NCBI GenBank assembly: GCA_017591395.1
Contig: WEDG01000317.1
Coordinates: forward strand, 62,001-126,000
DNA length: 64,000 bases
Source: Schistocephalus solidus
Lineage: Eukaryota; Platyhelminthes; Cestoda; Diphyllobothriidea; Diphyllobothriidae
Reading direction: 5' to 3'
The translations under genes and the position numbers were made by a program. Under the pieces are notes generated by a model that searched no databases, was not told the origin of the DNA, and was given only the letters and a program-made list of their open reading frames with translations. Below, piece after piece: positions 1 through 64,000 of this stretch. Numbering within the stretch: position 1 is the first letter of the stretch; each line of letters begins with the position of its first letter.

Positions 1-234
1 CCTAATCTACAGTTGCTGTCTGAGTGGGAATACTAATCGGGCTGTAGAAGAGGTGGCGTATTCAAAAAGCGCAGAGCCATTAAAGACCAGACGAGTGAGG
101 AACCAAACACGGATAAAACTGGCCCCATTAGCTTCATCCGACATCAAATCCACATGTAACCAGGAGAAGTGCAGAACCTGTAACTAAAAGTAAGGTCTTC
201 AACCCGTCTACAAGAGCCATGAATGCAAAATGAC

Positions 235-690
235 ATTTCGAGAAGGTGCATCGTGCACCCCACAACAAGGTGGCGCAGAGATGGTGACTTGCGCGTGGAT
301 TAGTTTTGAGTGATAGAAGACTTGCGCTGCATCTAACGCACTCTCTCCTCCTCCCCCCACCTGGCCTGTTGTCATGACCAAGTCAAGAAGACCGGAGTCG
401 GGAGGGGGCGCGGGGGGCTAGCGTGGCCAGAGCCGCCCATAGGCGTGCCGTCACACCTGGCTCGGATCCCAAGTAGTGTGAGTGCGATCAAGGCTACATT
501 AAGGAACCATTGCAGCTTGACTCTTACTATGCCACTCCGAAGAAACCAACAGTGGGCGGACTACAGAGTTATCCCATGAGTTGGCAACCTTCCAAGCCAC
601 ATCTTTTAGCGCACCGTGATAGCTTCAAGCTCGTCAGATCGGTTATAGTGAGGAAAATGTGCTGAGCCATCGGCCCAATTCTCTATGCGC
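235..690 (+). repeat. Interspersed repeat R1, copy 1
   Basis: Member of a noncoding family seen at least nine times here. Landmarks in order are GGTGACTTGCGCGTG, AAGTGATAGTAGACTTGCGC, CGCACTCTCTCCTCCTCC, a GTCATGAC...GTCAAGAAGACCGGAG block, GGCGTGCC, GTTGGCAACCTTCCAAGCCA, and a TTATAGTGAGG end. The copy is diverged by substitutions. It lies beyond the 3' end of the HDAC gene. No frame is conserved between copies. Confidence 0.8.
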
Positions 691-987
691 ATTCCTAAGC
701 CCAAGCCACTTACAGAGCTGGTCAGTTACCTGGTGCATGAAAAGGGCGCAGCTGCTCACATACCTACTGAGCTCGTCTGCGCGTACCACGCACACGACCT
801 AGCCCCCTCACTACGTGCACCTCATGACTACGGGACCACTTACGCCCACGGCTCTCTGTAGGACTTGAAGATACTGCGTAATAGGATGGCAAATACCTTC
901 CTAGAAAGCGGTCCAGGAGTCGTAAGCTTGCCTGCAGTTTGTAAGCAGGACAAGCAATATTAGGCAAGTTGGGCAAAAGAACAACAC
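691..987 (-). other. Region just downstream of the HDAC stop
   Basis: Probable 3' UTR or, alternatively, a 60-bp intron (932-991) plus a very short terminal exon starting at 931. No AATAAA signal is evident close to the stop on the minus strand. Confidence 0.3.
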
Positions 988-1320
988 TTACAGAGCCATG
1001 CTATGTGGGTCGACAGCACGCAGGCAGTTCCAGCCGCCAAATTCGGAGTGAAAGCGAGCGACCTCGGTGAGAGTCTGGACAGCCACCGGTCTGGGCGGAC
1101 GACGAAGCTCCTCTGTCCGGATCCAAGAATTGGCTGTAATGAGGCAGTCATCAAGGGCAGTCAGGCGTTCCTCGGGCGGCTGGGCGACACCGGTGCTGGC
1201 TGCCGGGGGGTTCGGCAGCAGCAGTGCGTTAACGCAGGCCGAGACGCAGGATGCCGTACTGGCCGCCACATAACCACCCTCCAGAGCCAGGCCAACGCGA
1301 CCTTTGGCTAATGACATACA
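988..1320 (-). CDS. HDAC4: HDAC class IIa exon 10, C-terminal end of deacetylase domain
   Basis: The exon opens after a strong pyrimidine tract and CAG at 1321-1322. Joined in phase 0 to exon 9 it reads TRQ-CMSLAKGRVGLALEGGY, which aligns residue for residue with the TKQLMGLAGGRIVLALEGG region of class IIa HDACs. The catalytic position that is His in vertebrate class IIa enzymes is Tyr here (LEGGY). A family-typical tail follows, with a run ending near RFHSEFGGWNCL that matches the EIHSKYWRCL segment. The frame stops with TAA at 988-990. A consensus donor GTAAGT overlaps that stop (986-991), so the exon could instead end at 992 and splice to a short terminal exon; an acceptor CAG lies at 932-934. 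The plain stop is the simpler reading. Confidence 0.9.
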   Translation of the reverse strand, partial: CMSLAKGRVGLALEGGYVAASTASCVSACVNALLLPNPPAASTGVAQPPEERLTALDDCLITANSWIRTEELRRPPRPVAVQTLTEVARFHSEFGGWNCLRAVDPHSMAL

Positions 1321-2714
1321 CTGGGGATAGAAGGTGGGGAGGAGGGGGAGAAAAAGCCCAGGATAAGGCGCTACCGGAGGAGCATGAGGGGGAAGTTAAG
1401 CACATTTGAGACCGAAACAGTCGCTGCCTGGGAGGTGCAGTTACCTGCTAATTCGGACTGTGTGAGGGAATTGACGCAAATGCTCGCATTCCGGGTGGTG
1501 TATGCAGGAGTCGGGAAGAAGATAGGAAGAAAGCATACGTGAGGCTCGATATCTCCCTCACAACGGTAATCCGAAGGTATTCACCGCCGGAGAATCCAAC
1601 CAGAAATAACACCTACGGTATGGCATGCACTGTCATGCATAAAGGACGTGTCAGAGGCCACCGAGCTCATTGTTGCAGGACTAGGTATCGGAATTGCGCA
1701 CCGGCGCAAAGCTACCATGCGCAGCAGGGTCATGAGAGTCAAAGGCAGATGAGATCCTAATGAGCAGTCGGGTGTAGTGTATCGCATCCCATGCTAACAC
1801 TGTTGTCGTAGCTACACAAGACAGACTGGACGTATGCTTGGACCGCGCATACACGAGCATAAGCTGGCTGTGAGGTGGGGTGACGGCCACCTACACCTAC
1901 GAAACGGGTCACGAGTTTAACTTCGCAGCCGGAAAAATAATCCCAACGCCAGCAGCAAGACAAACCGCAAATTGATTGGAGCCTGGGTCCGGTCCACTGT
2001 GCTGTCGGTTGCGGGAGCAACTGATGAGCACTTCCCAAAATAGCTATAAAATCGCCAGATTGTTAAAGGTACCTGCAGGCAAGGAGGGCTGAAACGGCAC
2101 TAGAAGGTGACTTTGAAAGTCTCATCCAATTGCCTTAGAGGTAACTAGGAGGCTACAAATAACCCCTCGACATAGAACTAACAGGTAAGAAAAAGTAGCC
2201 GAACAAAATAGAGTTGCAAAGTTTGAAGCCTGCTGACTTCCGGAGGGTAAGGAGAGCAGACATTAACGTCCGAGTGGAATACCGATGAACCACGCTGGCA
2301 GCGTTTAGTAGCCTTCCTCGGGCCCTCCCATGCCCTCCAGGAATCGACGTCAAGGGCAGCGTAAACACTTCGGGGTTAAGGTTGCCTAATTCCTTCTCAC
2401 ATGTTCCCATTGCCAGCAAACAATCGGCATGGAATTTCCCGGTGGGGCACTTCTACATTCACTCCTACAAAGCCAATGCTGCCTCGCAAACCAGGCACAC
2501 TACAACTCATCACCATACCCCGAATCTGGGAGCTGCATACTATCAATTCATAAAATCCCCAGCAAAGAGTAGACCAATCCAATTAGCCTATCTCTGTGGC
2601 GCCTCTGATTCCAATGCGGGGTACGATAGATGTAGCACTCGACGTGGCAACTGCGGAACGCGGATTCGCGCACAGTAGTCAGAGAAGGCGCACGCATTCT
2701 GCCAGTCTTCAACA
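1321..2714 (-). other. Intron 9, 3' part
   Basis: Intron sequence with a strong pyrimidine tract next to the acceptor (minus strand, about 1323-1357). Beyond that I recognise nothing. Confidence 0.5.
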
Positions 2715-2806
2715 GCCCAAGGCCGAGCGGCACGAGTGAGTTCCGGTAGTGATCGGTGAGCGTTCGTCAGCGAATATCAATATTCCCTATGTAAACCGTC
2801 AAGACA

Positions 2807-3085
2807 ACGAGCCCGTGGCTCAATGGTTAGAAGGTTAGACTTCTGATCAACAGGTCGCGGGTTCGAGCCTGTGATGGGGCACCACCTGGGGTTCGGTATG
2901 AGTGGCTGATGAGGGCTAATGAGTCAGAAATGGCTATTCCAGTCTATCTTGTCTTTGCCGGCAATATTTGTCTGCCTATTCTACTTCTGGCCGCTGTGTG
3001 GCTACTGGCGGGGCTGGAGAAGGAGCCGCAAGGCAGAGCGGGACAAGTGAATCCCGTTAGCGATCGGTGAGCGTTCATCCATAAA
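2807..3085 (+). repeat. tRNA-derived SINE, single copy
   Basis: The head has pol III box A (GTGGCTCAATGG) and box B (GGTTCGAGCC). The body motif GGCTGATGAGGGCTAATGAG and a CAGAAATGG run correspond to the hammerhead-like segment of the family, here degraded. The tail ends CGATCGGTGAGCG. The 3' end of another copy precedes it at about 2715-2770. Full length is about 275 bp. Confidence 0.85.
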
Positions 3086-3545
3086 CAACCGTTTACGTTC
3101 ATAATGAAATGCAAACTTGAGCTGTGTACCCTAAGACCCATTCGCGATGGCATTCTTAATAAAAGAAGGTAAAATTGTAGGACTTAACCAGTGTCGCCCA
3201 ATGGTTTTCATAAGACAAGACTCGCTTAACTAAAGGAAAAAATATTCAGTTATTTTGCGAATGGGATAGGCTGGTCCTTCCAGTGAAAACAATGCAGCAA
3301 TTAAGCCCTTAAAACACCACAGACCTTAATCAGGCTGTTCGCTTTTGTGAACCAAAGATCCGGTTAGTATACAACTGTTAATTCCTGCAAAGCTGACTCT
3401 GGAATGAAACCAGCGAGGGTGCACATCGCCTCTATGCATAGTTACAAATCAATCGAAAGGTTCACCCGCAGTTGTAACTACATGTCTGGATGATTTGGCA
3501 AATCGCCCACAAATGACATACACTTTGATCTCGTTTGAAAAAGCT

Positions 3546-3550
<5 letters not shown>

Positions 3551-3588
<38 letters not shown>
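3551..3588 (+). repeat. (AG)n microsatellite
   Basis: Nineteen or so AG dinucleotides in intron 9. The rest of intron 9 from 3086 to 4265 shows no recognisable element. Confidence 0.95.
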
Positions 3589-3592
<4 letters not shown>

Positions 3593-4265
3593 GGAGAGAG
3601 TGCTTGTCTGCGGTGGGTGGCAAAATTGAAAGTCACGCAATTTAGAGGTAGGCGCGGCATTGATAGCTAACTAAACTCATTAGCCTCACCACGCCTGAAT
3701 CATCTTGGCATTGATAAAAGAGCAGTGGTTGTTTGCGATTAAACCCATCGATAGCGCATTGCTCTCGTACCGATGGGGGCGCTCCAAAAACGAAAAAACG
3801 ATTCTAAGGTGTCTAAGTAAACTAAATTCTACCCTACCAACGGGTAAAATACAGTTGTGTTTGCCGGTCAGGCCTGGTTCAGTTGCCTTGGATGAACCAC
3901 AGCCAGCGCGGATGTTCGCATAGTGGGGGAGTTCTCAAGGCAAAGTGTGATCGAAAGAGGAAACTGGGATAGGTGTACACTCAGCTTATTCTCTTTTGTC
4001 GTCAAACGTAGGCCAAATACTGCGGTTCAATCCTGGACGCAGGCGATAGTTGAACTTAAATTTCTGCGCACCGGCCAGCGCTCCGAGGGTGGCGATATGA
4101 TGGTCTAGGATCCGGGTTGCGGTAATGGCGGCAATTTCCCATAAATTGCCGCTTACAGCCTTGTCCTTTTTCGGCAACAAAGCCCCGCGTCGTACTACAT
4201 GGCAAAAGAAAAGGCAGAAAAACCTGCTCCCCTGTGGCTGCCAAGGGGGGATAAGGGTTGGTTAC

Positions 4266-4781
4266 CTGTCGAGTCATCCAGGCGTAAAGGCCGGGAGAAA
4301 GGTCGTAGCCTCCGAGAGCATGACTGTGCCCAGTAGCGCCATCGAAACCGGCTGAAATAAGCACCAGGTCGGGATTGAATTCCGCGGCCATAGGTAGGAC
4401 TATGCAACGCATAGCTGCCAGATACTCAGCGTCACTGAGGCCAAGAAGACCCTGGTCAGCGTCCATCTCGCGGTTTTTGGCGCGAGAGTCAGAGGAGGCG
4501 GCGGCGGCGGCGGTGGCGGCCGTAGACGACGAGGAGGTGAATAGCTGGTAGGCGGAGGCGGAATGACGCGGAAAGAGACAGGCGGGTGAGGTGTTGTTGT
4601 GTGGAAGCGTATGGAGAGGTTGGCAACCGCGCGTGACCAGCGGTGTGACCATTGGACTTTCACGCAGGCCTACGTCCTCGGGTAACATCTGGACACCGCT
4701 GTCTGGAGAGATGTTCATGTCTTCAACATCCTCGCTCGCAACTTCCTTGAGGGATGAAGTGGAATATCTTCGAGAGCAGCC
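4266..4781 (-). CDS. HDAC4: HDAC class IIa exon 9, catalytic domain with low-complexity insertion
   Basis: A 172-codon exon in phase 0 at both ends (acceptor CAG at 4782-4784, donor CAG|GTAACC at 4265). The last third is unmistakable deacetylase sequence: SDAEYLAAMRCIVLPMAAEF, then LISAGFDGATGH with the third zinc-ligand Asp, then LGGYDLSPGLYAWMTRQ. The first 115 residues have no counterpart in vertebrate HDAC4. They are rich in Ser, Thr, Pro and Ala, with an alanine run near residue 90. This insertion sits between the strand ending VVNVAWG and the SDAEY helix, where vertebrate proteins have only a few residues. It probably forms a surface loop. An internal acceptor that shortens it cannot be excluded. 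Confidence 0.9.
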
Positions 4782-5522
4782 CTGAAGAAGCAAAATAGAA
4801 AAAAAGGGAGTTAAAATGAGTGAGCTTACTTACGTAGACGGAATCACAATGCACAAGGAAAAGTGCTCAAAGTTCCAAAACTAGACAGGCCTTTGGCGGG
4901 CATAAATCATATGTATGGAATCGTTGCGGCACGCCCACACCCACTATGCAGTTCGGTTTACAAGGTCACTGTTTGGAGGACGCTGCTCTGTTGGGCTGAA
5001 ACCGGGAACGTCTATCAGATCCAGCGAGGAAGTTTAACCTCCTTTTTCTCGAGTTCAGCGGTAAGTACGGTTCTAGAACCCACTGGCATGCTCAGCGAGG
5101 GCATCAAATCGGCGCATACCGGAACAGGCATTGTGTGGTGATGTATTTTATTCCAAATTGTCATCGACAATTACCAGTGACCGAAACAATGCCATAAAGA
5201 CAGCCGGAAAGGCCAATGGACTCAGTCAAGAGTCTTGGGAAGCATTTTCCCAGCAGTATATATCAACGCAGATCCGTCATGAAAAAGAAAATGATAACCT
5301 AAAACCAACAAGTACATACAGGAGACTAGAAGGAAGAGTGGAATACAGAGGAAGGGATCTGTGAGCGCCACACTAGTATAGTGTAGAGATTGGCCAATTC
5401 TCTCCTATGACGATAGTTCGACTGCCGTTTCCGCCGATGTCCATCGTGTGCCTTACAGAGGGGTGGGCGCAAGGACGGTGGCTTGTGTGGGCAATAGTCT
5501 ACAGTGATGGTAGAATTGGATA

Positions 5523-5810
5523 AGGATACCTTTTGTGGCCGCCTAAATAGGACACGGTAATAGGAATGGCCCACAATACATGTGAACTTGCGCCCGATTC
5601 CGGTGAAATTAGAATTGGGATTAAGGTGAGTGTTGGGGATAAGCTTAGGGTTAGGTTTAGGTCAAAGCTAGTGTTAAGCTCAGGATTATGCTAGGCGTTG
5701 AGGTTTAAATTTCTGTTCCCTTCCTGAAATGTATCGCAAGGTCATGAGTTTTAAGGGGGCGGAGTAGTTCCTATTCTCGTATCCTGTTTAGACGGCCATA
5801 CAAGGCATCC
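5523..5810. mobile_element. MITE-like element M2 with telomere-like core
   Basis: Inverted ends of about 45 bp. The left end is GGATACCTTTTGTGGCCGCC followed by TAAATAGGACACGGTAATAGG. The reverse complement of the right end is GGATGCCTTGTATGGCCGTC followed by TAAACAGGATACGAGAATAGG. The core at about 5612-5700 is a degenerate GGGTTAGGTTTAGG-type tract. At 288 bp with no coding capacity, it fits a non-autonomous DNA transposon. Confidence 0.65.
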
Positions 5811-5865
5811 TGAACTAGAATTGCACTGCGTTTGCTGCGTTCTATCTTCCTATTTCATCTGGGCC

Positions 5866-6040
5866 AGGTTTCATGACTCTGTCAAGAAGACTGGAGGCGA
5901 CTGGCACGGCAGGAACCTGCACCTAGACTTGCCACCATTTGTTAGTAAATGCGCATCCCAATGAGGCCTGCCGTGCCCTGATCTGGCCCTGTGTTGGTGT
6001 GACGCATATACCGGGGCACACTATATCCTGCACTTCCCCA
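5866..6040 (+). repeat. R1-related fragment
   Basis: CAGGTTTCATGACTCTGTCAAGAAGACTGGAG and then GTGCCCTGATCTGGCCCTGTGTTGG match R1 blocks. The rest of intron 8 (4782-5522, 6041-6850) shows nothing I recognise. Confidence 0.5.
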
Positions 6041-6850
6041 CTTTCAGCGCTATTTAAAGAAGCATAGTTGTATCACCCCGTGGAGAGCTTCGCCACGGGC
6101 ACATACTGACCGACCCACTGGGAACGCTCCACCCAAACCCACACTAAATCTCAAACCTTCGAACCGCAACTACATCACCACAAAATCAGCAGCTACGTGA
6201 TAGTAAACCAACAAAATGCGGACCACGTCAGTTTATCTGCGCGTATGACTTCAAAGTGGCCTCAAATTAATGCAGCATTAGATGCAGAAGGTAGAAAAAG
6301 GATAAAATGCAAACTAATCTTAACTACCACCGTCAACTCGGTCACAAGACCTCATCGTCCACGCAGACTTAAAGGACCCCTAAGGTAATTGGTTGAAATT
6401 ACGAATTACGCAGAGTTGATCAGTCACGATCCCGAACAAACGCCGATGATGCTAAAAGCGGCTCGCCTCGTAAGTCACACATAGGAACTTTAGATTGATC
6501 GAGCAGCTGGAAGACGCATTTCTCATAACTTGGGGGTAGAGTACCCGGAGGTGTGGCGACCCAGAACGAGCGAGCTCCCTGTTTACCACAGTCTGTTTTT
6601 TGCAAAAATGTCCCAAATGCAAACAAAATACGGCCTCGGTCAGACCCATTTTTGGCCGTTATGAACGCCTTACAGAAAAAGGAAGCTTCTCGTAAGGTCC
6701 CCCCAGTGCGGGGCCCACACAAAGTATTTGAAACCTGCTTATATAACAGCAAAGACAGGCAAAGTAGCAACGAACCCGCGTGATGAACCGCCTGGGCAGT
6801 TGTGTGGACTGGACGGTCTCTGGTTTCCCACAATGCTCCTCGTTATCTAC

Positions 6851-7271
6851 ATTCATGATCGCAGAGTTGACGTTCTCATTCGCCCCCAATCTCAACTTCA
6901 AATCGACCGGCCCAGTCGACTGGGTGCATCCACTGCCCCAGGCCACATTCACGACGTAGCCCTGTCTTTTCTTGATGGCCGCTAGGTCCTGGATACCGCC
7001 GGTGCCCGGGAAGAAAGTGCCACCGTCGTGGCGATGTAGGCTGACGTAGAAGAGGCCAGGATGGAAGCCTGTAGCCAGTTGAGTGCCGTTGCCGTGGTGG
7101 ATGTCCCAGTCGAGGACCATGACGCGCTTGGCAAGACCGGCCTTCAGGACGTTCAGGGCAGCAACGGCCACGGAGTTAAAGTAGCAGAAGCCCATTGCCT
7201 GGTCGGGTTCCGCGTGGTGGCCGGGCGGGTGAACAAGCGCGAAGCCGTTACGAATCTGACCACGAGAGAGA
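6851..7271 (-). CDS. HDAC4: HDAC class IIa exon 8, catalytic core with zinc ligands
   Basis: The exon begins after a pyrimidine-rich acceptor (ACAG at 7272-7275), and its first base completes a Ser codon started in exon 7. It encodes RNGFALVHPPGHHAE with the paired catalytic histidines, MGFCYFNSVAVAA, then VMVLDWDIHHGNGTQ holding the Asp and His zinc ligands, and LHRHDGGTFFPGTGG of the active-site rim. GYVVNVAWGSG follows. The proposed donor is AAT|GTAGAT at 6849-6850 in phase 0, which joins exon 9 cleanly. The stretch after VAWGSG (about 25 residues) is not conserved, so the exact donor is less sure than the rest. Confidence 0.92.
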
Positions 7272-7331
7272 CTGTCAAATGAAATTAAAAAAACATTCTG
7301 CACTGATGTTCTGCGGGCAGGCTGCAATATG

Positions 7332-8131
7332 AGAGAGAGAGAGAGAGAGTAGTAGTATTAGTAGCAATATAAGTAGTTGCAGTAGTAGTGGTGGTAGTAG
7401 CAGCAATAGAATTAGTAGTAGCAGTAGGAGGAGTAGTCGTTGTAGTAGTAGTAGTAATAGTAGTAGTATTAGTAGAAGTAGTAGTAGAAATAGTAGAGTA
7501 TTTGTTGTTGTATTAGTAGTAGCAGTAGCAGCAACAATAGAAAGAGTGGTAGTTACAGTACTAGTGGTAGTAGGAGTAGTAGTAGCAGCAATATAATTAA
7601 TAGTAGGAGTAGCAGTAGTAGCAATATAAGTTTTTGCAGTAGTAGCGGTAGTAGTTGTTAGAGTAGTAGCAGCAGCAATAGAAGTAGTAGTGGCACAAAT
7701 AGTGGTAGTAGTATTAGTAGTAGTAGAATTAGGGGTAGAAGAAGTAATTGTTGTACTATTGTTAGTAGTGGTAGTAGAAGCAGCAGCAGCAATAAAAGTA
7801 GTCGTAGTAGTGGAAGAAGCAGTAGCAGTAGTAGATGCAGTAGTAGTTTTATTATTATTAGTAGTAGTACTAGTAGCAGAATTAGTACTAGTATTAGAAG
7901 TAGTAATAGTAGCAGTAGCAATATAAGTAGTTGCAGTAATGGTAGTAGTAGCAGCAGCAATAGCAGCAGCAGTAGTAGCAGTAGCAGCAGCATTAGCAGC
8001 AGCAGCAGTAGCAGTAGTAGTAGCAGTAGGGACATAGTCAGTAGTAGTCAGTAGCAGAGCAGTAGTAGCTAGTATAAAGTAGCTGATAGTAAGTTGTTGC
8101 AGTAGTAGTAGTAGTAGTAGTAGTAGAAGTA

Positions 8132-8178
<47 letters not shown>

Positions 8179-8833
8179 TGTAGTAGCAGCAGCAGCAGCA
8201 GCAACAGCAATACAAGTAGTTGTAGTAGTAGTAGTAGTGGTAGTAGCAGTAGTAGTAGTAGTTGCAGTAGTAGTGGTAGTAATAGTAGCAATATAAGAAG
8301 TTGCAGTAGTATTAGTAGTAGTAGGAGGAGTAATAGTAGTAGAAGTAGTAGTAGTAGTAATATAAGCAGATGCAGTAGTAGTGGTAGTATTAATCGTTAT
8401 TGTATTAGTAATAGCAGTAACAACAGCAATAGAATAAGTTGTAGAAGTAGTGGTAGTAATAGTAGTAAAATAAGAAGTTGCAGTAGTAGTAGAAGCAATA
8501 TAAGCAGCTGCAGTAGTAGCAGCAGAAATACAAGTAGTTATAGTAGAGTCGGTAGTAGCAGTAGTAGTAGTATTAGAAGTGGTAGTAGTAGTAGCAATAT
8601 AAGAAATTGCAGTATAAGTAGTAGGAGTACGAGTAGTAGCAGTAGTAGTAGGAGGAGGAGCAATAGTAGTAGAAGTAGGAGTAGTAGTAGTACTGGTAGT
8701 AGAATTAGCAGTGGTAGTAGTCAGTGGTGGTAGTAGTAGTAGAAGAAGTAGTAGTAGTAACTGCAGTAGTAGTGGAAGTAATAGTAGCAATATAAGAAGT
8801 TGCAGTAGTATAAGTAGAATTAGTAGTAGTAGT

Positions 8834-8864
<31 letters not shown>

Positions 8865-9074
8865 CAATATAAGCAGGTGCAGTAGTATTGGTAGTAGTAG
8901 TAGCAGCATTAATACAAGTAGTTATAGAAGTATTGGTTGTAGCAGTAGTAGTGGTATTAGTAGTGGTATTATTAGTGGTCGTAGTAGTAGCAATATAAGC
9001 AGTTGCAGTATTAGTAGTAGTAGTACGAGTAATAGTAGTAGTAGTAGTAGTAGTATGAGAAGGAGTAATAGTAT

Positions 9075-9107
<33 letters not shown>

Positions 9108-9115
9108 AAGTAGTA

Positions 9116-9159
<44 letters not shown>

Positions 9160-9175
9160 ATAATAGTAGGAAAGA
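7332..9175 (+). repeat. Degenerate (AGT)n trinucleotide tract filling intron 7
   Basis: About 1.85 kb of near-perfect three-base register, mostly AGT with CAG, AAT, AGG and TGG variants. It spans almost the whole 1917-bp intron 7. A higher-order unit recurs: GCAATATAAG, a variable codon or two, then TGCAGTAGTAG. Examples lie near 7362, 7919, 8358, 8497, 8595, 8789, 8866 and 8989. In the transcript sense it is a G-poor ACT/TAC tract. Long Leu, Thr or Tyr frames on the minus strand are a product of the periodicity and are not genes. Confidence 0.95.
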
Positions 9176-9188
9176 GAGAGAGCAGTAC

Positions 9189-9394
9189 CTATAGGCAAGA
9201 CACATGACTTGTCCAGCTGCCAGTCGAGCGACGATTGAAGTGCTGGCGGGGTTCCAAACGGTATCAGAGTCTACTCCCAGACCTCCACATGGCAGTGTAG
9301 CAAACAAACCGTTGGTATCGGAAGCCTTGGAAGAGCTTTCATCCGAACTGAAACGTGCGATGTGCTCCTGCGTGTGAAACACGGCCAGTTCCTC
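9189..9394 (-). CDS. HDAC4: HDAC class IIa exon 7
   Basis: Phase 0 acceptor TTCTAAG (9395-9396) after a long pyrimidine tract, phase 2 donor AG|GTACTG at 9187-9188. The exon encodes EELAVFHTQEH, which matches the EELQTVHSEAH helix of class IIa HDACs. It then encodes FATLPCGGLGVDSDTVWNPAS, the conserved segment containing the Cys ligand of the class IIa structural zinc site, and ARLAAGQVMCLAY. The upstream part of the open frame (9395-9478) is intron. The downstream part runs into the triplet repeat of intron 7 and is not coding. Confidence 0.93.
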
Positions 9395-10810
9395 CTTAGA
9401 AGCAAAAGAAAAGGAAAATGAAGTATCCGGGACGGGGGAGGCACCCATGTAAAAGTTGAAGAAGCTCATTGGGTTCATTAAAGAGCAAGTGGAAACATGT
9501 ATTCCTTATGCGCAGAATACTTTGCTCGTAGAAAGCAACAAAGCACCACTGGCCTCATTGAACCTGAATTTGTGACCGGTTCTTGACGAATGAGCCGCGA
9601 CTTGAGAATTGGTGTCATTTCGCTACACTGCTGTCGCGTCTTCGGCAATTCGAGTCCGAAGCAGTCTTCAAGTTTTTCCAACGTAGTTGCTTTGCCTGCG
9701 AGGCCGAAATTCTCGCAGGAAGTGATAATAGCGTGAGCCGCGAGTTGCTTGAATCATGCTTTACAGGTCGCCCAGTCTAGTAGCGAGTACAATGACCTCC
9801 CCAACCCATATTCGGTGTTGAGACTCAGTTTAGCCTAAGTAATCAGCCACTTGGGGAGCGCTCAGGTGAATGCATTTTCCAACGCCAGTGCCGGTGAGTC
9901 AGGTGGCCGAGCAATCATCACGCCACCCTCCAACACGGGTGACAAAATTTCAGCGGATAACGACCCGCATGCCGACCAATAAACACTTGGCGCACCAGAG
10001 CGCAGTCGTCGTCGCTGAAGGGGGAGCCGTTAATACCCGTAGATAGCGACGGAATCCTACAAATACTGCAACTCCCTGTATCTCTGAAGATGGGTTCGAG
10101 TTGGAATGCGAAACGTCAGACTAATAAAGCTCTTGCTCCACCTACTGCTTCTCAATTACTTCCTGGGACTCGCATTTTAGCTTGTATCGGCAATCGACGG
10201 CCATCCCCGTCCTCCCTCATCCACGTGGGTCAGGTTTCATGAGTAAGGCGGAGGTGGGATTGGCCGAATGTGGCTGGCCACACACACCAGGCTTCCTTGA
10301 CGAGTTCTCGTATTTTTAGGCAGGTGATAGCACCATAAGGATCCGGTTAGGAGAAGTAGTCTGTGAAACCTGGCCATCCGTTCCGAGTGTGACCGACTCA
10401 TCTCGTTAGGTGGCAACCTTCCAGACCAAGACAGCTAGTGAAGCGTTGCAGTTCCAAAGCACTTGAGGAACTGGAGCACTGGACCAGAGTCGAATCTACT
10501 TCTCTCTCTCTTTCTCTTTCTTCCTTCTCCAGTACATCAGGGGTTAATCAGAATCAGTGGCTGACAGGATGTAGGACCTTTTTTAAGTCGTTTATACCGG
10601 TGTTCGTTCTCACCCTATATGATCCGATTTCAAAAAAAAACTTCTCAGATAAATGAGATGCACACGTATCTCACACGCGACGTTCCGCTCGTCCTCACGA
10701 AGTTCGCAAGTTCTCGGCGGAGCAATGTGCAATGTTCTGCTGACCACTGAAGTGTAAACGCGTATCACCAAATGGTCTACATACTGTCTAAGTGTGTTTG
10801 TGTGTGTGGT
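9395..10810 (-). other. Intron 6, 5'-distal part
   Basis: A possible R1 scrap lies at about 10200-10310 (GTCAGGTTTCATGAG and CTTCCTTGACGAGTT). The remainder is not recognised. Confidence 0.4.
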
Positions 10811-11935
10811 AGATGTGCCCCCTGAAATGGACTGCGTGTTAAATACGCTGGGCCAACTTAGAGACCAAATCAGGGTGCGGCGTGTGTTATTATTCTGGGA
10901 TGCGGTCCCATAACAAATGCCGAACTTGCGGGGTGCGCGTGCCCATCATGGGCACACGTAGGTACCGGTTCATGCCACGCCCCACCCTCCCACTCCGTGG
11001 GAGATACCTCATCTGCGCCCGACCCCACTTCCGGTCACCATGACTATGGCTTGACACCGGGCACAAGCGGGAAAAAGAGGAAAGAGAATGTGGTAGATGC
11101 GGTGCAAGTCTACCATCACTTAAAACTAATTTGCGCACAAGTCACCGTCCCTGCACCACCGTTCTGTGGAGCATACGGTGGACATCGTCGGAGTACGATG
11201 GTTGAACTGAAATGTGTGTGCATCCGCCCAGTGTATGTTGTCCGTTCAGTGGCTGACCAGTGGACTGGGAGTCAACCGGCGATGGCTCCTTCGTACCCCC
11301 TGGTTTTGTGAATCTCGGTGGATGCGTTAAGGGGGCCAGGTCGTGATGTGGCGCGCGAAGACGTGTACGCCGGCCCCGTCAGCCAATGCGCCCAATCCTG
11401 CATCAGATAACTGAACGGTTCGGACGATGGTCTGATTTTGGGGGGCGGGGAAGATAGTGAGCTCGAAGGCTAAGCGCATTTATCTCACTAAAAACAATCT
11501 GACGCACTTAAAACTATCCCGGTGCGCTAAAAGCCGTGGCTTGGAAGGTTGCCAACTGATAGGGTTAACTCGGACCGCGTGGTCAGCCCAATGTGAGTCC
11601 GTTTGTGCGCAATGGACGACTGAGCGTCAGGCTGCAATGGCTCCCTAAGGTGGCCGTCATGGCACTCCCATTCATTTTGGATCCGAGGCGCCTCTCCCTT
11701 GTATTGGAGTGCTCTTGTTTGGTGTTGAGGCCACAGTGCGTGGGCCTGCACCCTCTCCTATCTCCGGTCTCCGTGAATCTGTCTTGAGACCGGATCCAGA
11801 TGGGGGATTGAAACAGATAGTGAGGTAGATGCATCGCAAGTCACCGCCCCTGCGCAAGCCTACTGTGGTGCATACGGTGGACATCGTCGAAAATAATGGT
11901 CGAACTGGCACGTACATGAAGAATACGGTGGTGTA
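10811..11935 (-). repeat. R1 repeat, two reverse-oriented copies
   Basis: Reverse complements of the R1 landmarks occur twice, at about 10811-11520 and 11520-11935. They include CTACCATCACTTAAAAC, GGAGCATACGGTGGACATCG and GGCTTGGAAGGTTGCCAACTG. The copies are diverged and partly nested. Confidence 0.75.
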
Positions 11936-11949
11936 AGGTAGCCCTGAAC

Positions 11950-12450
11950 AGTGCTTTTCTACTGAAAGTTTTCCTGTGCGCACATTTGGCCGAGTAGACC
12001 GATGTTCGGGGAGGGGGGGAGTGGCCTGGAACCGTGCAGGTACAGAGGTAAGAAGGGCACAGTGAGGGTTAGTCGGAGCTGCAGACAACGGTTCTGCAAT
12101 CGCACCATCATGACTTTGCAGGTGATCGACCGGATCGATGTACGATCGACGTGTGCGGTCGCATCGTGGACCAGTTGGCACTGTCAGTGGGGATGTGATT
12201 TGTGCCCTGACAGCAGTCCAAATGCTGCGGCCACCAAAATGTCCTACCTGTATAAACTTGGGGGGGCTGGAATGCGATGTGACAGGAACAGCTGCGAGTG
12301 GTGTCTTCGGTGATACTGACGTTGGTGAGTTGGTTCTGTTCACACTGTCGTGGATCCGTACGAATCTAACTAAAATAATCAGCACCCTGAATGTCACCTG
12401 GCATTGTGGACAGCTGGCAGGTGTTGGATCACGGTGACGTTGGTCCATGG
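11950..12450 (-). pseudogene. Decayed 3' end of the zinc-finger LINE
   Basis: The minus-strand translation contains two damaged fingers, CPQCQVTFRVLIILVRFVRIH-like and GPRCDRTRRSYIDPVDHLQSH-like. They match the terminal C2H2 fingers of the LINE at 30773-34915 (there CDRTFTSRIGLVGHLRIH). The copy is 5' truncated and carries many substitutions. Confidence 0.7.
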
Positions 12451-12629
12451 TAGTCCATGCTAACGTGATTCTCGCTTCGCTTTGGCGGAGCCTATTAGGT
12501 TAATTTAAAGGATTAATGACCTAGTTTATGCGACACACGCAAGCACACCGAGGGGAATGAGTGCATAGGAAAGTCGGCTCGGCATGTACAATGAACTACA
12601 GCGGTGTTTTCGGTAAGTATAAGTCATGC

Positions 12630-12895
12630 AACGCCCTATACAGGACACGGGACTATAAATACGCCACCCAAGTAATAAAGGTGGCTCTGCGCAGAATTCC
12701 AGGAATGGTAAATATTTCTGAGTTATAACCCTACGACTAGCCCTAAAATAAACCTAAATCGTAACCTTAACTCTATAGCTTACCACAACCCTGACCTTAA
12801 TCCCTTTGCTTACGTTAGCCTAAACAGAATCCTGCTTTCCTTGGAATTTAGCGCAAAGATGCCTGGATTGCGGACGGTTCCTGTTTGCAGGTAAT
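12630..12895. mobile_element. Degenerate M2-like element, telomere-like core in reverse orientation
   Basis: A left-end block CCCTATACAGGACACGGGAC resembles the M2 end. A CCCTAA-like degenerate tract (12725-12830) and a TTCCTGTTTG block follow. Ends are poorly preserved. From 12896 to 14040 nothing is recognised. Confidence 0.4.
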
Positions 12896-14041
12896 GTGTA
12901 AAATCGACTCATCCCGTAAGTACACGACCCCAATGGTCATGAATTTTGGTATGTCATGATAGGTTAAAAGAGCGTGTGATTGTTGCTAGTGTGCCAAGTG
13001 AGTGTGGGATCCCAACTCAAATGACCTCTAGTTCTTTTGCGTTTCCCATGCCAGCGCTATGTCGGGGTCAGGCCGAGAGTATAAGAGAGGTGAGGTGCAG
13101 TGGCTGACGTGAAGAAGTGAAACCTCAGTCCAACGCGTGTCACATGGAAACGTCAACGCACACGACGTCTCGTCATTAGGTAACTTCACCATGCATGAGC
13201 GATGGATGATTTTCAGCAGCTGGTATCCTGTATACGACTAGGACCGGGTAAGATTATGTGATGGCGAAGTCTGTGGACACAATTTGGGTAGGCCAGGAGA
13301 AAACGACAGGCATTGGTCCGGCCAAGGTGAAAACCTCAAAAATTCCCCTCGAGTGTAGGACACGCCTAAAACCTGCGACTCCAGTGACCTAGACTGCTCA
13401 CACCTTCATCTTTATTTTGATAGCCAAGAATGAGGTCAAGATCAGAGGGAAGGAAAGGAAGTGACAAGCATCTGTCTCTTCTTCGTACCGGTTATACCCC
13501 CTAATTATGCACCTTCCGCGGACGATGACAACAGTCCACATGAAACCGCAGTTCAAGTGGAAAATGGGAATTTTAATGCTAGCAGAAGAGGAAGGCGCAC
13601 GAGCAGGTCTTATCCAATCGGCCCTGGTGTTTACCCGCTGACCACAATCTTCAAAAAAAAAAACAAACTGACGTGGTGAAAACCAGGCGATGGGAAGAGT
13701 GCAGGGGACGGGAAAAAGGTGGTGGCAAGAGTGGTGGATCTGGACTGGAATTCTGAACCCGAAAGACGCCAAAAGAAAGACGGAAATGAGGATTGCCAGG
13801 CCAGGACTGAAAAGTGAACATGGAACTTGCCACATTCGCTGCAGACTTGATTATGACCTGGCGAATCCGCGCAAGTTGTAAACGCCTACGTGCGGAGTAA
13901 CGAACACGGAGACATTTTCAACAGCATGACAGTGCTCTACATAGCCAATCCATGCTTAGAATACGCTCAGTAATTATCAATCTGGCCACAAGGGATAACA
14001 TACTCGAAAACTAAAAGTTACGAAATTTAACTGTATTGTGC

Positions 14042-14145
14042 TGATGAGGATGATGATGATGATGATGACGACGACGATGACGACGGTGGTGGTGGTGATG
14101 GTTCGGAGGAGGAGGAGGAGGAGGAGGAGGAAGAGACGCATAAAT
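14042..14145 (+). repeat. GAT/GAC then GGA triplet microsatellite
   Basis: Runs of GATGATGAT, GACGACGAT, GGTGGTGGT and GGAGGAGGA in one register. Confidence 0.9.
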
Positions 14146-14775
14146 AAACTAAGCACACAGTTTTAACGACAGGAATGTCACAATTCAGTAGTGATATCTG
14201 AACTAAAATGTTGCCCAGTTCTCTCGGAGCGATACGACCAATGACCTGGAGGATGTCTTGAAAACAAACAAAACGGCACTTTAGAGATAGGGCGCGCAAT
14301 AAAATAGCATTCAGAAAAACTACCCCGATTAACGGTGAAAAAAACAATTAAGCAAAACACTCGCCCTGCTTATCAGACTAGGAATACAGTGCGTATGTAA
14401 GTAGGCAAGGTTGTCTATAAAACCCTACGGTGCCGACAGACGTTTGCTACAGTATGCACCGCAATGGAAGTTAGTAGATACGTGTAGAAAAGATTGACAA
14501 ACTTGGATTGATAAATTAAATTTCATTAAATATACTCCAGAGGTGATTCATACATGAAATGTGCGGACTGTTGACAGGGAAAATGTGGACGCGAAAGAAG
14601 TAGTTACTTGAATATAGTGCATAGAGTCAACGGTCGATCTCATAGAAAGTTGACCGAAAAGTTAAAATGCGTCTTAGATTAGAAATGATTAACTGAATTT
14701 ACTTTTTAACCTCCTATAAAATCACAGAATTCCAGCTTTTGAATAAGCGTATTTTCGGCCTCCTGAACAAACCTT

Positions 14776-15176
14776 CACTCGATAAAAAATGGCTACTTAA
14801 GTAGTGTGCATAGTTGCTCGATATTTTAGATGCCCTTATAAATTCAAATGAATTTTAAAGAGAGCATTAGCATTTGCAATGGACGTGGACTAAATTGTAT
14901 ACTTCGTGAGCAGCATTAATAAACCAAACTCATGCGATGCGATTGGAATGAAACTTGTACAATCTTAAAAAACGTTTCACAATCAGAAACTCTTCGAATA
15001 CCAAAACATAGCCTTTGTTCAAATGCAATGTTTGAAGAAGACGTGATTTTCTATTAAATGTGTACAGGAAAGAATATATTCACTCATGCTTTCTATAAAA
15101 TATATTTGAATTTGTAAAAACATACAAAGATAGAGAGATTATGCACACTACTTAAGTAGTCATTTTTTACAGAGTG
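14776..15176. mobile_element. MITE M1, 401 bp with 38-bp terminal inverted repeats
   Basis: The left end is CACTCGATAAAAAATGGCTA and then CTTAAGTAGTGTGCATA. The reverse complement of the right end is CACTCTGTAAAAAATGACTA and then CTTAAGTAGTGTGCATA. The interior is A+T rich and noncoding. A second member with the same ATGGCTACTTAA ends is at 22305-22869. It fits a non-autonomous cut-and-paste transposon. The superfamily is not determined because I could not fix a target duplication. Confidence 0.8.
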
Positions 15177-15763
15177 AGAGGACGAAGAGACGTTGCCTAA
15201 AATTTCTTGGGGCAAGGCTCTAAGGTATTAAATATTACAATTACATTCCTAATCGGAGACGCGTGTTAAAATTTCGGTAAACTTTGCATGAGAGCGGTCG
15301 CTAACTGTAGTTTCAACGGAGTTTCGGTGTCTATACACATTTAATTGCATTTCGCAGAAAGCATGTAGAAAAACGTTGTGCTCATACCTTGAAATTTGGA
15401 GCCAAATTCTCTATCGCCGAAGTTTTCCTCGGTTTTGGTGCGGGTTGACGATGCAGTCGCGGAAAAATAAAGCTTCTACGATTACTGCTCAGTTAAACGA
15501 TAATTAAACTTCCATTTTTTGCTTATGTTGGCGATGCCGTTCAAACACGCTTAACGCTCCCTCCTCTTTTCATTCCAAACCAATACTTCACCGAGTTCAC
15601 TTTGATTAATTCCTTTGCCCATTTGAAACCCACTCTTCTTTCTAAATCCTCCTCAGGTTTTCAAGATTACGTGCTCTTCAGACTAGTCGCATAGCGACCA
15701 CAAAATCCAGGACAATAAGATCGTTATGTCTGGTTTAGTAAACTTCATAAGTTAGTTATAACT
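15177..15763. other. Unrecognised intron sequence
   Basis: A+T-rich intron 6 sequence between MITE M1 and the PLE-B fragment. No element recognised. Confidence 0.4.
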
Positions 15764-16800
15764 GTGTCATTACTGCTTGTGATCTCTCTAGATAAACCCG
15801 AAAGGCGTAATGAAACGAACGTGTTCCTTAACCTGATCAGTGAAGGACCTTCCCCAGAATTATATACATTACCGACAAAGACAAGGGCGACTGGAACGAC
15901 TGACGGGACATTTCAAACATCGGTATACCGCAAGGTAGCTTATACGGAAATTATCCTGCATTACCAGAGCAACAACCCTGTTGCTCACAAGTGGAGTACT
16001 GTTAACACCTTACTCAATCGAGCTAAAACGCACTGTTCTGATAATGAACTCTTCCAGAACGAATTCAGTTATTTATTCAAACTATTTGGCAGATATGGTT
16101 ATCCAAGAGAATTAATACGTCGATGCATGAGACGACAGAAGTTAAAAGAAAAAGACAAGGAACTGGATTGTTCCGGTCAAGTGCTCAAATCAATGAACTG
16201 GCAAACACTTCCATAGGTCAAGAACGTGTCTGAACTCGTTGAAAGGCACCTGCGGAAACATCAAATCCAAGTGGCACAAAAACCAACGACTACACTACAA
16301 AATCAGCTTGTACACTCTAAGGATAGGGTTGGATATTTAGATAAAAAAGAAGTCGTATACACGATTCCATGTAACAGCTGCAATGCGGTGTATTGTGGTC
16401 AGACAGGAAAGTCAGCCTCCACGCGCATACATGAACATCAATTGTCAGTCAGGAGGCGAGACCATTTGTCTCAAGTTTCCATGCATACGCTGGAAACTGG
16501 ACACAAATTTGCCTGGGACAAAACCCGCATTGTTGCCTCCTGTCCATCTAAGAAAGGCCGAGCATTTTTGGAGGACATTTTCTCAGATAACTCATGCATC
16601 AACCGACACATCGAATCGGACCCTGTGTACAGCAACCTGAAAGAAAGCTGGAGGAGGCGAGAACCAAACCAAACGGAAATACACCCCTCAATGACAACCG
16701 TTGGCAGGAATGCCTAAGCAATATCAATTTTCGGCAGATTTTAAATGTTAAGTGTTTCGCACATTTACTTCAAGTCTGACGACGACCTGGGGAACCAGCG
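15764..16800 (+). pseudogene. Penelope-like element PLE-B, 5'-truncated: RT C-terminus plus GIY-YIG endonuclease
   Basis: One frame from 15764 to 16717 is interrupted by an in-frame TAG at 16214-16216. The reverse-oriented copy at 17400-18230 has a Tyr codon there. The first part matches the reverse transcriptase thumb of Penelope elements (GTFQTSVYRK, THCSDNELFQNE). The second part is a GIY-YIG domain: VVYTIPCNSCNAVYCGQTGK with the family CxxC, then TRIHEHQLSVRRRDHL and TGHKFAWDKTRIVA. The catalytic RT motifs are missing, so the copy cannot move by itself. Its 3' flank runs to about 16800. Confidence 0.88.
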
Positions 16801-16892
16801 TCGAAAATGTACCTAATAATGTTTCATATTGGTTCCCAAAGAACGTTTTTGCTTCGAATTATACTTCTTTGGATGCCTATATTCCAATACAC

Positions 16893-17305
16893 ACACACAC
16901 GACAGTTCGATCGTTGTAGTCCGACGATAACCACCGTATGCTCCATGGGAAAGTGGAGCAGGGACGGTGACTTGCGCGTGATTTAGTTTAAAGTGATAGT
17001 AGACTTGCGCTGCATATACCGCACTCTCTCCTCCTCCACCACCAGAGCCCGGTGTCAAGACAGAGTCAAGAAGACCGGAGGCGGGAGAGGACGCAAGTGG
17101 CTGGCGCGGCTAGGTCCCCTAAGTCCTAGCCGCTCCTTGGCGTGCCACAACACCATGTTCGGCATTTGTTAGCGCAGCGCGACCCGAATAACGCATGCCG
17201 TGCCCTAATGTGGCCCCCGTGTTGGTCCAACGCATCTACCACGTGGCCCGTTTAGGGGGCACAATACACACACAACAGTTCGACCGACGTAGTCCGACGA
17301 TGTCC
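16893..17305 (+). repeat. R1 repeat between the two PLE-B copies
   Basis: Landmarks CACACGACAGTTCGATCG, ATGCTCCATGGGAAAGTGG, GTGATAGTAGACTTGCGCTG and CTACCACGTGGCCCGTTTAG are present. The copy ends beside a short (TA)n at 17311-17331. Confidence 0.8.
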
Positions 17306-17399
17306 ATTCTTATATATATATATATATATATCAATTGGAAAATAGGCATCCCAAGAAATATAATTAGAAGCAAAGACGTTCTTTGGGAAACAATAGGTA

Positions 17400-18230
17400 A
17401 CTTTATTATGTAAATTTTCGACGCTGGCACCCCAGATCGTCGTCAGACTTGTGGTAAGTGTGCAAAAACAGTTCAAATTTGACACGTGCCGGAAAAATCG
17501 ATATTGCTTTGTCATTCCTGCCAATTGTTGTCATTGTGGGGGCATTTACATTTGGATTGGCTGTCGTTTCTTCCCGCTTTCTTTCAGGTAGTCGTACACA
17601 TGGTCCAATTCGATGCGTCGGTTGATGCATGAGTCATCTGAGAAAAACGGCCTCTAAAAAAATTCTCGGCCTTTCTTAGATGGACAGGAGGCAACAATGC
17701 GGGTTTTGTCCCAGGCAAATTTGTGTCCTGTTTCTAGCGTGTGCATGGCAACTTGAGACAAGTGGTCTCGCCTCCTTACTGCCAATTGATGTTCGTGTAT
17801 GCGCGTGGAGGCTGATTTTTCCTGTCTGACCACAGTACACCGCATTGCAGCTGTTACATGGTATCTTGTAAACGACTTCTTTTTTATCTAAATAGCCAAC
17901 CCTATCCTTAGGGTGTACAAGCTGGTTTCGAAGTGTAGTCGTTGGTTTGTGCGCCACTTGGATTTGATGTTTCCCGCAGGTGTCTTTCAACGAGTTCGGA
18001 CACGTTCTTGATGTACGGAAGTGTTCGCCAGTTCTTTGATTTGGGCGCTTGACCGGAACAATCTAGTTCCTTGTCTTTTTCCTTTTTTTCTTTTTAACTT
18101 CTGTCGTCTCATGCATCGACGTACAAATTCTCTTGGATAACCATTTCTGCAAAATAGTTTGAATAAATAACTGAGTTCGTTTTGGTAGAGTTCATTATCA
18201 GAACACTCACTAATGTGGTAAGGATCTCAC
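17400..18230 (-). pseudogene. PLE-B second copy, inverted
   Basis: Reading the minus strand gives the same RT thumb and GIY-YIG order as 15764-16717, including RVGYLDKKEVVYKIPCNSCN and TRIHEHQLAVRRRDHL. A frameshift near 17820 splits the endonuclease into two frames (17676-17990 and 17654-17845). With the forward copy it makes an inverted repeat of about 0.8 kb around the R1 insertion. Confidence 0.85.
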
Positions 18231-18517
18231 TCGATCCCATTTGTCCGCCCGCCAGTTACCGACCGGCGATAAACGAACGTTGTGTCATAGGACACATACC
18301 ATATATATAGCACAAATATGTCGCTAAGAGTGCAACAGGCAAGACGGGCGGACAAATGGGATCGAGTGAGATCCTTACCACATTAGTGAGTGTTACGCAC
18401 TTGTTTGGCTTGTTTATGTACCTCACTGCACAAGGCATATGATGTACTGATGATCGGTAATGACCGTGAAACAGCTGTCTGCGTCTTGCCTGTTGCACTC
18501 TTAGCAACATATTTGTG

Positions 18518-18530
<13 letters not shown>
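18206..18530. repeat. Nested inverted repeats beside (AT)n
   Basis: Two arm pairs. CACTAATGTGGTAAGGATCT at about 18208-18254 is inverted at about 18346-18394. TAGCACAAATATGTCGCTAA at about 18308-18347 is inverted at about 18482-18520. Confidence 0.75.

Positions 18531-18593
<63 letters not shown>
18519..18593 (+). repeat. (AT)n microsatellite
   Basis: About 37 uninterrupted AT repeats. Confidence 0.97.
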
Positions 18594-18595
<2 letters not shown>

Positions 18596-18639
18596 CTAAT
18601 AGAAGCGAAGATGCGCGTTCCCGGAAATAAATGAGAAGA

Positions 18640-18800
18640 AGAGGCGATCACGGGAACCGTTAGTTGGATGATCAACGCTCAAACCCACTGCGCCACAAGC
18701 TCGTTGTCTTGCTGGTTTCGATTGGGAATATAAGCATTGATGGATGGACGCTCAGCGATCGCTTACGGGACTCGCTCGTCCCGCTCTGCCTCTGGATTAA
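18640..18800 (-). repeat. SINE fragments, reverse oriented
   Basis: A box B/box A head remnant (CTCAAACCCACTGCGCCACAAG) is followed by the tail of another copy (CAGCGATCGCTTACGGGACTC, CTCGTCCCGCTCTGCC). It ends 90 bp from the exon 6 donor. Confidence 0.65.
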
Positions 18801-18889
18801 GTTTTTTTGTTTTAAACAGCAGTGCAAAACTCTAGGCTGGCAGATTACGTAAACAAACAATTATCTATACAAGTAATTTTTCACATTAC

Positions 18890-19165
18890 CTTGGAGATCA
18901 TCCGGCCACGCATGATGCGACAATAGAAGACCAGAGGCAGGGTCTCGGAGAGGCAGATTGGTTCGGCAGAAGTTGTTAGGACGGAGGAATCAAAAGCCCT
19001 ACTAACCAACCCGCTGGGTATTTGCATTTTCGAGATGGCGATCCTTTCGAGGATGGATATTATGCGGATGGGACATTCTGGATGCACCTGGGGATTGTTG
19101 CCGTTAGGACAGAGGCAGAAGTGCTTCAGTAGGTCAGATCAAAAACAAGAGCAGTGCGCCGGTTC
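18890..19165 (-). CDS. HDAC4: HDAC class IIa exon 6, start of deacetylase domain, with apparent 1-base deletion
   Basis: The acceptor is CATGTAG at 19166-19172 and the donor is AAG|GTAATG at 18888-18889. The first base completes a Glu codon with exon 5. The first frame reads TALVFDLTY (family: TGLVYDTLM). The second frame reads LKHFCLC and then VHPECPIRIISIL (family: LKHQCTC...HPEHAGRIQSI), keeping the CxC and His of the structural zinc site. The two frames are joined without overlap or gap except for one missing base at about 19127-19131, which leaves a TGA in frame. The exon end, MRGRMISK, joins EELAVF of exon 7 in phase 0. A stretch of about 40 residues between ISIL and MRGR is longer than in vertebrates. 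The frameshift is either a sequencing or assembly error or a real lesion. Confidence 0.88.
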
Positions 19166-21857
19166 CTACATGAGGGAAGGAAAGGAAGATCAGCTGAAAA
19201 TTCCAAAAGGTTGCTGCGGCCTAAAAGCAGCAGACATCGATTCTAGGCCTTTAAATTTTCGTTAGATATTCATGTTTGCACTTAAAGGAAAGTCCTCCGG
19301 ACACACTTGTTAATATTCGGTCTGAAAGGCTGCATGGTTGTTCGGGCTGTAATCCATCAAATTTAGCAGAACAACCGAGTACTATTCAGAAGCTGCCAAA
19401 GGGTAATTAGTGCAAAGTAAAAATATACACACCGCATGACTCAAATAAAAGTCATCACGTGTTTCGCTCTGCAGGACACAGTCTCGAGCAGCTCGGCTCT
19501 TCAGTGGATTGCTAGTAGCGTTCCTCGTGTGGTTTTTGACTATTATAATTCTAGCTTTTTAACGTAAAACTTGTTAATTTACTCAGAACTTGACGTACGT
19601 ACGCGCGGTGAATTTTTCAAGGCAGCCATTCTCAGCTTCCTAATATGAAGATTCGAAGAAACGAATTCCAAAAATCGGCGGTTACAGCGCCATTAATATC
19701 TACTGTCCGTGGGCAGACAAACCCAGGGAGGCCTTTCAAAAGTCAAAGAAAATACAACAGTTGCAACAAAGGTGACCCACGTGTCTCCAGAGGCAGAAAA
19801 ACAGCTCCCACGGGAAAGGTTATGACGAGCTGCCAACTCCTTAGGCCATCAGAAGAACCGAAACCGCAAGTTCACTTACTGGACCTAGTAAGTCATTAAT
19901 GCGAACTGCACGGGACTTAGAAAGACTTTTGTAAAGCATCTATCTTACCCTATCCTCCTATCTTTCAGACGAATGGATGTTAAAGTAGGCCCGAACAGAC
20001 CAGCTAGCACTCTGTGTTGCCCTCCGCACAAGGCGAGTACTTCTGTTGAGCCATTGTGGTTCTGGTCCGCCTGCTGTGGATTGCGTCTCCTAGCGTTTGA
20101 GGTCCAGTGGCAAAGTTCGTGACAGTTAGTGGGACATATCCTAGCAGCCATAGCCAACCGGCTGGAGGCGGACATACAACTGCGGCAACACCTTTATTCG
20201 GCTTAGAAAGCGCGCCAGGTGTAACCCAGGTCGCGGGCTTTTGAAATTTAGCCGCCATCTTTTCTGCTCTCCATTCGCGTGTGAATCCTCTTATGTGTAC
20301 GTCGATTGGCCTATTTCAGCCATTATATACTGCATTTTAACCCTATTTGTTTACTCGAACAACAAAAATGAGGTCATCAGCGCACGACGCTGGCACCATT
20401 TTGATGGGAAGTCCGAATTGATCAATATTTTGAGACGTATTCAAGGTCGATTCTTCACGGTGAATGGAGGACGTTTTTGCTGAAATTTTTGGAATTTTAC
20501 TTTCAAAATAAAGCGTAGCTCTCTCTTCACTACAAGCACATCAGGCTTCCTTGACGGGTACTCACAGCACACGTAAGCCAGATCGCCATAAAGGCTCTGT
20601 TGAAAAGGAGGCATTGCAGCTTGAACTTCAGTGGGGCCGAGGTCAACGATTGGTAACGCAACGTAACAGATTAATAATACGGTTGGTTGAAAATGGAACT
20701 TAACTGTGCAGAAATAGTGGTCTCAGAGGATGCTGTCTAGCTTTACCGTAGAGTTTTTCAAGCCCAGTTTAGTCAGAGAACTGCACGCGACTTAGAAAGA
20801 CTTTTAAAGCATCAATCTCACCCTATTTGCTGAAAATCATTACCGGTTAAGGGGCCACTAACTAGAAGCAAAAAGGCAGAAACGGCTTCGGTAAGACAGG
20901 GGAGAGAGGACTGACAAGTTCATGCTTGTCCGCTGTTGCTAATCACCCACTTCCAAGCTGGGAGAACCCGAAGTCCAAAGACCGGTCCGTGTCGTCTTAG
21001 GGCTTCAAATCATGAATGCAAATTTGGCCTTCTCAGTTCTGCTCAAAGATGGGTCTCGATTAAGATGCCTTGGCATGCTAATTAAAAGTCCACACAAGTG
21101 TAGCGCTGCAGGAAACCGTTGAGAGAGAATCAGCTCACCGGTAGGTCTAACACTGCTCCGCACATGTGCCCTCCGGTATATACTCCAGTTTTCAAAATCT
21201 GGAGCTTTTTACTTTCCTGAGAAACCAATATACGCAACACGAGAAAAAATTTTTTTAAGGCTACGACCGAAAGTAAATGCATAGCCTGTGGGTTTTAGGA
21301 CGGAGCGTCAATCCCATTGTCGCATCCCCTTATGAGGCAAGGTCAGCAGTAGGGGAACGGAGAGATTTGGACGCATTAATTATCCTCAAATAGGGAGAGC
21401 GCCAATGGTCTTGAAAGCGCCCACAGATCCCGCAAATTCGAACAACGAGAAGGTTTTGGTATGCTTCAACCCAGGTCAGGTTAATGCCTTGTCCTAGTGA
21501 TCAGCAAAAACAAAGACGTTTCAGGAGCGCATATAGAGTTTTCACACTTTATGCGTTTCCAAGTGGTCTGTTTGAAGGAGTTGCTGTATCAAAAATTGCA
21601 AAAAAACGAAACACGATACAGTTTAAAAGACAAGCGACTAATCCAAGTCTTCAGACTCCAAACCTTCCGTGTTTGCGAGGAAGAAGAATATGTTTTATCA
21701 AGGGCGTAAATGAAATGCGAATGTAATCACCCTCATAGCATTAACGGCAAAGGCTTACAGGAGGTGACGTATCAGCTAAAACATTAACTGAAATTCTGAA
21801 ATGAGTTAGGCCAGAAGGAAGGGCTCACGATCTTGATTAGCACGCGGCATCTTCCAC
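19166..21857 (-). other. Intron 5, 5'-distal part, unique
   Basis: No exon, RNA gene or named repeat recognised in about 2.7 kb. Confidence 0.4.
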
Positions 21858-22062
<205 letters not shown>

Positions 22063-22304
22063 GCCAGGCAACCACAGGCCTACTATCGCTGGCAGTCAGC
22101 GACTGCAACCGTCTTTGATGATGGGTTCGAGAGAGAATCCAAAAAGTTAGGCCAATAAATACCATGTTCTAGGGATCGTCTCTTCTTCTTCTGAGCTGCT
22201 TCCCGGAACTCACCCCTTCGATTCTATCACCCATCTAAAGTTGTTTAATTAACGCGAGAATAGGGGCTATACGGTGCGCATCTCTACAGTCAACGTGAAA
22301 AATC

Positions 22305-22869
22305 CTACTCGATGATGAATGGCTACTTAAGTTGCATTTAGATGTTCAAACTTCTGTTATGGAAAACATTAAAAAGCTCCTTTAATGCAATTCCTTTGAA
22401 GCAAATTGTGTCCTTCCCCCACAGATCTGCTTTTAGCAGAAAATGTATGTTAAGAGATTTTTCGAAAGAGTTAAATATTGGTTCAAGAAGCGTCCTTTCT
22501 GCATGTTTATTAATGCTCTTTTAGGCGTATTCAACAGATCCACATCTACCGCATACATTTAACAGCGTTTGATTTTATCTTTCGAATAACATACAAGGTA
22601 TAATTCGCTTAACATCACAAGGCACACAGCGTGTCATTTGGAAACCTTTAACGAAAGGGCAGGACTTGAGATTTTTGCGAATTTAAAAAGTTTTTGAGCA
22701 CTAAGATACACCACCTCATCAGGTATAATATTCGGAGATGTACTTTGTTACAAAAGGCTTATGAGAAAGAAGCTTTCGTGCTTTTTAAAAATATTCTAGG
22801 GCTTTATAAAAAAACACTTCAACTCATTGGAAAATAATAAACCGTAGTTAAGTAGCCATTTGGTGAGCC
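22305..22869. mobile_element. MITE M1 family, longer diverged copy
   Basis: Ends share ATGGCTACTTAAGT (left) and, reverse complemented, AAATGGCTACTTAACT (right). The interior, about 560 bp, differs from the 14776 copy. It resembles a degenerate stretch at about 36480-36900 (shared TCATTTGGAAAC and TTGCGAATT...AAAAGTTT blocks). Confidence 0.6.
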
Positions 22870-23383
22870 GGTATCCTGAAGTGAATAAAAATATTTGCAT
22901 TACACCGCCTGCTAATCCATACTGCAACGTCGAGTAAGAAGGAATGCTTTCAAAACAAAACTGCATTGTAGACTTTCACAAGCTGGGCCACCCGCTGCAC
23001 AAGTCACGATAGGAGGGGAAGCACACGAGCGGATGGCTTCTCTTCTCTCTCTAACGCAGGTGTGAGCCCACATAGGCTTTGAAATTACTGCGAAATTGAC
23101 CAAACATTTTTTTTTAGGCAGCGGAGAAGGCCGAGGGATGATTGCGAAAACAAAGCTTCAACGCATAAATAGACCGTGTCAGTAAAAGGAAACAGCCAGC
23201 TGGGAGCCGCAATCTCAACTACGCTTAACAGTATGCGAGAGGCCTCGATTTGTACGTCAGCAGGCCCTAGTTCTGTCAGCAGCGCGCGAGGCTGCGTTCT
23301 TTTTATAGATATAACGCAGACTGCTTGTCTCTGTGTGTATGTATGTGTGTGGGTGCGTGGGGTGTAGGGGTACTAGTTAGGGG
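22870..23383. other. Unrecognised intron sequence
   Basis: Short GT-rich run near 23325-23370. Nothing else named. Confidence 0.4.
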
Positions 23384-25195
23384 TAGCACCACACAGATAG
23401 CATTTGGTCGCTCCATTTGTCTCGTACAGGTGGTGAATGCTCCTGTGGCCGCCTCTAACTGGTATCCAACTCTCACCTGTGGCTCCTCGAAGCTTGGATA
23501 TTTCCAGTGGCCACAACCCCGGAAACCGTCACGACCGGCGGGTTAAATTAGGTGAGGGTCTGCGGTGTTGTGTGTGCCTCCACACCCGGTATGTCTGACT
23601 CCCGAACTTCCCCCCTCCCCCCTCTCCAAAAGTCCTACGGTGGGGGCGACAGCAACCCCGTAGGCGGCTCAGACTAATTTAAGTCGTTCTCCCACTTAAA
23701 CAAATCCGTGACCCAAAATGGAGTTCGGCAGCCGTCTGGGATGTCCGAGCAGCCCTATTTAGGAACAGCACTGCTTGCCTCCTCGCGGAGGAAGGGGCTA
23801 GAAACGGTGCCCTAAACAAATGCTGGTGAAAACGTCTTCTGCAGCCGGCCGCGGCTCGCAGATCACAAAATATGCGGTCGTAAAACTCAAACAAACAACA
23901 ATACCCTCGTCCCCATCTCCCTCGTCATACCCTCCGGGCCGCTCGGGTGAGTCCACTCACACTAGCAGCCTTGAATGTTCGTTCCCTTTTAGACAATCCT
24001 AGGAGCAACCGGTCGTACCGGTGGACGGCGTTAGTCGCTCGCGAAATGGCACTCTACAAGGTGGACATTGCTGCTCTCAGCAAGACCCGAGTCTCTGAGC
24101 AGGGTCAGCTGGAGGAGGTGGGTGCCGGCTACACCTTCTTCTGGAGCGGCCGGCCAAAGGCAGAGCGAAGCGATGCTGGTGTTGCCTTTGCCATCCGGAA
24201 CGACATCGTGGGACGTCTGCCCTGTCTGCAGCAATGTATCAATGATCGCCTGATGAGCTTCCGCCTGCCTCTTCGGGGAGACCAATGACGAGCTCGGATG
24301 CGGCGAAGGACAAATTATACGAGGACCTGCACGCCCTACTGGCGACTGTGCCGAAAGTGGACAAGTTAATTATCCTTGGTGACTTCAACGCCCACGTCGG
24401 GACGGACCACGCTGCCTGGCAGGGAGTGCTGCGTCCCCACGGTCTTGGTAGCTGTAACGATAACGGCCTCCTTCTTCTGCAAACGTGTGCGTAACACAGT
24501 CACCTGCTGACCAACACCTTCCGACGCGGGAGAAGGCCACGTGGATGCACCCTCGGTCGCAGCGCTGGCAGCTGCTGGACTATGTTCTCGTCCGGAGGCG
24601 AGATCGACAGGACGTGCTGGTAACCAAGATGATCCGCGATGCCGATGGTTGGACAGATCACCGCCTCGTCATCTCCCAGATGAGGCTCCGACTGCAACCC
24701 CGACGAAGGCCCCAAGGTGAGCGAACGCCCGGTAAGTTAAATACTCTTTTGTTAAATTTGCCTGCTCAATGTTTTGATTTCAGCAACCAAATAACCGAGA
24801 CCTGGTGAACCTGCATGCTGTAGATTGTAATGCCACCAGCGGTAAAGCACCGAGATCCGACGCAATCCCACCAGAAGTCTACAAGCACGGTGGGCCCCAA
24901 CTGATGGCAGAACTCAGAAAACTCTTTCAGGAGATGTGGCACCAAGGACAAAGACGCGGCCGTCGTCCATTTCCACAAGCGTAAGGGGAACCAGCAAATA
25001 TGTTATAATCACAGAGGCATCTCGTTGCTCAACATTGCCGGGATGATCTTCGCCCGTATCGTTCTCAATCGTCTGAAAGGTCACCTAGAGCAGGGCCTAT
25101 TCCCGGAAAGCCAATGTGGCTTCTGCCGACACCGCGGAACAACCGACATGATCTTTGCCGCCCGCCAGCTACAACAAAAGTGTCTTGTGTTTGTG
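23384..25195 (+). pseudogene. Non-LTR retrotransposon (LINE-a), decayed: 5' UTR, AP endonuclease, RT fragment
   Basis: The 5' UTR (23384-23946) is shared with the copy at 30773-34915. The endonuclease begins at 23947 with LAALNVRSLL, then [15 protein letters not shown], the [16 protein letters not shown] catalytic Asp/Asn motif, and [11 protein letters not shown] with the catalytic His. Frameshifts fall near 24280 and 24490. The RT remnant has SGKAPRSDAIPPEVYKHGGP, FARIVLNRLKGHLEQG and RGTTDMIFAARQLQ, then breaks off at 25195 into R1. The clade resembles RTE-like or CR1-like flatworm LINEs; I cannot settle which. Confidence 0.85.
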
Positions 25196-25600
25196 CCCCC
25201 TAAACGGGCCACATGGTAGATGCGCTGGACCAACACGGGGTCAAATTAGAGTGCGACAGGCATTTTTATTTGGGATGAGGTCCCATAACAAATGCCGAAA
25301 ATTCGGGGTGCACGCGATCAACATGGGCACGTCCAGGTGCCGGCTCATGTCGCACGCCGCTCTCCCATTCCGTGGGAGATGCTTCATCTGCGCCCGACAC
25401 CGCCTCCGTTCTTCTTAACTATGTCTTGACACCGAGCACAGGCGGGCAAGGGGAAAGAGAATCTGGTAGATGGAGTGCAGGTCTGCTATCACTTAAAACT
25501 AATTTGCGCACAAGGCACCGTCCCTACACCACCGTTCTGTGGAGCATACGTTTGATTACGACGGTCAAACTGACGTGCGTGTGTGCACGTTTGTGCAAAT
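25190..25600 (-). repeat. R1 repeat joined to the LINE-a breakpoint
   Basis: Starts TGCCCCCTAAACGGGCCACA and contains GAGATGCTTCATCTGCGCCC and GTTCTGTGGAGCATACG. The junction with the LINE RT is direct, suggesting insertion into or recombination with the LINE. Confidence 0.75.
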
Positions 25601-26612
25601 TTTCATGGTAAGACTGGGTTTAAGATAGTGAGTCTGGGGGAGGGGGAAGGGGAGCTAAATGGTATGTTTTGTACCTTTGCTGTTTTTACAAGCGAACCGG
25701 CTAGACACCCACGCAAAAGGAACCCTTTAAGCGACTAGTAGACGGGTAGTAGTCCTCCCTGTCGAACCAGAAACCTTGTTTTCGTCCCGACAGATTCGAA
25801 AACATGAGGAAGCACGGGCTTAGTGGGAGGGGGAGGCGGCGTAGGAGAGCAAGTCTACATTTACTCTAGCTGTGGAAAAAGAGGTCTGCTGTGCAAAGAG
25901 GGGAGGCAAAGAACATAAAATAAAGCAGGCACTATCAGGTGCAGACAAAAAGGTGCCTGGTTCAACATCGTCCCACGAGACGAGCACAACCTTGCAAATG
26001 CGCCTTGACTTGCGTATTCTGGGGGGGGGGAATTCGAGGCACCTACGTGACTCTTGGTTCACGCACCCACCGCGTTCCCATGACAAGACAAGATCAAAAG
26101 AACCGGAGGTGGGTGCAGGGGTTGACAAGACCGGGCACCCCATGTGCCACGAGAGACCTAGTGCCATCCGCCTACGTTAAAGCGTCCGCAGATCTTGCGC
26201 ACGTGAGAGCGCCATAATGGTTGCTGCAGGAAGCAGGATCTACGGCCTGACGCCCATTCAAGGTCAGGGCTGTCAGCGAAGCGAATCAGGGTTGATTTGA
26301 CTGTCCGTCTCTTCCCGTTGCCTTGCAACCGTGGCTTATCCTATTCAAGCCGACTGGCAATGAAGTTGGACCCAGTGGCTGCCGTGACGTTAAGCCTCCG
26401 TCTACGCTTGCCACAGACGCGTCGGCCGCCTAACGCAAGGCAGTGGCGTTTAGCGAATGAGGGTTCATAGCATCAGGAGGATCCATTGGCAAGCGGGCAG
26501 TGCTCACCATCACCATAGCAGAATTTGTAGGGCACGACAACACGGATGAAAGGTTAGGTAGAAGAGGAAAAGTGGAGAAATGGGGGGGGGGCTAAAAGAA
26601 GGTGAAACCTAC
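25601..26612 (-). other. Intron 5, 3'-proximal to exon 5 donor
   Basis: Possible R1 scraps near 26085-26160. No other element recognised. Confidence 0.35.
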
Positions 26613-26946
26613 TCCGTCGAGATAGTACTGTCGCAGTCAACAGAGGCAGCGGCGGGATCAGTGTTGCTGCCGACAAAGCTGGACCAGTCGAGGGAGGGCG
26701 TATTGACCCAGAGGTGCAGTAATTCGTCATAGGCTCTCTCCAGGGAGTTTATGAGGAACTCGTGGGATAAATATTGACGCAAAGCGACGGAGGCCGGTTC
26801 GGAGGTGCTGGCAGCAGTGGTGGTGGGGGCGGCGGGTGGCATGGTAAGGGAGGCAGGTCTCGGGCTGTTGAGGCTGAGAGCTGCAAGGTTCTCCTGAGTC
26901 TCGCGAAGGAGCGGGTATTGAGGAGATAGTGCTGAGAAGTTAAACC
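26613..26946 (-). CDS. HDAC4: Probable HDAC exon 5, regulatory region
   Basis: Open frame between acceptor TTTCCACAG (26947-26948) and donor GGA|GTAGGT (26611-26612). It starts with two bases that complete a Gly codon with exon 4 and ends in phase 2, as exon 6 requires. It encodes a Ser/Thr/Pro/Ala-rich segment of about 110 residues with a conserved-looking middle (SPQYPLLRETQENLAALSL) and a helical part (HEFLINSLERAYDELLHLW). I recognise no family motif. Assignment to this gene rests on strand, position, splice signals and phase agreement with both neighbours. Confidence 0.65.
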
Positions 26947-27589
26947 CTGTGGAAATGGTAAGAGTGGTTGCACTCAATGGTGGCAATGGAGATGGGGCAG
27001 TTGGTGTGCCCTAGGCATCTACTATGACGTAAATCTTAAATTCCGAAAAGCCTAGGGTGCTCAGGGCGTAGAAAGCCCAAAAAAGCAGTCGTTCTTCTCT
27101 CAAGCCTCATTTGATCGAACCGACAGCAGCACAATAGACCGACTTGTCTACTTCTCTCCCGCTTACTAAATTTTATGCTGGTACGTCAACTGCGACAAGG
27201 ATGGGAATACAGAGGTTTATTTGGCCGAATAACGGACAGTGGCTGAGGAGAGACGAGTGGGCAATAAATTCGCTTGAAGGACCGGTTACGAGCATGTGGG
27301 GTTTAATAGCGATCGATGAGAAAAGAACGTTGGTTGCAATCGCAGGTCCTACACGCCTGACGAAGGCTAAAAACCCAGAAATGTCCATCCCAGTTTCAGC
27401 CTTGTCTTTGTCGATACTTCCCTTCCGCACATACTTCTGGTCACAGTGCGAATGTCTGCGAGGGACCTGGATTGAGTCCAAAGGCATAACCGGACGAGCA
27501 TGATCAGTAAGCCAAAATCCAAAATCATTTCAAACATATTTCGGTAAACGAACTTCTCTCCTCTTCTTCTTCGTCTTCTTCGCAGAATG
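26947..27589 (-). other. Intron 4, next to exon 5
   Basis: Contains a degenerate SINE body at about 27360-27425 (CCAGAAATGTCCATCCCAG, TTGTCTTTGTCG). The rest is not recognised. Confidence 0.4.
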
Positions 27590-28355
27590 AGGAACAGGAT
27601 ATATATGGTAGAATAACATTACCGAAAAAGACAAAGGACAGTTGATTGACCATTTCTGGTTCATTAGTCGTCATCAAATACCCAAACCCAGGTGTCTGAA
27701 CGCATGGGGCTCAAACCCACGACCAGTTGGTTATAAGTACAACAATCTAATCATTGAGACGCGGGCTCGATGTCTTGTCAATTGCGATCGGGAATATAAA
27801 CATTGATGGATGGACACTCACCGATCGGTTACGAGACTCGCTCGTGCCGTTCTGTCTTGGGGCTCACTCTCGAGCACCGCCTGTGAGGAGGAGCCGTCCT
27901 AACCGATCCGCTCACACACCGACCTGACGGCTCTTCCCAAGCTGCACTATCGATCCACCCATATGGTGTGCGCGCGAGCTGCCGACAGGATGAGTCATAG
28001 TACCAATCGGGATGCTACCCACTGAATACCACTAGCTGATTGGTCCGATCGCCGCCCGACCTTGAGCACACTCATACGTTCTTTGTTTGACTTAAAGATC
28101 GCTGTAAGCATTCGGCAATACACTCCTATTCTTCCGCCCGTGCTGTTCAGTTCTCCTTTGGGGTTCGATCGACGCGTTGTTTGACGGGCGCACATCAAGG
28201 CTTGTGGCAAGACCATAACACCGCCAGCACCCATACAGCGGCAGGGAGAGACCAGAATGACAATTTCTGGTTTATTAGCCGTCATCAGCCCGCCATATCA
28301 AATTCCATATGTAAATGTATAAAGGCAGAATGATATGACCGAAAAAGACAAGGGA

Positions 28356-28400
28356 GACTGGAATGACAATTTCTGGCTTATTAGCCGTCATCAGCCAGCC
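28356..28400 (-). ncRNA. Hammerhead-like segment in a reverse SINE copy
   Basis: Stem I GGCTGG pairs with CCAGTC. The core CTGATGA is followed by GGCT-AATA-AGCC as helix II, then GAAA. Stem III is AT/AT with loop TGTC, followed by ATT as the presumed cleavage triplet. The loop differs from the array copies while the stems are kept. Confidence 0.55.
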
Positions 28401-28714
28401 AGACCCAACCCCAGGCGCTGCGGCGCCCGAGGCTCGAACTCGCGACCTGTTGGGCATAAGTCCAACGCTCTACCCACTGCACCACGAGTTCGTTGTCTTG
28501 CCGATTTCGATCGGGAATATTAGCAATTGTCGGTAGGCGCTCACCGATCGGTTACAGGACTCACTCGTCCCGTTGTGCCATGGGGCTTACTCTACAGCCC
28601 CGCCAGCAGCCGCAGAGCGGCAAGTGATATAGGCAGAATTGGTAGAGCGTTGGACTTCTGCCCAACAGGTCGCGAGTTCGAGCCTCGGGCGCCGCAGCGC
28701 CTGGGGTTGGGTAT

Positions 28715-28759
28715 GGCTGGCTGATGACGGCTAATAAGCCAGAAATGGCAATTCCAGTC
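28715..28759 (+). ncRNA. Hammerhead-like segment in a forward SINE copy
   Basis: GGCTGG/CCAGTC stem I, CTGATGA core, GGCT/AGCC helix II, GAAA, short AT/AT stem III with loop GGCA, cleavage triplet ATT. The C and A flanking helix II do not pair, a departure from the consensus. Confidence 0.55.
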
Positions 28760-28895
28760 TCCCTTGTCTTTGTCGGTAATATCATTCTGCCTATATCACT
28801 AGCCGCTCTGCGGCTGCTGGCGGGGCTGTAGAGTAAGCCCCAAGGCACAACAGCACGAGTGAGTCCTGTAACCGATCGGTGAGCGCCCAAATACC

Positions 28896-29889
28896 ATTAT
28901 AAATGTACATATAAACTAACAAGCATCGGCAGACAAAACCCCTCATGAGATTTTAATTTATACGTCGTCACATGGTATGCAGTCTCAATCACGCGTTTCT
29001 AAGGCCTAAAAAGGGTCGGAATGTTTGACGTTCTGGGCACGCAAAAACGTCTTGTACGACAAAAATTCAGACTGAGAACTATGAGCAGAACTCCAGTTTT
29101 TATCCAGCTTCTTCACCTTCGCAGTTTACAGCTCGAGGGAAGGAGAAACTGACCTGAAAGAAGTATTTACGGAAAAGAAGATGAACGTCTACTTAAAAAC
29201 GTTTGACCTGGTTTTCTGTGCAAAAAGCTTGGGTTAAGGTGATGAAGGCAGCCAGTGAAAGCACTAAAGAAAGATTTGAGTTCAAAGCAAAGCCGCCTGA
29301 GTCGTTGCAAAGAGTACGCCCATGCTCAGCGAAATGTAGTCGAGGAAGATTTTGAACTGGACAGAAAAATAATTATAATAGGAAACAAACACGATGGAAT
29401 GAGATGACGGGAGACGTTAATCCTGGAAGGAGTATGGGCGCATGGTAACTATAGCTTATGGCTACTGCATCACTTGTGCGTCTATCATTCCTATATGTAA
29501 GAATCTGAACGCCAGACGAATAAAAAGTTTTCTTCCAGCAATTGCATCAGAAGGACACGGTAATGGATGCCCCTGGAATTAAATGCAAAGCCCTAGTAAT
29601 ACAGGGGTTACCAAGTACCGTGTCCAACGATCACATCCTTATCTTCTTCTCTTCTTTTCGCGTATAAATCGGTACTTTATTGATACCCGACGCTCTGAAA
29701 CGCCAATCACTACTGCGTACGTGTTCTGTACCCTCATCATGCATACAACATCAGTGTTCAATGAATAACCTGGTCCATAATGGACCATAATGGAAGGACA
29801 AAGGAAAGCGCACCGCGGTTAAGTGTTGAGGAACAGTGGCTGACATAGATAAACAGTACGTCAGCGCATGCCAAACCCGACCTGTACCC
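28896..29889. other. Unrecognised intron sequence
   Basis: About 1 kb of intron 4 with nothing I can name. Confidence 0.4.
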
Positions 29890-30690
29890 ACTAGAATGCA
29901 CACACGACAGTTCGACCGTCGTTGTCCGACGATTTATATCGTATGCTCCACGGAAGGGTGGTGTAGGGACGGTGACAAGCGCGTGATTTATATTAAAGTG
30001 ATAGTAGACTTGCGCTGCATCTACCACACTCTCTCCTCCTCCCCCACCTGAGCCCGGTGTCATGACAGAGTCAAGAAGACCGAAGATGGGAGAGGGCGCA
30101 GGTATTTGGCGCGGCCGGAGCCGCCCCTGGGCGTAACACCACACCTGGCTCGGAGCCCACGGAGTGGGAGTGCCGTAAAGGCCACATTAAGAAGGAGCCA
30201 TTGCAGCCTGACTCTCAGTCCGCCACTCAGCCACTCCACACAAAACAAATATTTGTTTGACCACGCGGTCCGAGTGTTCTTGTCAGTTGGCAACCTTCCA
30301 AGCCATGGCTTTTAGCGCACCGTGCTAGTTTCAAGCGTGTCAGATTGTTTAGAGTGGGTAAAATGCGCTGACCTGTCGACTTCACTCTCTCCTCCACCCC
30401 CACAATCAGATCACCGTCCTAGCCAGTCAGTTGTCTGATGTGGGAGTGGGCGCATTGGCTGACGGGTCGGCGTACCCATCTTCGCGTCCCATAGCACGAC
30501 CTGGCCCCCAAAACGCACACACCAGGATTCACTCAATCAGGGGATATGGAGGAGCCATCGCCGTTTGATTCCCAGTCTACTGGTCAGCCACGCGACACAC
30601 AGCACATATACTGGGCCGACGGCGTGGTCTGGTGTAAGCGTCAGATTGGCAGCCTTTCAAGCCGCGGTTTCTAGGAAACCGTGATTTTAT
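29890..30690 (+). repeat. R1 repeat, longest copy
   Basis: Contains all R1 landmarks in order, then a second block after TTAGAGTGGGTAAAATGCGC that is also seen at about 11330-11450. This may be close to full length, about 0.8 kb. It abuts the 3' end of LINE-b. Confidence 0.8.
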
Positions 30691-30772
30691 AGGTACATTA
30701 TGATGATTGTGAGGGTGTTGTCTATGTATTAGTGTAGATGGTGTGCGCTGATGTGGCTAAGCCTCCGATGGT

Positions 30773-33700
30773 TCACCACAGGTTGTCGTGGAGGCGCATG
30801 TGTCCCGATAGGCCCATGCGGTGTGTAAATGTGCGGGAGTAGTGAGGGCAGTGGAGGCGGGCGCGGCGAGTGTATGTCGGAGCCCTAGGCACTGGTTAAC
30901 CAGCCTCCGTGCAATGGATTCGCAAGTGACCGACCAGGCCGATGCGGGAGGTGAATGTGCGGTCGCATTGAGGACAGTTTAGGAAAGAGTCCCTATAGCT
31001 GGTGGTGGTGGTGGTGACGGCGGCGGCGGCGGCGAAAGCGGTGGTGGTTGCGTTGGTGGGGGCTTAACAGGCGATGAGTATTCGGGATGTGGTCTCTATG
31101 ATGGTGGGAGTAATGGAATTGATACCAGGAGTGAGGGTGGGGGAGTCTGAAGGAGGGTTGGCAGGATTTGACGAAGTTGGAATTTTCGGATTGTGCATTG
31201 CGTTCGAAGATGTTCAACCAGGCCGATTCGCGCGCGGAAGATGCGTTGACAGAGCAGGCATGTTGGAAGGGCCTGGGCATCGGCGGTGCTGGTCCGGGGC
31301 GCTGGTGACTTTCGAGCCGCTCTTTTAGCCTTGGCGGCGGCGATCCGGTTGGCCTCATAGATTGCTGAACCAGTATTCAAGGATCTTCTCTATGCCGGTC
31401 TATCCTGGGCGAGATCCTCCAGGTCGCCGGTTTGATTTGCAGTTGCTTCAAAGATTTTCAAGGTGACGTCCCTGTCACCGAGCACCCGTAGCTACATCTC
31501 CGTAGAAAAGTCGTTTGAGTAGTCGCTCGTCGTCATTCTCACCAGGGGTGGCCGCTCCATCGCAGTTGCACTTGCCTCAGCATGGAGTGGATGCTGAGGA
31601 TTCCGGTCTGCTCCAGGACTTCCGTGTCCGGGATCCTGTCTTGACATCTCAGCTTCAGTATTTTGCGGAGGCAGCTGAGATAGAAAAGATTCAGCTTCCT
31701 GGCTGGGTTCGAGTAGACGGTCCAGGTCTCCGCTCCGTAAAGGAGTGTCGTCAAGACGCAAGGCCTTATACATCTTCAGTTTGGTGTTCACGTGAATACC
31801 GTGGCGATTCCACACGGAGGCCTGCAGCCGGCCGAAGGCCTCACAGGCTTTGGATATCCGTTGGGCAACCTCGTCATCGATTCTCGTGTTGCGTGGCAGC
31901 GTGTTTCCTAGATAAGCGAAGGTTTTCATATGTTTGAGTTGAGCACAGTTGAAATTGCTTCAGGGAGCATTGCATTCTGCGCTGGGCGGCGGTTGGTGCA
32001 TGACAATCATTTTGGCTGTACTGATTGTTAATTCAAAATTGGCGCAGCCTGCGGCGAAGAGGTCCATGCTCCTTTGCATGTCCTCTTCTGTCACGGTGTT
32101 AAGGGCGCAGTCGTCCGCGAAGAGCAAGTCATGGACTAGACACGGGCGTTGAAGCCTGCATACGCCGACTGTTGACAAGGTGCCCGTCAGTTCTGTAGGC
32201 GATGCGGATCACAGGCTGCTCATCACGGTAGGCGTCCATCCGCATAGCCGAGAACATGAGACTGAACAGGGTGGGGGCCAATACGCAGCCCTGCTTAACT
32301 CTGTTGGTCACCGCGAATGCTTCGGATACAATTCCGTTGTCAGTGACGCGCGCCGTCATCCCGTCATGAAGCTGACGCAGCATGTGCGTGACCCGCTCAG
32401 GACAGCCGAATTTCTGCTTGACTTTCCACAGTCCGTGACGATTTACCGTGTCAAAGGCTTTCGTCAGATCCACAAAGGTAGTGTATAGGTGAATTCGCAT
32501 CTCCTGGCATTTCTCTGGTAGCTGGCGGGCGGCAAACATCATGTCAGTTGTTCCGCGGCGTCGAAGGAAACCACATTGGCTTTGCGGGCGCAGGCCTTGC
32601 TCTAGGTGACCGTTCAGACGATTGAGAAGGATACGGGGGAATATCTTTCCGGCGATGTGGAGCAACGAGATGCCTCTGTGATTATCACAGAATTGCCGGT
32701 TCCATGTCAATTTGTAGAGCGGGACGATGGTCGCTTCTTTGAAATCCTGAGGAACTTGTCCTTGGTGCCACATCTCCTGGAAGAGTGTTGTGAGTTCTGC
32801 CATCAGCCGGGGCCCACCGTGCTTGTAGACTTCCGGTGGGATTGCGTCGGATCCCGGTGCTTTACCGCTGGAAATCTGCTGCACGACCCTGATGGTTGTT
32901 GGTAGGGAAAGCGGCAGATCCAGGTCATTGTTCGTGTGCACTTGAGGGAGCTGGTCAATGGCAGCATCGGAGATGGCTGGTGAGCAATTAAAGGACACTT
33001 CTGAAGTGCTCGGCCCAGCGCTTCAGAATTTGCGATTTCTCTGTCAGCAGTGTTGTGCCGTCAGAGCTGAGCAGCGGTGCGGACCCCTTGATACACGGGC
33101 CATAGATGGCCTTGATGACTTTGAAAAAGTTTTTCATTTCATTGCGGTCCGAATACCCCTGGATTTCCTCAGCCTTTCGGATCATCCAGGCATCCTGCGT
33201 CTTCCACAGCCATTGCCGTACAAGGCGGCGGCATCTGAAGAAGGCTGCTTTGGTGGCATCAGTCCGAAGATCCATGTAGGCTTTGTGCAGTCCATTATTC
33301 TCCACGAGAAAGTTGCTGATGTCGGCGTCATTGTCTACAAACCAGTCCTAGATTTGACGGCGTGCGCGTCCAAGGACATAGAAGGCGGTGGAATGCATGA
33401 CATTTCGCAGTTGACACCATCGTGTTTTTACAGTCCCGTTATTTTCTGGAGCATGCAGGTTCTCGAGGTTCTTGTTTATTTGATTGCTGAAATCAAAACA
33501 GTGAGCAGGCAAATTTAACAAAAGAGTATTAAACTTACCTGGCAGTCGCTAACCTTGGGGCCTTCGTCGGGTTTGCAGTCGGAGCCTCATCTGGGAGATG
33601 ACGAGGCGGTGATCTGTCCAACCATCGGCATCGCGGATCCCTTTGGTTACCAGCACGTCCTGTTGATCTCGCCTCCGGACTAGAACATAGTCCGGCAGCT

Positions 33701-34915
33701 GCCAGCGCCGCGACCGAGGGTGTATCCACGTGGCCTTCTCCCACGTCGGAAGGCGGAATAGACGGTGTTCCGCACACGTTCGCAGAAGAAGGAGGCCGTT
33801 ATCATTACAGCTTCCGATACCATGGGGACTCAGCACTCCCAACCGGGCAGCGTGGTCAGTCCCGACACTGGCATTGAAGTCACCAAGGACAATTAACTTG
33901 TCCAACTTCGGCACAGTCGCCAGCAGGGCCTGCAGGCCCTCGTAGAATATTTCCTTCGCCGCATCAGAGCTCGTCATTGGGGGAGCGTAGGCGCTGATGA
34001 TGGTGGCAAACTGGTCTCCCCGAAGATGCAGGCGGAAGCTCATCAGGCGATCATTGATACACTGCTGCAGACAGGGCAGACGTCCCACGATGTCGTTCCG
34101 GATGGTAAAGGCAACACCAGCGTCGCGTCGCTCCAGAAGAAGGTGTAGCCGGCACCCATCTCCTCCAGCTGACCCTGCTCAGAGAATCGTGTCTCGCTGA
34201 GAGCAGTAATGTCCACCTTGTAGCGCGCCAGTTCCCGAGCGACTAGCGCCGTCCTGCGTTCCGGCCAGTTGCTCCTAGGATTGGCTAAAAGGGAACGAAC
34301 ATTCCAGGCTGCTAGTGTGAGTGGACTCACCCGAGCGGCCCGGAGGGTATGGCGAGGGGGGATGGGAACGGGGGTATTGTTGTTTGTTTGAGTTTTACGA
34401 CCGCGTATTTTGCGATCTGCGAGCCGCGGCCGGCTGCAGAAGACGTGATAACCAGCATTTGTTTAGGGCACCTTTTCTAGCCCTTTCCTCCGCGAGGAGG
34501 CAAGCAGTGCTGTCCCTAAATAGGGCTGCTCGTACATCCCAGACGGCTGCCAAACTCCACTATGGATCACGGTTTTGTTTTAGTGGGAGAACGAACCGAG
34601 TTAGCCTGGGCCACCTACAGGGTTGCTGTCGCCGCCACCGTAGGACATTTTGAGAGGGGGGAGGTGGGAAGTTCGGGAGTCAGATATACCGGGTGTGGAG
34701 GCACACACAACACCGGAGACCCTCACCTGGTTTAGCCCGCCGGTCATGACGGTTTCCCGGGGTGTGGCCGCTGGGAAGAACCCAACTTCGAGGAGCCACG
34801 GGTGAGAGTTGGGTACCAGTTAGAGGCAGCCACAGGAACATTCACCACCTGTACGAGACAAATGGAGTGAACAAACGCTATCTGTGTGGTGCTGCCCCTA
34901 ACTAGTACCCCTAAC
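30773..34915 (-). pseudogene. Non-LTR retrotransposon (LINE-b), near full length but frameshifted
   Basis: In the minus direction: 5' UTR (34331-34915); AP endonuclease from about 34330 ([54 protein letters not shown]); RT at 32998-31960 with SSGKAPGSDAIPPEVYKHGG, FVDLTKAFDTVNRHGLWK (motif A), VKQGCVLAPTLFSLMF (motif B) and LLFADDCALNT (motif C, FADD); then FAYLGNTLPRNTRIDDEVA. A C-terminal region follows with C2H2 fingers of the RIGLVGHLRIH type, ending at TGA 30773-30775 after GHMRLHDNLW. A deletion near 34110 and a frameshift near 32170 disable it. It lies in the same orientation as the HDAC gene. Confidence 0.9.
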
Positions 34916-34944
34916 CTCCCCTAGTACCCTTACACCCCGCATAC

Positions 34945-35310
34945 AAGCACGACAGTTCGACCGTCGTAGTCCGAAGATGTCCACCGTATGCTCCACGGAA
35001 GGGTGGTACAGGGACGGTGACTTGTGCGTGATTTAGTTTAAAGTGATAGTAGACTTTCGCTGCATCTACCGCACTCTCTCCTCCTCTCCCACCTGAACCC
35101 GGTGTCATGACAGAGTCAAGAAGACCGGAGATGGTAGAGGGCGCAGGTTGCTGGCGCTGCCGGAGCCGCCCCTGCCACCACACCCCCCCCCCATGTTCGG
35201 CATTCGTTATGGGAGCGCAACCCGAATAACGGCTGCCGTGCCGTGGTGTGGCTTCCGTGTTGATCCAACGCATCTATCACGTGGCCTGTTTAGGGGGCAC
35301 ATGCATGCTG
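34945..35310 (+). repeat. R1 repeat 50 bp from the exon 4 donor
   Basis: Landmarks CACGACAGTTCGACCGTCG, GGTGACTTGTGCGTG, GCACTCTCTCCTCCTC and CACGTGGCCTGTTTAGGGGG. Confidence 0.8.
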
Positions 35311-35360
35311 GTAGTCATTGGGAGGGGGAACGGAAGGAAAGTAAAAAGCATGTGGCTTAC

Positions 35361-35945
35361 CAAGTCTGCTGGCTTCGTTAGCCAGGACGTCTGGATCGCG
35401 ATTGACGCCGATAGAGGAAGATGTGGAGGTGAAGGAGGTGGTTGCAAGGACCTTGCCGGCAATGGCGGTGGATGGCTGTTGTAGATGCTTGTCATTGCTG
35501 GCCTGTTTCACCGCCGGTGGTCTACAGAGGGCAGGCGAGCTTGAAATGAGACTGCTGAGAGACAGGGCACCTCCCACCGCAGTCGGCAAGGCAACGGCGG
35601 CCGTGCTGGTGCTTACGGCCGCAGCCGCTGCAGCCGCCGCCGCCATTTCCCCAAGGAGACGAGATGCCGCGCAGAGCAGTAAAAAGGGGGAGGAGGATGC
35701 GGGGGCGGAGGAGGCGGAGGCGTTGGATGAAAAACCGCAGACGGAGGGCGAGGATGAGGTAGAGACGGGCGCGGAAGAGGTTGGGACTGCGGCCGCTGCC
35801 GCAGCTGCCGCCGCCGCGGCTGCAGCCGCAGCTGCGGCTATCATCTCGACTGATGGGGACAGCCGGGAGGAGGAGGAGGATGAGGAGGAGGTAGCGAAGG
35901 CTTGACTCACTGTTGAGAGTGGACTGCTGGCATCCAACGGACGGA
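35361..35945 (-). CDS. HDAC4: Probable HDAC exon 4, poly-Ser/poly-Ala region
   Basis: Long minus-strand frame bounded by acceptor CTGCAG (35946-35947) and donor CTTG|GTAAGC (35359-35360). The exon starts with two bases that complete the codon left by exon 3 and ends in phase 1. It encodes a low-complexity segment: an eight-residue Ser run followed by RLSPSVEMI, a 17-residue Ala run, Ser/Ala/Pro-rich sequence with SPFLLLCAASRLLGEM, a second Ala run of nine, and a basic end. The Ala codons are mixed (GCC, GCA, GCT, GCG), so the runs are not a simple triplet slippage tract. An alternative acceptor TTTAG at 35953 would change the phase. No domain is recognisable. Confidence 0.62.
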
Positions 35946-37069
35946 CTGCAGGCTAAATACAAAGTATCAACAGTTCGACAAACTATTTGGGGTGCTTGAT
36001 GATGATGACGAGACAATTTTCGATAAACAAGAAGAGGCAGTGTAGAATACCATTGCGGCGAGGCAGACTCAATCACATGTAGCACAAAGTTAGCAGGGTG
36101 CGATGCGCCCCGATTGGTTGGACGGTGAGATACCCTCCCGCTTTGATAAACCTTTACCCGTGCGTAGATTCGGTACGTGGGCAAGTTTTCTTGGCTTCAT
36201 GCAAATTCTAGTAAACAGGATGAGCACCATTTCAACATGGCAGATAAAGTATGACGTTATTTCGTTCGGACTGTTGCTGGCGACTCCGCAACTGTAGTCT
36301 GAAGATAAACTAACAGAGAAAATTAGCGAGAATAGTACAAAACTACCCCAGCAGAGGCTGATCGAAAGAACCTGTGAATGGAGAAGTACCTAAATATAGC
36401 ACTGGAACGCAAGCTCTACGAACCGACCCATCCGGAAGATCAAATACGATAAGACGGAAAAATGTCTGGGAGGAGTCTAAATCCTTCAACTCTCAATGTT
36501 ATGGCTCCAGATGCACATCATATTTGATAGAAGAATCTACGAGGCAGGCCAATGTCAGCATGCAATTTTCTTTTTGCATAAAAGGTATTTTGCGGTTAAA
36601 GAAGGGTTCAATTGGGAGATAATTGGAGGCGGTGAAATGGTCATTCAAGCAGCATCGCATCTGCACGCTTATCAATGCTCCTTTTGGAATACACGACGTG
36701 GTTCATATCTATTGCACTATCTTTCGACGGTCAGATGGAATCTTTTGAAAAGCATACAGTAATGCATTATTGGGCTTGAATGCAAGTCAGGCAGTGTATC
36801 ATTTGGAAACTGCAACGGCAGGCAGAACCCTAAGTTTGTTGCGAATTGGAAAAGTTTGTCAAAGCCCAAATATTTGTCCTCTGTAAATATAAAACTCGAA
36901 CGAAACGTAAGTTCTCAAAAAAATAAGTACAGACGACCCCCAGTATTAGCGTGGCTTCAGAACCCCAGATACCTACAAAGAGGTGAAATCTGCGAATACT
37001 TGTGCCCTCTCTATATACGGTTATAACTGTCTATTTGAATATGCGAACACAAAATAAACCTTAAACTAG
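35946..37069 (-). other. Intron 3, next to exon 4, with a degenerate M1-related stretch
   Basis: At about 36480-36900 the sequence resembles the interior of the M1-family element at 22305-22869. Nothing else recognised. Confidence 0.4.
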
Positions 37070-37612
37070 AGGCAGAATAACAATGCCGACAAAGACGAGG
37101 GAAACTGAAATGACCATTTCTGCCTCAATATCCGTCATCAGCAAGTCATACCCCACCCCAGGGGGTTCATCACCCGAGACTCGAATAAGCTTCTAGTTGG
37201 TTAAAAGTCCACCGTTCTAGCCATTGAGCCACGGGCTCGTTATCTTGCCGGTTTCGATCGGGAATGTTAATATTGACATACGGAAGTTCACCGATCTGTT
37301 AAGAGACTGACTCTGCCCGTCCATCCGTCAATGTTAACATTGCCGAGCAAAACCGGCGAAACAACGAGACCGTGGTTCAACGGTTAGAGCGGTGGACTTC
37401 TGATCAACTAGTCGCTGATTCGAGCCTCGGTGGGGCACCACCTGGGGGTTGGGTATGGCTGGCTGATGACGGCTAATAAGCCAGAAATGGCCATTCCGGG
37501 CTCCTCGTCTTTGTCGGTAATGGGATTCTACCTATAAAATTAGTCGCTGTGTGGGTGCTTGCGGGGCTCGAGAATGAGCCCCAAGGCAGAACGGGACGAG
37601 TGAGTGTGAGTG
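37070..37612. repeat. Two SINEs, tail-out inverted pair
   Basis: Reverse copy at about 37070-37330 and forward copy at about 37360-37612, heads facing each other. The forward copy keeps TGGCTGGCTGATGACGG and the GGTATGG...CCGGGC flank of the hammerhead-like segment. Confidence 0.82.
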
Positions 37613-40600
37613 TGCATCAACGAATACCTTAAACTATCCTTCTTTAACACTTTGGCGTTATTTCTAAGGCAGCTTACAGCATTACTATTAAAAATATATC
37701 GCTTACAGCTGCGCGTGAACACACCTACAAGTGTTAATCTTACCAAAGCGAAAACTAATAAAGCTACCCCAAATTCGAGCACGGACATTTAATGTTAATA
37801 TTTGAAAAGTAGTAAATCAGTTCTATCATAAAAGTGTCTTTAATCGCGCAAATAAATGAAAATATTTGGTGCTCTACGAAAAAAGAAACCACTAATAATT
37901 AACCATGAAAGGGCGGCGGTCAACTGTATAAGAAAGGATGTTACTGGTCCTGTCTTCCATAAAATGCGTTTAGACTTCAAAGGATATCTGCAGGCAGTGA
38001 AAAAATACATAACTTAGGTAACCGTTTTTCGGTGAGTTCATTTAACAGTCACTATCCAGGCATGTTGAGCATTTAATTGAAAAAAACCCTGTGGAACTAC
38101 ATTACCTTTGACGAATGCTCAGGCCGCATGAATGTACCCGCGCAACTGCGCCAAACGGTGCTTGCCGAGACCAGGCGGGAGACAAAAACGGCACTAGACC
38201 CAAACTTTGTTGAAAGATTCCGTGCACCAAACAACGTTTTGGAAGCCACCAGTCACCGCCTTTCACGACTCCTCGTTGGAGGAGTGCACATAAGCCAGGC
38301 GCGGCACGGCAATAAACGTCTACGTCTACAACTAGGTTGCAGATGGTCACATTGAACGAGGATGGTTAAAAACGCATTTGCGCTGAAGGGGAACGACGCC
38401 GAGGTTTAATTCGCGGCCCACAGGTTGGGAAAGGGCCACCCAAACACGTTATACGAAGCCGAAATTCACGTTAGAACCGTGTAAGCCGCAGGCACGTCTT
38501 CTCAGAAACGCAGTATACCATCAAGCCCGATCATCTCCCCCGCCCTCCTCCATTGTTGGTGCTAAGAAGCTGCATGAGACAGAGTAAGTAGTTGGACCGG
38601 GAGCGCAATGGCAGTACTGGTGAGCGCTTGATGAAATTGAAACAAGGCCGGCTCCCAAGCCACCATCGCACGTAGTGCGAACATCTGCGAAGCGTGAGCT
38701 AGCAACTTTGGCGTCCGAAATGGACCGTATCCCTCGCCACTGTGGGCCAACTATTCTAATCTCTTAGCACCTCTAATTCATTCAAGAGCGAGTCCGGAAA
38801 GTCAAACTACTCAAATTTGTGTTTCTGCAATGGAGGCTCGTTTTGTACGGGCGGAAATGAGGGTAGTTTGGCCCAATCTGACTTGAAGGCAGGTCCTCGC
38901 AGACTTTGTTTAAATCTCAAGTCCTCTCGAGGCGGCTGATGGAGAGAAATCAACTGCGCATGGTCATTCCGGTTTCCCTCGTATCGGTAACGCTTCGGGC
39001 ATATTAGCTGGCCCGTGGTAATCGCAGACGAGCAGCCTCATTTGGAGGTGTTCGCGGTTAGATTGACATGTGTGCTGTTGGCATCAAAGTATGATGAGTG
39101 CGTCCGTTAGTCCAAAATGCACGTGGACAGGAGGGGTCGTTTTTGGAGCCCCTCTGAAAATGATTATACTATCAGTGTCCGGAGTTTCGTTTGACGTCTA
39201 GCAGATAGGACAGGATCAGCAGTGTTTTGTAGGAGACCGCAGTGGGATTTAAATCGTCCCTGTGAAAGACCGGCATAGATACAGCCTCATCCTTTGCACC
39301 TCAAGCTGGAAGCACAGACGCCGCAGATGCACTTACTGTGCACACGCGAAGGATGCCGCGCAGTCTTGAGATTCATAAACTGCGAGCAGATAGCTCCGAC
39401 AGCGATCAGTAAGTCAGTGCAACAGACATGGCACACTATTGGTTGCCGGAGAACAAAACATTTGCATACAGCAACAAACGTACTATCCGTGAGCTGTTGG
39501 GGTCTTCGGTCACCAATCTAGCAAACGACCTTTCTGTGAGGTTATCAAACATTCCACAGTGTGCAACGCGAATGAAAATGCGCGCCTGAGAAGCGTGCTT
39601 GCCGGGGGTGTTCGATAACAAGTCGATAACTGCGACGGAGGTCCGACGACCGATTTCGCCCAACCACAGTGCAAGCCAGCTGCTTTCTTGTTAGGGTATA
39701 TGCAGGTACACTTTTTCAATCACTAGCGATCGGATTAAGAGAGGGCATTCCGAACTCGGGCGGAGGGGCGGGGGGGGGGTGGGGAGATTCGACTTTCGTG
39801 ATTCTAAATCCTTGCCTTTGGAGTGCTAACCCGAAACTATGCCAATATCAGCATGGAGCCTACCTTTAACAAAGCCACTTTCCCAGGAGGGTAACTGTGG
39901 TTCTCTGAAGGGGCGTCGACCAAGTGTCAAGCCCCTCACGTGCCCTGCGCGAATGCTCACAAAGCGCTTACGGCGATTAAAAATAAAAGTCAATAGGTCA
40001 CCTTGTTAGGACGTCCTCGTGACAGCAAGGACGGCTACGAAGACTAGTATCGTCATCTCTGCATTTAAAGGGGGGAGGAACAAACAAAGGTGGTCATAGC
40101 TATTTTTAGACGCTCGAGGTGCTAAAAAAGTCCCTGTTCAAGATAAATGCTGTTTTGTGGTTGGTTGGAGGTTACCGAGGTGTGCAGATCGCACCTCGGC
40201 TCACATCTGTTTGGTGGCCAAAAAAATAGCACCTAATGATAGTCAAAAAGTTTTCACAAAACGAACTAGGTAGAAATGAGGAAAGTGCAGTCAGAAAAGG
40301 TTTGCGTCCAGGACAGCCAACAAAAGCCAGGTTATAGTAGGTAAATTGTTTCTGGGTTTTCTACAGTAGCATCAAGTACCAACGTCACACCAGGAGAAAC
40401 AGATTAAGTAAGCTCATCAGACGGCCGTTTCTTCTGCTCAAGTGAAAACGAGCAACCAGGTTTTGTGAATTGCAAGTGATTGTATTTTACTAATATTATT
40501 CTGGGACTCCAATCGGATCTGTGTGCAGAGTAAAAACGCACTCTACCTCTGGCAAAAACTGGCTGAAGAGAATCCATTTTATACCCCCCATTTTTGTGGT

Positions 40601-40836
40601 GCTGGCCATTCGATTTTGACCACTTTTATGAGTAAGCTCATGCTGCTTTAAAAGAGAGAAGATAAATGACAACAGGGTGTTGAATAGCGCTGTTGAACCT
40701 ACTGCAGCGGACGCCGGCGCTTCCGTAGTCTGCAGGCTGAGGGGCCCAGTAAAGAGGGAGACCCTCCTGCTGGCCTTGGTCATCAGCCGGGGACTCAGTT
40801 CTCCGAGAATAATCACTGTGTCCACAACCGCTGTCC
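37613..40836. other. Unrecognised intron sequence
   Basis: About 3.2 kb. A short perfect hairpin CCGAGGTG/CACCTCGG lies at about 40175-40199. A possible degenerate SINE body lies near 38960-39010. No gene recognised. Confidence 0.4.
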
Positions 40837-42332
40837 GTGAGGTCAAGAGGCATGTCCTCGGGATGACCAAGTGGAGCGAAATTCGTGAGGATGGGCGGGG
40901 AAAACCGCGGTGAGAGAGGCGGTGAGAAGTGGAAGTCGTCGATCGGACCATTGGAGTGTGCAACTTGGGGATTGTAACTAAACTGCCGCCAGAGACACCT
41001 GCCTGTAAGAAGAGGGGAAATGCCTTACACGTGTCTCCTCGATAAACTAACACACACGGGGAGCTACTTTAGCGTCCGACTGATGAAATACACCGGCCTC
41101 GAAGATTCATTATTCACACACAAACCGGTTGGTAGGAAGCGCAGTCATGGTATACTGATGTAGGCGAAAGTGCCGCAAAAGAAAATTGTTTTGGGCTAAA
41201 AACCACGTACGTCCCTAATACAAAGGGACAAGAGACGTGGCTCAGGATGGATCAGTAATAAATTCAGACTGGGAACGAGTACTTGTAAGGACTCGTGGAG
41301 AAAAAAAACAGTGTACACTAGGGAAGACAGCGTGTTTAAAAATGAAACATTGTAAGCAACCAACGCATGTTTGCTTAACATGCAGAGTGAGAAAGGACTT
41401 ATAACAGTAAGATAACAATGGACACCTTTTGCAGGAAGCAGGATGGAAATCGGACTTGATTTCGATTTGCGAAAATCTCGTGTATCCTCTCTTGGCAAAC
41501 CGAAGGCAGGCGACTGAGGAAGTTTTGAGAGTACGCAGAAAAACGGATTTCAGTCTCTGCTTTCTCAACCTAGGTGGGGGTGAAGTGAGGTCAAGAGGCA
41601 TGTCCTCGGGATGACCAAGTGGAGCGAAATTCGTGAGGATGGGCGGGGAAAACCGCGGTGAGAGAGGCGGTGAGAAGTGGAAGTCGTCGATCGGACCATT
41701 GGAGTGTGCAACTTGGGGATTGTAACTAAACTGCCGCCAGAGACACCTGCCTGTAAGAAGAGGGGAAATGCCTTACACGTGTCTCCTCGATAAACTAGCA
41801 CACACGGGGAGCTACTTTAGCGTCCGACTGATGAAATACGCCGGCCTCGACGGTTCATTATTCACACACAAACCGGTTGGTAGGAAGCGCAGTCATGGTA
41901 TACCGATGTAGGCTAAAGTGCCGCGAGAGAAAATTGTTTTGGGCTAAAAACCACGTACGTCCCTAATACAAAGGGACAAGAGACGTGGCTCAGGATGGAT
42001 CAGTAATAAATTCAGACTGGGAACGAGTACTTGTAAGGACTCGAGGAGAAAAAAAAACAGTGTACACTAGGGAACACAGCGTGTTTAAAAATGAAACACT
42101 GTAAGCAACCAACGCATGTTTGCTTAACATGCAGAGTGAGAAAGGACTTATAACAGTAAGATAACAATGGACACCTTTTGCAGGAAGCAGGATGGAAATC
42201 GGACTTGATTTCGATTTGCAAAATCTCGTGTATCCTCTCTTGGCAAACCGAAGGCAGGCGACTGAGGAAGTTTTGAGAGTACGCAGAAAAACGGATTTCA
42301 GTCTCTGCTTTCTCAACCTAGGTGGGGGATAA
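40837..42332. repeat. Direct tandem duplication, 748-bp unit
   Basis: Copy 1 at 40837-41584 and copy 2 at 41585-42332, both starting GTGAGGTCAAGAGGCATGTC and ending CTCAACCTAGGTGGGGG. They differ at only a few positions, so the duplication looks recent. Minus-strand frames are repeated in both copies but are not recognised. Confidence 0.92.
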
Positions 42333-43540
42333 TTCCTGATGGCTTGTGGGGCCTGAGATACTCTTACGTCGAGTGTGAAGTTCCTCATTTCGTCGCGGTA
42401 GGTGCACCGTCAATGTCGAACTCGTTACTGATCTAATTCTACAAATTTTTTGTCGTCATGGGTGGACTTTCTACGCAAACACTGAAGCTAATAGCAAGCT
42501 CCAGTTCCCATTCTCCTCAATACTCATTTAATAAAATCCTCAGCCACCCGGGTCTGTCTCACATTGTGAACATCGAGCTTTACTACCACGTTTCACCCTC
42601 TAGGACCGTCTTTGTCGTCCATGAGGCGGTTAAACAGTCATCAGAACGGCATTCGATAGCGCAAACTGAGATCTTGTTTTCTCAGGGGGGGTGGGGGTAC
42701 ATAATCTTTTATATAACGCTGAAGTGAATATGGGTTCGACCATGTGTTCGTCGTGGAGTCGAGGGGTTAGGATGAGATGTTCATACTAAGGAAGTTGTGT
42801 TCTGCAGAGGTTTTCAGAAGCCAGAAAATCTAACAACATATGAACGCTTCTCCCAAGGAATTTTTTTGTACATAGCCCACGTAAATGTAAGCCTCCAATC
42901 AAGGTAAGTTTGCCTCCATTGGGAATGTGGTCGACGAGAAAATGATGGTCCTCCTGGGCAGGCGACATTGCCGATACGACCGACTTCACTTCGAGCCTTC
43001 CACGGATATCAGTCGATGATAGACTCCTGGAAAAATGTTATAAGTCATCGTTTGCTTGGGTGGAAGGTATGCGATAGTGGATACGAGGAAATTCAACTCA
43101 GAGAGCTGTGAAACACACCGACCTATAAGTCATTGATTCCCTTCGTTATGACTTTCCAGGTTTCCGACGATCTCGCCACGGATAATAAAAATCGCCTCTG
43201 ACCTTTCCCCTTCTTGATAATAGAGGCGAGGTAGGAGCTACGATCGCCTGACATTTCGAATTCACACTCAAGTACACCATTGGAATCAGATCCCGGATTC
43301 GAGTGTGAAGCCGAAATTTCAGGCTGATAAACCTCTTGTTCCAGCCATTGTGTTTTGTTCTTTGCCACCACTGAAAAATAAGAAGCGATAATAATGCGCA
43401 TTTAAATTCGAGATGAAGCAACATTTGTGGTAGCGGAGATATTTGGCGACTACGACGGCGATGAGACCTGTCCTTATTTCTGATGCAGCAATCAATACGA
43501 CTGATCAAACAACCAGATAGCAACTGAGGCACATTGTTGA
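42333..43540. other. Unrecognised intron sequence
   Basis: About 1.2 kb with no gene or repeat recognised. Confidence 0.4.
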
Positions 43541-43651
43541 TCATTTGACCCACTTGTGAAAAACTCGGCGGCCTCGGTGGGATTTGAACCCACACCAACA
43601 AGGGGAGGGCTTTAGTACAGCCAACGCTCTAGCGAACTCAGCTTCGAGGCC
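43541..43651 (-). repeat. tRNA-like SINE or tRNA pseudogene, reverse copy
   Basis: Minus strand 43651-43570 has a perfect 7-bp acceptor stem (GGCCTCG/CGAGGCC), a box A AGCTGAGTTCGC, and a perfect 5-bp T arm GTGGG/CCCAC around TTCAAAT. The variable region is long. The anticodon arm is imperfect (four pairs, possible ACT anticodon). A non-tRNA tail (GCCGCCGAGTTTTTCACAAG) continues to 43541 and is shared with the forward copy. That argues for a SINE. Confidence 0.65.
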
Positions 43652-43758
43652 CCATCGGGAGCCGTGGATCCAGTTACCCGCCCACTCTACTGTAACGTAT
43701 AAAATTCCCTAATTCTTTGTACAGTAAGCTGACTACCTAAGCAGGGTTTCCCTGTGGT

Positions 43759-43870
43759 GGCCTCGAAGCTCAGTTGGCCAGAACGTTGGCTGTACTAAAG
43801 CCCTACCCTTGATGGCGTGGTTCTGAATCCCACCGCAGCCGCCGAGTTTTTCACAAGTGGGTCAAATGGA
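43759..43870 (+). repeat. tRNA-like SINE, forward copy
   Basis: Same head (GGCCTCGAAGCTCAGTTGGC, GTTGGCTGTACTAAAGCCC) and the same tail ending TTTTTCACAAGTGGGTCAAA. The T arm is mutated. With the reverse copy it forms an inverted pair around a 107-bp spacer. Confidence 0.65.
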
Positions 43871-44984
43871 TTATTCAAATCTACCAGAATCTTCTGCGCT
43901 GTTAATCATCGGTGCTTCTCAGAAACCCAGTCAGATTTATGCTAGACAATCATTGCGCAGTTGTCAACGGTAAATCCTTACTTTCATACATTCCACGTCG
44001 CGAACCACACAGGTCTCGGTGGTAGTAACTGTCATAATGAGGACGATTTGCATGTAAATTTTATTAAAAATAAGGCGAACGCACATATCGGCATATAAGC
44101 CTCATTCTTGTCCTCCCGTCACATTGCATCCCACGGGCAAGGTAAAATAAAAATTACTGACAATGAGAATCGCTGTAAGGACTCAGCCGGTTGCGCTTTC
44201 CCACAGAAGTGCACACCACAAGGGGTATTCTGTTCTGCCTACAAAAAAGAGCCAATCTTCACGAATCGCCACTCGCGATGGGACGGACAAACCGACTAGC
44301 GTACCACGACACCGCATACAGAGCGATCCACCCCACTCCCTACTGCACCATCTAATTCAAAACGATATGCAAGGAAACAGTCGGAGAGATGAACGTATCA
44401 GTCCTAGAGAATTTAGGCGAATATCTTCAACTTGAGCAACAAGTGAATGGTACACAGTACGGCGGATATCCCGTCCAAAATCCGAAGGTACTACGCTGGA
44501 AACGTATAATAGCACTAAAGCATTGATAGAAAACGTGAAATCAGTAAGTTTTCTGTGTAAGATGAGATTCAAATACCCGGATGATCTGCGCCCTAGTTGC
44601 TGGTCGAATTGGTGGGTTATAGCAGCTCCCAGCACGCATTTTAGCCAGACTCGTTTTCACAACAACAACAACAACACACCGCGTCGAGGACGATTTTATT
44701 TTTAACCCGTTACCGGGCATCTCTTGGTTAGCCAAATCTCTACAAGCGAAGGGCGAGGGGACATGGTGGACATGGCTTACGATGTCCTAATACGCGGGAT
44801 TCACATGAACCCGTCTCCCAATGCATAAGAACTGCCCAAACGCGCGGGAGATGCACATTAACGATCTGGTCTGTCTGCTGGACGAGACACCTTCATCTGC
44901 CCAAGCTAGGACTGCCACGCGTACAGGGAAAGCAATAAGAAAAAAAATTGATTACTACCTGTCCCTAGCGGTATTCTAACCCAA
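43871..44984. other. Unrecognised intron sequence
   Basis: About 1.1 kb of intron 3 with no named element. Confidence 0.4.
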
Positions 44985-45105
44985 CCACACACCACTCTGA
45001 TGATGGAAACGGGAGGTTTTCCGAAACACCAGTCCAAATATATTCCGGCTCGTGAAATCGTCCCCTCTTCTTCTTCTTCGTCTTCTTCGGGGGATGATGA
45101 GGAAG
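44985..45105 (+). ncRNA. PLE terminal-repeat fragment with hammerhead-like motif
   Basis: CTGATGA at 44997-45003, a hairpin GGAAA/TTTCC, GAAA at 45023-45026, then C-ACCA-GTC. It is followed by the CTTCTTCTTCGTCTTCTTC block that also follows the PLE-A motif. It is a diverged relative of the PLE-A terminal repeat, with substitutions that keep the hairpin. Confidence 0.5.
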
Positions 45106-45537
45106 AGTGCATTTTCAGATGATATAAGGAAGAAGGCAAGTTCGTCGGATAAGCCAGATATACTCGTGAATTTCCAAGTTGATGACACCAACCCGTTGTC
45201 AGACGAAATGCATAGAGTAGAAAGTGAAATAGACAGACTAGACCAGTTTGGGCGACAAAACAAACACCGACGGACAGGCAACTGGCGTGGGAGGCGTGGA
45301 CACCCAAGTACGGTAGGATTTGGGCCGCGGAGAGGGGAGGGGAACTGGTATGGAGAGGGATGGCGATTAAATGCGACTGCATAGGGCGGACTTAACGGTT
45401 GTCGATACGGGATGAGGTCAGTGCGCCGAGGTTAGAGTTGTTAGGAGCTTCAGCTGCGGTTTGCTGTGTCTGGGAGAGGGATGGCGAGACAGTGAGATTC
45501 TACCTGGTCCGGGCAGAGATTAGTGACTGTTGGTAGG

Positions 45538-45885
45538 TCATGGGAGCAAGCTGTTGAGCCGGGCACGCAGGCCTTCGAAATGAGCTTCCAGATTGACATG
45601 GCGGTCGATGCTGGTCGTTCTAGAGTGCTCGGCTTCGAGAAATTCTCGTACCTGTTTGTTATTAGCTATTGCAATCAATTCAGTTTCGTCGCAAATTAAA
45701 CGGTGGTCGCACTCAAGGGCATGTACAAACACGAATGACAAGGTATCAAGTCGGCGGATTGCTAGTTTATGTTCGTTTATACGAGTCGCAAGTCGTCGGC
45801 CTGTATGACCAACGTAAGCGCAAGAGCAGTTAGCACATGGAATGCGTCGGAATGGACGCCGGTTTGTGGGCAATGGTGATGCCAA
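45538..45885 (-). pseudogene. Penelope-like element PLE-C fragment, GIY-YIG domain
   Basis: The minus frame contains RRIPCANCSCAYVGHTGRRL (CxxC plus the AYVG core), TRINEHKLAIRRLD and an acidic end. It is the GIY-YIG endonuclease of a third Penelope family, distinct from PLE-A and PLE-B. No RT part is attached. Confidence 0.8.
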
Positions 45886-46104
45886 ACCGGTTTACTTGTC
45901 GTGTGATCACTTCGGATATGCCCTGCATGTAGAGAAATTAGAAGAATTTCCGTAACCCTGATCCCTCATCAGTGTCAGAACTATGTGTTTGTCGGATGAA
46001 ATGAACAGAGTACAATTCGATTTTCCGACGAGCATTTCTTCTTAATTATATCATCACCGAATACACTCTACCTCAGCTATTTATTTAGATACACACATAT
46101 ATGT

Positions 46105-46200
46105 GGTAGATGAACGCTCACCGATCGGGTACAGGACTCACCCACCCCGTTGTGCCTTGGAGCCCCGCCAGCAGCCGCAGGGCGACTAGGGATATAGGCA
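46105..46200 (-). repeat. SINE tail fragment
   Basis: CTCACCGATCGGGTACAGGA, then GCCCCGCCAGCAGCCGCAGG, reverse oriented. Confidence 0.65.
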
Positions 46201-46211
46201 AAATGATATAT

Positions 46212-46340
46212 TCGACACAGCAACGAGCAGAAACATCGGCGAAACACGTGTCTGGGATTTTAGCTAGTACCCATGTCAGAAGTACGGTATAATGTATTTG
46301 CCATATTAGATTTATACTACTTGTAGTACTATATATATAT
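46212..46340 (+). repeat. Partial retrozyme-type monomer
   Basis: CAGCAGAAACATCGGCGAAACACGTGTCTGGG block and TAGTACCCATGTCAGAAGTACGG follow the monomer at 47.9-48.7 kb, but the CTGAGGA half of the ribozyme is missing. It ends at (AT)n at about 46331. Confidence 0.7.
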
Positions 46341-47604
46341 ATACGTTTCGAAAGCCTTCTCGCTTCCATCATCAGAGTGCATTAGAACTGTGTCTTAAGA
46401 CGTTCTTCACATTCAACGGCCAGGTCTACGAGCAAAAGAAGGGGACGCCAATGGGCTCGCCTCTGTCTGGACTAATTGCCGAAGCAGTTTTGCAGAGGCT
46501 TGAGCAGCTGGTCTTCAGCTCGTACCCACTGAAGTTCTGGGCCAGATACGTCGACGACACGTTCGTTATAATCAGGAGGAGTCACTTGCAGGCTTTCAGG
46601 GCATTTTTGAATTCAATCTTTCCCGACATCCAGTTTACCATGGAGGAATAAGTCAACAATCAGTTGCCCTTCCTTGACGTCCAAGTTACAAAGCTGGCAG
46701 ACGGGAAGATAAGGACAACGGTCTACCATAAGGCAACCAACACTAGGCGCATCCTCCATTTCCGAAGCAACCACCCTGTTGGCCACAAACGCAGTTGTGT
46801 CAGAACTCTTTTCCGACGTGTCCAAACACACTGCAGTGACGACATTGGGAAGAAGGAAGAGATGGAGTACTTACATGCCCTTTTTACAGCCAACGGTTAT
46901 CCAAAGTCCTTCATCCGCAAATGCCTCAGGAAGCCCCAGTTTGAGCGGTCGAACGAAGAAAAGCCAAACTTTTGGCTCGCAATCCCCTATGTAAGGAATG
47001 TTTCAGAGGCGACTGCAAGAATCCTAAAACCTTTTGGGATTGGCGTGGCTCATAAACCAGAATGCATTATCGTACAGCAAGTCATGAATCCCAAAGACCC
47101 GCTACCAGTGACAGAACAATCAGCAGTGGTCTGCAGCATACCATGCCAAAATTGTGATGCAAGTTATGTTGGTGAAACGGGCAAGTGCCTGGGCACAAGG
47201 TTACATGAACACTAACTTGCAATCAACCGCAAAGACAAGTTGTCTTTGGTTTATGGTCACGCACAACCGCTGAACCATGATTTCGCCTTTGAGAAAACAA
47301 GGGTGATTGGCCGAGCCAATGAGAATATGGCAAGACTGGTGCTCAAGAGCTAGTCCTCGACTGGCACACTCAACCGAGCTATAGACTTACATCCCGCCTA
47401 CCAGGCGCTTCGTACACGGCTCGGATCAGTTCGGCCAGGGCCAATAAGGCAAACGAGCACACGGAACCGAGAGCCCAGGCTCACGGAAAAGCGGGGTGGC
47501 GGCCGAAGGTCAAATGACCAAAGTCAAAAACTGCCTCACGAATGCGCCCGTAAAATGGATAACAACTCACGATAGCAGCAACGACTGATCAGTCCGCTGA
47601 ATAG
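46341..47604 (+). pseudogene. PLE-A copy 3, 5'-truncated and fused to an inverted terminal repeat
   Basis: Starts with the reverse-oriented PLE-A terminal-repeat hairpin (TCATCAG at 46369-46375), then joins the PLE-A frame in mid-RT at TTAGAACTGTGTC. It keeps GTPMGSPLSG and YVDDTFVI, the LPFLDV motif, the thumb and the GIY-YIG start SIPCQNCDASYVGETGK. It has a TAA at 46649-46651 and another at 47213-47215. RT motif A is absent. Confidence 0.9.
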
Positions 47605-47655
47605 TATATGGCAAAGACGTTATACCGTACTTCCGACATAGATACTAGCTAAAAG

Positions 47656-47728
47656 CGCAGACACGTGTTTCGCCGATGTTTCTGCTGCTGTGTGACTACA
47701 GCAACGAGGGGTTCGGCTCCTCAGTGGG
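47656..47728 (-). ncRNA. Hammerhead ribozyme motif in inverted retrozyme arm (stem I mutated)
   Basis: Same motif as the forward copies, read on the minus strand. The 3' side of stem I is TGCG instead of TGGG, breaking one pair. Confidence 0.55.
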
Positions 47729-47899
47729 TCCCCAGCGTTCTCTATGCGGTTTCTGGTATATGGACTCCAGAGAATAATCGGGTAAATAATTTCTGAAATT
47801 ATTAAGTGCAGGACATGGAGTCAGGTGCTTCGGACATGACATTACCCGATTATTCTCTGGAGTCCATATACCAGAAACCGCAAAGAGAACGCTGGGGGA

Positions 47900-47971
47900 C
47901 CCACTGAGGAGCCGAACCCCTCGTTGCTGTGTCACACAGCAGCAGAAACATCGGCGAAACACGTGTCTGGG
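47900..47971 (+). ncRNA. Type I hammerhead ribozyme, retrozyme monomer 1
   Basis: Stem I CCCA/TGGG; core CTGAGGA (47904-47910); helix II GCCGA/TCGGC (47911-47915, 47951-47955) enclosing an internal hairpin GCTGTG-TCA-CACAGC; GAAA (47956-47959). Stem III is AC/GT with loop ACGT. The cleavage triplet GTC has the predicted cut between 47967 and 47968. All catalytic core positions fit the CTGANGA...GAAA consensus. Confidence 0.75.
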
Positions 47972-48253
47972 CTTTTAGCTAGTATCTATGTCGGAAGTAC
48001 GGTATAACGTCTTTTGCCATATAATATTCATACTACTTGTAGTACTACTTGTATGTAGAATGGGCATTACGTGGTTATACCACAGTGGTTGATTGTCTTC
48101 GACCCAAATGTTCATTGAAATTTCGGGTCTGACCCTAAAAAGTCATGTCCGAAGCACCTGACTCCATGTCCTGCACTTAATAATTTCAGAAATTATTTCC
48201 CCGATTATTCTCTGGAGTCCATATACCAGAAACCGCATAGAGAACGCTGGGGA

Positions 48254-48325
48254 CCCACTGAGGAGCCGAACCCCTCGTTGCTGTGTCACACAGCAGCAGA
48301 AACATCGGCGAAACACGTGTCTGGG
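48254..48325 (+). ncRNA. Type I hammerhead ribozyme, retrozyme monomer 2
   Basis: Identical pairing to monomer 1. Predicted cut between 48321 and 48322, so cleavage at both sites would release a 354-nt RNA. Confidence 0.75.
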
Positions 48326-48607
48326 CTTTTAGCTAGTATCTATGTCGGAAGTACGGTATAACGTCTTTGCCATATAAGATTCATACTACTTGTAGTACTA
48401 CTTGTTTGTAGAATGGGCATTACGTGGTTATACCACAGTGGTTGATTGTCTTCGACCCAAATGTTCATTAAAATTTCGGGTCTGACCCTAAAAAGTCATG
48501 TCCGAAGCACCTGACTCCATGTCCTGCACTTATTAGTTTCAGAAATTATTTACCCCGATTATTCTCTGGAGTCCATATACCAGAAACCGCATAGAGAACG
48601 CTGGGGA

Positions 48608-48678
48608 CCCACTGAGGAGCCGAACCCCCGTTGCTGTGTCACACAGCAGCAGAACTATCGGCGAAACACGTGTCTGGG
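48608..48678 (+). ncRNA. Type I hammerhead ribozyme, retrozyme monomer 3
   Basis: Core, stem I and stem III are intact; helix II GCCGA/TCGGC is kept. Predicted cut between 48674 and 48675, 353 nt from the previous one. Confidence 0.72.
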
Positions 48679-48720
48679 CTTTTAGCTAGCATCTATGTCG
48701 GAAGCCGGCATAACGTTCTT

Positions 48721-48724
<4 letters not shown>

Positions 48725-48800
<76 letters not shown>
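48725..48800 (+). repeat. (AT)n microsatellite
   Basis: About 38 AT units with one interruption, directly after the truncated third retrozyme monomer. The stretch 48801-49033 is not otherwise recognised. Confidence 0.95.
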
Positions 48801-49354
48801 GGAGGAATGGACATTTATTGGAAGACAAGATACTATCATTATTGACATGCTGCACTCAGTGGATCACCTGGACCGTGACGTGAGTCGAACGGGACATTTA
48901 TCGGGCTCGTTGTCAGAAATGATGCAGATCGGGAATACGATGATGAGGGTCATCGAACATGCATAGTGGATGGATAGCAGCTGCAGCCAGATTGCATAGC
49001 GACGTAGAAGCATGATGGATGGAGATATCAGGGAGACCGGGACGGCCATTTCTGGCTTATGACGGCTAATAAGCCAGAAATGGCCATTCCGGTCTCCCCT
49101 TTGTCTTTGTCGGTTCCATTCCATCATATGCTATACGTCGCTATGCGACCGCTCGCGAGGGCTCTAGTCTGAGCTCCAGGGCACAACGGAACATGCATGT
49201 TCCTTAAGCAGATCGGTGAGCCCCACACTATCATCATATTCCCGATCACAACCGACAAAACAACGAGCCCGTGGCTCAAATGGTAGAGCGTTCGACTCAA
49301 ATACCAAAGGTCGTGGGTTCGAATCCCAGGTGTGCCACACTTGGGATTGGGTAT

Positions 49355-49399
49355 GACTGGCTGATGACGGCTAATAAGCCAGAAATGGCCATTCCGGTC
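49355..49399 (+). ncRNA. Hammerhead-like segment, SINE array unit 1
   Basis: Stem I GACTGG/CCGGTC (six pairs, one G-U); CTGATGA 49361-49367; helix II GGCT/AGCC with loop AATA; GAAA 49382-49385; stem III AT/AT with loop GGCC; triplet ATT, predicted cut 49393/49394. The C-A opposition next to helix II departs from consensus and may weaken activity. Equivalent segments are at 49664-49708, 49968-50012 and 50265-50309. Confidence 0.6.
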
Positions 49400-49663
49400 T
49401 CCCCTTTGTCTTTGTCGGTTCCATTCCATCATATGCTATACGTCGCTATGCGACCGCCTGCGAGGGCTCTAGTCTGAGCTCCAGGGCACAACGGAACATG
49501 CATGTTCCTTAAGCAGATCGGTGAGCCCCCACACTATCATCATATTCCCGATCACAACCGACAAAAACAACGAGCCCGTGGCTCAAAATGGTAGAGCGTT
49601 CGACTCCAAATACCAAAGGTCGCGGGTTCGAATCCCAGGTGTGCCACACTTGGGATTGGGTAT

Positions 49664-49708
49664 GACTGGCTGATGACGGCTAATAAGCCAGAAATGGCCA
49701 TTCCGGTC
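49664..49708 (+). ncRNA. Hammerhead-like segment, SINE array unit 2
   Basis: Same pairing as unit 1. Predicted cut 49702/49703, 309 nt from unit 1. Confidence 0.6.
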
Positions 49709-49967
49709 TCCCTTGTCTTTGTCGGTTCCATTCCATCATATGCTATACGTCGCTATGCGACCGCCTGCGAGGGCTCTAGTCTGAGCTCCAGGGCACAACG
49801 GAACATGCATGTTCCTTTAAGCAGATCGGTGAGCCCCACACTATCATCATATTCCCGATCACAACCGACAAAACAACGAGCCCGTGGCTCAAATGGTAGA
49901 GCGTTCGACTCAAATACCAAAGGTCGCGGGTTCGAATCCCAGGTGTGCCACACTTGGGATTGGGTAT

Positions 49968-50012
49968 GACTGGCTGATGACGGCTAATAAGCCAGAAATG
50001 GCCATTCCGGTC
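49968..50012 (+). ncRNA. Hammerhead-like segment, SINE array unit 3
   Basis: Same pairing. Predicted cut 50006/50007, 304 nt from unit 2. Confidence 0.6.
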
Positions 50013-50264
50013 TCCCTTGTCGGTTCCATTCCATCATATGCTATACGTCGCTATGCGACCGCCTGCGAGGGCTCTAGTCTGAGCTCCAGGGCACAACGGA
50101 ACATGCATGTTCCTTAAGCAGATCGGTGAGCCCCACACTATCATCATATTCCCGATCACAACCGACAAAACAACGAGCCCGTGGCTCAAATGGTAGAGCG
50201 TTCGACTCAAATACCAAAGGTCGCGGGTTCGAATCCCAGGTGTGCCACACTTGGGATTGGGTAT

Positions 50265-50309
50265 GACTGGCTGATGACGGCTAATAAGCCAGAAATGGCC
50301 ATTCCGGTC
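50265..50309 (+). ncRNA. Hammerhead-like segment, SINE array unit 4
   Basis: Same pairing. Predicted cut 50303/50304, 297 nt from unit 3. Confidence 0.6.
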
Positions 50310-50443
50310 TCCCCTTGTCTTTGTCGGTTCCATTCCATCATATGCTACACGTCGCTATGCGACCGCCTGCGAGGGCTCTAGTCTGAGCTCCAGGGCACAA
50401 CGGAACATGCATGTTCCTTAAGCAGATCGGTGAGCCCCACACT

Positions 50444-50445
<2 letters not shown>

Positions 50446-50484
<39 letters not shown>
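50446..50484 (+). repeat. (AT)n microsatellite
   Basis: Separates the SINE array from PLE-A copy 2. Confidence 0.95.
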
Positions 50485-50487
<3 letters not shown>

Positions 50488-52062
50488 TAAAGATTCGAGG
50501 TCCCGTTATCTTATCGCGTTCATCATCTCCTGAAGAAGACGAAGAAGAAGATGGGGCGAGTTCATGGACCAAATTGTATTTGTACTGACGTTTCGAAAGC
50601 CTTCTCGCTTCCATCATCAGAGTAAAGTGCTTGCTGCTCCTGGTGGTCTTGAGTTAGTCAGTCTTGCCGCGTGTCTCGTATTATATCCATGGTGGACGCG
50701 TGAACTTTGACCTGCCCGATCGCCGCTGACTTCCTTAGACCTCCCGAGGTCGAACGCCGGCGGGCTCGCGTGACTGCTGTCCCCTTTGGAGCCGTCGTAG
50801 GTTTAGGCAAGGCAGCGTGCCTGTTGGCCTCCCCCACGTCAATCAGCGGACTGATCAGTCGTTGCTGCTCTCGTGAGTTGTTATCCGTTTTACGGGCGCA
50901 TTCGTGAGGCAGTTTTGACTTTGGTCATTTGACCTTCGGCCGCCACCCCGCTTTTCCGTGAGCCTGGGCTCTCGGTTCCGTGTGCTCGTTTGCCTTATTG
51001 GCCCTGGCCGAACTGATCCGAGCCGTGTACGAAGCGCCTGGTAGGCGGGATGTAAGTCTATAGCTCGGTTGAGTGTGCCAGTCGAGGACCAGCTCTCGAG
51101 CACCAATCTGGCCATCTTCTCATTGGCTCGGCCAATCACCCTTGTTTCTCAAAGGCGAAATCATGGTTCAGCTGTTGTGCGTGACCATAAACCAAAGACA
51201 ACTTGTCTTTGCGGTTGATTGCAAGTTGGTGTTCATGCAACCTTGTGCCCAGGCGCTTGCCCGTTTCACCAACATACCTTGCATCACAATTTTGGCATGG
51301 TATGCTGCAGACCACTGCTGATTGTTCTGTCACTGGTAGCGGGTCTTTGGGCTTCATGACTTGCTGTCTGATAGTGCATTCTGGTTTATGAGCCACGCCA
51401 ATCCCAAAAGGTTTTAGGATTCTTGCAGTCGCCTCTGAAACGTTCCTCACATAGGGGATTGCGAGCCAAAACTTTGGCTTTTCTTCATTCGACCGCTCAA
51501 ACTGAGGCTTCCTGAGGCATTTGCGGATGAAGGACTTTGGATAACCGTTGGCTGTAAAAAGGGCATGTAAGTACTCCATCTCCTCCTTCTTCCCACTGTC
51601 GTCGCTGCAGTGTGTTTGGACACGTCGGAAGAGGGTTCTGACACAACTGCGTTTGTGGCCAACAGGGTGGTTGCTTCGGAAATGGAGGATGCGCCTAGTG
51701 TTGGTTGCCTTACGGTAGACCGTTGTCCTTATCTTCCCGTCTGCCAGCTTTGTAACTTGGACGTCAAGGAAGGGCAACTGATTGTTGACTTATTCCTCCA
51801 TGGTAAACTGGATGTCGGGAAAGATTGAATTCAAAAATGCCCTGAAAGCCTGCAAGTGACTCCTCTTGATTATGACGAACGTGTCGTCGACGTATCTGGC
51901 CCAGAACTTCAGTGGGTACGAGCTGAAGACCAGCTGCTCAAGCCTCTGCAAAACTGCTTCGGCAATTAGTCCAGACAGAGGCGAGCCCATTGGCGTCCCC
52001 TTCTTTTGCTCGTAGACCTGGCCGTTGAATGTGAAGAACGTCTTAAGACACAGTTCTAATGC
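50485..52062 (-). pseudogene. PLE-A copy 2, reverse oriented, 5'-truncated
   Basis: The minus strand starts at the same mid-RT junction as copy 3 (TTAGAACTGTGTC) and abuts the terminal repeat of copy 1 at 52063. It keeps GTPMGSPLSG, YVDDTFVI, LPFLDV, the thumb and a GIY-YIG domain that runs further than in the other copies (RLHEHQLAINRKDKLSLVYG). It shares the stop after FTMEE with copy 3. Its 3' terminal repeat with hammerhead-like hairpin is at 50573-50620. Head-to-head with copy 1. Confidence 0.9.
50573..50620 (-). ncRNA. Hammerhead-like motif in PLE-A copy 2 terminal repeat
   Basis: Minus-strand copy of the same motif, TCATCAG at 50614-50620. Confidence 0.48.
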
Positions 52063-52103
52063 ACTCTGATGATGGAAGCGAGAAGGCTTTCGAAACGTCA
52101 GTA
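52061..52103 (+). ncRNA. Hammerhead-like motif in PLE-A 5' terminal repeat
   Basis: CTGATGA (52066-52072), one extra T, helix II GGAAGC-GAGAAG-GCTTTC, GAAA (52092-52095), then C-GTCA-GTA, the minimal stem III layout reported for Penelope hammerheads. Stem I is weak (ACT/AGT at best, needing an alternative cut site). The motif is conserved in four other places in the window. Confidence 0.5.
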
Positions 52104-52524
52104 CAAATACAATTTTGTCCATGAACTCACCCCCTCTTCTTCTTCGTCTTCTTCAGGAGATGATGAACGCGATAAGATAACGGGACCTCGAATCTTTACG
52201 CATATTAGTTTATGCTATGGGCGCACAGCCCTCCACTCGGCACGCAGATGGGAGGCTTTTGCGAGAGTCATCCACCTACGCTCAGCTGAAATTCCTGCAC
52301 CGGTGTCTTGACGAGAACGTCTTACCGAAATGCCTCGCCTGTGAACACTGAACTATCCCAGCGGACGATGGCAGATTTCAAAAAGAGAATGATCAGGGTG
52401 CTAATACGAGATTGTCACGTCCGAATTAACAAATACCGCCGTATGATTGAACAACATTCTTCGACTTGCCAGTTAATCTTTACGATGCACGAATTGGAAA
52501 CCCTCAAAACGGCAATCCTAGACA

Positions 52525-54237
52525 GTGCACGGCGTCATCGCAAATCACGTGATGCCCAGCCCGAGAAAGCAACCCTCCTCCGATGGTGCCCTGGTTCACA
52601 ACTTGTCCTCTCATCGGCTCACTCAGCAACAACTAGCGGTTCTATCCTATGACGCAAAATTCAACACGAAAGATGCTCGACTAGAAGACTTCATTGCATC
52701 CTTCGAGTCGGCTCTCCAGAAGTGCGATGCTGTTGAGGAGTGCAAACGCCATGCGGCAACAAGTAGCAATCTGCTCCTCCAGTACCAACGTCAGACAACT
52801 ATTTCAAAGGCAGAAGAACGAGAACTTCTGAAAATAGGAAAAATAGAGGACATCGTAACCCTGCCCGCAGACAAAGGGCGCTCGACTGTCGTCATGGATA
52901 AGTCTGAGTACGGAGCGAAACTGAGTAACCTCTTGATGGACAAGGAATCCTATGTGCCATCGACTACCAGTGACTTCAAAAAGCTCGTGAACAGCATAAA
53001 CAAGACGGTCGACCAGCTGAGAAAGGTGGGAGCTCTCACGCGAAGAGAAGCGCTGGCCACAAAAGCCACTGATTCCGCGATGGCACGCTTCTACGGCCTG
53101 CCAAAGGTTCACAAGCCAGGAGTGCCCCTACGCCCCATCGTCTCCTTACGTGGCACCCCAACCTTTGGGCTGTCAAAGTGGTTGTATCAGCGACTTTGTT
53201 TCATAACCAAGGATTCGAAGTGGACAGTGAAGTCAGCTGACGAGTTCTTAACGCGCATCAAACATCTTGAAGTAGAGGCAGACGAGGTGATGGTGTCCTT
53301 TGACGTGATCTCGTTATTTACCTCTATCCCACCCGCATCGGCTATCAAAACTATCGACGGCTTTCTCCAGGAAAAATATAACGAGACCGACCAAAAACTC
53401 AAACGAGTGCATATCATCGAACTCCTAGAACTGTGTCTTAAGACGTTCTTCACATTCAACGGCCAGGTCTACGAGCAAAAGAAGGGGACGCCAATGGGCT
53501 CGCCTCTGTCTGGACTAATTGCCGAAGCAGTTTTGCAGAGGCTTGAGCAGCTGATCTTCAGCTCGTACCCACCGAAGTTCTGGGCCAGATACGTCGACGA
53601 CACGTTCGTCATAATCAAGAGGAGTCACTTGCAGGCTTTCAGGGCATTGTTGAATTCAATCTTTCCCGACATCCAGTTTACCATGGAGGAAGAAGTCAAC
53701 AATCAGTTGCCCTTCCTTGACGTCCAAGTTACAAAGCTAGCAGACGGGAAGATAAGGAAAACGGTCTACCATAAGGCAACCAACACTAGGCGCATCCTCC
53801 ATTTCCGAAGCAACCACCCTGTTGGCCACAAACGCAGTTGTGTCAAAACACACTGCAGCGACGACAGTGGGAAGAAGGAGGAGATGGAGTACTTACATGC
53901 CCTTTTTACAGCCAACGGTTATCCAAAGTCCTTCATCCGCAAATGCCTCAGGAAGCCTCAGTTTGAGCGGTCTAATGAAGAGAAGCCAAAGTTATGGCTC
54001 GCAATTCCCTATGTAAGGAATGTTTCAGAGGCGACTGCAAGAATCTTCAAACCTTTTGGGATTGGCGTGGCTCATAAACCAGAATGCACTATCGTACAGC
54101 AAGTCATGAATCCCAAAGACCCGCTACCAGTGACAGAACAATCAGCAGTGGTCTGCAGCATACCATGCCAAAATTGTGATGCAAGTTATGTTGGTGAAAC
54201 GGGCACGTGCCTGGGCACAAGGTTACATGAACACTAA
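52525..54237 (+). CDS. PLE-A reverse transcriptase with N-terminal part of GIY-YIG endonuclease
   Basis: A 570-codon frame. RT motif A is SFDVISLFTSIP (Asp260), motif B GTPMGSPLSG (321-330), motif C RYVDDTFVI (Asp358, Asp359), then LPFLDV (395-400). The fingers region includes LPADKGRSTVVMDKSEY and LPKVHKPGVPLRPIVS, typical of Penelope. The GIY-YIG domain begins at about 544 with SIPCQNCDASYVGETG and is cut by TAA at 54235, where copy 2 has Gln. The same frame continues to about 54597 after the stop. The true N-terminus lies upstream in another frame (from about 52330, MADFKKRMIRVLIRDCHVRI), so a frameshift falls near 52570. A 21-bp in-frame deletion near 53850 is seen relative to copies 2 and 3. 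Probably inactive. Confidence 0.9.
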   Translation: MHGVIANHVMPSPRKQPSSDGALVHNLSSHRLTQQQLAVLSYDAKFNTKDARLEDFIASFESALQKCDAVEECKRHAATSSNLLLQYQRQTTISKAEERELLKIGKIEDIVTLPADKGRSTVVMDKSEYGAKLSNLLMDKESYVPSTTSDFKKLVNSINKTVDQLRKVGALTRREALATKATDSAMARFYGLPKVHKPGVPLRPIVSLRGTPTFGLSKWLYQRLCFITKDSKWTVKSADEFLTRIKHLEVEADEVMVSFDVISLFTSIPPASAIKTIDGFLQEKYNETDQKLKRVHIIELLELCLKTFFTFNGQVYEQKKGTPMGSPLSGLIAEAVLQRLEQLIFSSYPPKFWARYVDDTFVIIKRSHLQAFRALLNSIFPDIQFTMEEEVNNQLPFLDVQVTKLADGKIRKTVYHKATNTRRILHFRSNHPVGHKRSCVKTHCSDDSGKKEEMEYLHALFTANGYPKSFIRKCLRKPQFERSNEEKPKLWLAIPYVRNVSEATARIFKPFGIGVAHKPECTIVQQVMNPKDPLPVTEQSAVVCSIPCQNCDASYVGETGTCLGTRLHEH

Positions 54238-54840
54238 CTTGCAATCAACCGCAAAGACAAGTTGTCTTTGGTTTATGGTCACGCACAACCGCTGAACCAT
54301 GATTTCGCCTTTGCGAAAACGAGGTTGATTGGCCGAGCCAATGAGAATATGGCCAGACTGGTGCTCGAGAGTTGGTCCTCGTGTGGCACACTCAACCCAG
54401 CTATAGACTTACATCCCGCCTACCAGGCGCTTCGTACACGGCTCGGATCAGTTCGGCCAGGGCCAATAAGGCAAACGAGCACACGGAACCGAGAGCCCAG
54501 GCTCACGGAAAAGCGGGGTGGCGGCCGAAGGTCAAATGACCAAAGTCAAAAACTGCCTCACGAATGCGCCCGTAAAACGGATAACAACTCACGATAGCAG
54601 CAACGACTGATCAGTCCGCTGATTGACGTGGGGGAGGCCAACAGGCACGCTGCCTTGCCTAAACCTACGACGGCTCCAAAGGGGACAGCAGTCACGCGAG
54701 CCCGCCGGCGTTCAACCTCGGGGAGGTCTAAGGAAGTCAGCGGCAATCGGGCAGGTCAAAGTTCACGCGTCCACCATGGATATAATACGAGGCACGCGGC
54801 AAGACTGACTAACTCAAGACCACCAGGAGCAGCAAGCACT

Positions 54841-54883
54841 TTACTCTGATGATGGAAGCGAGAAGGCTTTCGAAACGTCAGTA
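54841..54883 (+). ncRNA. Hammerhead-like motif in PLE-A 3' terminal repeat
   Basis: Same sequence as the 5' repeat motif: CTGATGA 54846-54852, GAAA 54872-54875. Stem I could be TACT/AGTA if the cut is after GTC at 54879. Confidence 0.5.
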
Positions 54884-55159
54884 CAAATACAATTTGGTCC
54901 ATGAATTCGCCCCCTCTTCTTCTTCGTCTTCTTCAGGAGAGGATGAACGCGATAAGATAACGGGACGCGCGCACGCCAATCTACTGGCTTCCGGAAACAA
55001 ACAAGCTCTTTATAGATGGCAAAGGCCGCGGGCAGGCAACCAACTGCTAGGCCGAAGTCGACCAACCTATAATTTCAGAGGGACGATGACATAAAATGTG
55101 GTTAAGTCGATACAGTCTGTTCAGGGCTTATTCTGTCTTCCTTCAGGCAATGTGTGTGC

Positions 55160-55345
55160 ATACCTGCGCCCAACCCCGCCTCCGATCTTCTTGACTCTGT
55201 CTTGACACCGGGCTTAGACAGCTGAGGTAAGAGTGAGTGCGTTAGCTGCGGCGCAAGTTACCGTCCATGTACTACCATGCTGTGGATCACACGGTGGACT
55301 TCGCCGAGATCGACGGTTTAACTGTCGTGTGTATGTGTGTGGGGG
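55160..55345 (-). repeat. R1 repeat fragment 30 bp from the exon 3 donor
   Basis: Reverse landmarks TCTTGACACCGGGC, GCAAGTTACCGTCC and GGATCACACGGTGGACTTCG. Confidence 0.65.
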
Positions 55346-55374
55346 TTGCAGAGAATGCACAACAAACTACCTAC

Positions 55375-55843
55375 CTTTAGGGGCCGCAATCAATCTATTG
55401 CCCTGCCAGGCAGAGGTAATGGTATGGTTCAGATCAAAGGCGTTCTGAGAAGCGTTGGCGTTGGCAGGTGGCGCGGTGGTGTCCGAGGAGTCCAAACTGA
55501 GGGCGCAATTGCGCTGGTAGGCGAAACGTTTCCGTGGCAGCGAGGGCGAATGCTGCTCCGGTGAGGAGGGACAGTCGCCCGACTTGGAGGAGCCTCCCGC
55601 GTTTTCCAGCGAATCAGCGAATTGCAGCGTTAAGTTGCGGCGTCGCAGAGAGGCGGTGGAGGCAGAGGAGGAGGAAGAGGCAGCAATGGTTGGCGCCTTG
55701 GGAGGAATTTCGTGGCAGGAGTTCTGTTGCAGAAAGGGTGGACGCTGGGCGGGGGTTGTGCATGTTGAGTCTAGGGAAACAGCCCCAGAACTGACAAACT
55801 GGGAACGACGGTTTAGGAGGTGTTCCTTCAGACGCTGTTTTAC
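55375..55843 (-). CDS. HDAC4: HDAC class IIa exon 3, regulatory region with VKQRLKEHLLNRR motif
   Basis: A 156-codon frame with no stop, hidden because it holds no ATG. Acceptor TTTTTTACCAG (55844-55845), donor AAAG|GTAGGT (55373-55374), start phase 0, end phase 1. It opens with VKQRLKEHLLNRRSQ, which matches the EVKMKLQEFVLNKKKA segment that follows the glutamine-rich helix in class IIa HDACs. Basic and Ser-rich stretches follow, including TASLRRRNLTLQF and SPSLPRKRFAYQRN, which resemble basic nuclear-localisation or 14-3-3-site context. The frame meets a stop immediately after the donor, which supports splicing there. Confidence 0.75.
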
Positions 55844-56104
55844 CTGGTAAAAAAGAACAGTGGAAATGCGAACGCTTAATGGGAAATATGGAAATAGTTA
55901 CTGACTCAAAATAGGGAAGAATATAGAGCTCAAAGGGCCACGAAAAAAAACCTCTATGCAGTGGACGCGAACCGCCAACCGTGGATTTGCACTAGACTTC
56001 TATAACCCTTGGTTACACTGAAGACTTCTCGGTTTATAAGTAGATATGAGTTTAGTACGCGCAGACGCGACCTCAACCGCGTTAGAAACTGCTCCCCCCC
56101 ACCC

Positions 56105-56460
56105 CACCCTAAACGGGCTGCGTGGTAGATGAGCTAGACCAGCACGGGGGCTAGGGCAGGACACGGAAAGCGTTATTCAGGATACGCCCCCATAATCAAG
56201 GCCGCACGCAGGCAGTGTGGCGGCACGCGTAGACGCGGGCTCGCGCCGCGCCAGCCAATTGCGCTTAATCCTGCATCCGATATTTTGACTCCATCTTGAC
56301 ACCGGGCACAGGTGAGTGAGGGAATAGAGAAAGAGTGTGTGTGGTAGATGCATCGCAAGTCTACTTTCACTTAAAACTAAGTTACGCGTAAGTCACCATC
56401 CATGCGCCACCAGGCTCTGGAGTACACGGTGGACCTCGTTGGATACAACGGTCGACCTGT
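56105..56460 (-). repeat. R1 repeat in intron 2
   Basis: CCCTAAACGGGCTGCGTGGT, then CTTGACACCGGGCACAGG and GGAGTACACGGTGGACCTCG, reverse oriented and diverged. Confidence 0.7.
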
Positions 56461-58301
56461 CTACCTGACGCACGCTTTGGAGTCTGAGACAATATAAAAG
56501 TTAACAAGTCTACGTAATAAACGATTTGTCGTCTCATTTTATGATGAAACAATGTATCCTTGGTGCAGTATAATAAAAACCACATGAAATGCTTGCTGAA
56601 TTCCATCAAATCGCGCTACTGCATTTATCAAGCTCTACGGCAACGCAGAAAATCAGGATACAAAATAGTTCATGTGTCCTGTCATGCTTTCTTTTCGGCG
56701 AATACCTTCCCTATAACATTCGGACAATTTGAGCACGAGAACAGTATCGATGTAGAAAAGTAAATAATTTTGCTAAAGCCGAATGTAGGGATTCCGTGGA
56801 TGGATAATCTGTGCTGTGTGCACGCAAGTTTCCATTTCTTGGTCCAGGATTGAAAAACAAATGCGGATGGAATAAGCATGAAATGGCGCCGTATCAAACT
56901 CCCGCATCTCTGCTGACGCTCCCGGACGAGCTCAGCTTGGTAGGTGGTTGTCTGCCCATGACATTTGTCACCTCTCTGTAGATTTTTTATTAAAGCACTC
57001 AAAGAATGTGTGCTAGCATAATCCTGTATAAACATAAGTGCATATATGCGAAACAAGTGCAGAAGAAGAAGAAGAAGAAGAAGAAGAAGAAGGGACTAGG
57101 ACGGCCGTCAAACAAGTATACACCACAACAGGTCTGAATAATCTAAGGATAGAAACAGGACAGTGTGGTAACTGAATGATCCAAAATCTATCTCGCTGTA
57201 TCACCATTTCGGTCACATACAGGTAGCCACGTAACCACTAATAGAACCGACAGGACAAGTTTGTGGGTTGATGCCTAGGCGTCAGATCCAACGCTCAATG
57301 ATAGAAAAATCTAGGTTCCAAATCCAGCCTGGGGGGGGGGCAGGATCGGGCAAACTAATGAAGGCTAATAGGTCAGAAATGGCCATCAAATACTCCTGTC
57401 TTTTTCGGTACTTTTTCCTGCATATATTGTGAATCGCTCTAGATTGACCTACAAGGCGCGAGAACGTCTCGTAACGTGATCGGTTAACGCACTTCCTATA
57501 ATAGCCAATATTTCCGATCGCATCCGAGAGGACACCGTACGAAAAAAAGTTACGATTTAAGAACGTATCTAACAAAGGATTTTATTCGCTGACGAACGCT
57601 CACCGATAGGTTAACGGGACTTACTCGTCCCGTTCTCCCTTTAGGGCTCAACCTGGAGCCCCGCCAGCAGCCGCACAGCTGCAAGTAGTAGTAAAAAGCG
57701 GCTGCCTTTAAAAGATTTTATCTAACGTTTGTGCCTAGCCGAGGTTTACAGCGGTCAGTGTGACTTGTCCTTGAGAATTCTGTGTAACATCTAAATCAGT
57801 CTGACTATTAATGCTTGTCTCATTTCAGTGCATTTTCTCCAGGAATTCGCGGACCTTTTTTGCTAGGTAAACGGCAATGATGCGGGCAAATTTGTGTCCC
57901 GGGACCATAAATGGCCTCGTCTTCCCGATTGCCAACGGTTTCCTGTAACATCTCTCTCTCTCGCTCTCTCTCTAAGAAAGAGTAGAAAAAAATAGACGGT
58001 ATACGAGGAGACTATGTTGATTTCGGAGGCGACCGATCGCCAGTACCGGTTGGCAGTCAACAAGTAAACTTAACACTTGTGCAGCTTCGAAAGTGCTATA
58101 AATAACTGACAGTCAGGACTATCACCGGCACCAAGGGCGGTCGCCCTATGATGATGATCATTCGGGCTGTACGAACGTACGGTGCCAACAGCGTGAACGA
58201 ACGTTAAGCCAGTCGGCTAGATAGAGAGAGCGAGAAAACCCAACCTAAAAAGTCATCGTCAGCAGCAGCAGCAGCGGTAGCAAGACCACAATCGCAGGCG
58301 G

Positions 58302-58302
<1 letters not shown>

Positions 58303-58377
<75 letters not shown>
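58303..58377 (+). repeat. (CA)n microsatellite
   Basis: About 37 uninterrupted CA units in intron 2. Confidence 0.97.
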
Positions 58378-58378
<1 letters not shown>

Positions 58379-58847
58379 ATAGGAGACGCGAGGTTGCACG
58401 CTCGATTGCCGCACACAAAAACTGTGGGTGCTTTTAAGAGATAGAACCAGAGTACAAAGCAAGAGTAAGTGCCACTGCCGATGCAACTACGCCTGGCACA
58501 TGCCCGAGTGCTGCAAACACACTCAGGGAACCGAAATTAGGCTGTCGTCTTGTCAGCCAAGGAGGACACTTCACCCACCTGGCAAGTTATTTATAATTTC
58601 TGTCGCCACCAGGTAGAAGTCGACCTGATAAGTGCACAGTGCCGCACAGCGTGCTACCGACAGCCAGAGGGGACCTCAAAAACGCGTGTACGCTTCAGCC
58701 TAATTAAATCTACTCAATGGCAGTGTCTGCGTGTACGTAACGTGAGTGTTCTTTGATGTGATGTGTCTAACTGCGCAAAGGAGGACGTAAATGTTGGGCA
58801 GCGGGCACGAAGGAAAGAAGGTGCAACTCTGTATACCCCGCTGTTAC

Positions 58848-59018
58848 CTCAACTGATGATATGCTTCTGGAGACTGAATCAGTTGTTTTTGCTGTGCTGC
58901 AGGTTGCGGTAGTCGCTGAGAAAGCAACGGCGTTCTCCGTCGCAAAATTAGCTCTCAACTGCTCGACGGAGGTCACTGACAAGAAGGTTGATTCGGTGGC
59001 CATAGATCCGTTCGCAGG
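58848..59018 (-). CDS. HDAC4: Probable HDAC exon 2
   Basis: A 57-codon exon, phase 0 at both ends, between acceptor CAATTTACTAG (59019-59020) and donor GTTGAG|GTAACA (58846-58847). Joined to exon 3 it reads SRSISSVE-VKQRLKEHLL, paralleling ASTE-VKMKLQEFVL of vertebrate HDAC4. That parallel is the main reason to accept it. The rest is Ser/Thr/Ala-rich (ATESTFLSVTSVEQLRANF and following). It contains an ATG at 59003, so it could be the first coding exon of a shorter isoform. Confidence 0.65.
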
Positions 59019-62000
59019 CTAGTAAATTGTGGATAAGAAAAGGAACATTCTTCAGACTTAAAAATAGTCAAACCAGTGGTAATATGTACTGGAGGACAGC
59101 AGTAGTACATTCAAGACACCACAGTGACCACAAAGACAACAGTATTATGCGAACAGAAATTTCTCCCGTTTGCATAAATCTGTCGGGGAGAAAACTTATA
59201 TACGAGCATATAGGATATAAACACAGGCAAAATGTTTCGAATGATGGTAATGCTCACCATCCCAAAGGATGAATCTGTGTTTTTTTGAAAATAGAAAGTC
59301 AAAGAAGAGCACTCATCGACCTATCACAACTGCAGTACAAAATGCAAGTGCTTCATCTATGACTTGCAGCTCTGTACTTTGACCTATAACCAAGACAGAC
59401 CTGTGAACACCACATCAAGTCTCTTAAAAAAATTTTAAAGTCAATTACCTGTAAGCGCATAGGAGTTCCAATGTCAGAGTATTCCCAGACAGGGTTTTGT
59501 GTCAGGCTGATGACCACAAACATGCCAGAAACGGCTGTTTCAGTTCCCTTGTTTCAGTCGATAATTCGGGCAAAAAGGTTGGAAACAAGGTTTTCAGTGT
59601 TCTGTATACAATTTTTTTATTTGCAGTTCGTACACGCGCGGGATTTTGTTGTTATTTCCAGGCTGAAGAAATAAGGTTGAACCTGGTTTGTCCGGCCGAG
59701 TAATGTTCAAACAGATACTTTTCAGACATTCCAATTCATAAATTCGTACTGAACGCTAAGTGCCTCAGGGAGGTGTGGGTATGCCTGTACGTACGTACGC
59801 CCGGGGTTGAATTAGTGCGCCCTAGGGCTACGTGACCGGATCTGTCAATACGAAAGGAAGGCGTAGTCCAGCTTCGTGTAGCTGCGACGATGATTCACGG
59901 GCGAAACGCGCAGAAAACGGCTGTACCTGCACTCGTGAAAACCAAAGTCACTAAAACAACTAATTTTTGCAATCTCAAAATATGGACAGTAGCGCATTTC
60001 GGCACTGAAGTGCGTAGGGTGCACGTGCGGGTAAGTAAAAAGGTGGATGGCAGGCTATGTTTATCGCCCTCGTGTCGAAATATGACTCAGCAGTATTAGC
60101 ATTGTCCAAGCGCAGGAATTTGACAACCCCCCACGTCAATTTCGAACGCGGCCGTTAGTCAAAACATGATGTGCATCTAAATTGTGTGGGTAGGAGGGAT
60201 GGGAAACAATCTAAAATGTGAAGTTCAGTCGAAAGAATGTTGGTGTTATATGCGTCAGTATTTACCATTCACCACATTGGTTAAGCGAATAAATAAAGGA
60301 GGCAACTTTTGGCCAGCATTCCGAGAATAGGACAGACAAACCTGGCTAGGTGAGATGGACAGTTACATTCAAAAATACGCAGCTCAATTTACAGCTAATG
60401 CATAAAGAACCCGGGCAGCTGATTAGCATTTGTGCAAGTGCGTTTAAAATCAAACAAGACAGGAGGTTTGACACCAAAAAGGGTAAGTAAACAGGGAAAT
60501 TCAGAAGAGTTGACACATTTTTCATTGTTTTTGAGTGAAACAATATTAAGACTTGGTTTCGTTATCCTTAATTGTCAGACCGATTTATTAGCCCACTTGT
60601 AGTTGAGCAGGCCAGTCATATTAAACAGAGCCAGAGTGGTAGAAAGAATGAAAAAACTCAGCGTAGCTTAAACCCTAGAAAGCGGTCAGAAATATTTACG
60701 CAGGTCCCATACCCCAACTGAATAAAAATGCGGAGCGCAGCCACAAACGTTCGTCCTGAAAATCGACTTTCTTCAATGACCGCTTATTCGTTCCCTCCAG
60801 GGCGTGAGTATTTTTCCACAATGCGAGAATCTTATAGGAAACTAAATAAGCGGGTTTTATACAAGCTACAGTGACTTTCGATCAATGAATCGACCAATAG
60901 GCTGCGAACCGAACACCCTGTAATCTGCCTGTAAAAATCCAATGCTCATGACAAACCTACAAAGGTCATACATACACCTACGCGACACCTGTGCGATAGT
61001 CCGATCGCGATACGTCTTAATTGTCCCTTCCCTTGAACGCCGATAGATTCTGGTATGCAATAATATGCGCCAACAAAGGGTCCGCATAGGCTATCAATCG
61101 CGACCTGTGTCCTTCGCTTGCTTTTCTGGTGTCTAACGCAGATAACTAGTTAGCAAAATCATTTATGACAAAGCTAGTCAGGACCAATGGAAGGTCTCGT
61201 CCAACGACAATCCCTCCAAGTTCAGGTAATGTCAGCGGCTTTCGTAAAGTCTATAAGGAGTTTGCAGGATAGGCAATCATAGGAAAGAGCACGTTGTAAT
61301 ATTTGGAAAGTTTTCACCTATGGCGTTCTCGGCAATGTTTCGTGTCAATAAAGTATGGTTCCCAGCTTGTTTGAGAATGTCACAGTGCGCGCTATTGAGT
61401 GAGTTTTTTGGAAGTGGTGAAACAAGACCCTAAGATCCTTTTACTGTTATTTTTTGCGTTCTATTATGAGATCGAGGATTTAGTAAGAAACGATTAACGG
61501 GTAGCCATGCAAAAAAATAATTTTCAGAGTTATTCAAAATGCTTTCTGCGAAGACACTAAAGGACTGCAATTTTCAGGAAGATCGACGCCGGAGATTTTC
61601 GAATTTTGGGCTTGTGTGTATTATTTTCTCTCTGAAAAGGAAAACCTTTTTCTAAAAATAATCATAAATCATTTAATTAGCAATTTTTGAAATACGAACG
61701 AATTTTAATTAAAACAATAATTTTCTTTCTCCTGTATAAGACGAGAACAACAGCGAAAATTTCTGTTAAGAACATTTAAAAAATGCAGTTCCGACTAGAA
61801 TTGAGTTGCAAAAAGCAAATAAATTATGGAAATATTTAAACGTGCCGTGTTGGTACACTTTTGAAATACGATTTGATATCATGAGGTTATGTACCCCGAT
61901 ATACAATGCCGTTTGGTTTTGGAAATTTTCTCTCCGCAAAGATTAAGAACGGTACTGTCCATGACAAAGGGCGCTTCGGAAAAGGACAACAAAAGAGGTT

Positions 62001-62722
62001 TGCCTGTCTTCGCTTAAGTTATAAGTTCGTTGGCCATGAGTTCTGCTGCAGTCTAATTTAACAGGAACATGCCAGAAGGCTCATAAGTGGTCCAGTCAAA
62101 GAGGAAATTTCAATCCGCTGAATAACAAAAAAGGGAGTACCAGGGCGATTCCTGGTGTAAATGAAATCGAAGACAGCAAAAACATGCTTGGGTTCTTTCC
62201 CGCTGAACCTTGTCCGAGATGGCAACACGTTTGAAAATCAATTGGAAATCTTTCGAAAACTTGCTATAAATCAGCAAATGCGCAATGGTTCGGCCGATGC
62301 CACGCTTTCGATCAGATTAATCGGTAGTTTTTGTGATTAATACACTAAATAAGATTACATGGGCTCTTTAAACGGAAAAAATTAGTCAAAAACTCGGAAA
62401 AGCAGAATTAAAGAGTATTACTATAGAAGCTTCCGGTCAACATTACTTCAGAGTAGTTTTAACAGCGAACATCAAGTGAAGGTTTCGTCTACAATCAGGT
62501 CCGTTCGCACCCTACTATATGCAGTCTACTGGTGACGGGTATCCACAGCAACGAATATCTGAGAACCATACATTTAAATGTTTCTGATACGTCCAGGCAA
62601 ACGTTGAATGAAAAAAAAAACTATAAGTGGAGCAATGCAGTAGTGTCTGTTACTAAATTAGATAAAATCATGGCATTCGTTAGCGTAGGAGCGGCAGAGA
62701 GCGCTTGGAAGAGAGAGCCTAC
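59019..62722 (-). other. Intron 1, mostly unique sequence
   Basis: About 3.7 kb, A+T rich towards the 5' end. The only relic I can name is a degenerate SINE body near 59505-59570 (CCAGAAACGGCTG, then TTTCAGTCGATAA). Nothing else is recognisable. Confidence 0.5.
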
Positions 62723-62939
62723 CGGTGTATGTGAAGAGGATTTATCATCACTAACATCGAAGGAGGTCTGTCGCGAGAGGGCAAAGCGAGCACGTCGTCG
62801 TCCCACGTTTTCATCGACGGCTACTGTAACTGAGCGAGTGAAACGGGGACGAGAAGTGGCAGCAACCGCCAAATGCATATGTTTATCCATGGTTGAAGTA
62901 GCCAACGGGGGAAGACCAGCTTCTGTCATAATGATTTGT
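62723..62939 (-). CDS. HDAC4: Possible HDAC first coding exon (ATG at 62929)
   Basis: A pyrimidine-rich acceptor (CTCCTCAACAG, 62940-62941) is followed ten bases later by an ATG at 62929. The frame runs 69 codons to the donor CCG|GTAGGC at 62721-62722 in phase 0, matching exon 2. It encodes a Thr/Val/Ala segment, then GRRRARFALSRQTSFDVSDD. Within that, the RQTSFD core in a basic, Leu-preceded context resembles the kinase and 14-3-3 docking serines of class IIa HDACs. The glutamine-rich helix of vertebrate HDAC4 is not seen. The exon is inferred. The antisense frame here is also open (62532-63083), but I judge it a shadow. Confidence 0.5.
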
Positions 62940-64000
62940 CTGTTGAGGAGAAACAGATTTCAAAGTAGGTACAAATTGTCATTAATTGGTCATTCTAGTT
63001 CGACCTCGAAATTAATATGCCAAGAGGTCTTACATGAGCAGATCTATAACGTTCCTGAAACGTACACCATTTTAATTAAGTGAATCGTACTTCCAGTTAT
63101 CGGAAATCATTAAGAGGGGAAGGCTCATCCAGTTGGTACATGGAAGTTGTAAGTGCATATTTATTCCTTATGAGAAGGTGTAAGTGTAAATACTCAAATA
63201 ATAGAATACATTCGGTAAATTAGATAAATTAAATATCACAGCCGATGGCAGTACTGCAGAGGGTAACCTTAGAAGACACAGGTTAACTACAGGGCAAAGG
63301 AAAGATTTTATCTTTTATTAACAATAGAAATTTCTTCACAAACACCAGTTACTACTGTCGTGAAATCCCGAGATGAGGACAATAAAGCGAAATAAAATAC
63401 GACAAGAGTCAATTCACATACTATTTGGAACAAGTAAACTTAGAACAGAATCAAAATTTCGACAAGAAAAAGACAATATAAGCAGTTGAAAGCATGATGT
63501 TCAAGGGGAAAAATGCCTTGAGAATATAAAAAGAAAACATCAAGGTCTCCCCTTATAGCAAACCTCGGAAAGCAAAAAGTCTTAGGACAAAGCGCTTGAA
63601 GAGCGATACGAAAAAAAATTGTGCTGGGTGTAACTTTTAAAACAGCAAAAGTTTAATTATACCCATACTTGCTTTAACAAAAACGCAAAGATGTTCGTAT
63701 GGATACGCTAAACTCAGTCGTTACTGGCTTACTCTGACAATAAAATTCACCAGGTAAAATATATCACAGATTTAAGTACGGGTTTTATGTGTTGATCACT
63801 ATCTCCAGTGTGGCAGAAAAAGACCTTGAATATTTAAGGGTGATCGTAATCGATCAGGACAAGAGTGATGGTCAAGCGTTTATATTGTTGACTTAACCTG
63901 TATTGCAGCAAATTTTTGCCGTTAAGAAATCAATTTTTGTTGCTATAAAACGAATACGTGTAAATGATATAAGTTTTAGGTAGGACAGCAAGCAAACAAT
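62940..64000. other. Upstream sequence, A+T rich, nothing recognised
   Basis: If the exon 1 acceptor is real, this holds the 5' UTR intron. I see no recognisable promoter element, exon or repeat. Confidence 0.4.

Follow-up and report, generated by a model that had tools for sequence, protein, structure and literature searches.

Hammerhead-bearing retrozyme-like repeats and a Penelope-like element share (TA)n insertion ends in a tapeworm genome

Tandem or SINE-like repeats that carry a hammerhead ribozyme occur in flatworms, as in the schistosome satellite and Sj-alpha repeats. In a 2020 account of metazoan retrozymes, Penelope-like elements (PLEs) are put forward as strong candidate helpers, on the strength of co-occurrence and of hammerheads common to both (PMC7229834). 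One PLE, the lizard element Poseidon PAc, has been studied in vitro; it cuts and extends both strands of AT-rich targets and starts reverse transcription at two internal sites, and genomic copies carry a 'tail' of 30-40 bp that corresponds to the stretch between these start sites (PMC11167929). No difference in start site was seen between the two strands, and hammerhead mutants were still inserted, findings that weigh against the reading proposed below (PMC11167929). The stretch of tapeworm DNA analysed here (64,000 nucleotides, hereafter the window) contains an array of 354-bp units, each with a predicted hammerhead, which directly abuts a PLE fragment.

The first-pass annotation of the window had recorded three monomers at a period of 353-355 bp, and on this point Tandem Repeats Finder, run on the 64-kb window, and the sequence itself agreed; the program returned an array at 47845-48729 with a period of 353, 2.5 copies and 96% matches. 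The unit at 48196-48549 served as BLAST query and recovered three plus-strand units from the window, the third partial, together with inverted and truncated copies. The right arm of the array (47842..48729, plus strand) comprises 2.5 monomers of 353-355 bp, and at its 3' end, termed site a, lies a (TA)n tract (48725..48800). It is joined 5' to 5' to a left arm on the minus strand (47598..47843), a partial inverted monomer whose outer end, at monomer position 188, abuts a truncated PLE (47597/47598) and is therefore not a canonical (TA)n end. A truncated plus-strand copy (46215..46331, monomer 93-205) ends at a short (TA)n tract; this copy and the inverted arm (47598-47843) are additions to the earlier description. 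Site a (monomer 168-185; 48363..48380, plus strand) is the position at which arrays end as GCC/ATATA, both in other copies and at 48725, and site b (monomer 1-10; 48196..48205, plus strand) the position at which arrays end as CCCGAT/AT in other genomic copies. The 354-bp unit has a GC content of 44%, gave no protein match and lacks the tRNA-like Pol III promoter of an Sm-alpha-like SINE; no tRNA match was found within 47598-48729. Elsewhere in the window, a 1.8-kb tract of AGT triplets (7348-9169; 607 copies, 69% match in Tandem Repeats Finder) is flanked by frames that look, from a motif in them, like histone deacetylase exons.

A near-canonical hammerhead had been claimed for each monomer, with cuts 354 and 353 nt apart, and every part of the motif, which is of type I, could be read in all three units: CCCA / CTGAGGA / GCCGA...TCGGC / GAA / AC-ACGT-GT / C / TGGG. 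The three plus-strand hammerheads, placed by Rfam alignment and by a descriptor, occupy 47900..47971, 48254..48325 and 48608..48678; cleavage is predicted after 47967, 48321 and 48674, which gives the 354- and 353-nt spacing. The inverted arm carries a fourth copy (47656..47728, minus strand), recognized by eye, with a mismatch in stem I (TGCG for TGGG). A strict descriptor (CTGANGA, GAAA, stem I of at least 4, stem II of at least 5 and stem III of at least 2 pairs, cut after NUH) matched the window three times, in exactly these three units; on both strands it gave no match in 60 dinucleotide-shuffled windows and none in 20,000 shuffled monomers. The hammerhead in the 354-bp unit thus exceeds chance expectation.

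The covariance-model check proposed earlier was borne out in alignment and not in score: each of the three units aligns with all 45 positions of Rfam Hammerhead_1, yet scores no more than 22.6-22.8 bits (E 0.036-0.041 in a 4.1-kb search), short of the gathering score of 34, and at the gathering threshold no hammerhead was reported in the whole window. A lax genome-wide Rfam scan likewise produced no match above the gathering cut-off. Since 11 of 14 unrelated control genomes also gave matches in the lax scan, Rfam was set aside as arbiter. Local fold stability was not unusual (z -1.02; 29 of 200 shuffles were equally good). Folded as a circle, the unit has a predicted energy of -94.0 kcal/mol; in this structure helix II is complete, with five pairs, stem I has three of its four pairs, stem III is absent (p 0.01), and site a falls in an apical hairpin loop. 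What had been described as the ACGT loop of the hammerhead is the centre of a perfect 8-nt palindrome, ACACGTGT.

The unit is widely dispersed. A search of the 604-Mb assembly returned 615 candidates, of which the best 40 were scored and yielded at least 127 matches; 35 regions covering the listed matches outside the window were taken, making 36 loci with the window. Array length among them varies from slightly more than one unit to 18 or more, the latter at L020. Conservation of the core in other genomic copies had been named as a point on which the ribozyme reading would turn, and the core was indeed retained: among the 275 hammerhead-spanning copies at the 36 loci, the window included, 227 keep the CTGANGA/GAA/NUH core, and 217 keep the strict CTGAGGA/GAA/GTC form. 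The proposed retrozyme-like nature of the array was upheld by its tandem non-coding 354-bp units, by this type I core and by its dispersal. We therefore regard the 354-bp tandem unit as likely to be a metazoan-type retrozyme with predicted ribozyme activity, an identity in which, as far as structure goes, our confidence is high. No paper on the 354-bp family was found in a literature composed mostly of papers open without subscription.

The ends of the arrays were surveyed in the window and at 42 loci that had been picked because they contain the monomer or the PLE; the survey took in 101 (TA)n tracts of at least 10 nt, with 199 flanks. These tracts adjoin 34 monomer 3' ends, 31 of which fell at only two sites: 23 at position 176 (site a, from 20 loci) and 8 at position 7/8 (site b), the other three being singles. 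All ten 5' ends beside (TA)n lay at different positions. Exact junctions were then counted genome-wide; 610 were found for site a against 0 for its reversed control, and 383 for site b against 1. Site a lies 50 nt and site b 235 nt 3' of the predicted cut. An identical CCATATA at monomer 24-30 gave a single exact junction in the whole genome, so that microhomology alone does not select the end site. Target-primed reverse transcription leaves 3' ends that are constant and 5' ends that vary, and the retrozyme arrays have both. Because the arrays run through the cleavage site, the template must have been a circle or a multimer, and not a cut linear monomer. Many of the array flanks are themselves (TA)n, in which target site duplications are invisible. 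At three places (L032:2965-3080, L072 and L055:1-180), convergent elements, either two retrozymes or a retrozyme and a PLE, share one (TA)n tract, and the tracts between them look as if they had been targeted repeatedly.

Two-armed arrays, in which the arms face outward from a shared 5'-to-5' joint, were recognized by eye at 12 of the 36 loci. In seven of these (L010, L013, L015, L016, L019, L024 and L033; L013, where two units share the inner joint, was counted once) both outer ends are at a or b, and in all seven one end is a and the other b; in the window and at L017, L018, L037 and L043, one arm ends elsewhere or is clipped. A second sample was drawn from the listed site-a and site-b junctions up to contig C851 (100 a, 74 b), from which divergent pairs were taken; it has one pair in common with the first (C79, which is L010). 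Of the divergent pairs within 3 kb, 12 of 14 were mixed, against an expected fraction of 0.489 (p 0.005), and the remaining two were a/a or b/b; within 5 kb, 12 of 15 were mixed (p 0.014).

Three PLE copies lie near the array. The 5'-truncated copy that abuts it (46343..47597, plus strand) has RVT_1 in frame 46310-46651, followed by a frame at 46652-47215. A truncated minus-strand copy (50485..52098) has its 3' end, at a position termed site B, against an (AT)n tract (50447-50484). The longest copy in the window (52063..54966, plus strand) contains a reverse transcriptase frame (52522-54237) with RVT_1 over cut-off, and is bounded by a terminal repeat (52063-52186 and 54843-54966) in which a minimal hammerhead-like motif was read by eye: stem I ACT/AGT, CTGATGA and GAAACGTC. 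An in-frame stop interrupts the frame at 54235-54237, after which it stays open as far as 54597; the minus-strand copy is open across the same place (51136-51789). Among the best 120 of 3688 protein matches, the nearest named relatives came from two sources: those of Spirometra/Sparganum are 83% identical and cover 97-98% of the query, whereas two Schistocephalus proteins, at 90% and 82%, cover roughly half. This agrees with the earlier assignment to a flatworm family and makes a diphyllobothriidean tapeworm the most likely host. No GIY-YIG domain was found in the PLE frames of the window; after RVT_1 in all three longer relatives examined it appeared below the Pfam cut-off (E 0.013, 0.013 and 0.00037). 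The element was identified as a PLE because of its reverse transcriptase, the hammerhead-like motif and these sub-threshold GIY-YIG matches in three relatives. When solved structures were searched with the protein of a PLE relative, no match came up.

The PLE was found to end in the same manner as the retrozyme. With its tail as reference, 11 PLE 3' ends lay beside (TA)n: three at a site termed A, seven at site B and one elsewhere; with the body as reference, a further end (L051) lay a few bases past site B. Sites A and B are 75 and about 104 nt past the cut position of the PLE motif, hence about 29 nt apart. Twenty further PLE copies were examined, representing half of the best 40 scored and obtained with a query that passes site A, a sample therefore biased to B; 14 of the 20 end at site B in (TA)n, five continue in the element's own sequence and one ends in other AT-rich DNA. 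Genome-wide, exact site-B junctions numbered 46, against 0 for the control. Two-armed PLE copies were present as well (L050 and L055), with one arm ending at A and the other at B. A likeness among the end sites was noted by eye: TCTTTACGCAT/AT at PLE site B, CTTTGCCAT/AT at site a and TTTACCCGAT/AT at site b. The retrozyme thus matches the autonomous PLE in target and in 3'-end type, and the suggestion that the array was copied by the adjacent PLE machinery is supported by the common (TA)n target, the two-site 3' ends and the two-armed copies. At L012:2727-2863, a diverged PLE ends near site A and, 7 nt on, the 5' end of a retrozyme array begins, with no (TA)n between them; this junction is possibly a template jump by a single enzyme. 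A further, diverged PLE family seems, by eye, to have its 3' end beside (TA)n as well, at 18594-18720 in the window and at L053, L017 and L013.

We reasoned that retrozyme RNAs, likely circles, are probably copied by PLE-type machinery into (TA)n DNA from two internal sites. As predicted from sequence, a multimeric array transcript would cleave itself at each unit and yield 354-nt RNAs, which would then be circularised, as has been reported for retrozymes of coral, mussel and axolotl. A PLE protein, the presumed enzyme behind the observed ends, would cut both strands of (TA)n and prime reverse transcription at site a or site b. The polymerase would circle the template, often for several rounds, past the cleavage site, and would halt anywhere, leaving fixed 3' and variable 5' ends. 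Both DNA ends would be extended, usually one from each site, to give the inverted two-armed array whose structure and a/b pairing are observed, and the two arms may have the same circle as their origin.

PLE-type priming could instead take place on linear multimeric transcripts, for which arrays of at least 18 units (L020) would be available; in vitro, the lizard PLE accepts RNA that has not been processed (PMC11167929). The homogeneity of the arrays bears on this choice. Among copies of at least 93% identity, loci holding a single allele exceeded expectation at site 4 (13 of 27, 2.1 expected), site 95 (22 of 30, 1.9 expected), site 144 (24 of 30, 2.5 expected), site 167 (21 of 30, 9.8 expected), site 175 (24 of 30, 8.9 expected) and site 312 (24 of 29, 4.9 expected); at site 3 (16 of 27, 10.7 expected) and site 275 (9 of 28, 7.1 expected) homogeneity was weak or absent. 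The mean difference between copies was 2.0% within loci and 3.1% between loci. On account of this excess of single-allele loci, each array looks to have been copied from one unit. The alleles of the two arms could be compared at nine loci (L015 and L018 yielded no comparison, and L037 was left out), and agreement is given as a raw count: it was complete at every compared site in four of the nine (L010, L017, L024 and L033), partial at L016, L019, L043 and in the window, and lacking at L013. An origin of both arms from one shared circle is no more than suggested. Homogeneity and mixed a/b arms fit one small circle better than a linear template; on a linear multimer with many a and b sites, a/a and b/b arrays would be expected about as often as mixed ones. 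We consider linear templates rather unlikely.

A second alternative is that the reverse transcriptase was supplied by a LINE. The window also holds two other hammerhead-like families. The first is a tRNA-like tandem family of 304 bp (49052..50452, plus strand; 4.6 copies), whose unit has a tRNA match, whose 3' end is at (AT)n and whose motif reads GACTGG-CTGATGA-cGGCTAATAAGCCa-GAAATGGCCATT-CCGGTC. The other (18220..18519, plus strand) has its 3' end at a (TA)n tract (18519-18593), which begins about 40 nt past the predicted cut; this third family spans 18202-18527 in the window and L014:5359-5880, and was also seen at L011, L018, L027 and L031. In a scan of (TA)n tracts, 20 ends of the 304-bp family were recorded, nine at 183-185, seven at 72-74 and four elsewhere. 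When 40 blocks from the window and the loci were followed to their ends, seven ended at 78 and seven at 189, adjoining (TA)n, and 11 at 58-65, none of them directly at (TA)n and two within about 15 nt of it. This last class indicates that ending in (TA)n is not universal among the retroelements here, a point that counts against a LINE, as does the presence of the retrozyme's target and two-site ends in PLE copies. LINEs or PLEs have been proposed as helpers of metazoan retrozymes (PMC7229834), and the window holds a further reverse transcriptase frame (32129-33022); even so, we judge a LINE source improbable, and PLE-type machinery remains the preferred one.

A second descriptor, in which a palindrome of 6, 8 or 10 nt replaces stem III and helix II may have one unpaired position at its base, matched the three 354-bp units, four 304-bp units and position 18447 in the window, and nothing in 100 shuffled windows. 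All eight matches have an 8-nt palindrome (ACACGTGT in the 354-bp unit, ATGGCCAT in the 304-bp unit and ACAGCTGT in the third family), which for the latter two families is partly a product of how the descriptor was built. A palindromic stem III would suit cleavage as dimers, an idea already raised for those animal type I hammerheads whose helix III is weak (PMC7761336). In the 304-bp family, 36 of 40 copies have C-A as the first pair of helix II, and the window copy of the third family has T-T there; these mismatches make the ribozyme activity of both families doubtful. We put forward, tentatively and as less than an even prospect, that two PLE reverse transcriptases act on one circle at the same time, each with its own start site and each primed from one end of a cut (TA)n tract, so that both travel round the circle and produce an inverted, two-armed rolling-circle array, and that the otherwise unrelated 354-bp, 304-bp and third families share this route along with palindromes through which two ribozymes could pair and cut as dimers. 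If so, they would form a guild of RNA-circle parasites run by PLEs.

That the family is an ordinary satellite, spread by unequal exchange and segmental duplication and carrying the hammerhead incidentally, would accord with its tandem, largely homogeneous arrays. Change per site was 2.7% at the 11 core positions and 4.9% outside the hammerhead; the parts of the hammerhead are also slow overall (2.5-4.0% by part), so that the whole region is affected and not the core alone. At the 11 stem pairs, counted from pairwise BLAST alignments, 81 changed cells break the pair, 45 keep it by a change on one side and four by changes on both sides, these four being confined to divergent copies from L009 and L038. 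An alternative alignment for the pair counts (A1, 59 of 177 distinct hammerhead sequences) was dropped, its GAAA region being misaligned. The excess of breaking over keeping changes, to which the satellite reading can appeal, means that no strong selection on pairing is visible in this young family, and with so few two-sided changes covariation adds little; the 354-bp family is too young for covariation to be informative. Against a satellite stand the slower change of the core, the constant 3' ends and variable 5' ends found in (TA)n at hundreds of dispersed places, unexpected from unequal exchange, and the inverted two-armed arrays with mixed ends, also unexpected. We consider this origin very improbable. 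A reading of the array as a pseudo-LTR belonging to the neighbouring PLE can be dismissed almost entirely: it does abut a PLE fragment directly (47597/47598), and hammerheads do occur in PLE pseudo-LTRs (PMC7761336), but this PLE family has a different terminal repeat of its own (52063-52186, 54843-54966), none of 20 PLE 3' ends enters the monomer directly within 75 nt (L072 meets it across (TA)n), and 27 of the 35 monomer regions have no match to this PLE.

The proposed copying of retrozyme circles by PLE-type machinery can be set beside the known systems. Compared with the schistosome repeats, the 354-bp unit has no tRNA match; its 304-bp neighbour has one and is the closer analogue. The family resembles the non-LTR retrozymes of Metazoa, as described in the accessible part of the 2020 account, in its tandem non-coding units (150-450 bp there), its type I hammerhead, its GC content below 50% and its many dispersed copies, a circular RNA being predicted here (PMC7229834). 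Two-site (TA)n ends and two-armed arrays are seen here in a tapeworm and are absent from that part of the account (PMC7229834); no other report of either feature for retrozymes was found in a literature mostly free of subscription papers, nor any literature combining PLEs, TA repeats and twin priming. The novelty lies in the evidence and not in the kind of explanation, given that help from PLEs or LINEs was already proposed in 2020 (PMC7229834). In one genome, hundreds of junctions now tie retrozymes and a PLE to a common target, a common end type and common two-armed products, and the PLE-helper hypothesis can now be tested directly by offering a 354-nt RNA circle to purified PLE protein. The PLE and retrozyme described here resemble PAc in their AT-rich target, two start or end sites, use of both strands and upstream hammerhead (PMC11167929). 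PAc, however, is an autonomous element whose start sites fall within its ORF, separated by a short tail (PMC11167929), whereas the retrozyme is a 354-bp unit that gave no protein match and has its sites spaced about 170-185 nt apart around the circle. The two-armed arrays may also record the extension of both DNA ends, as reported for a PLE in vitro.
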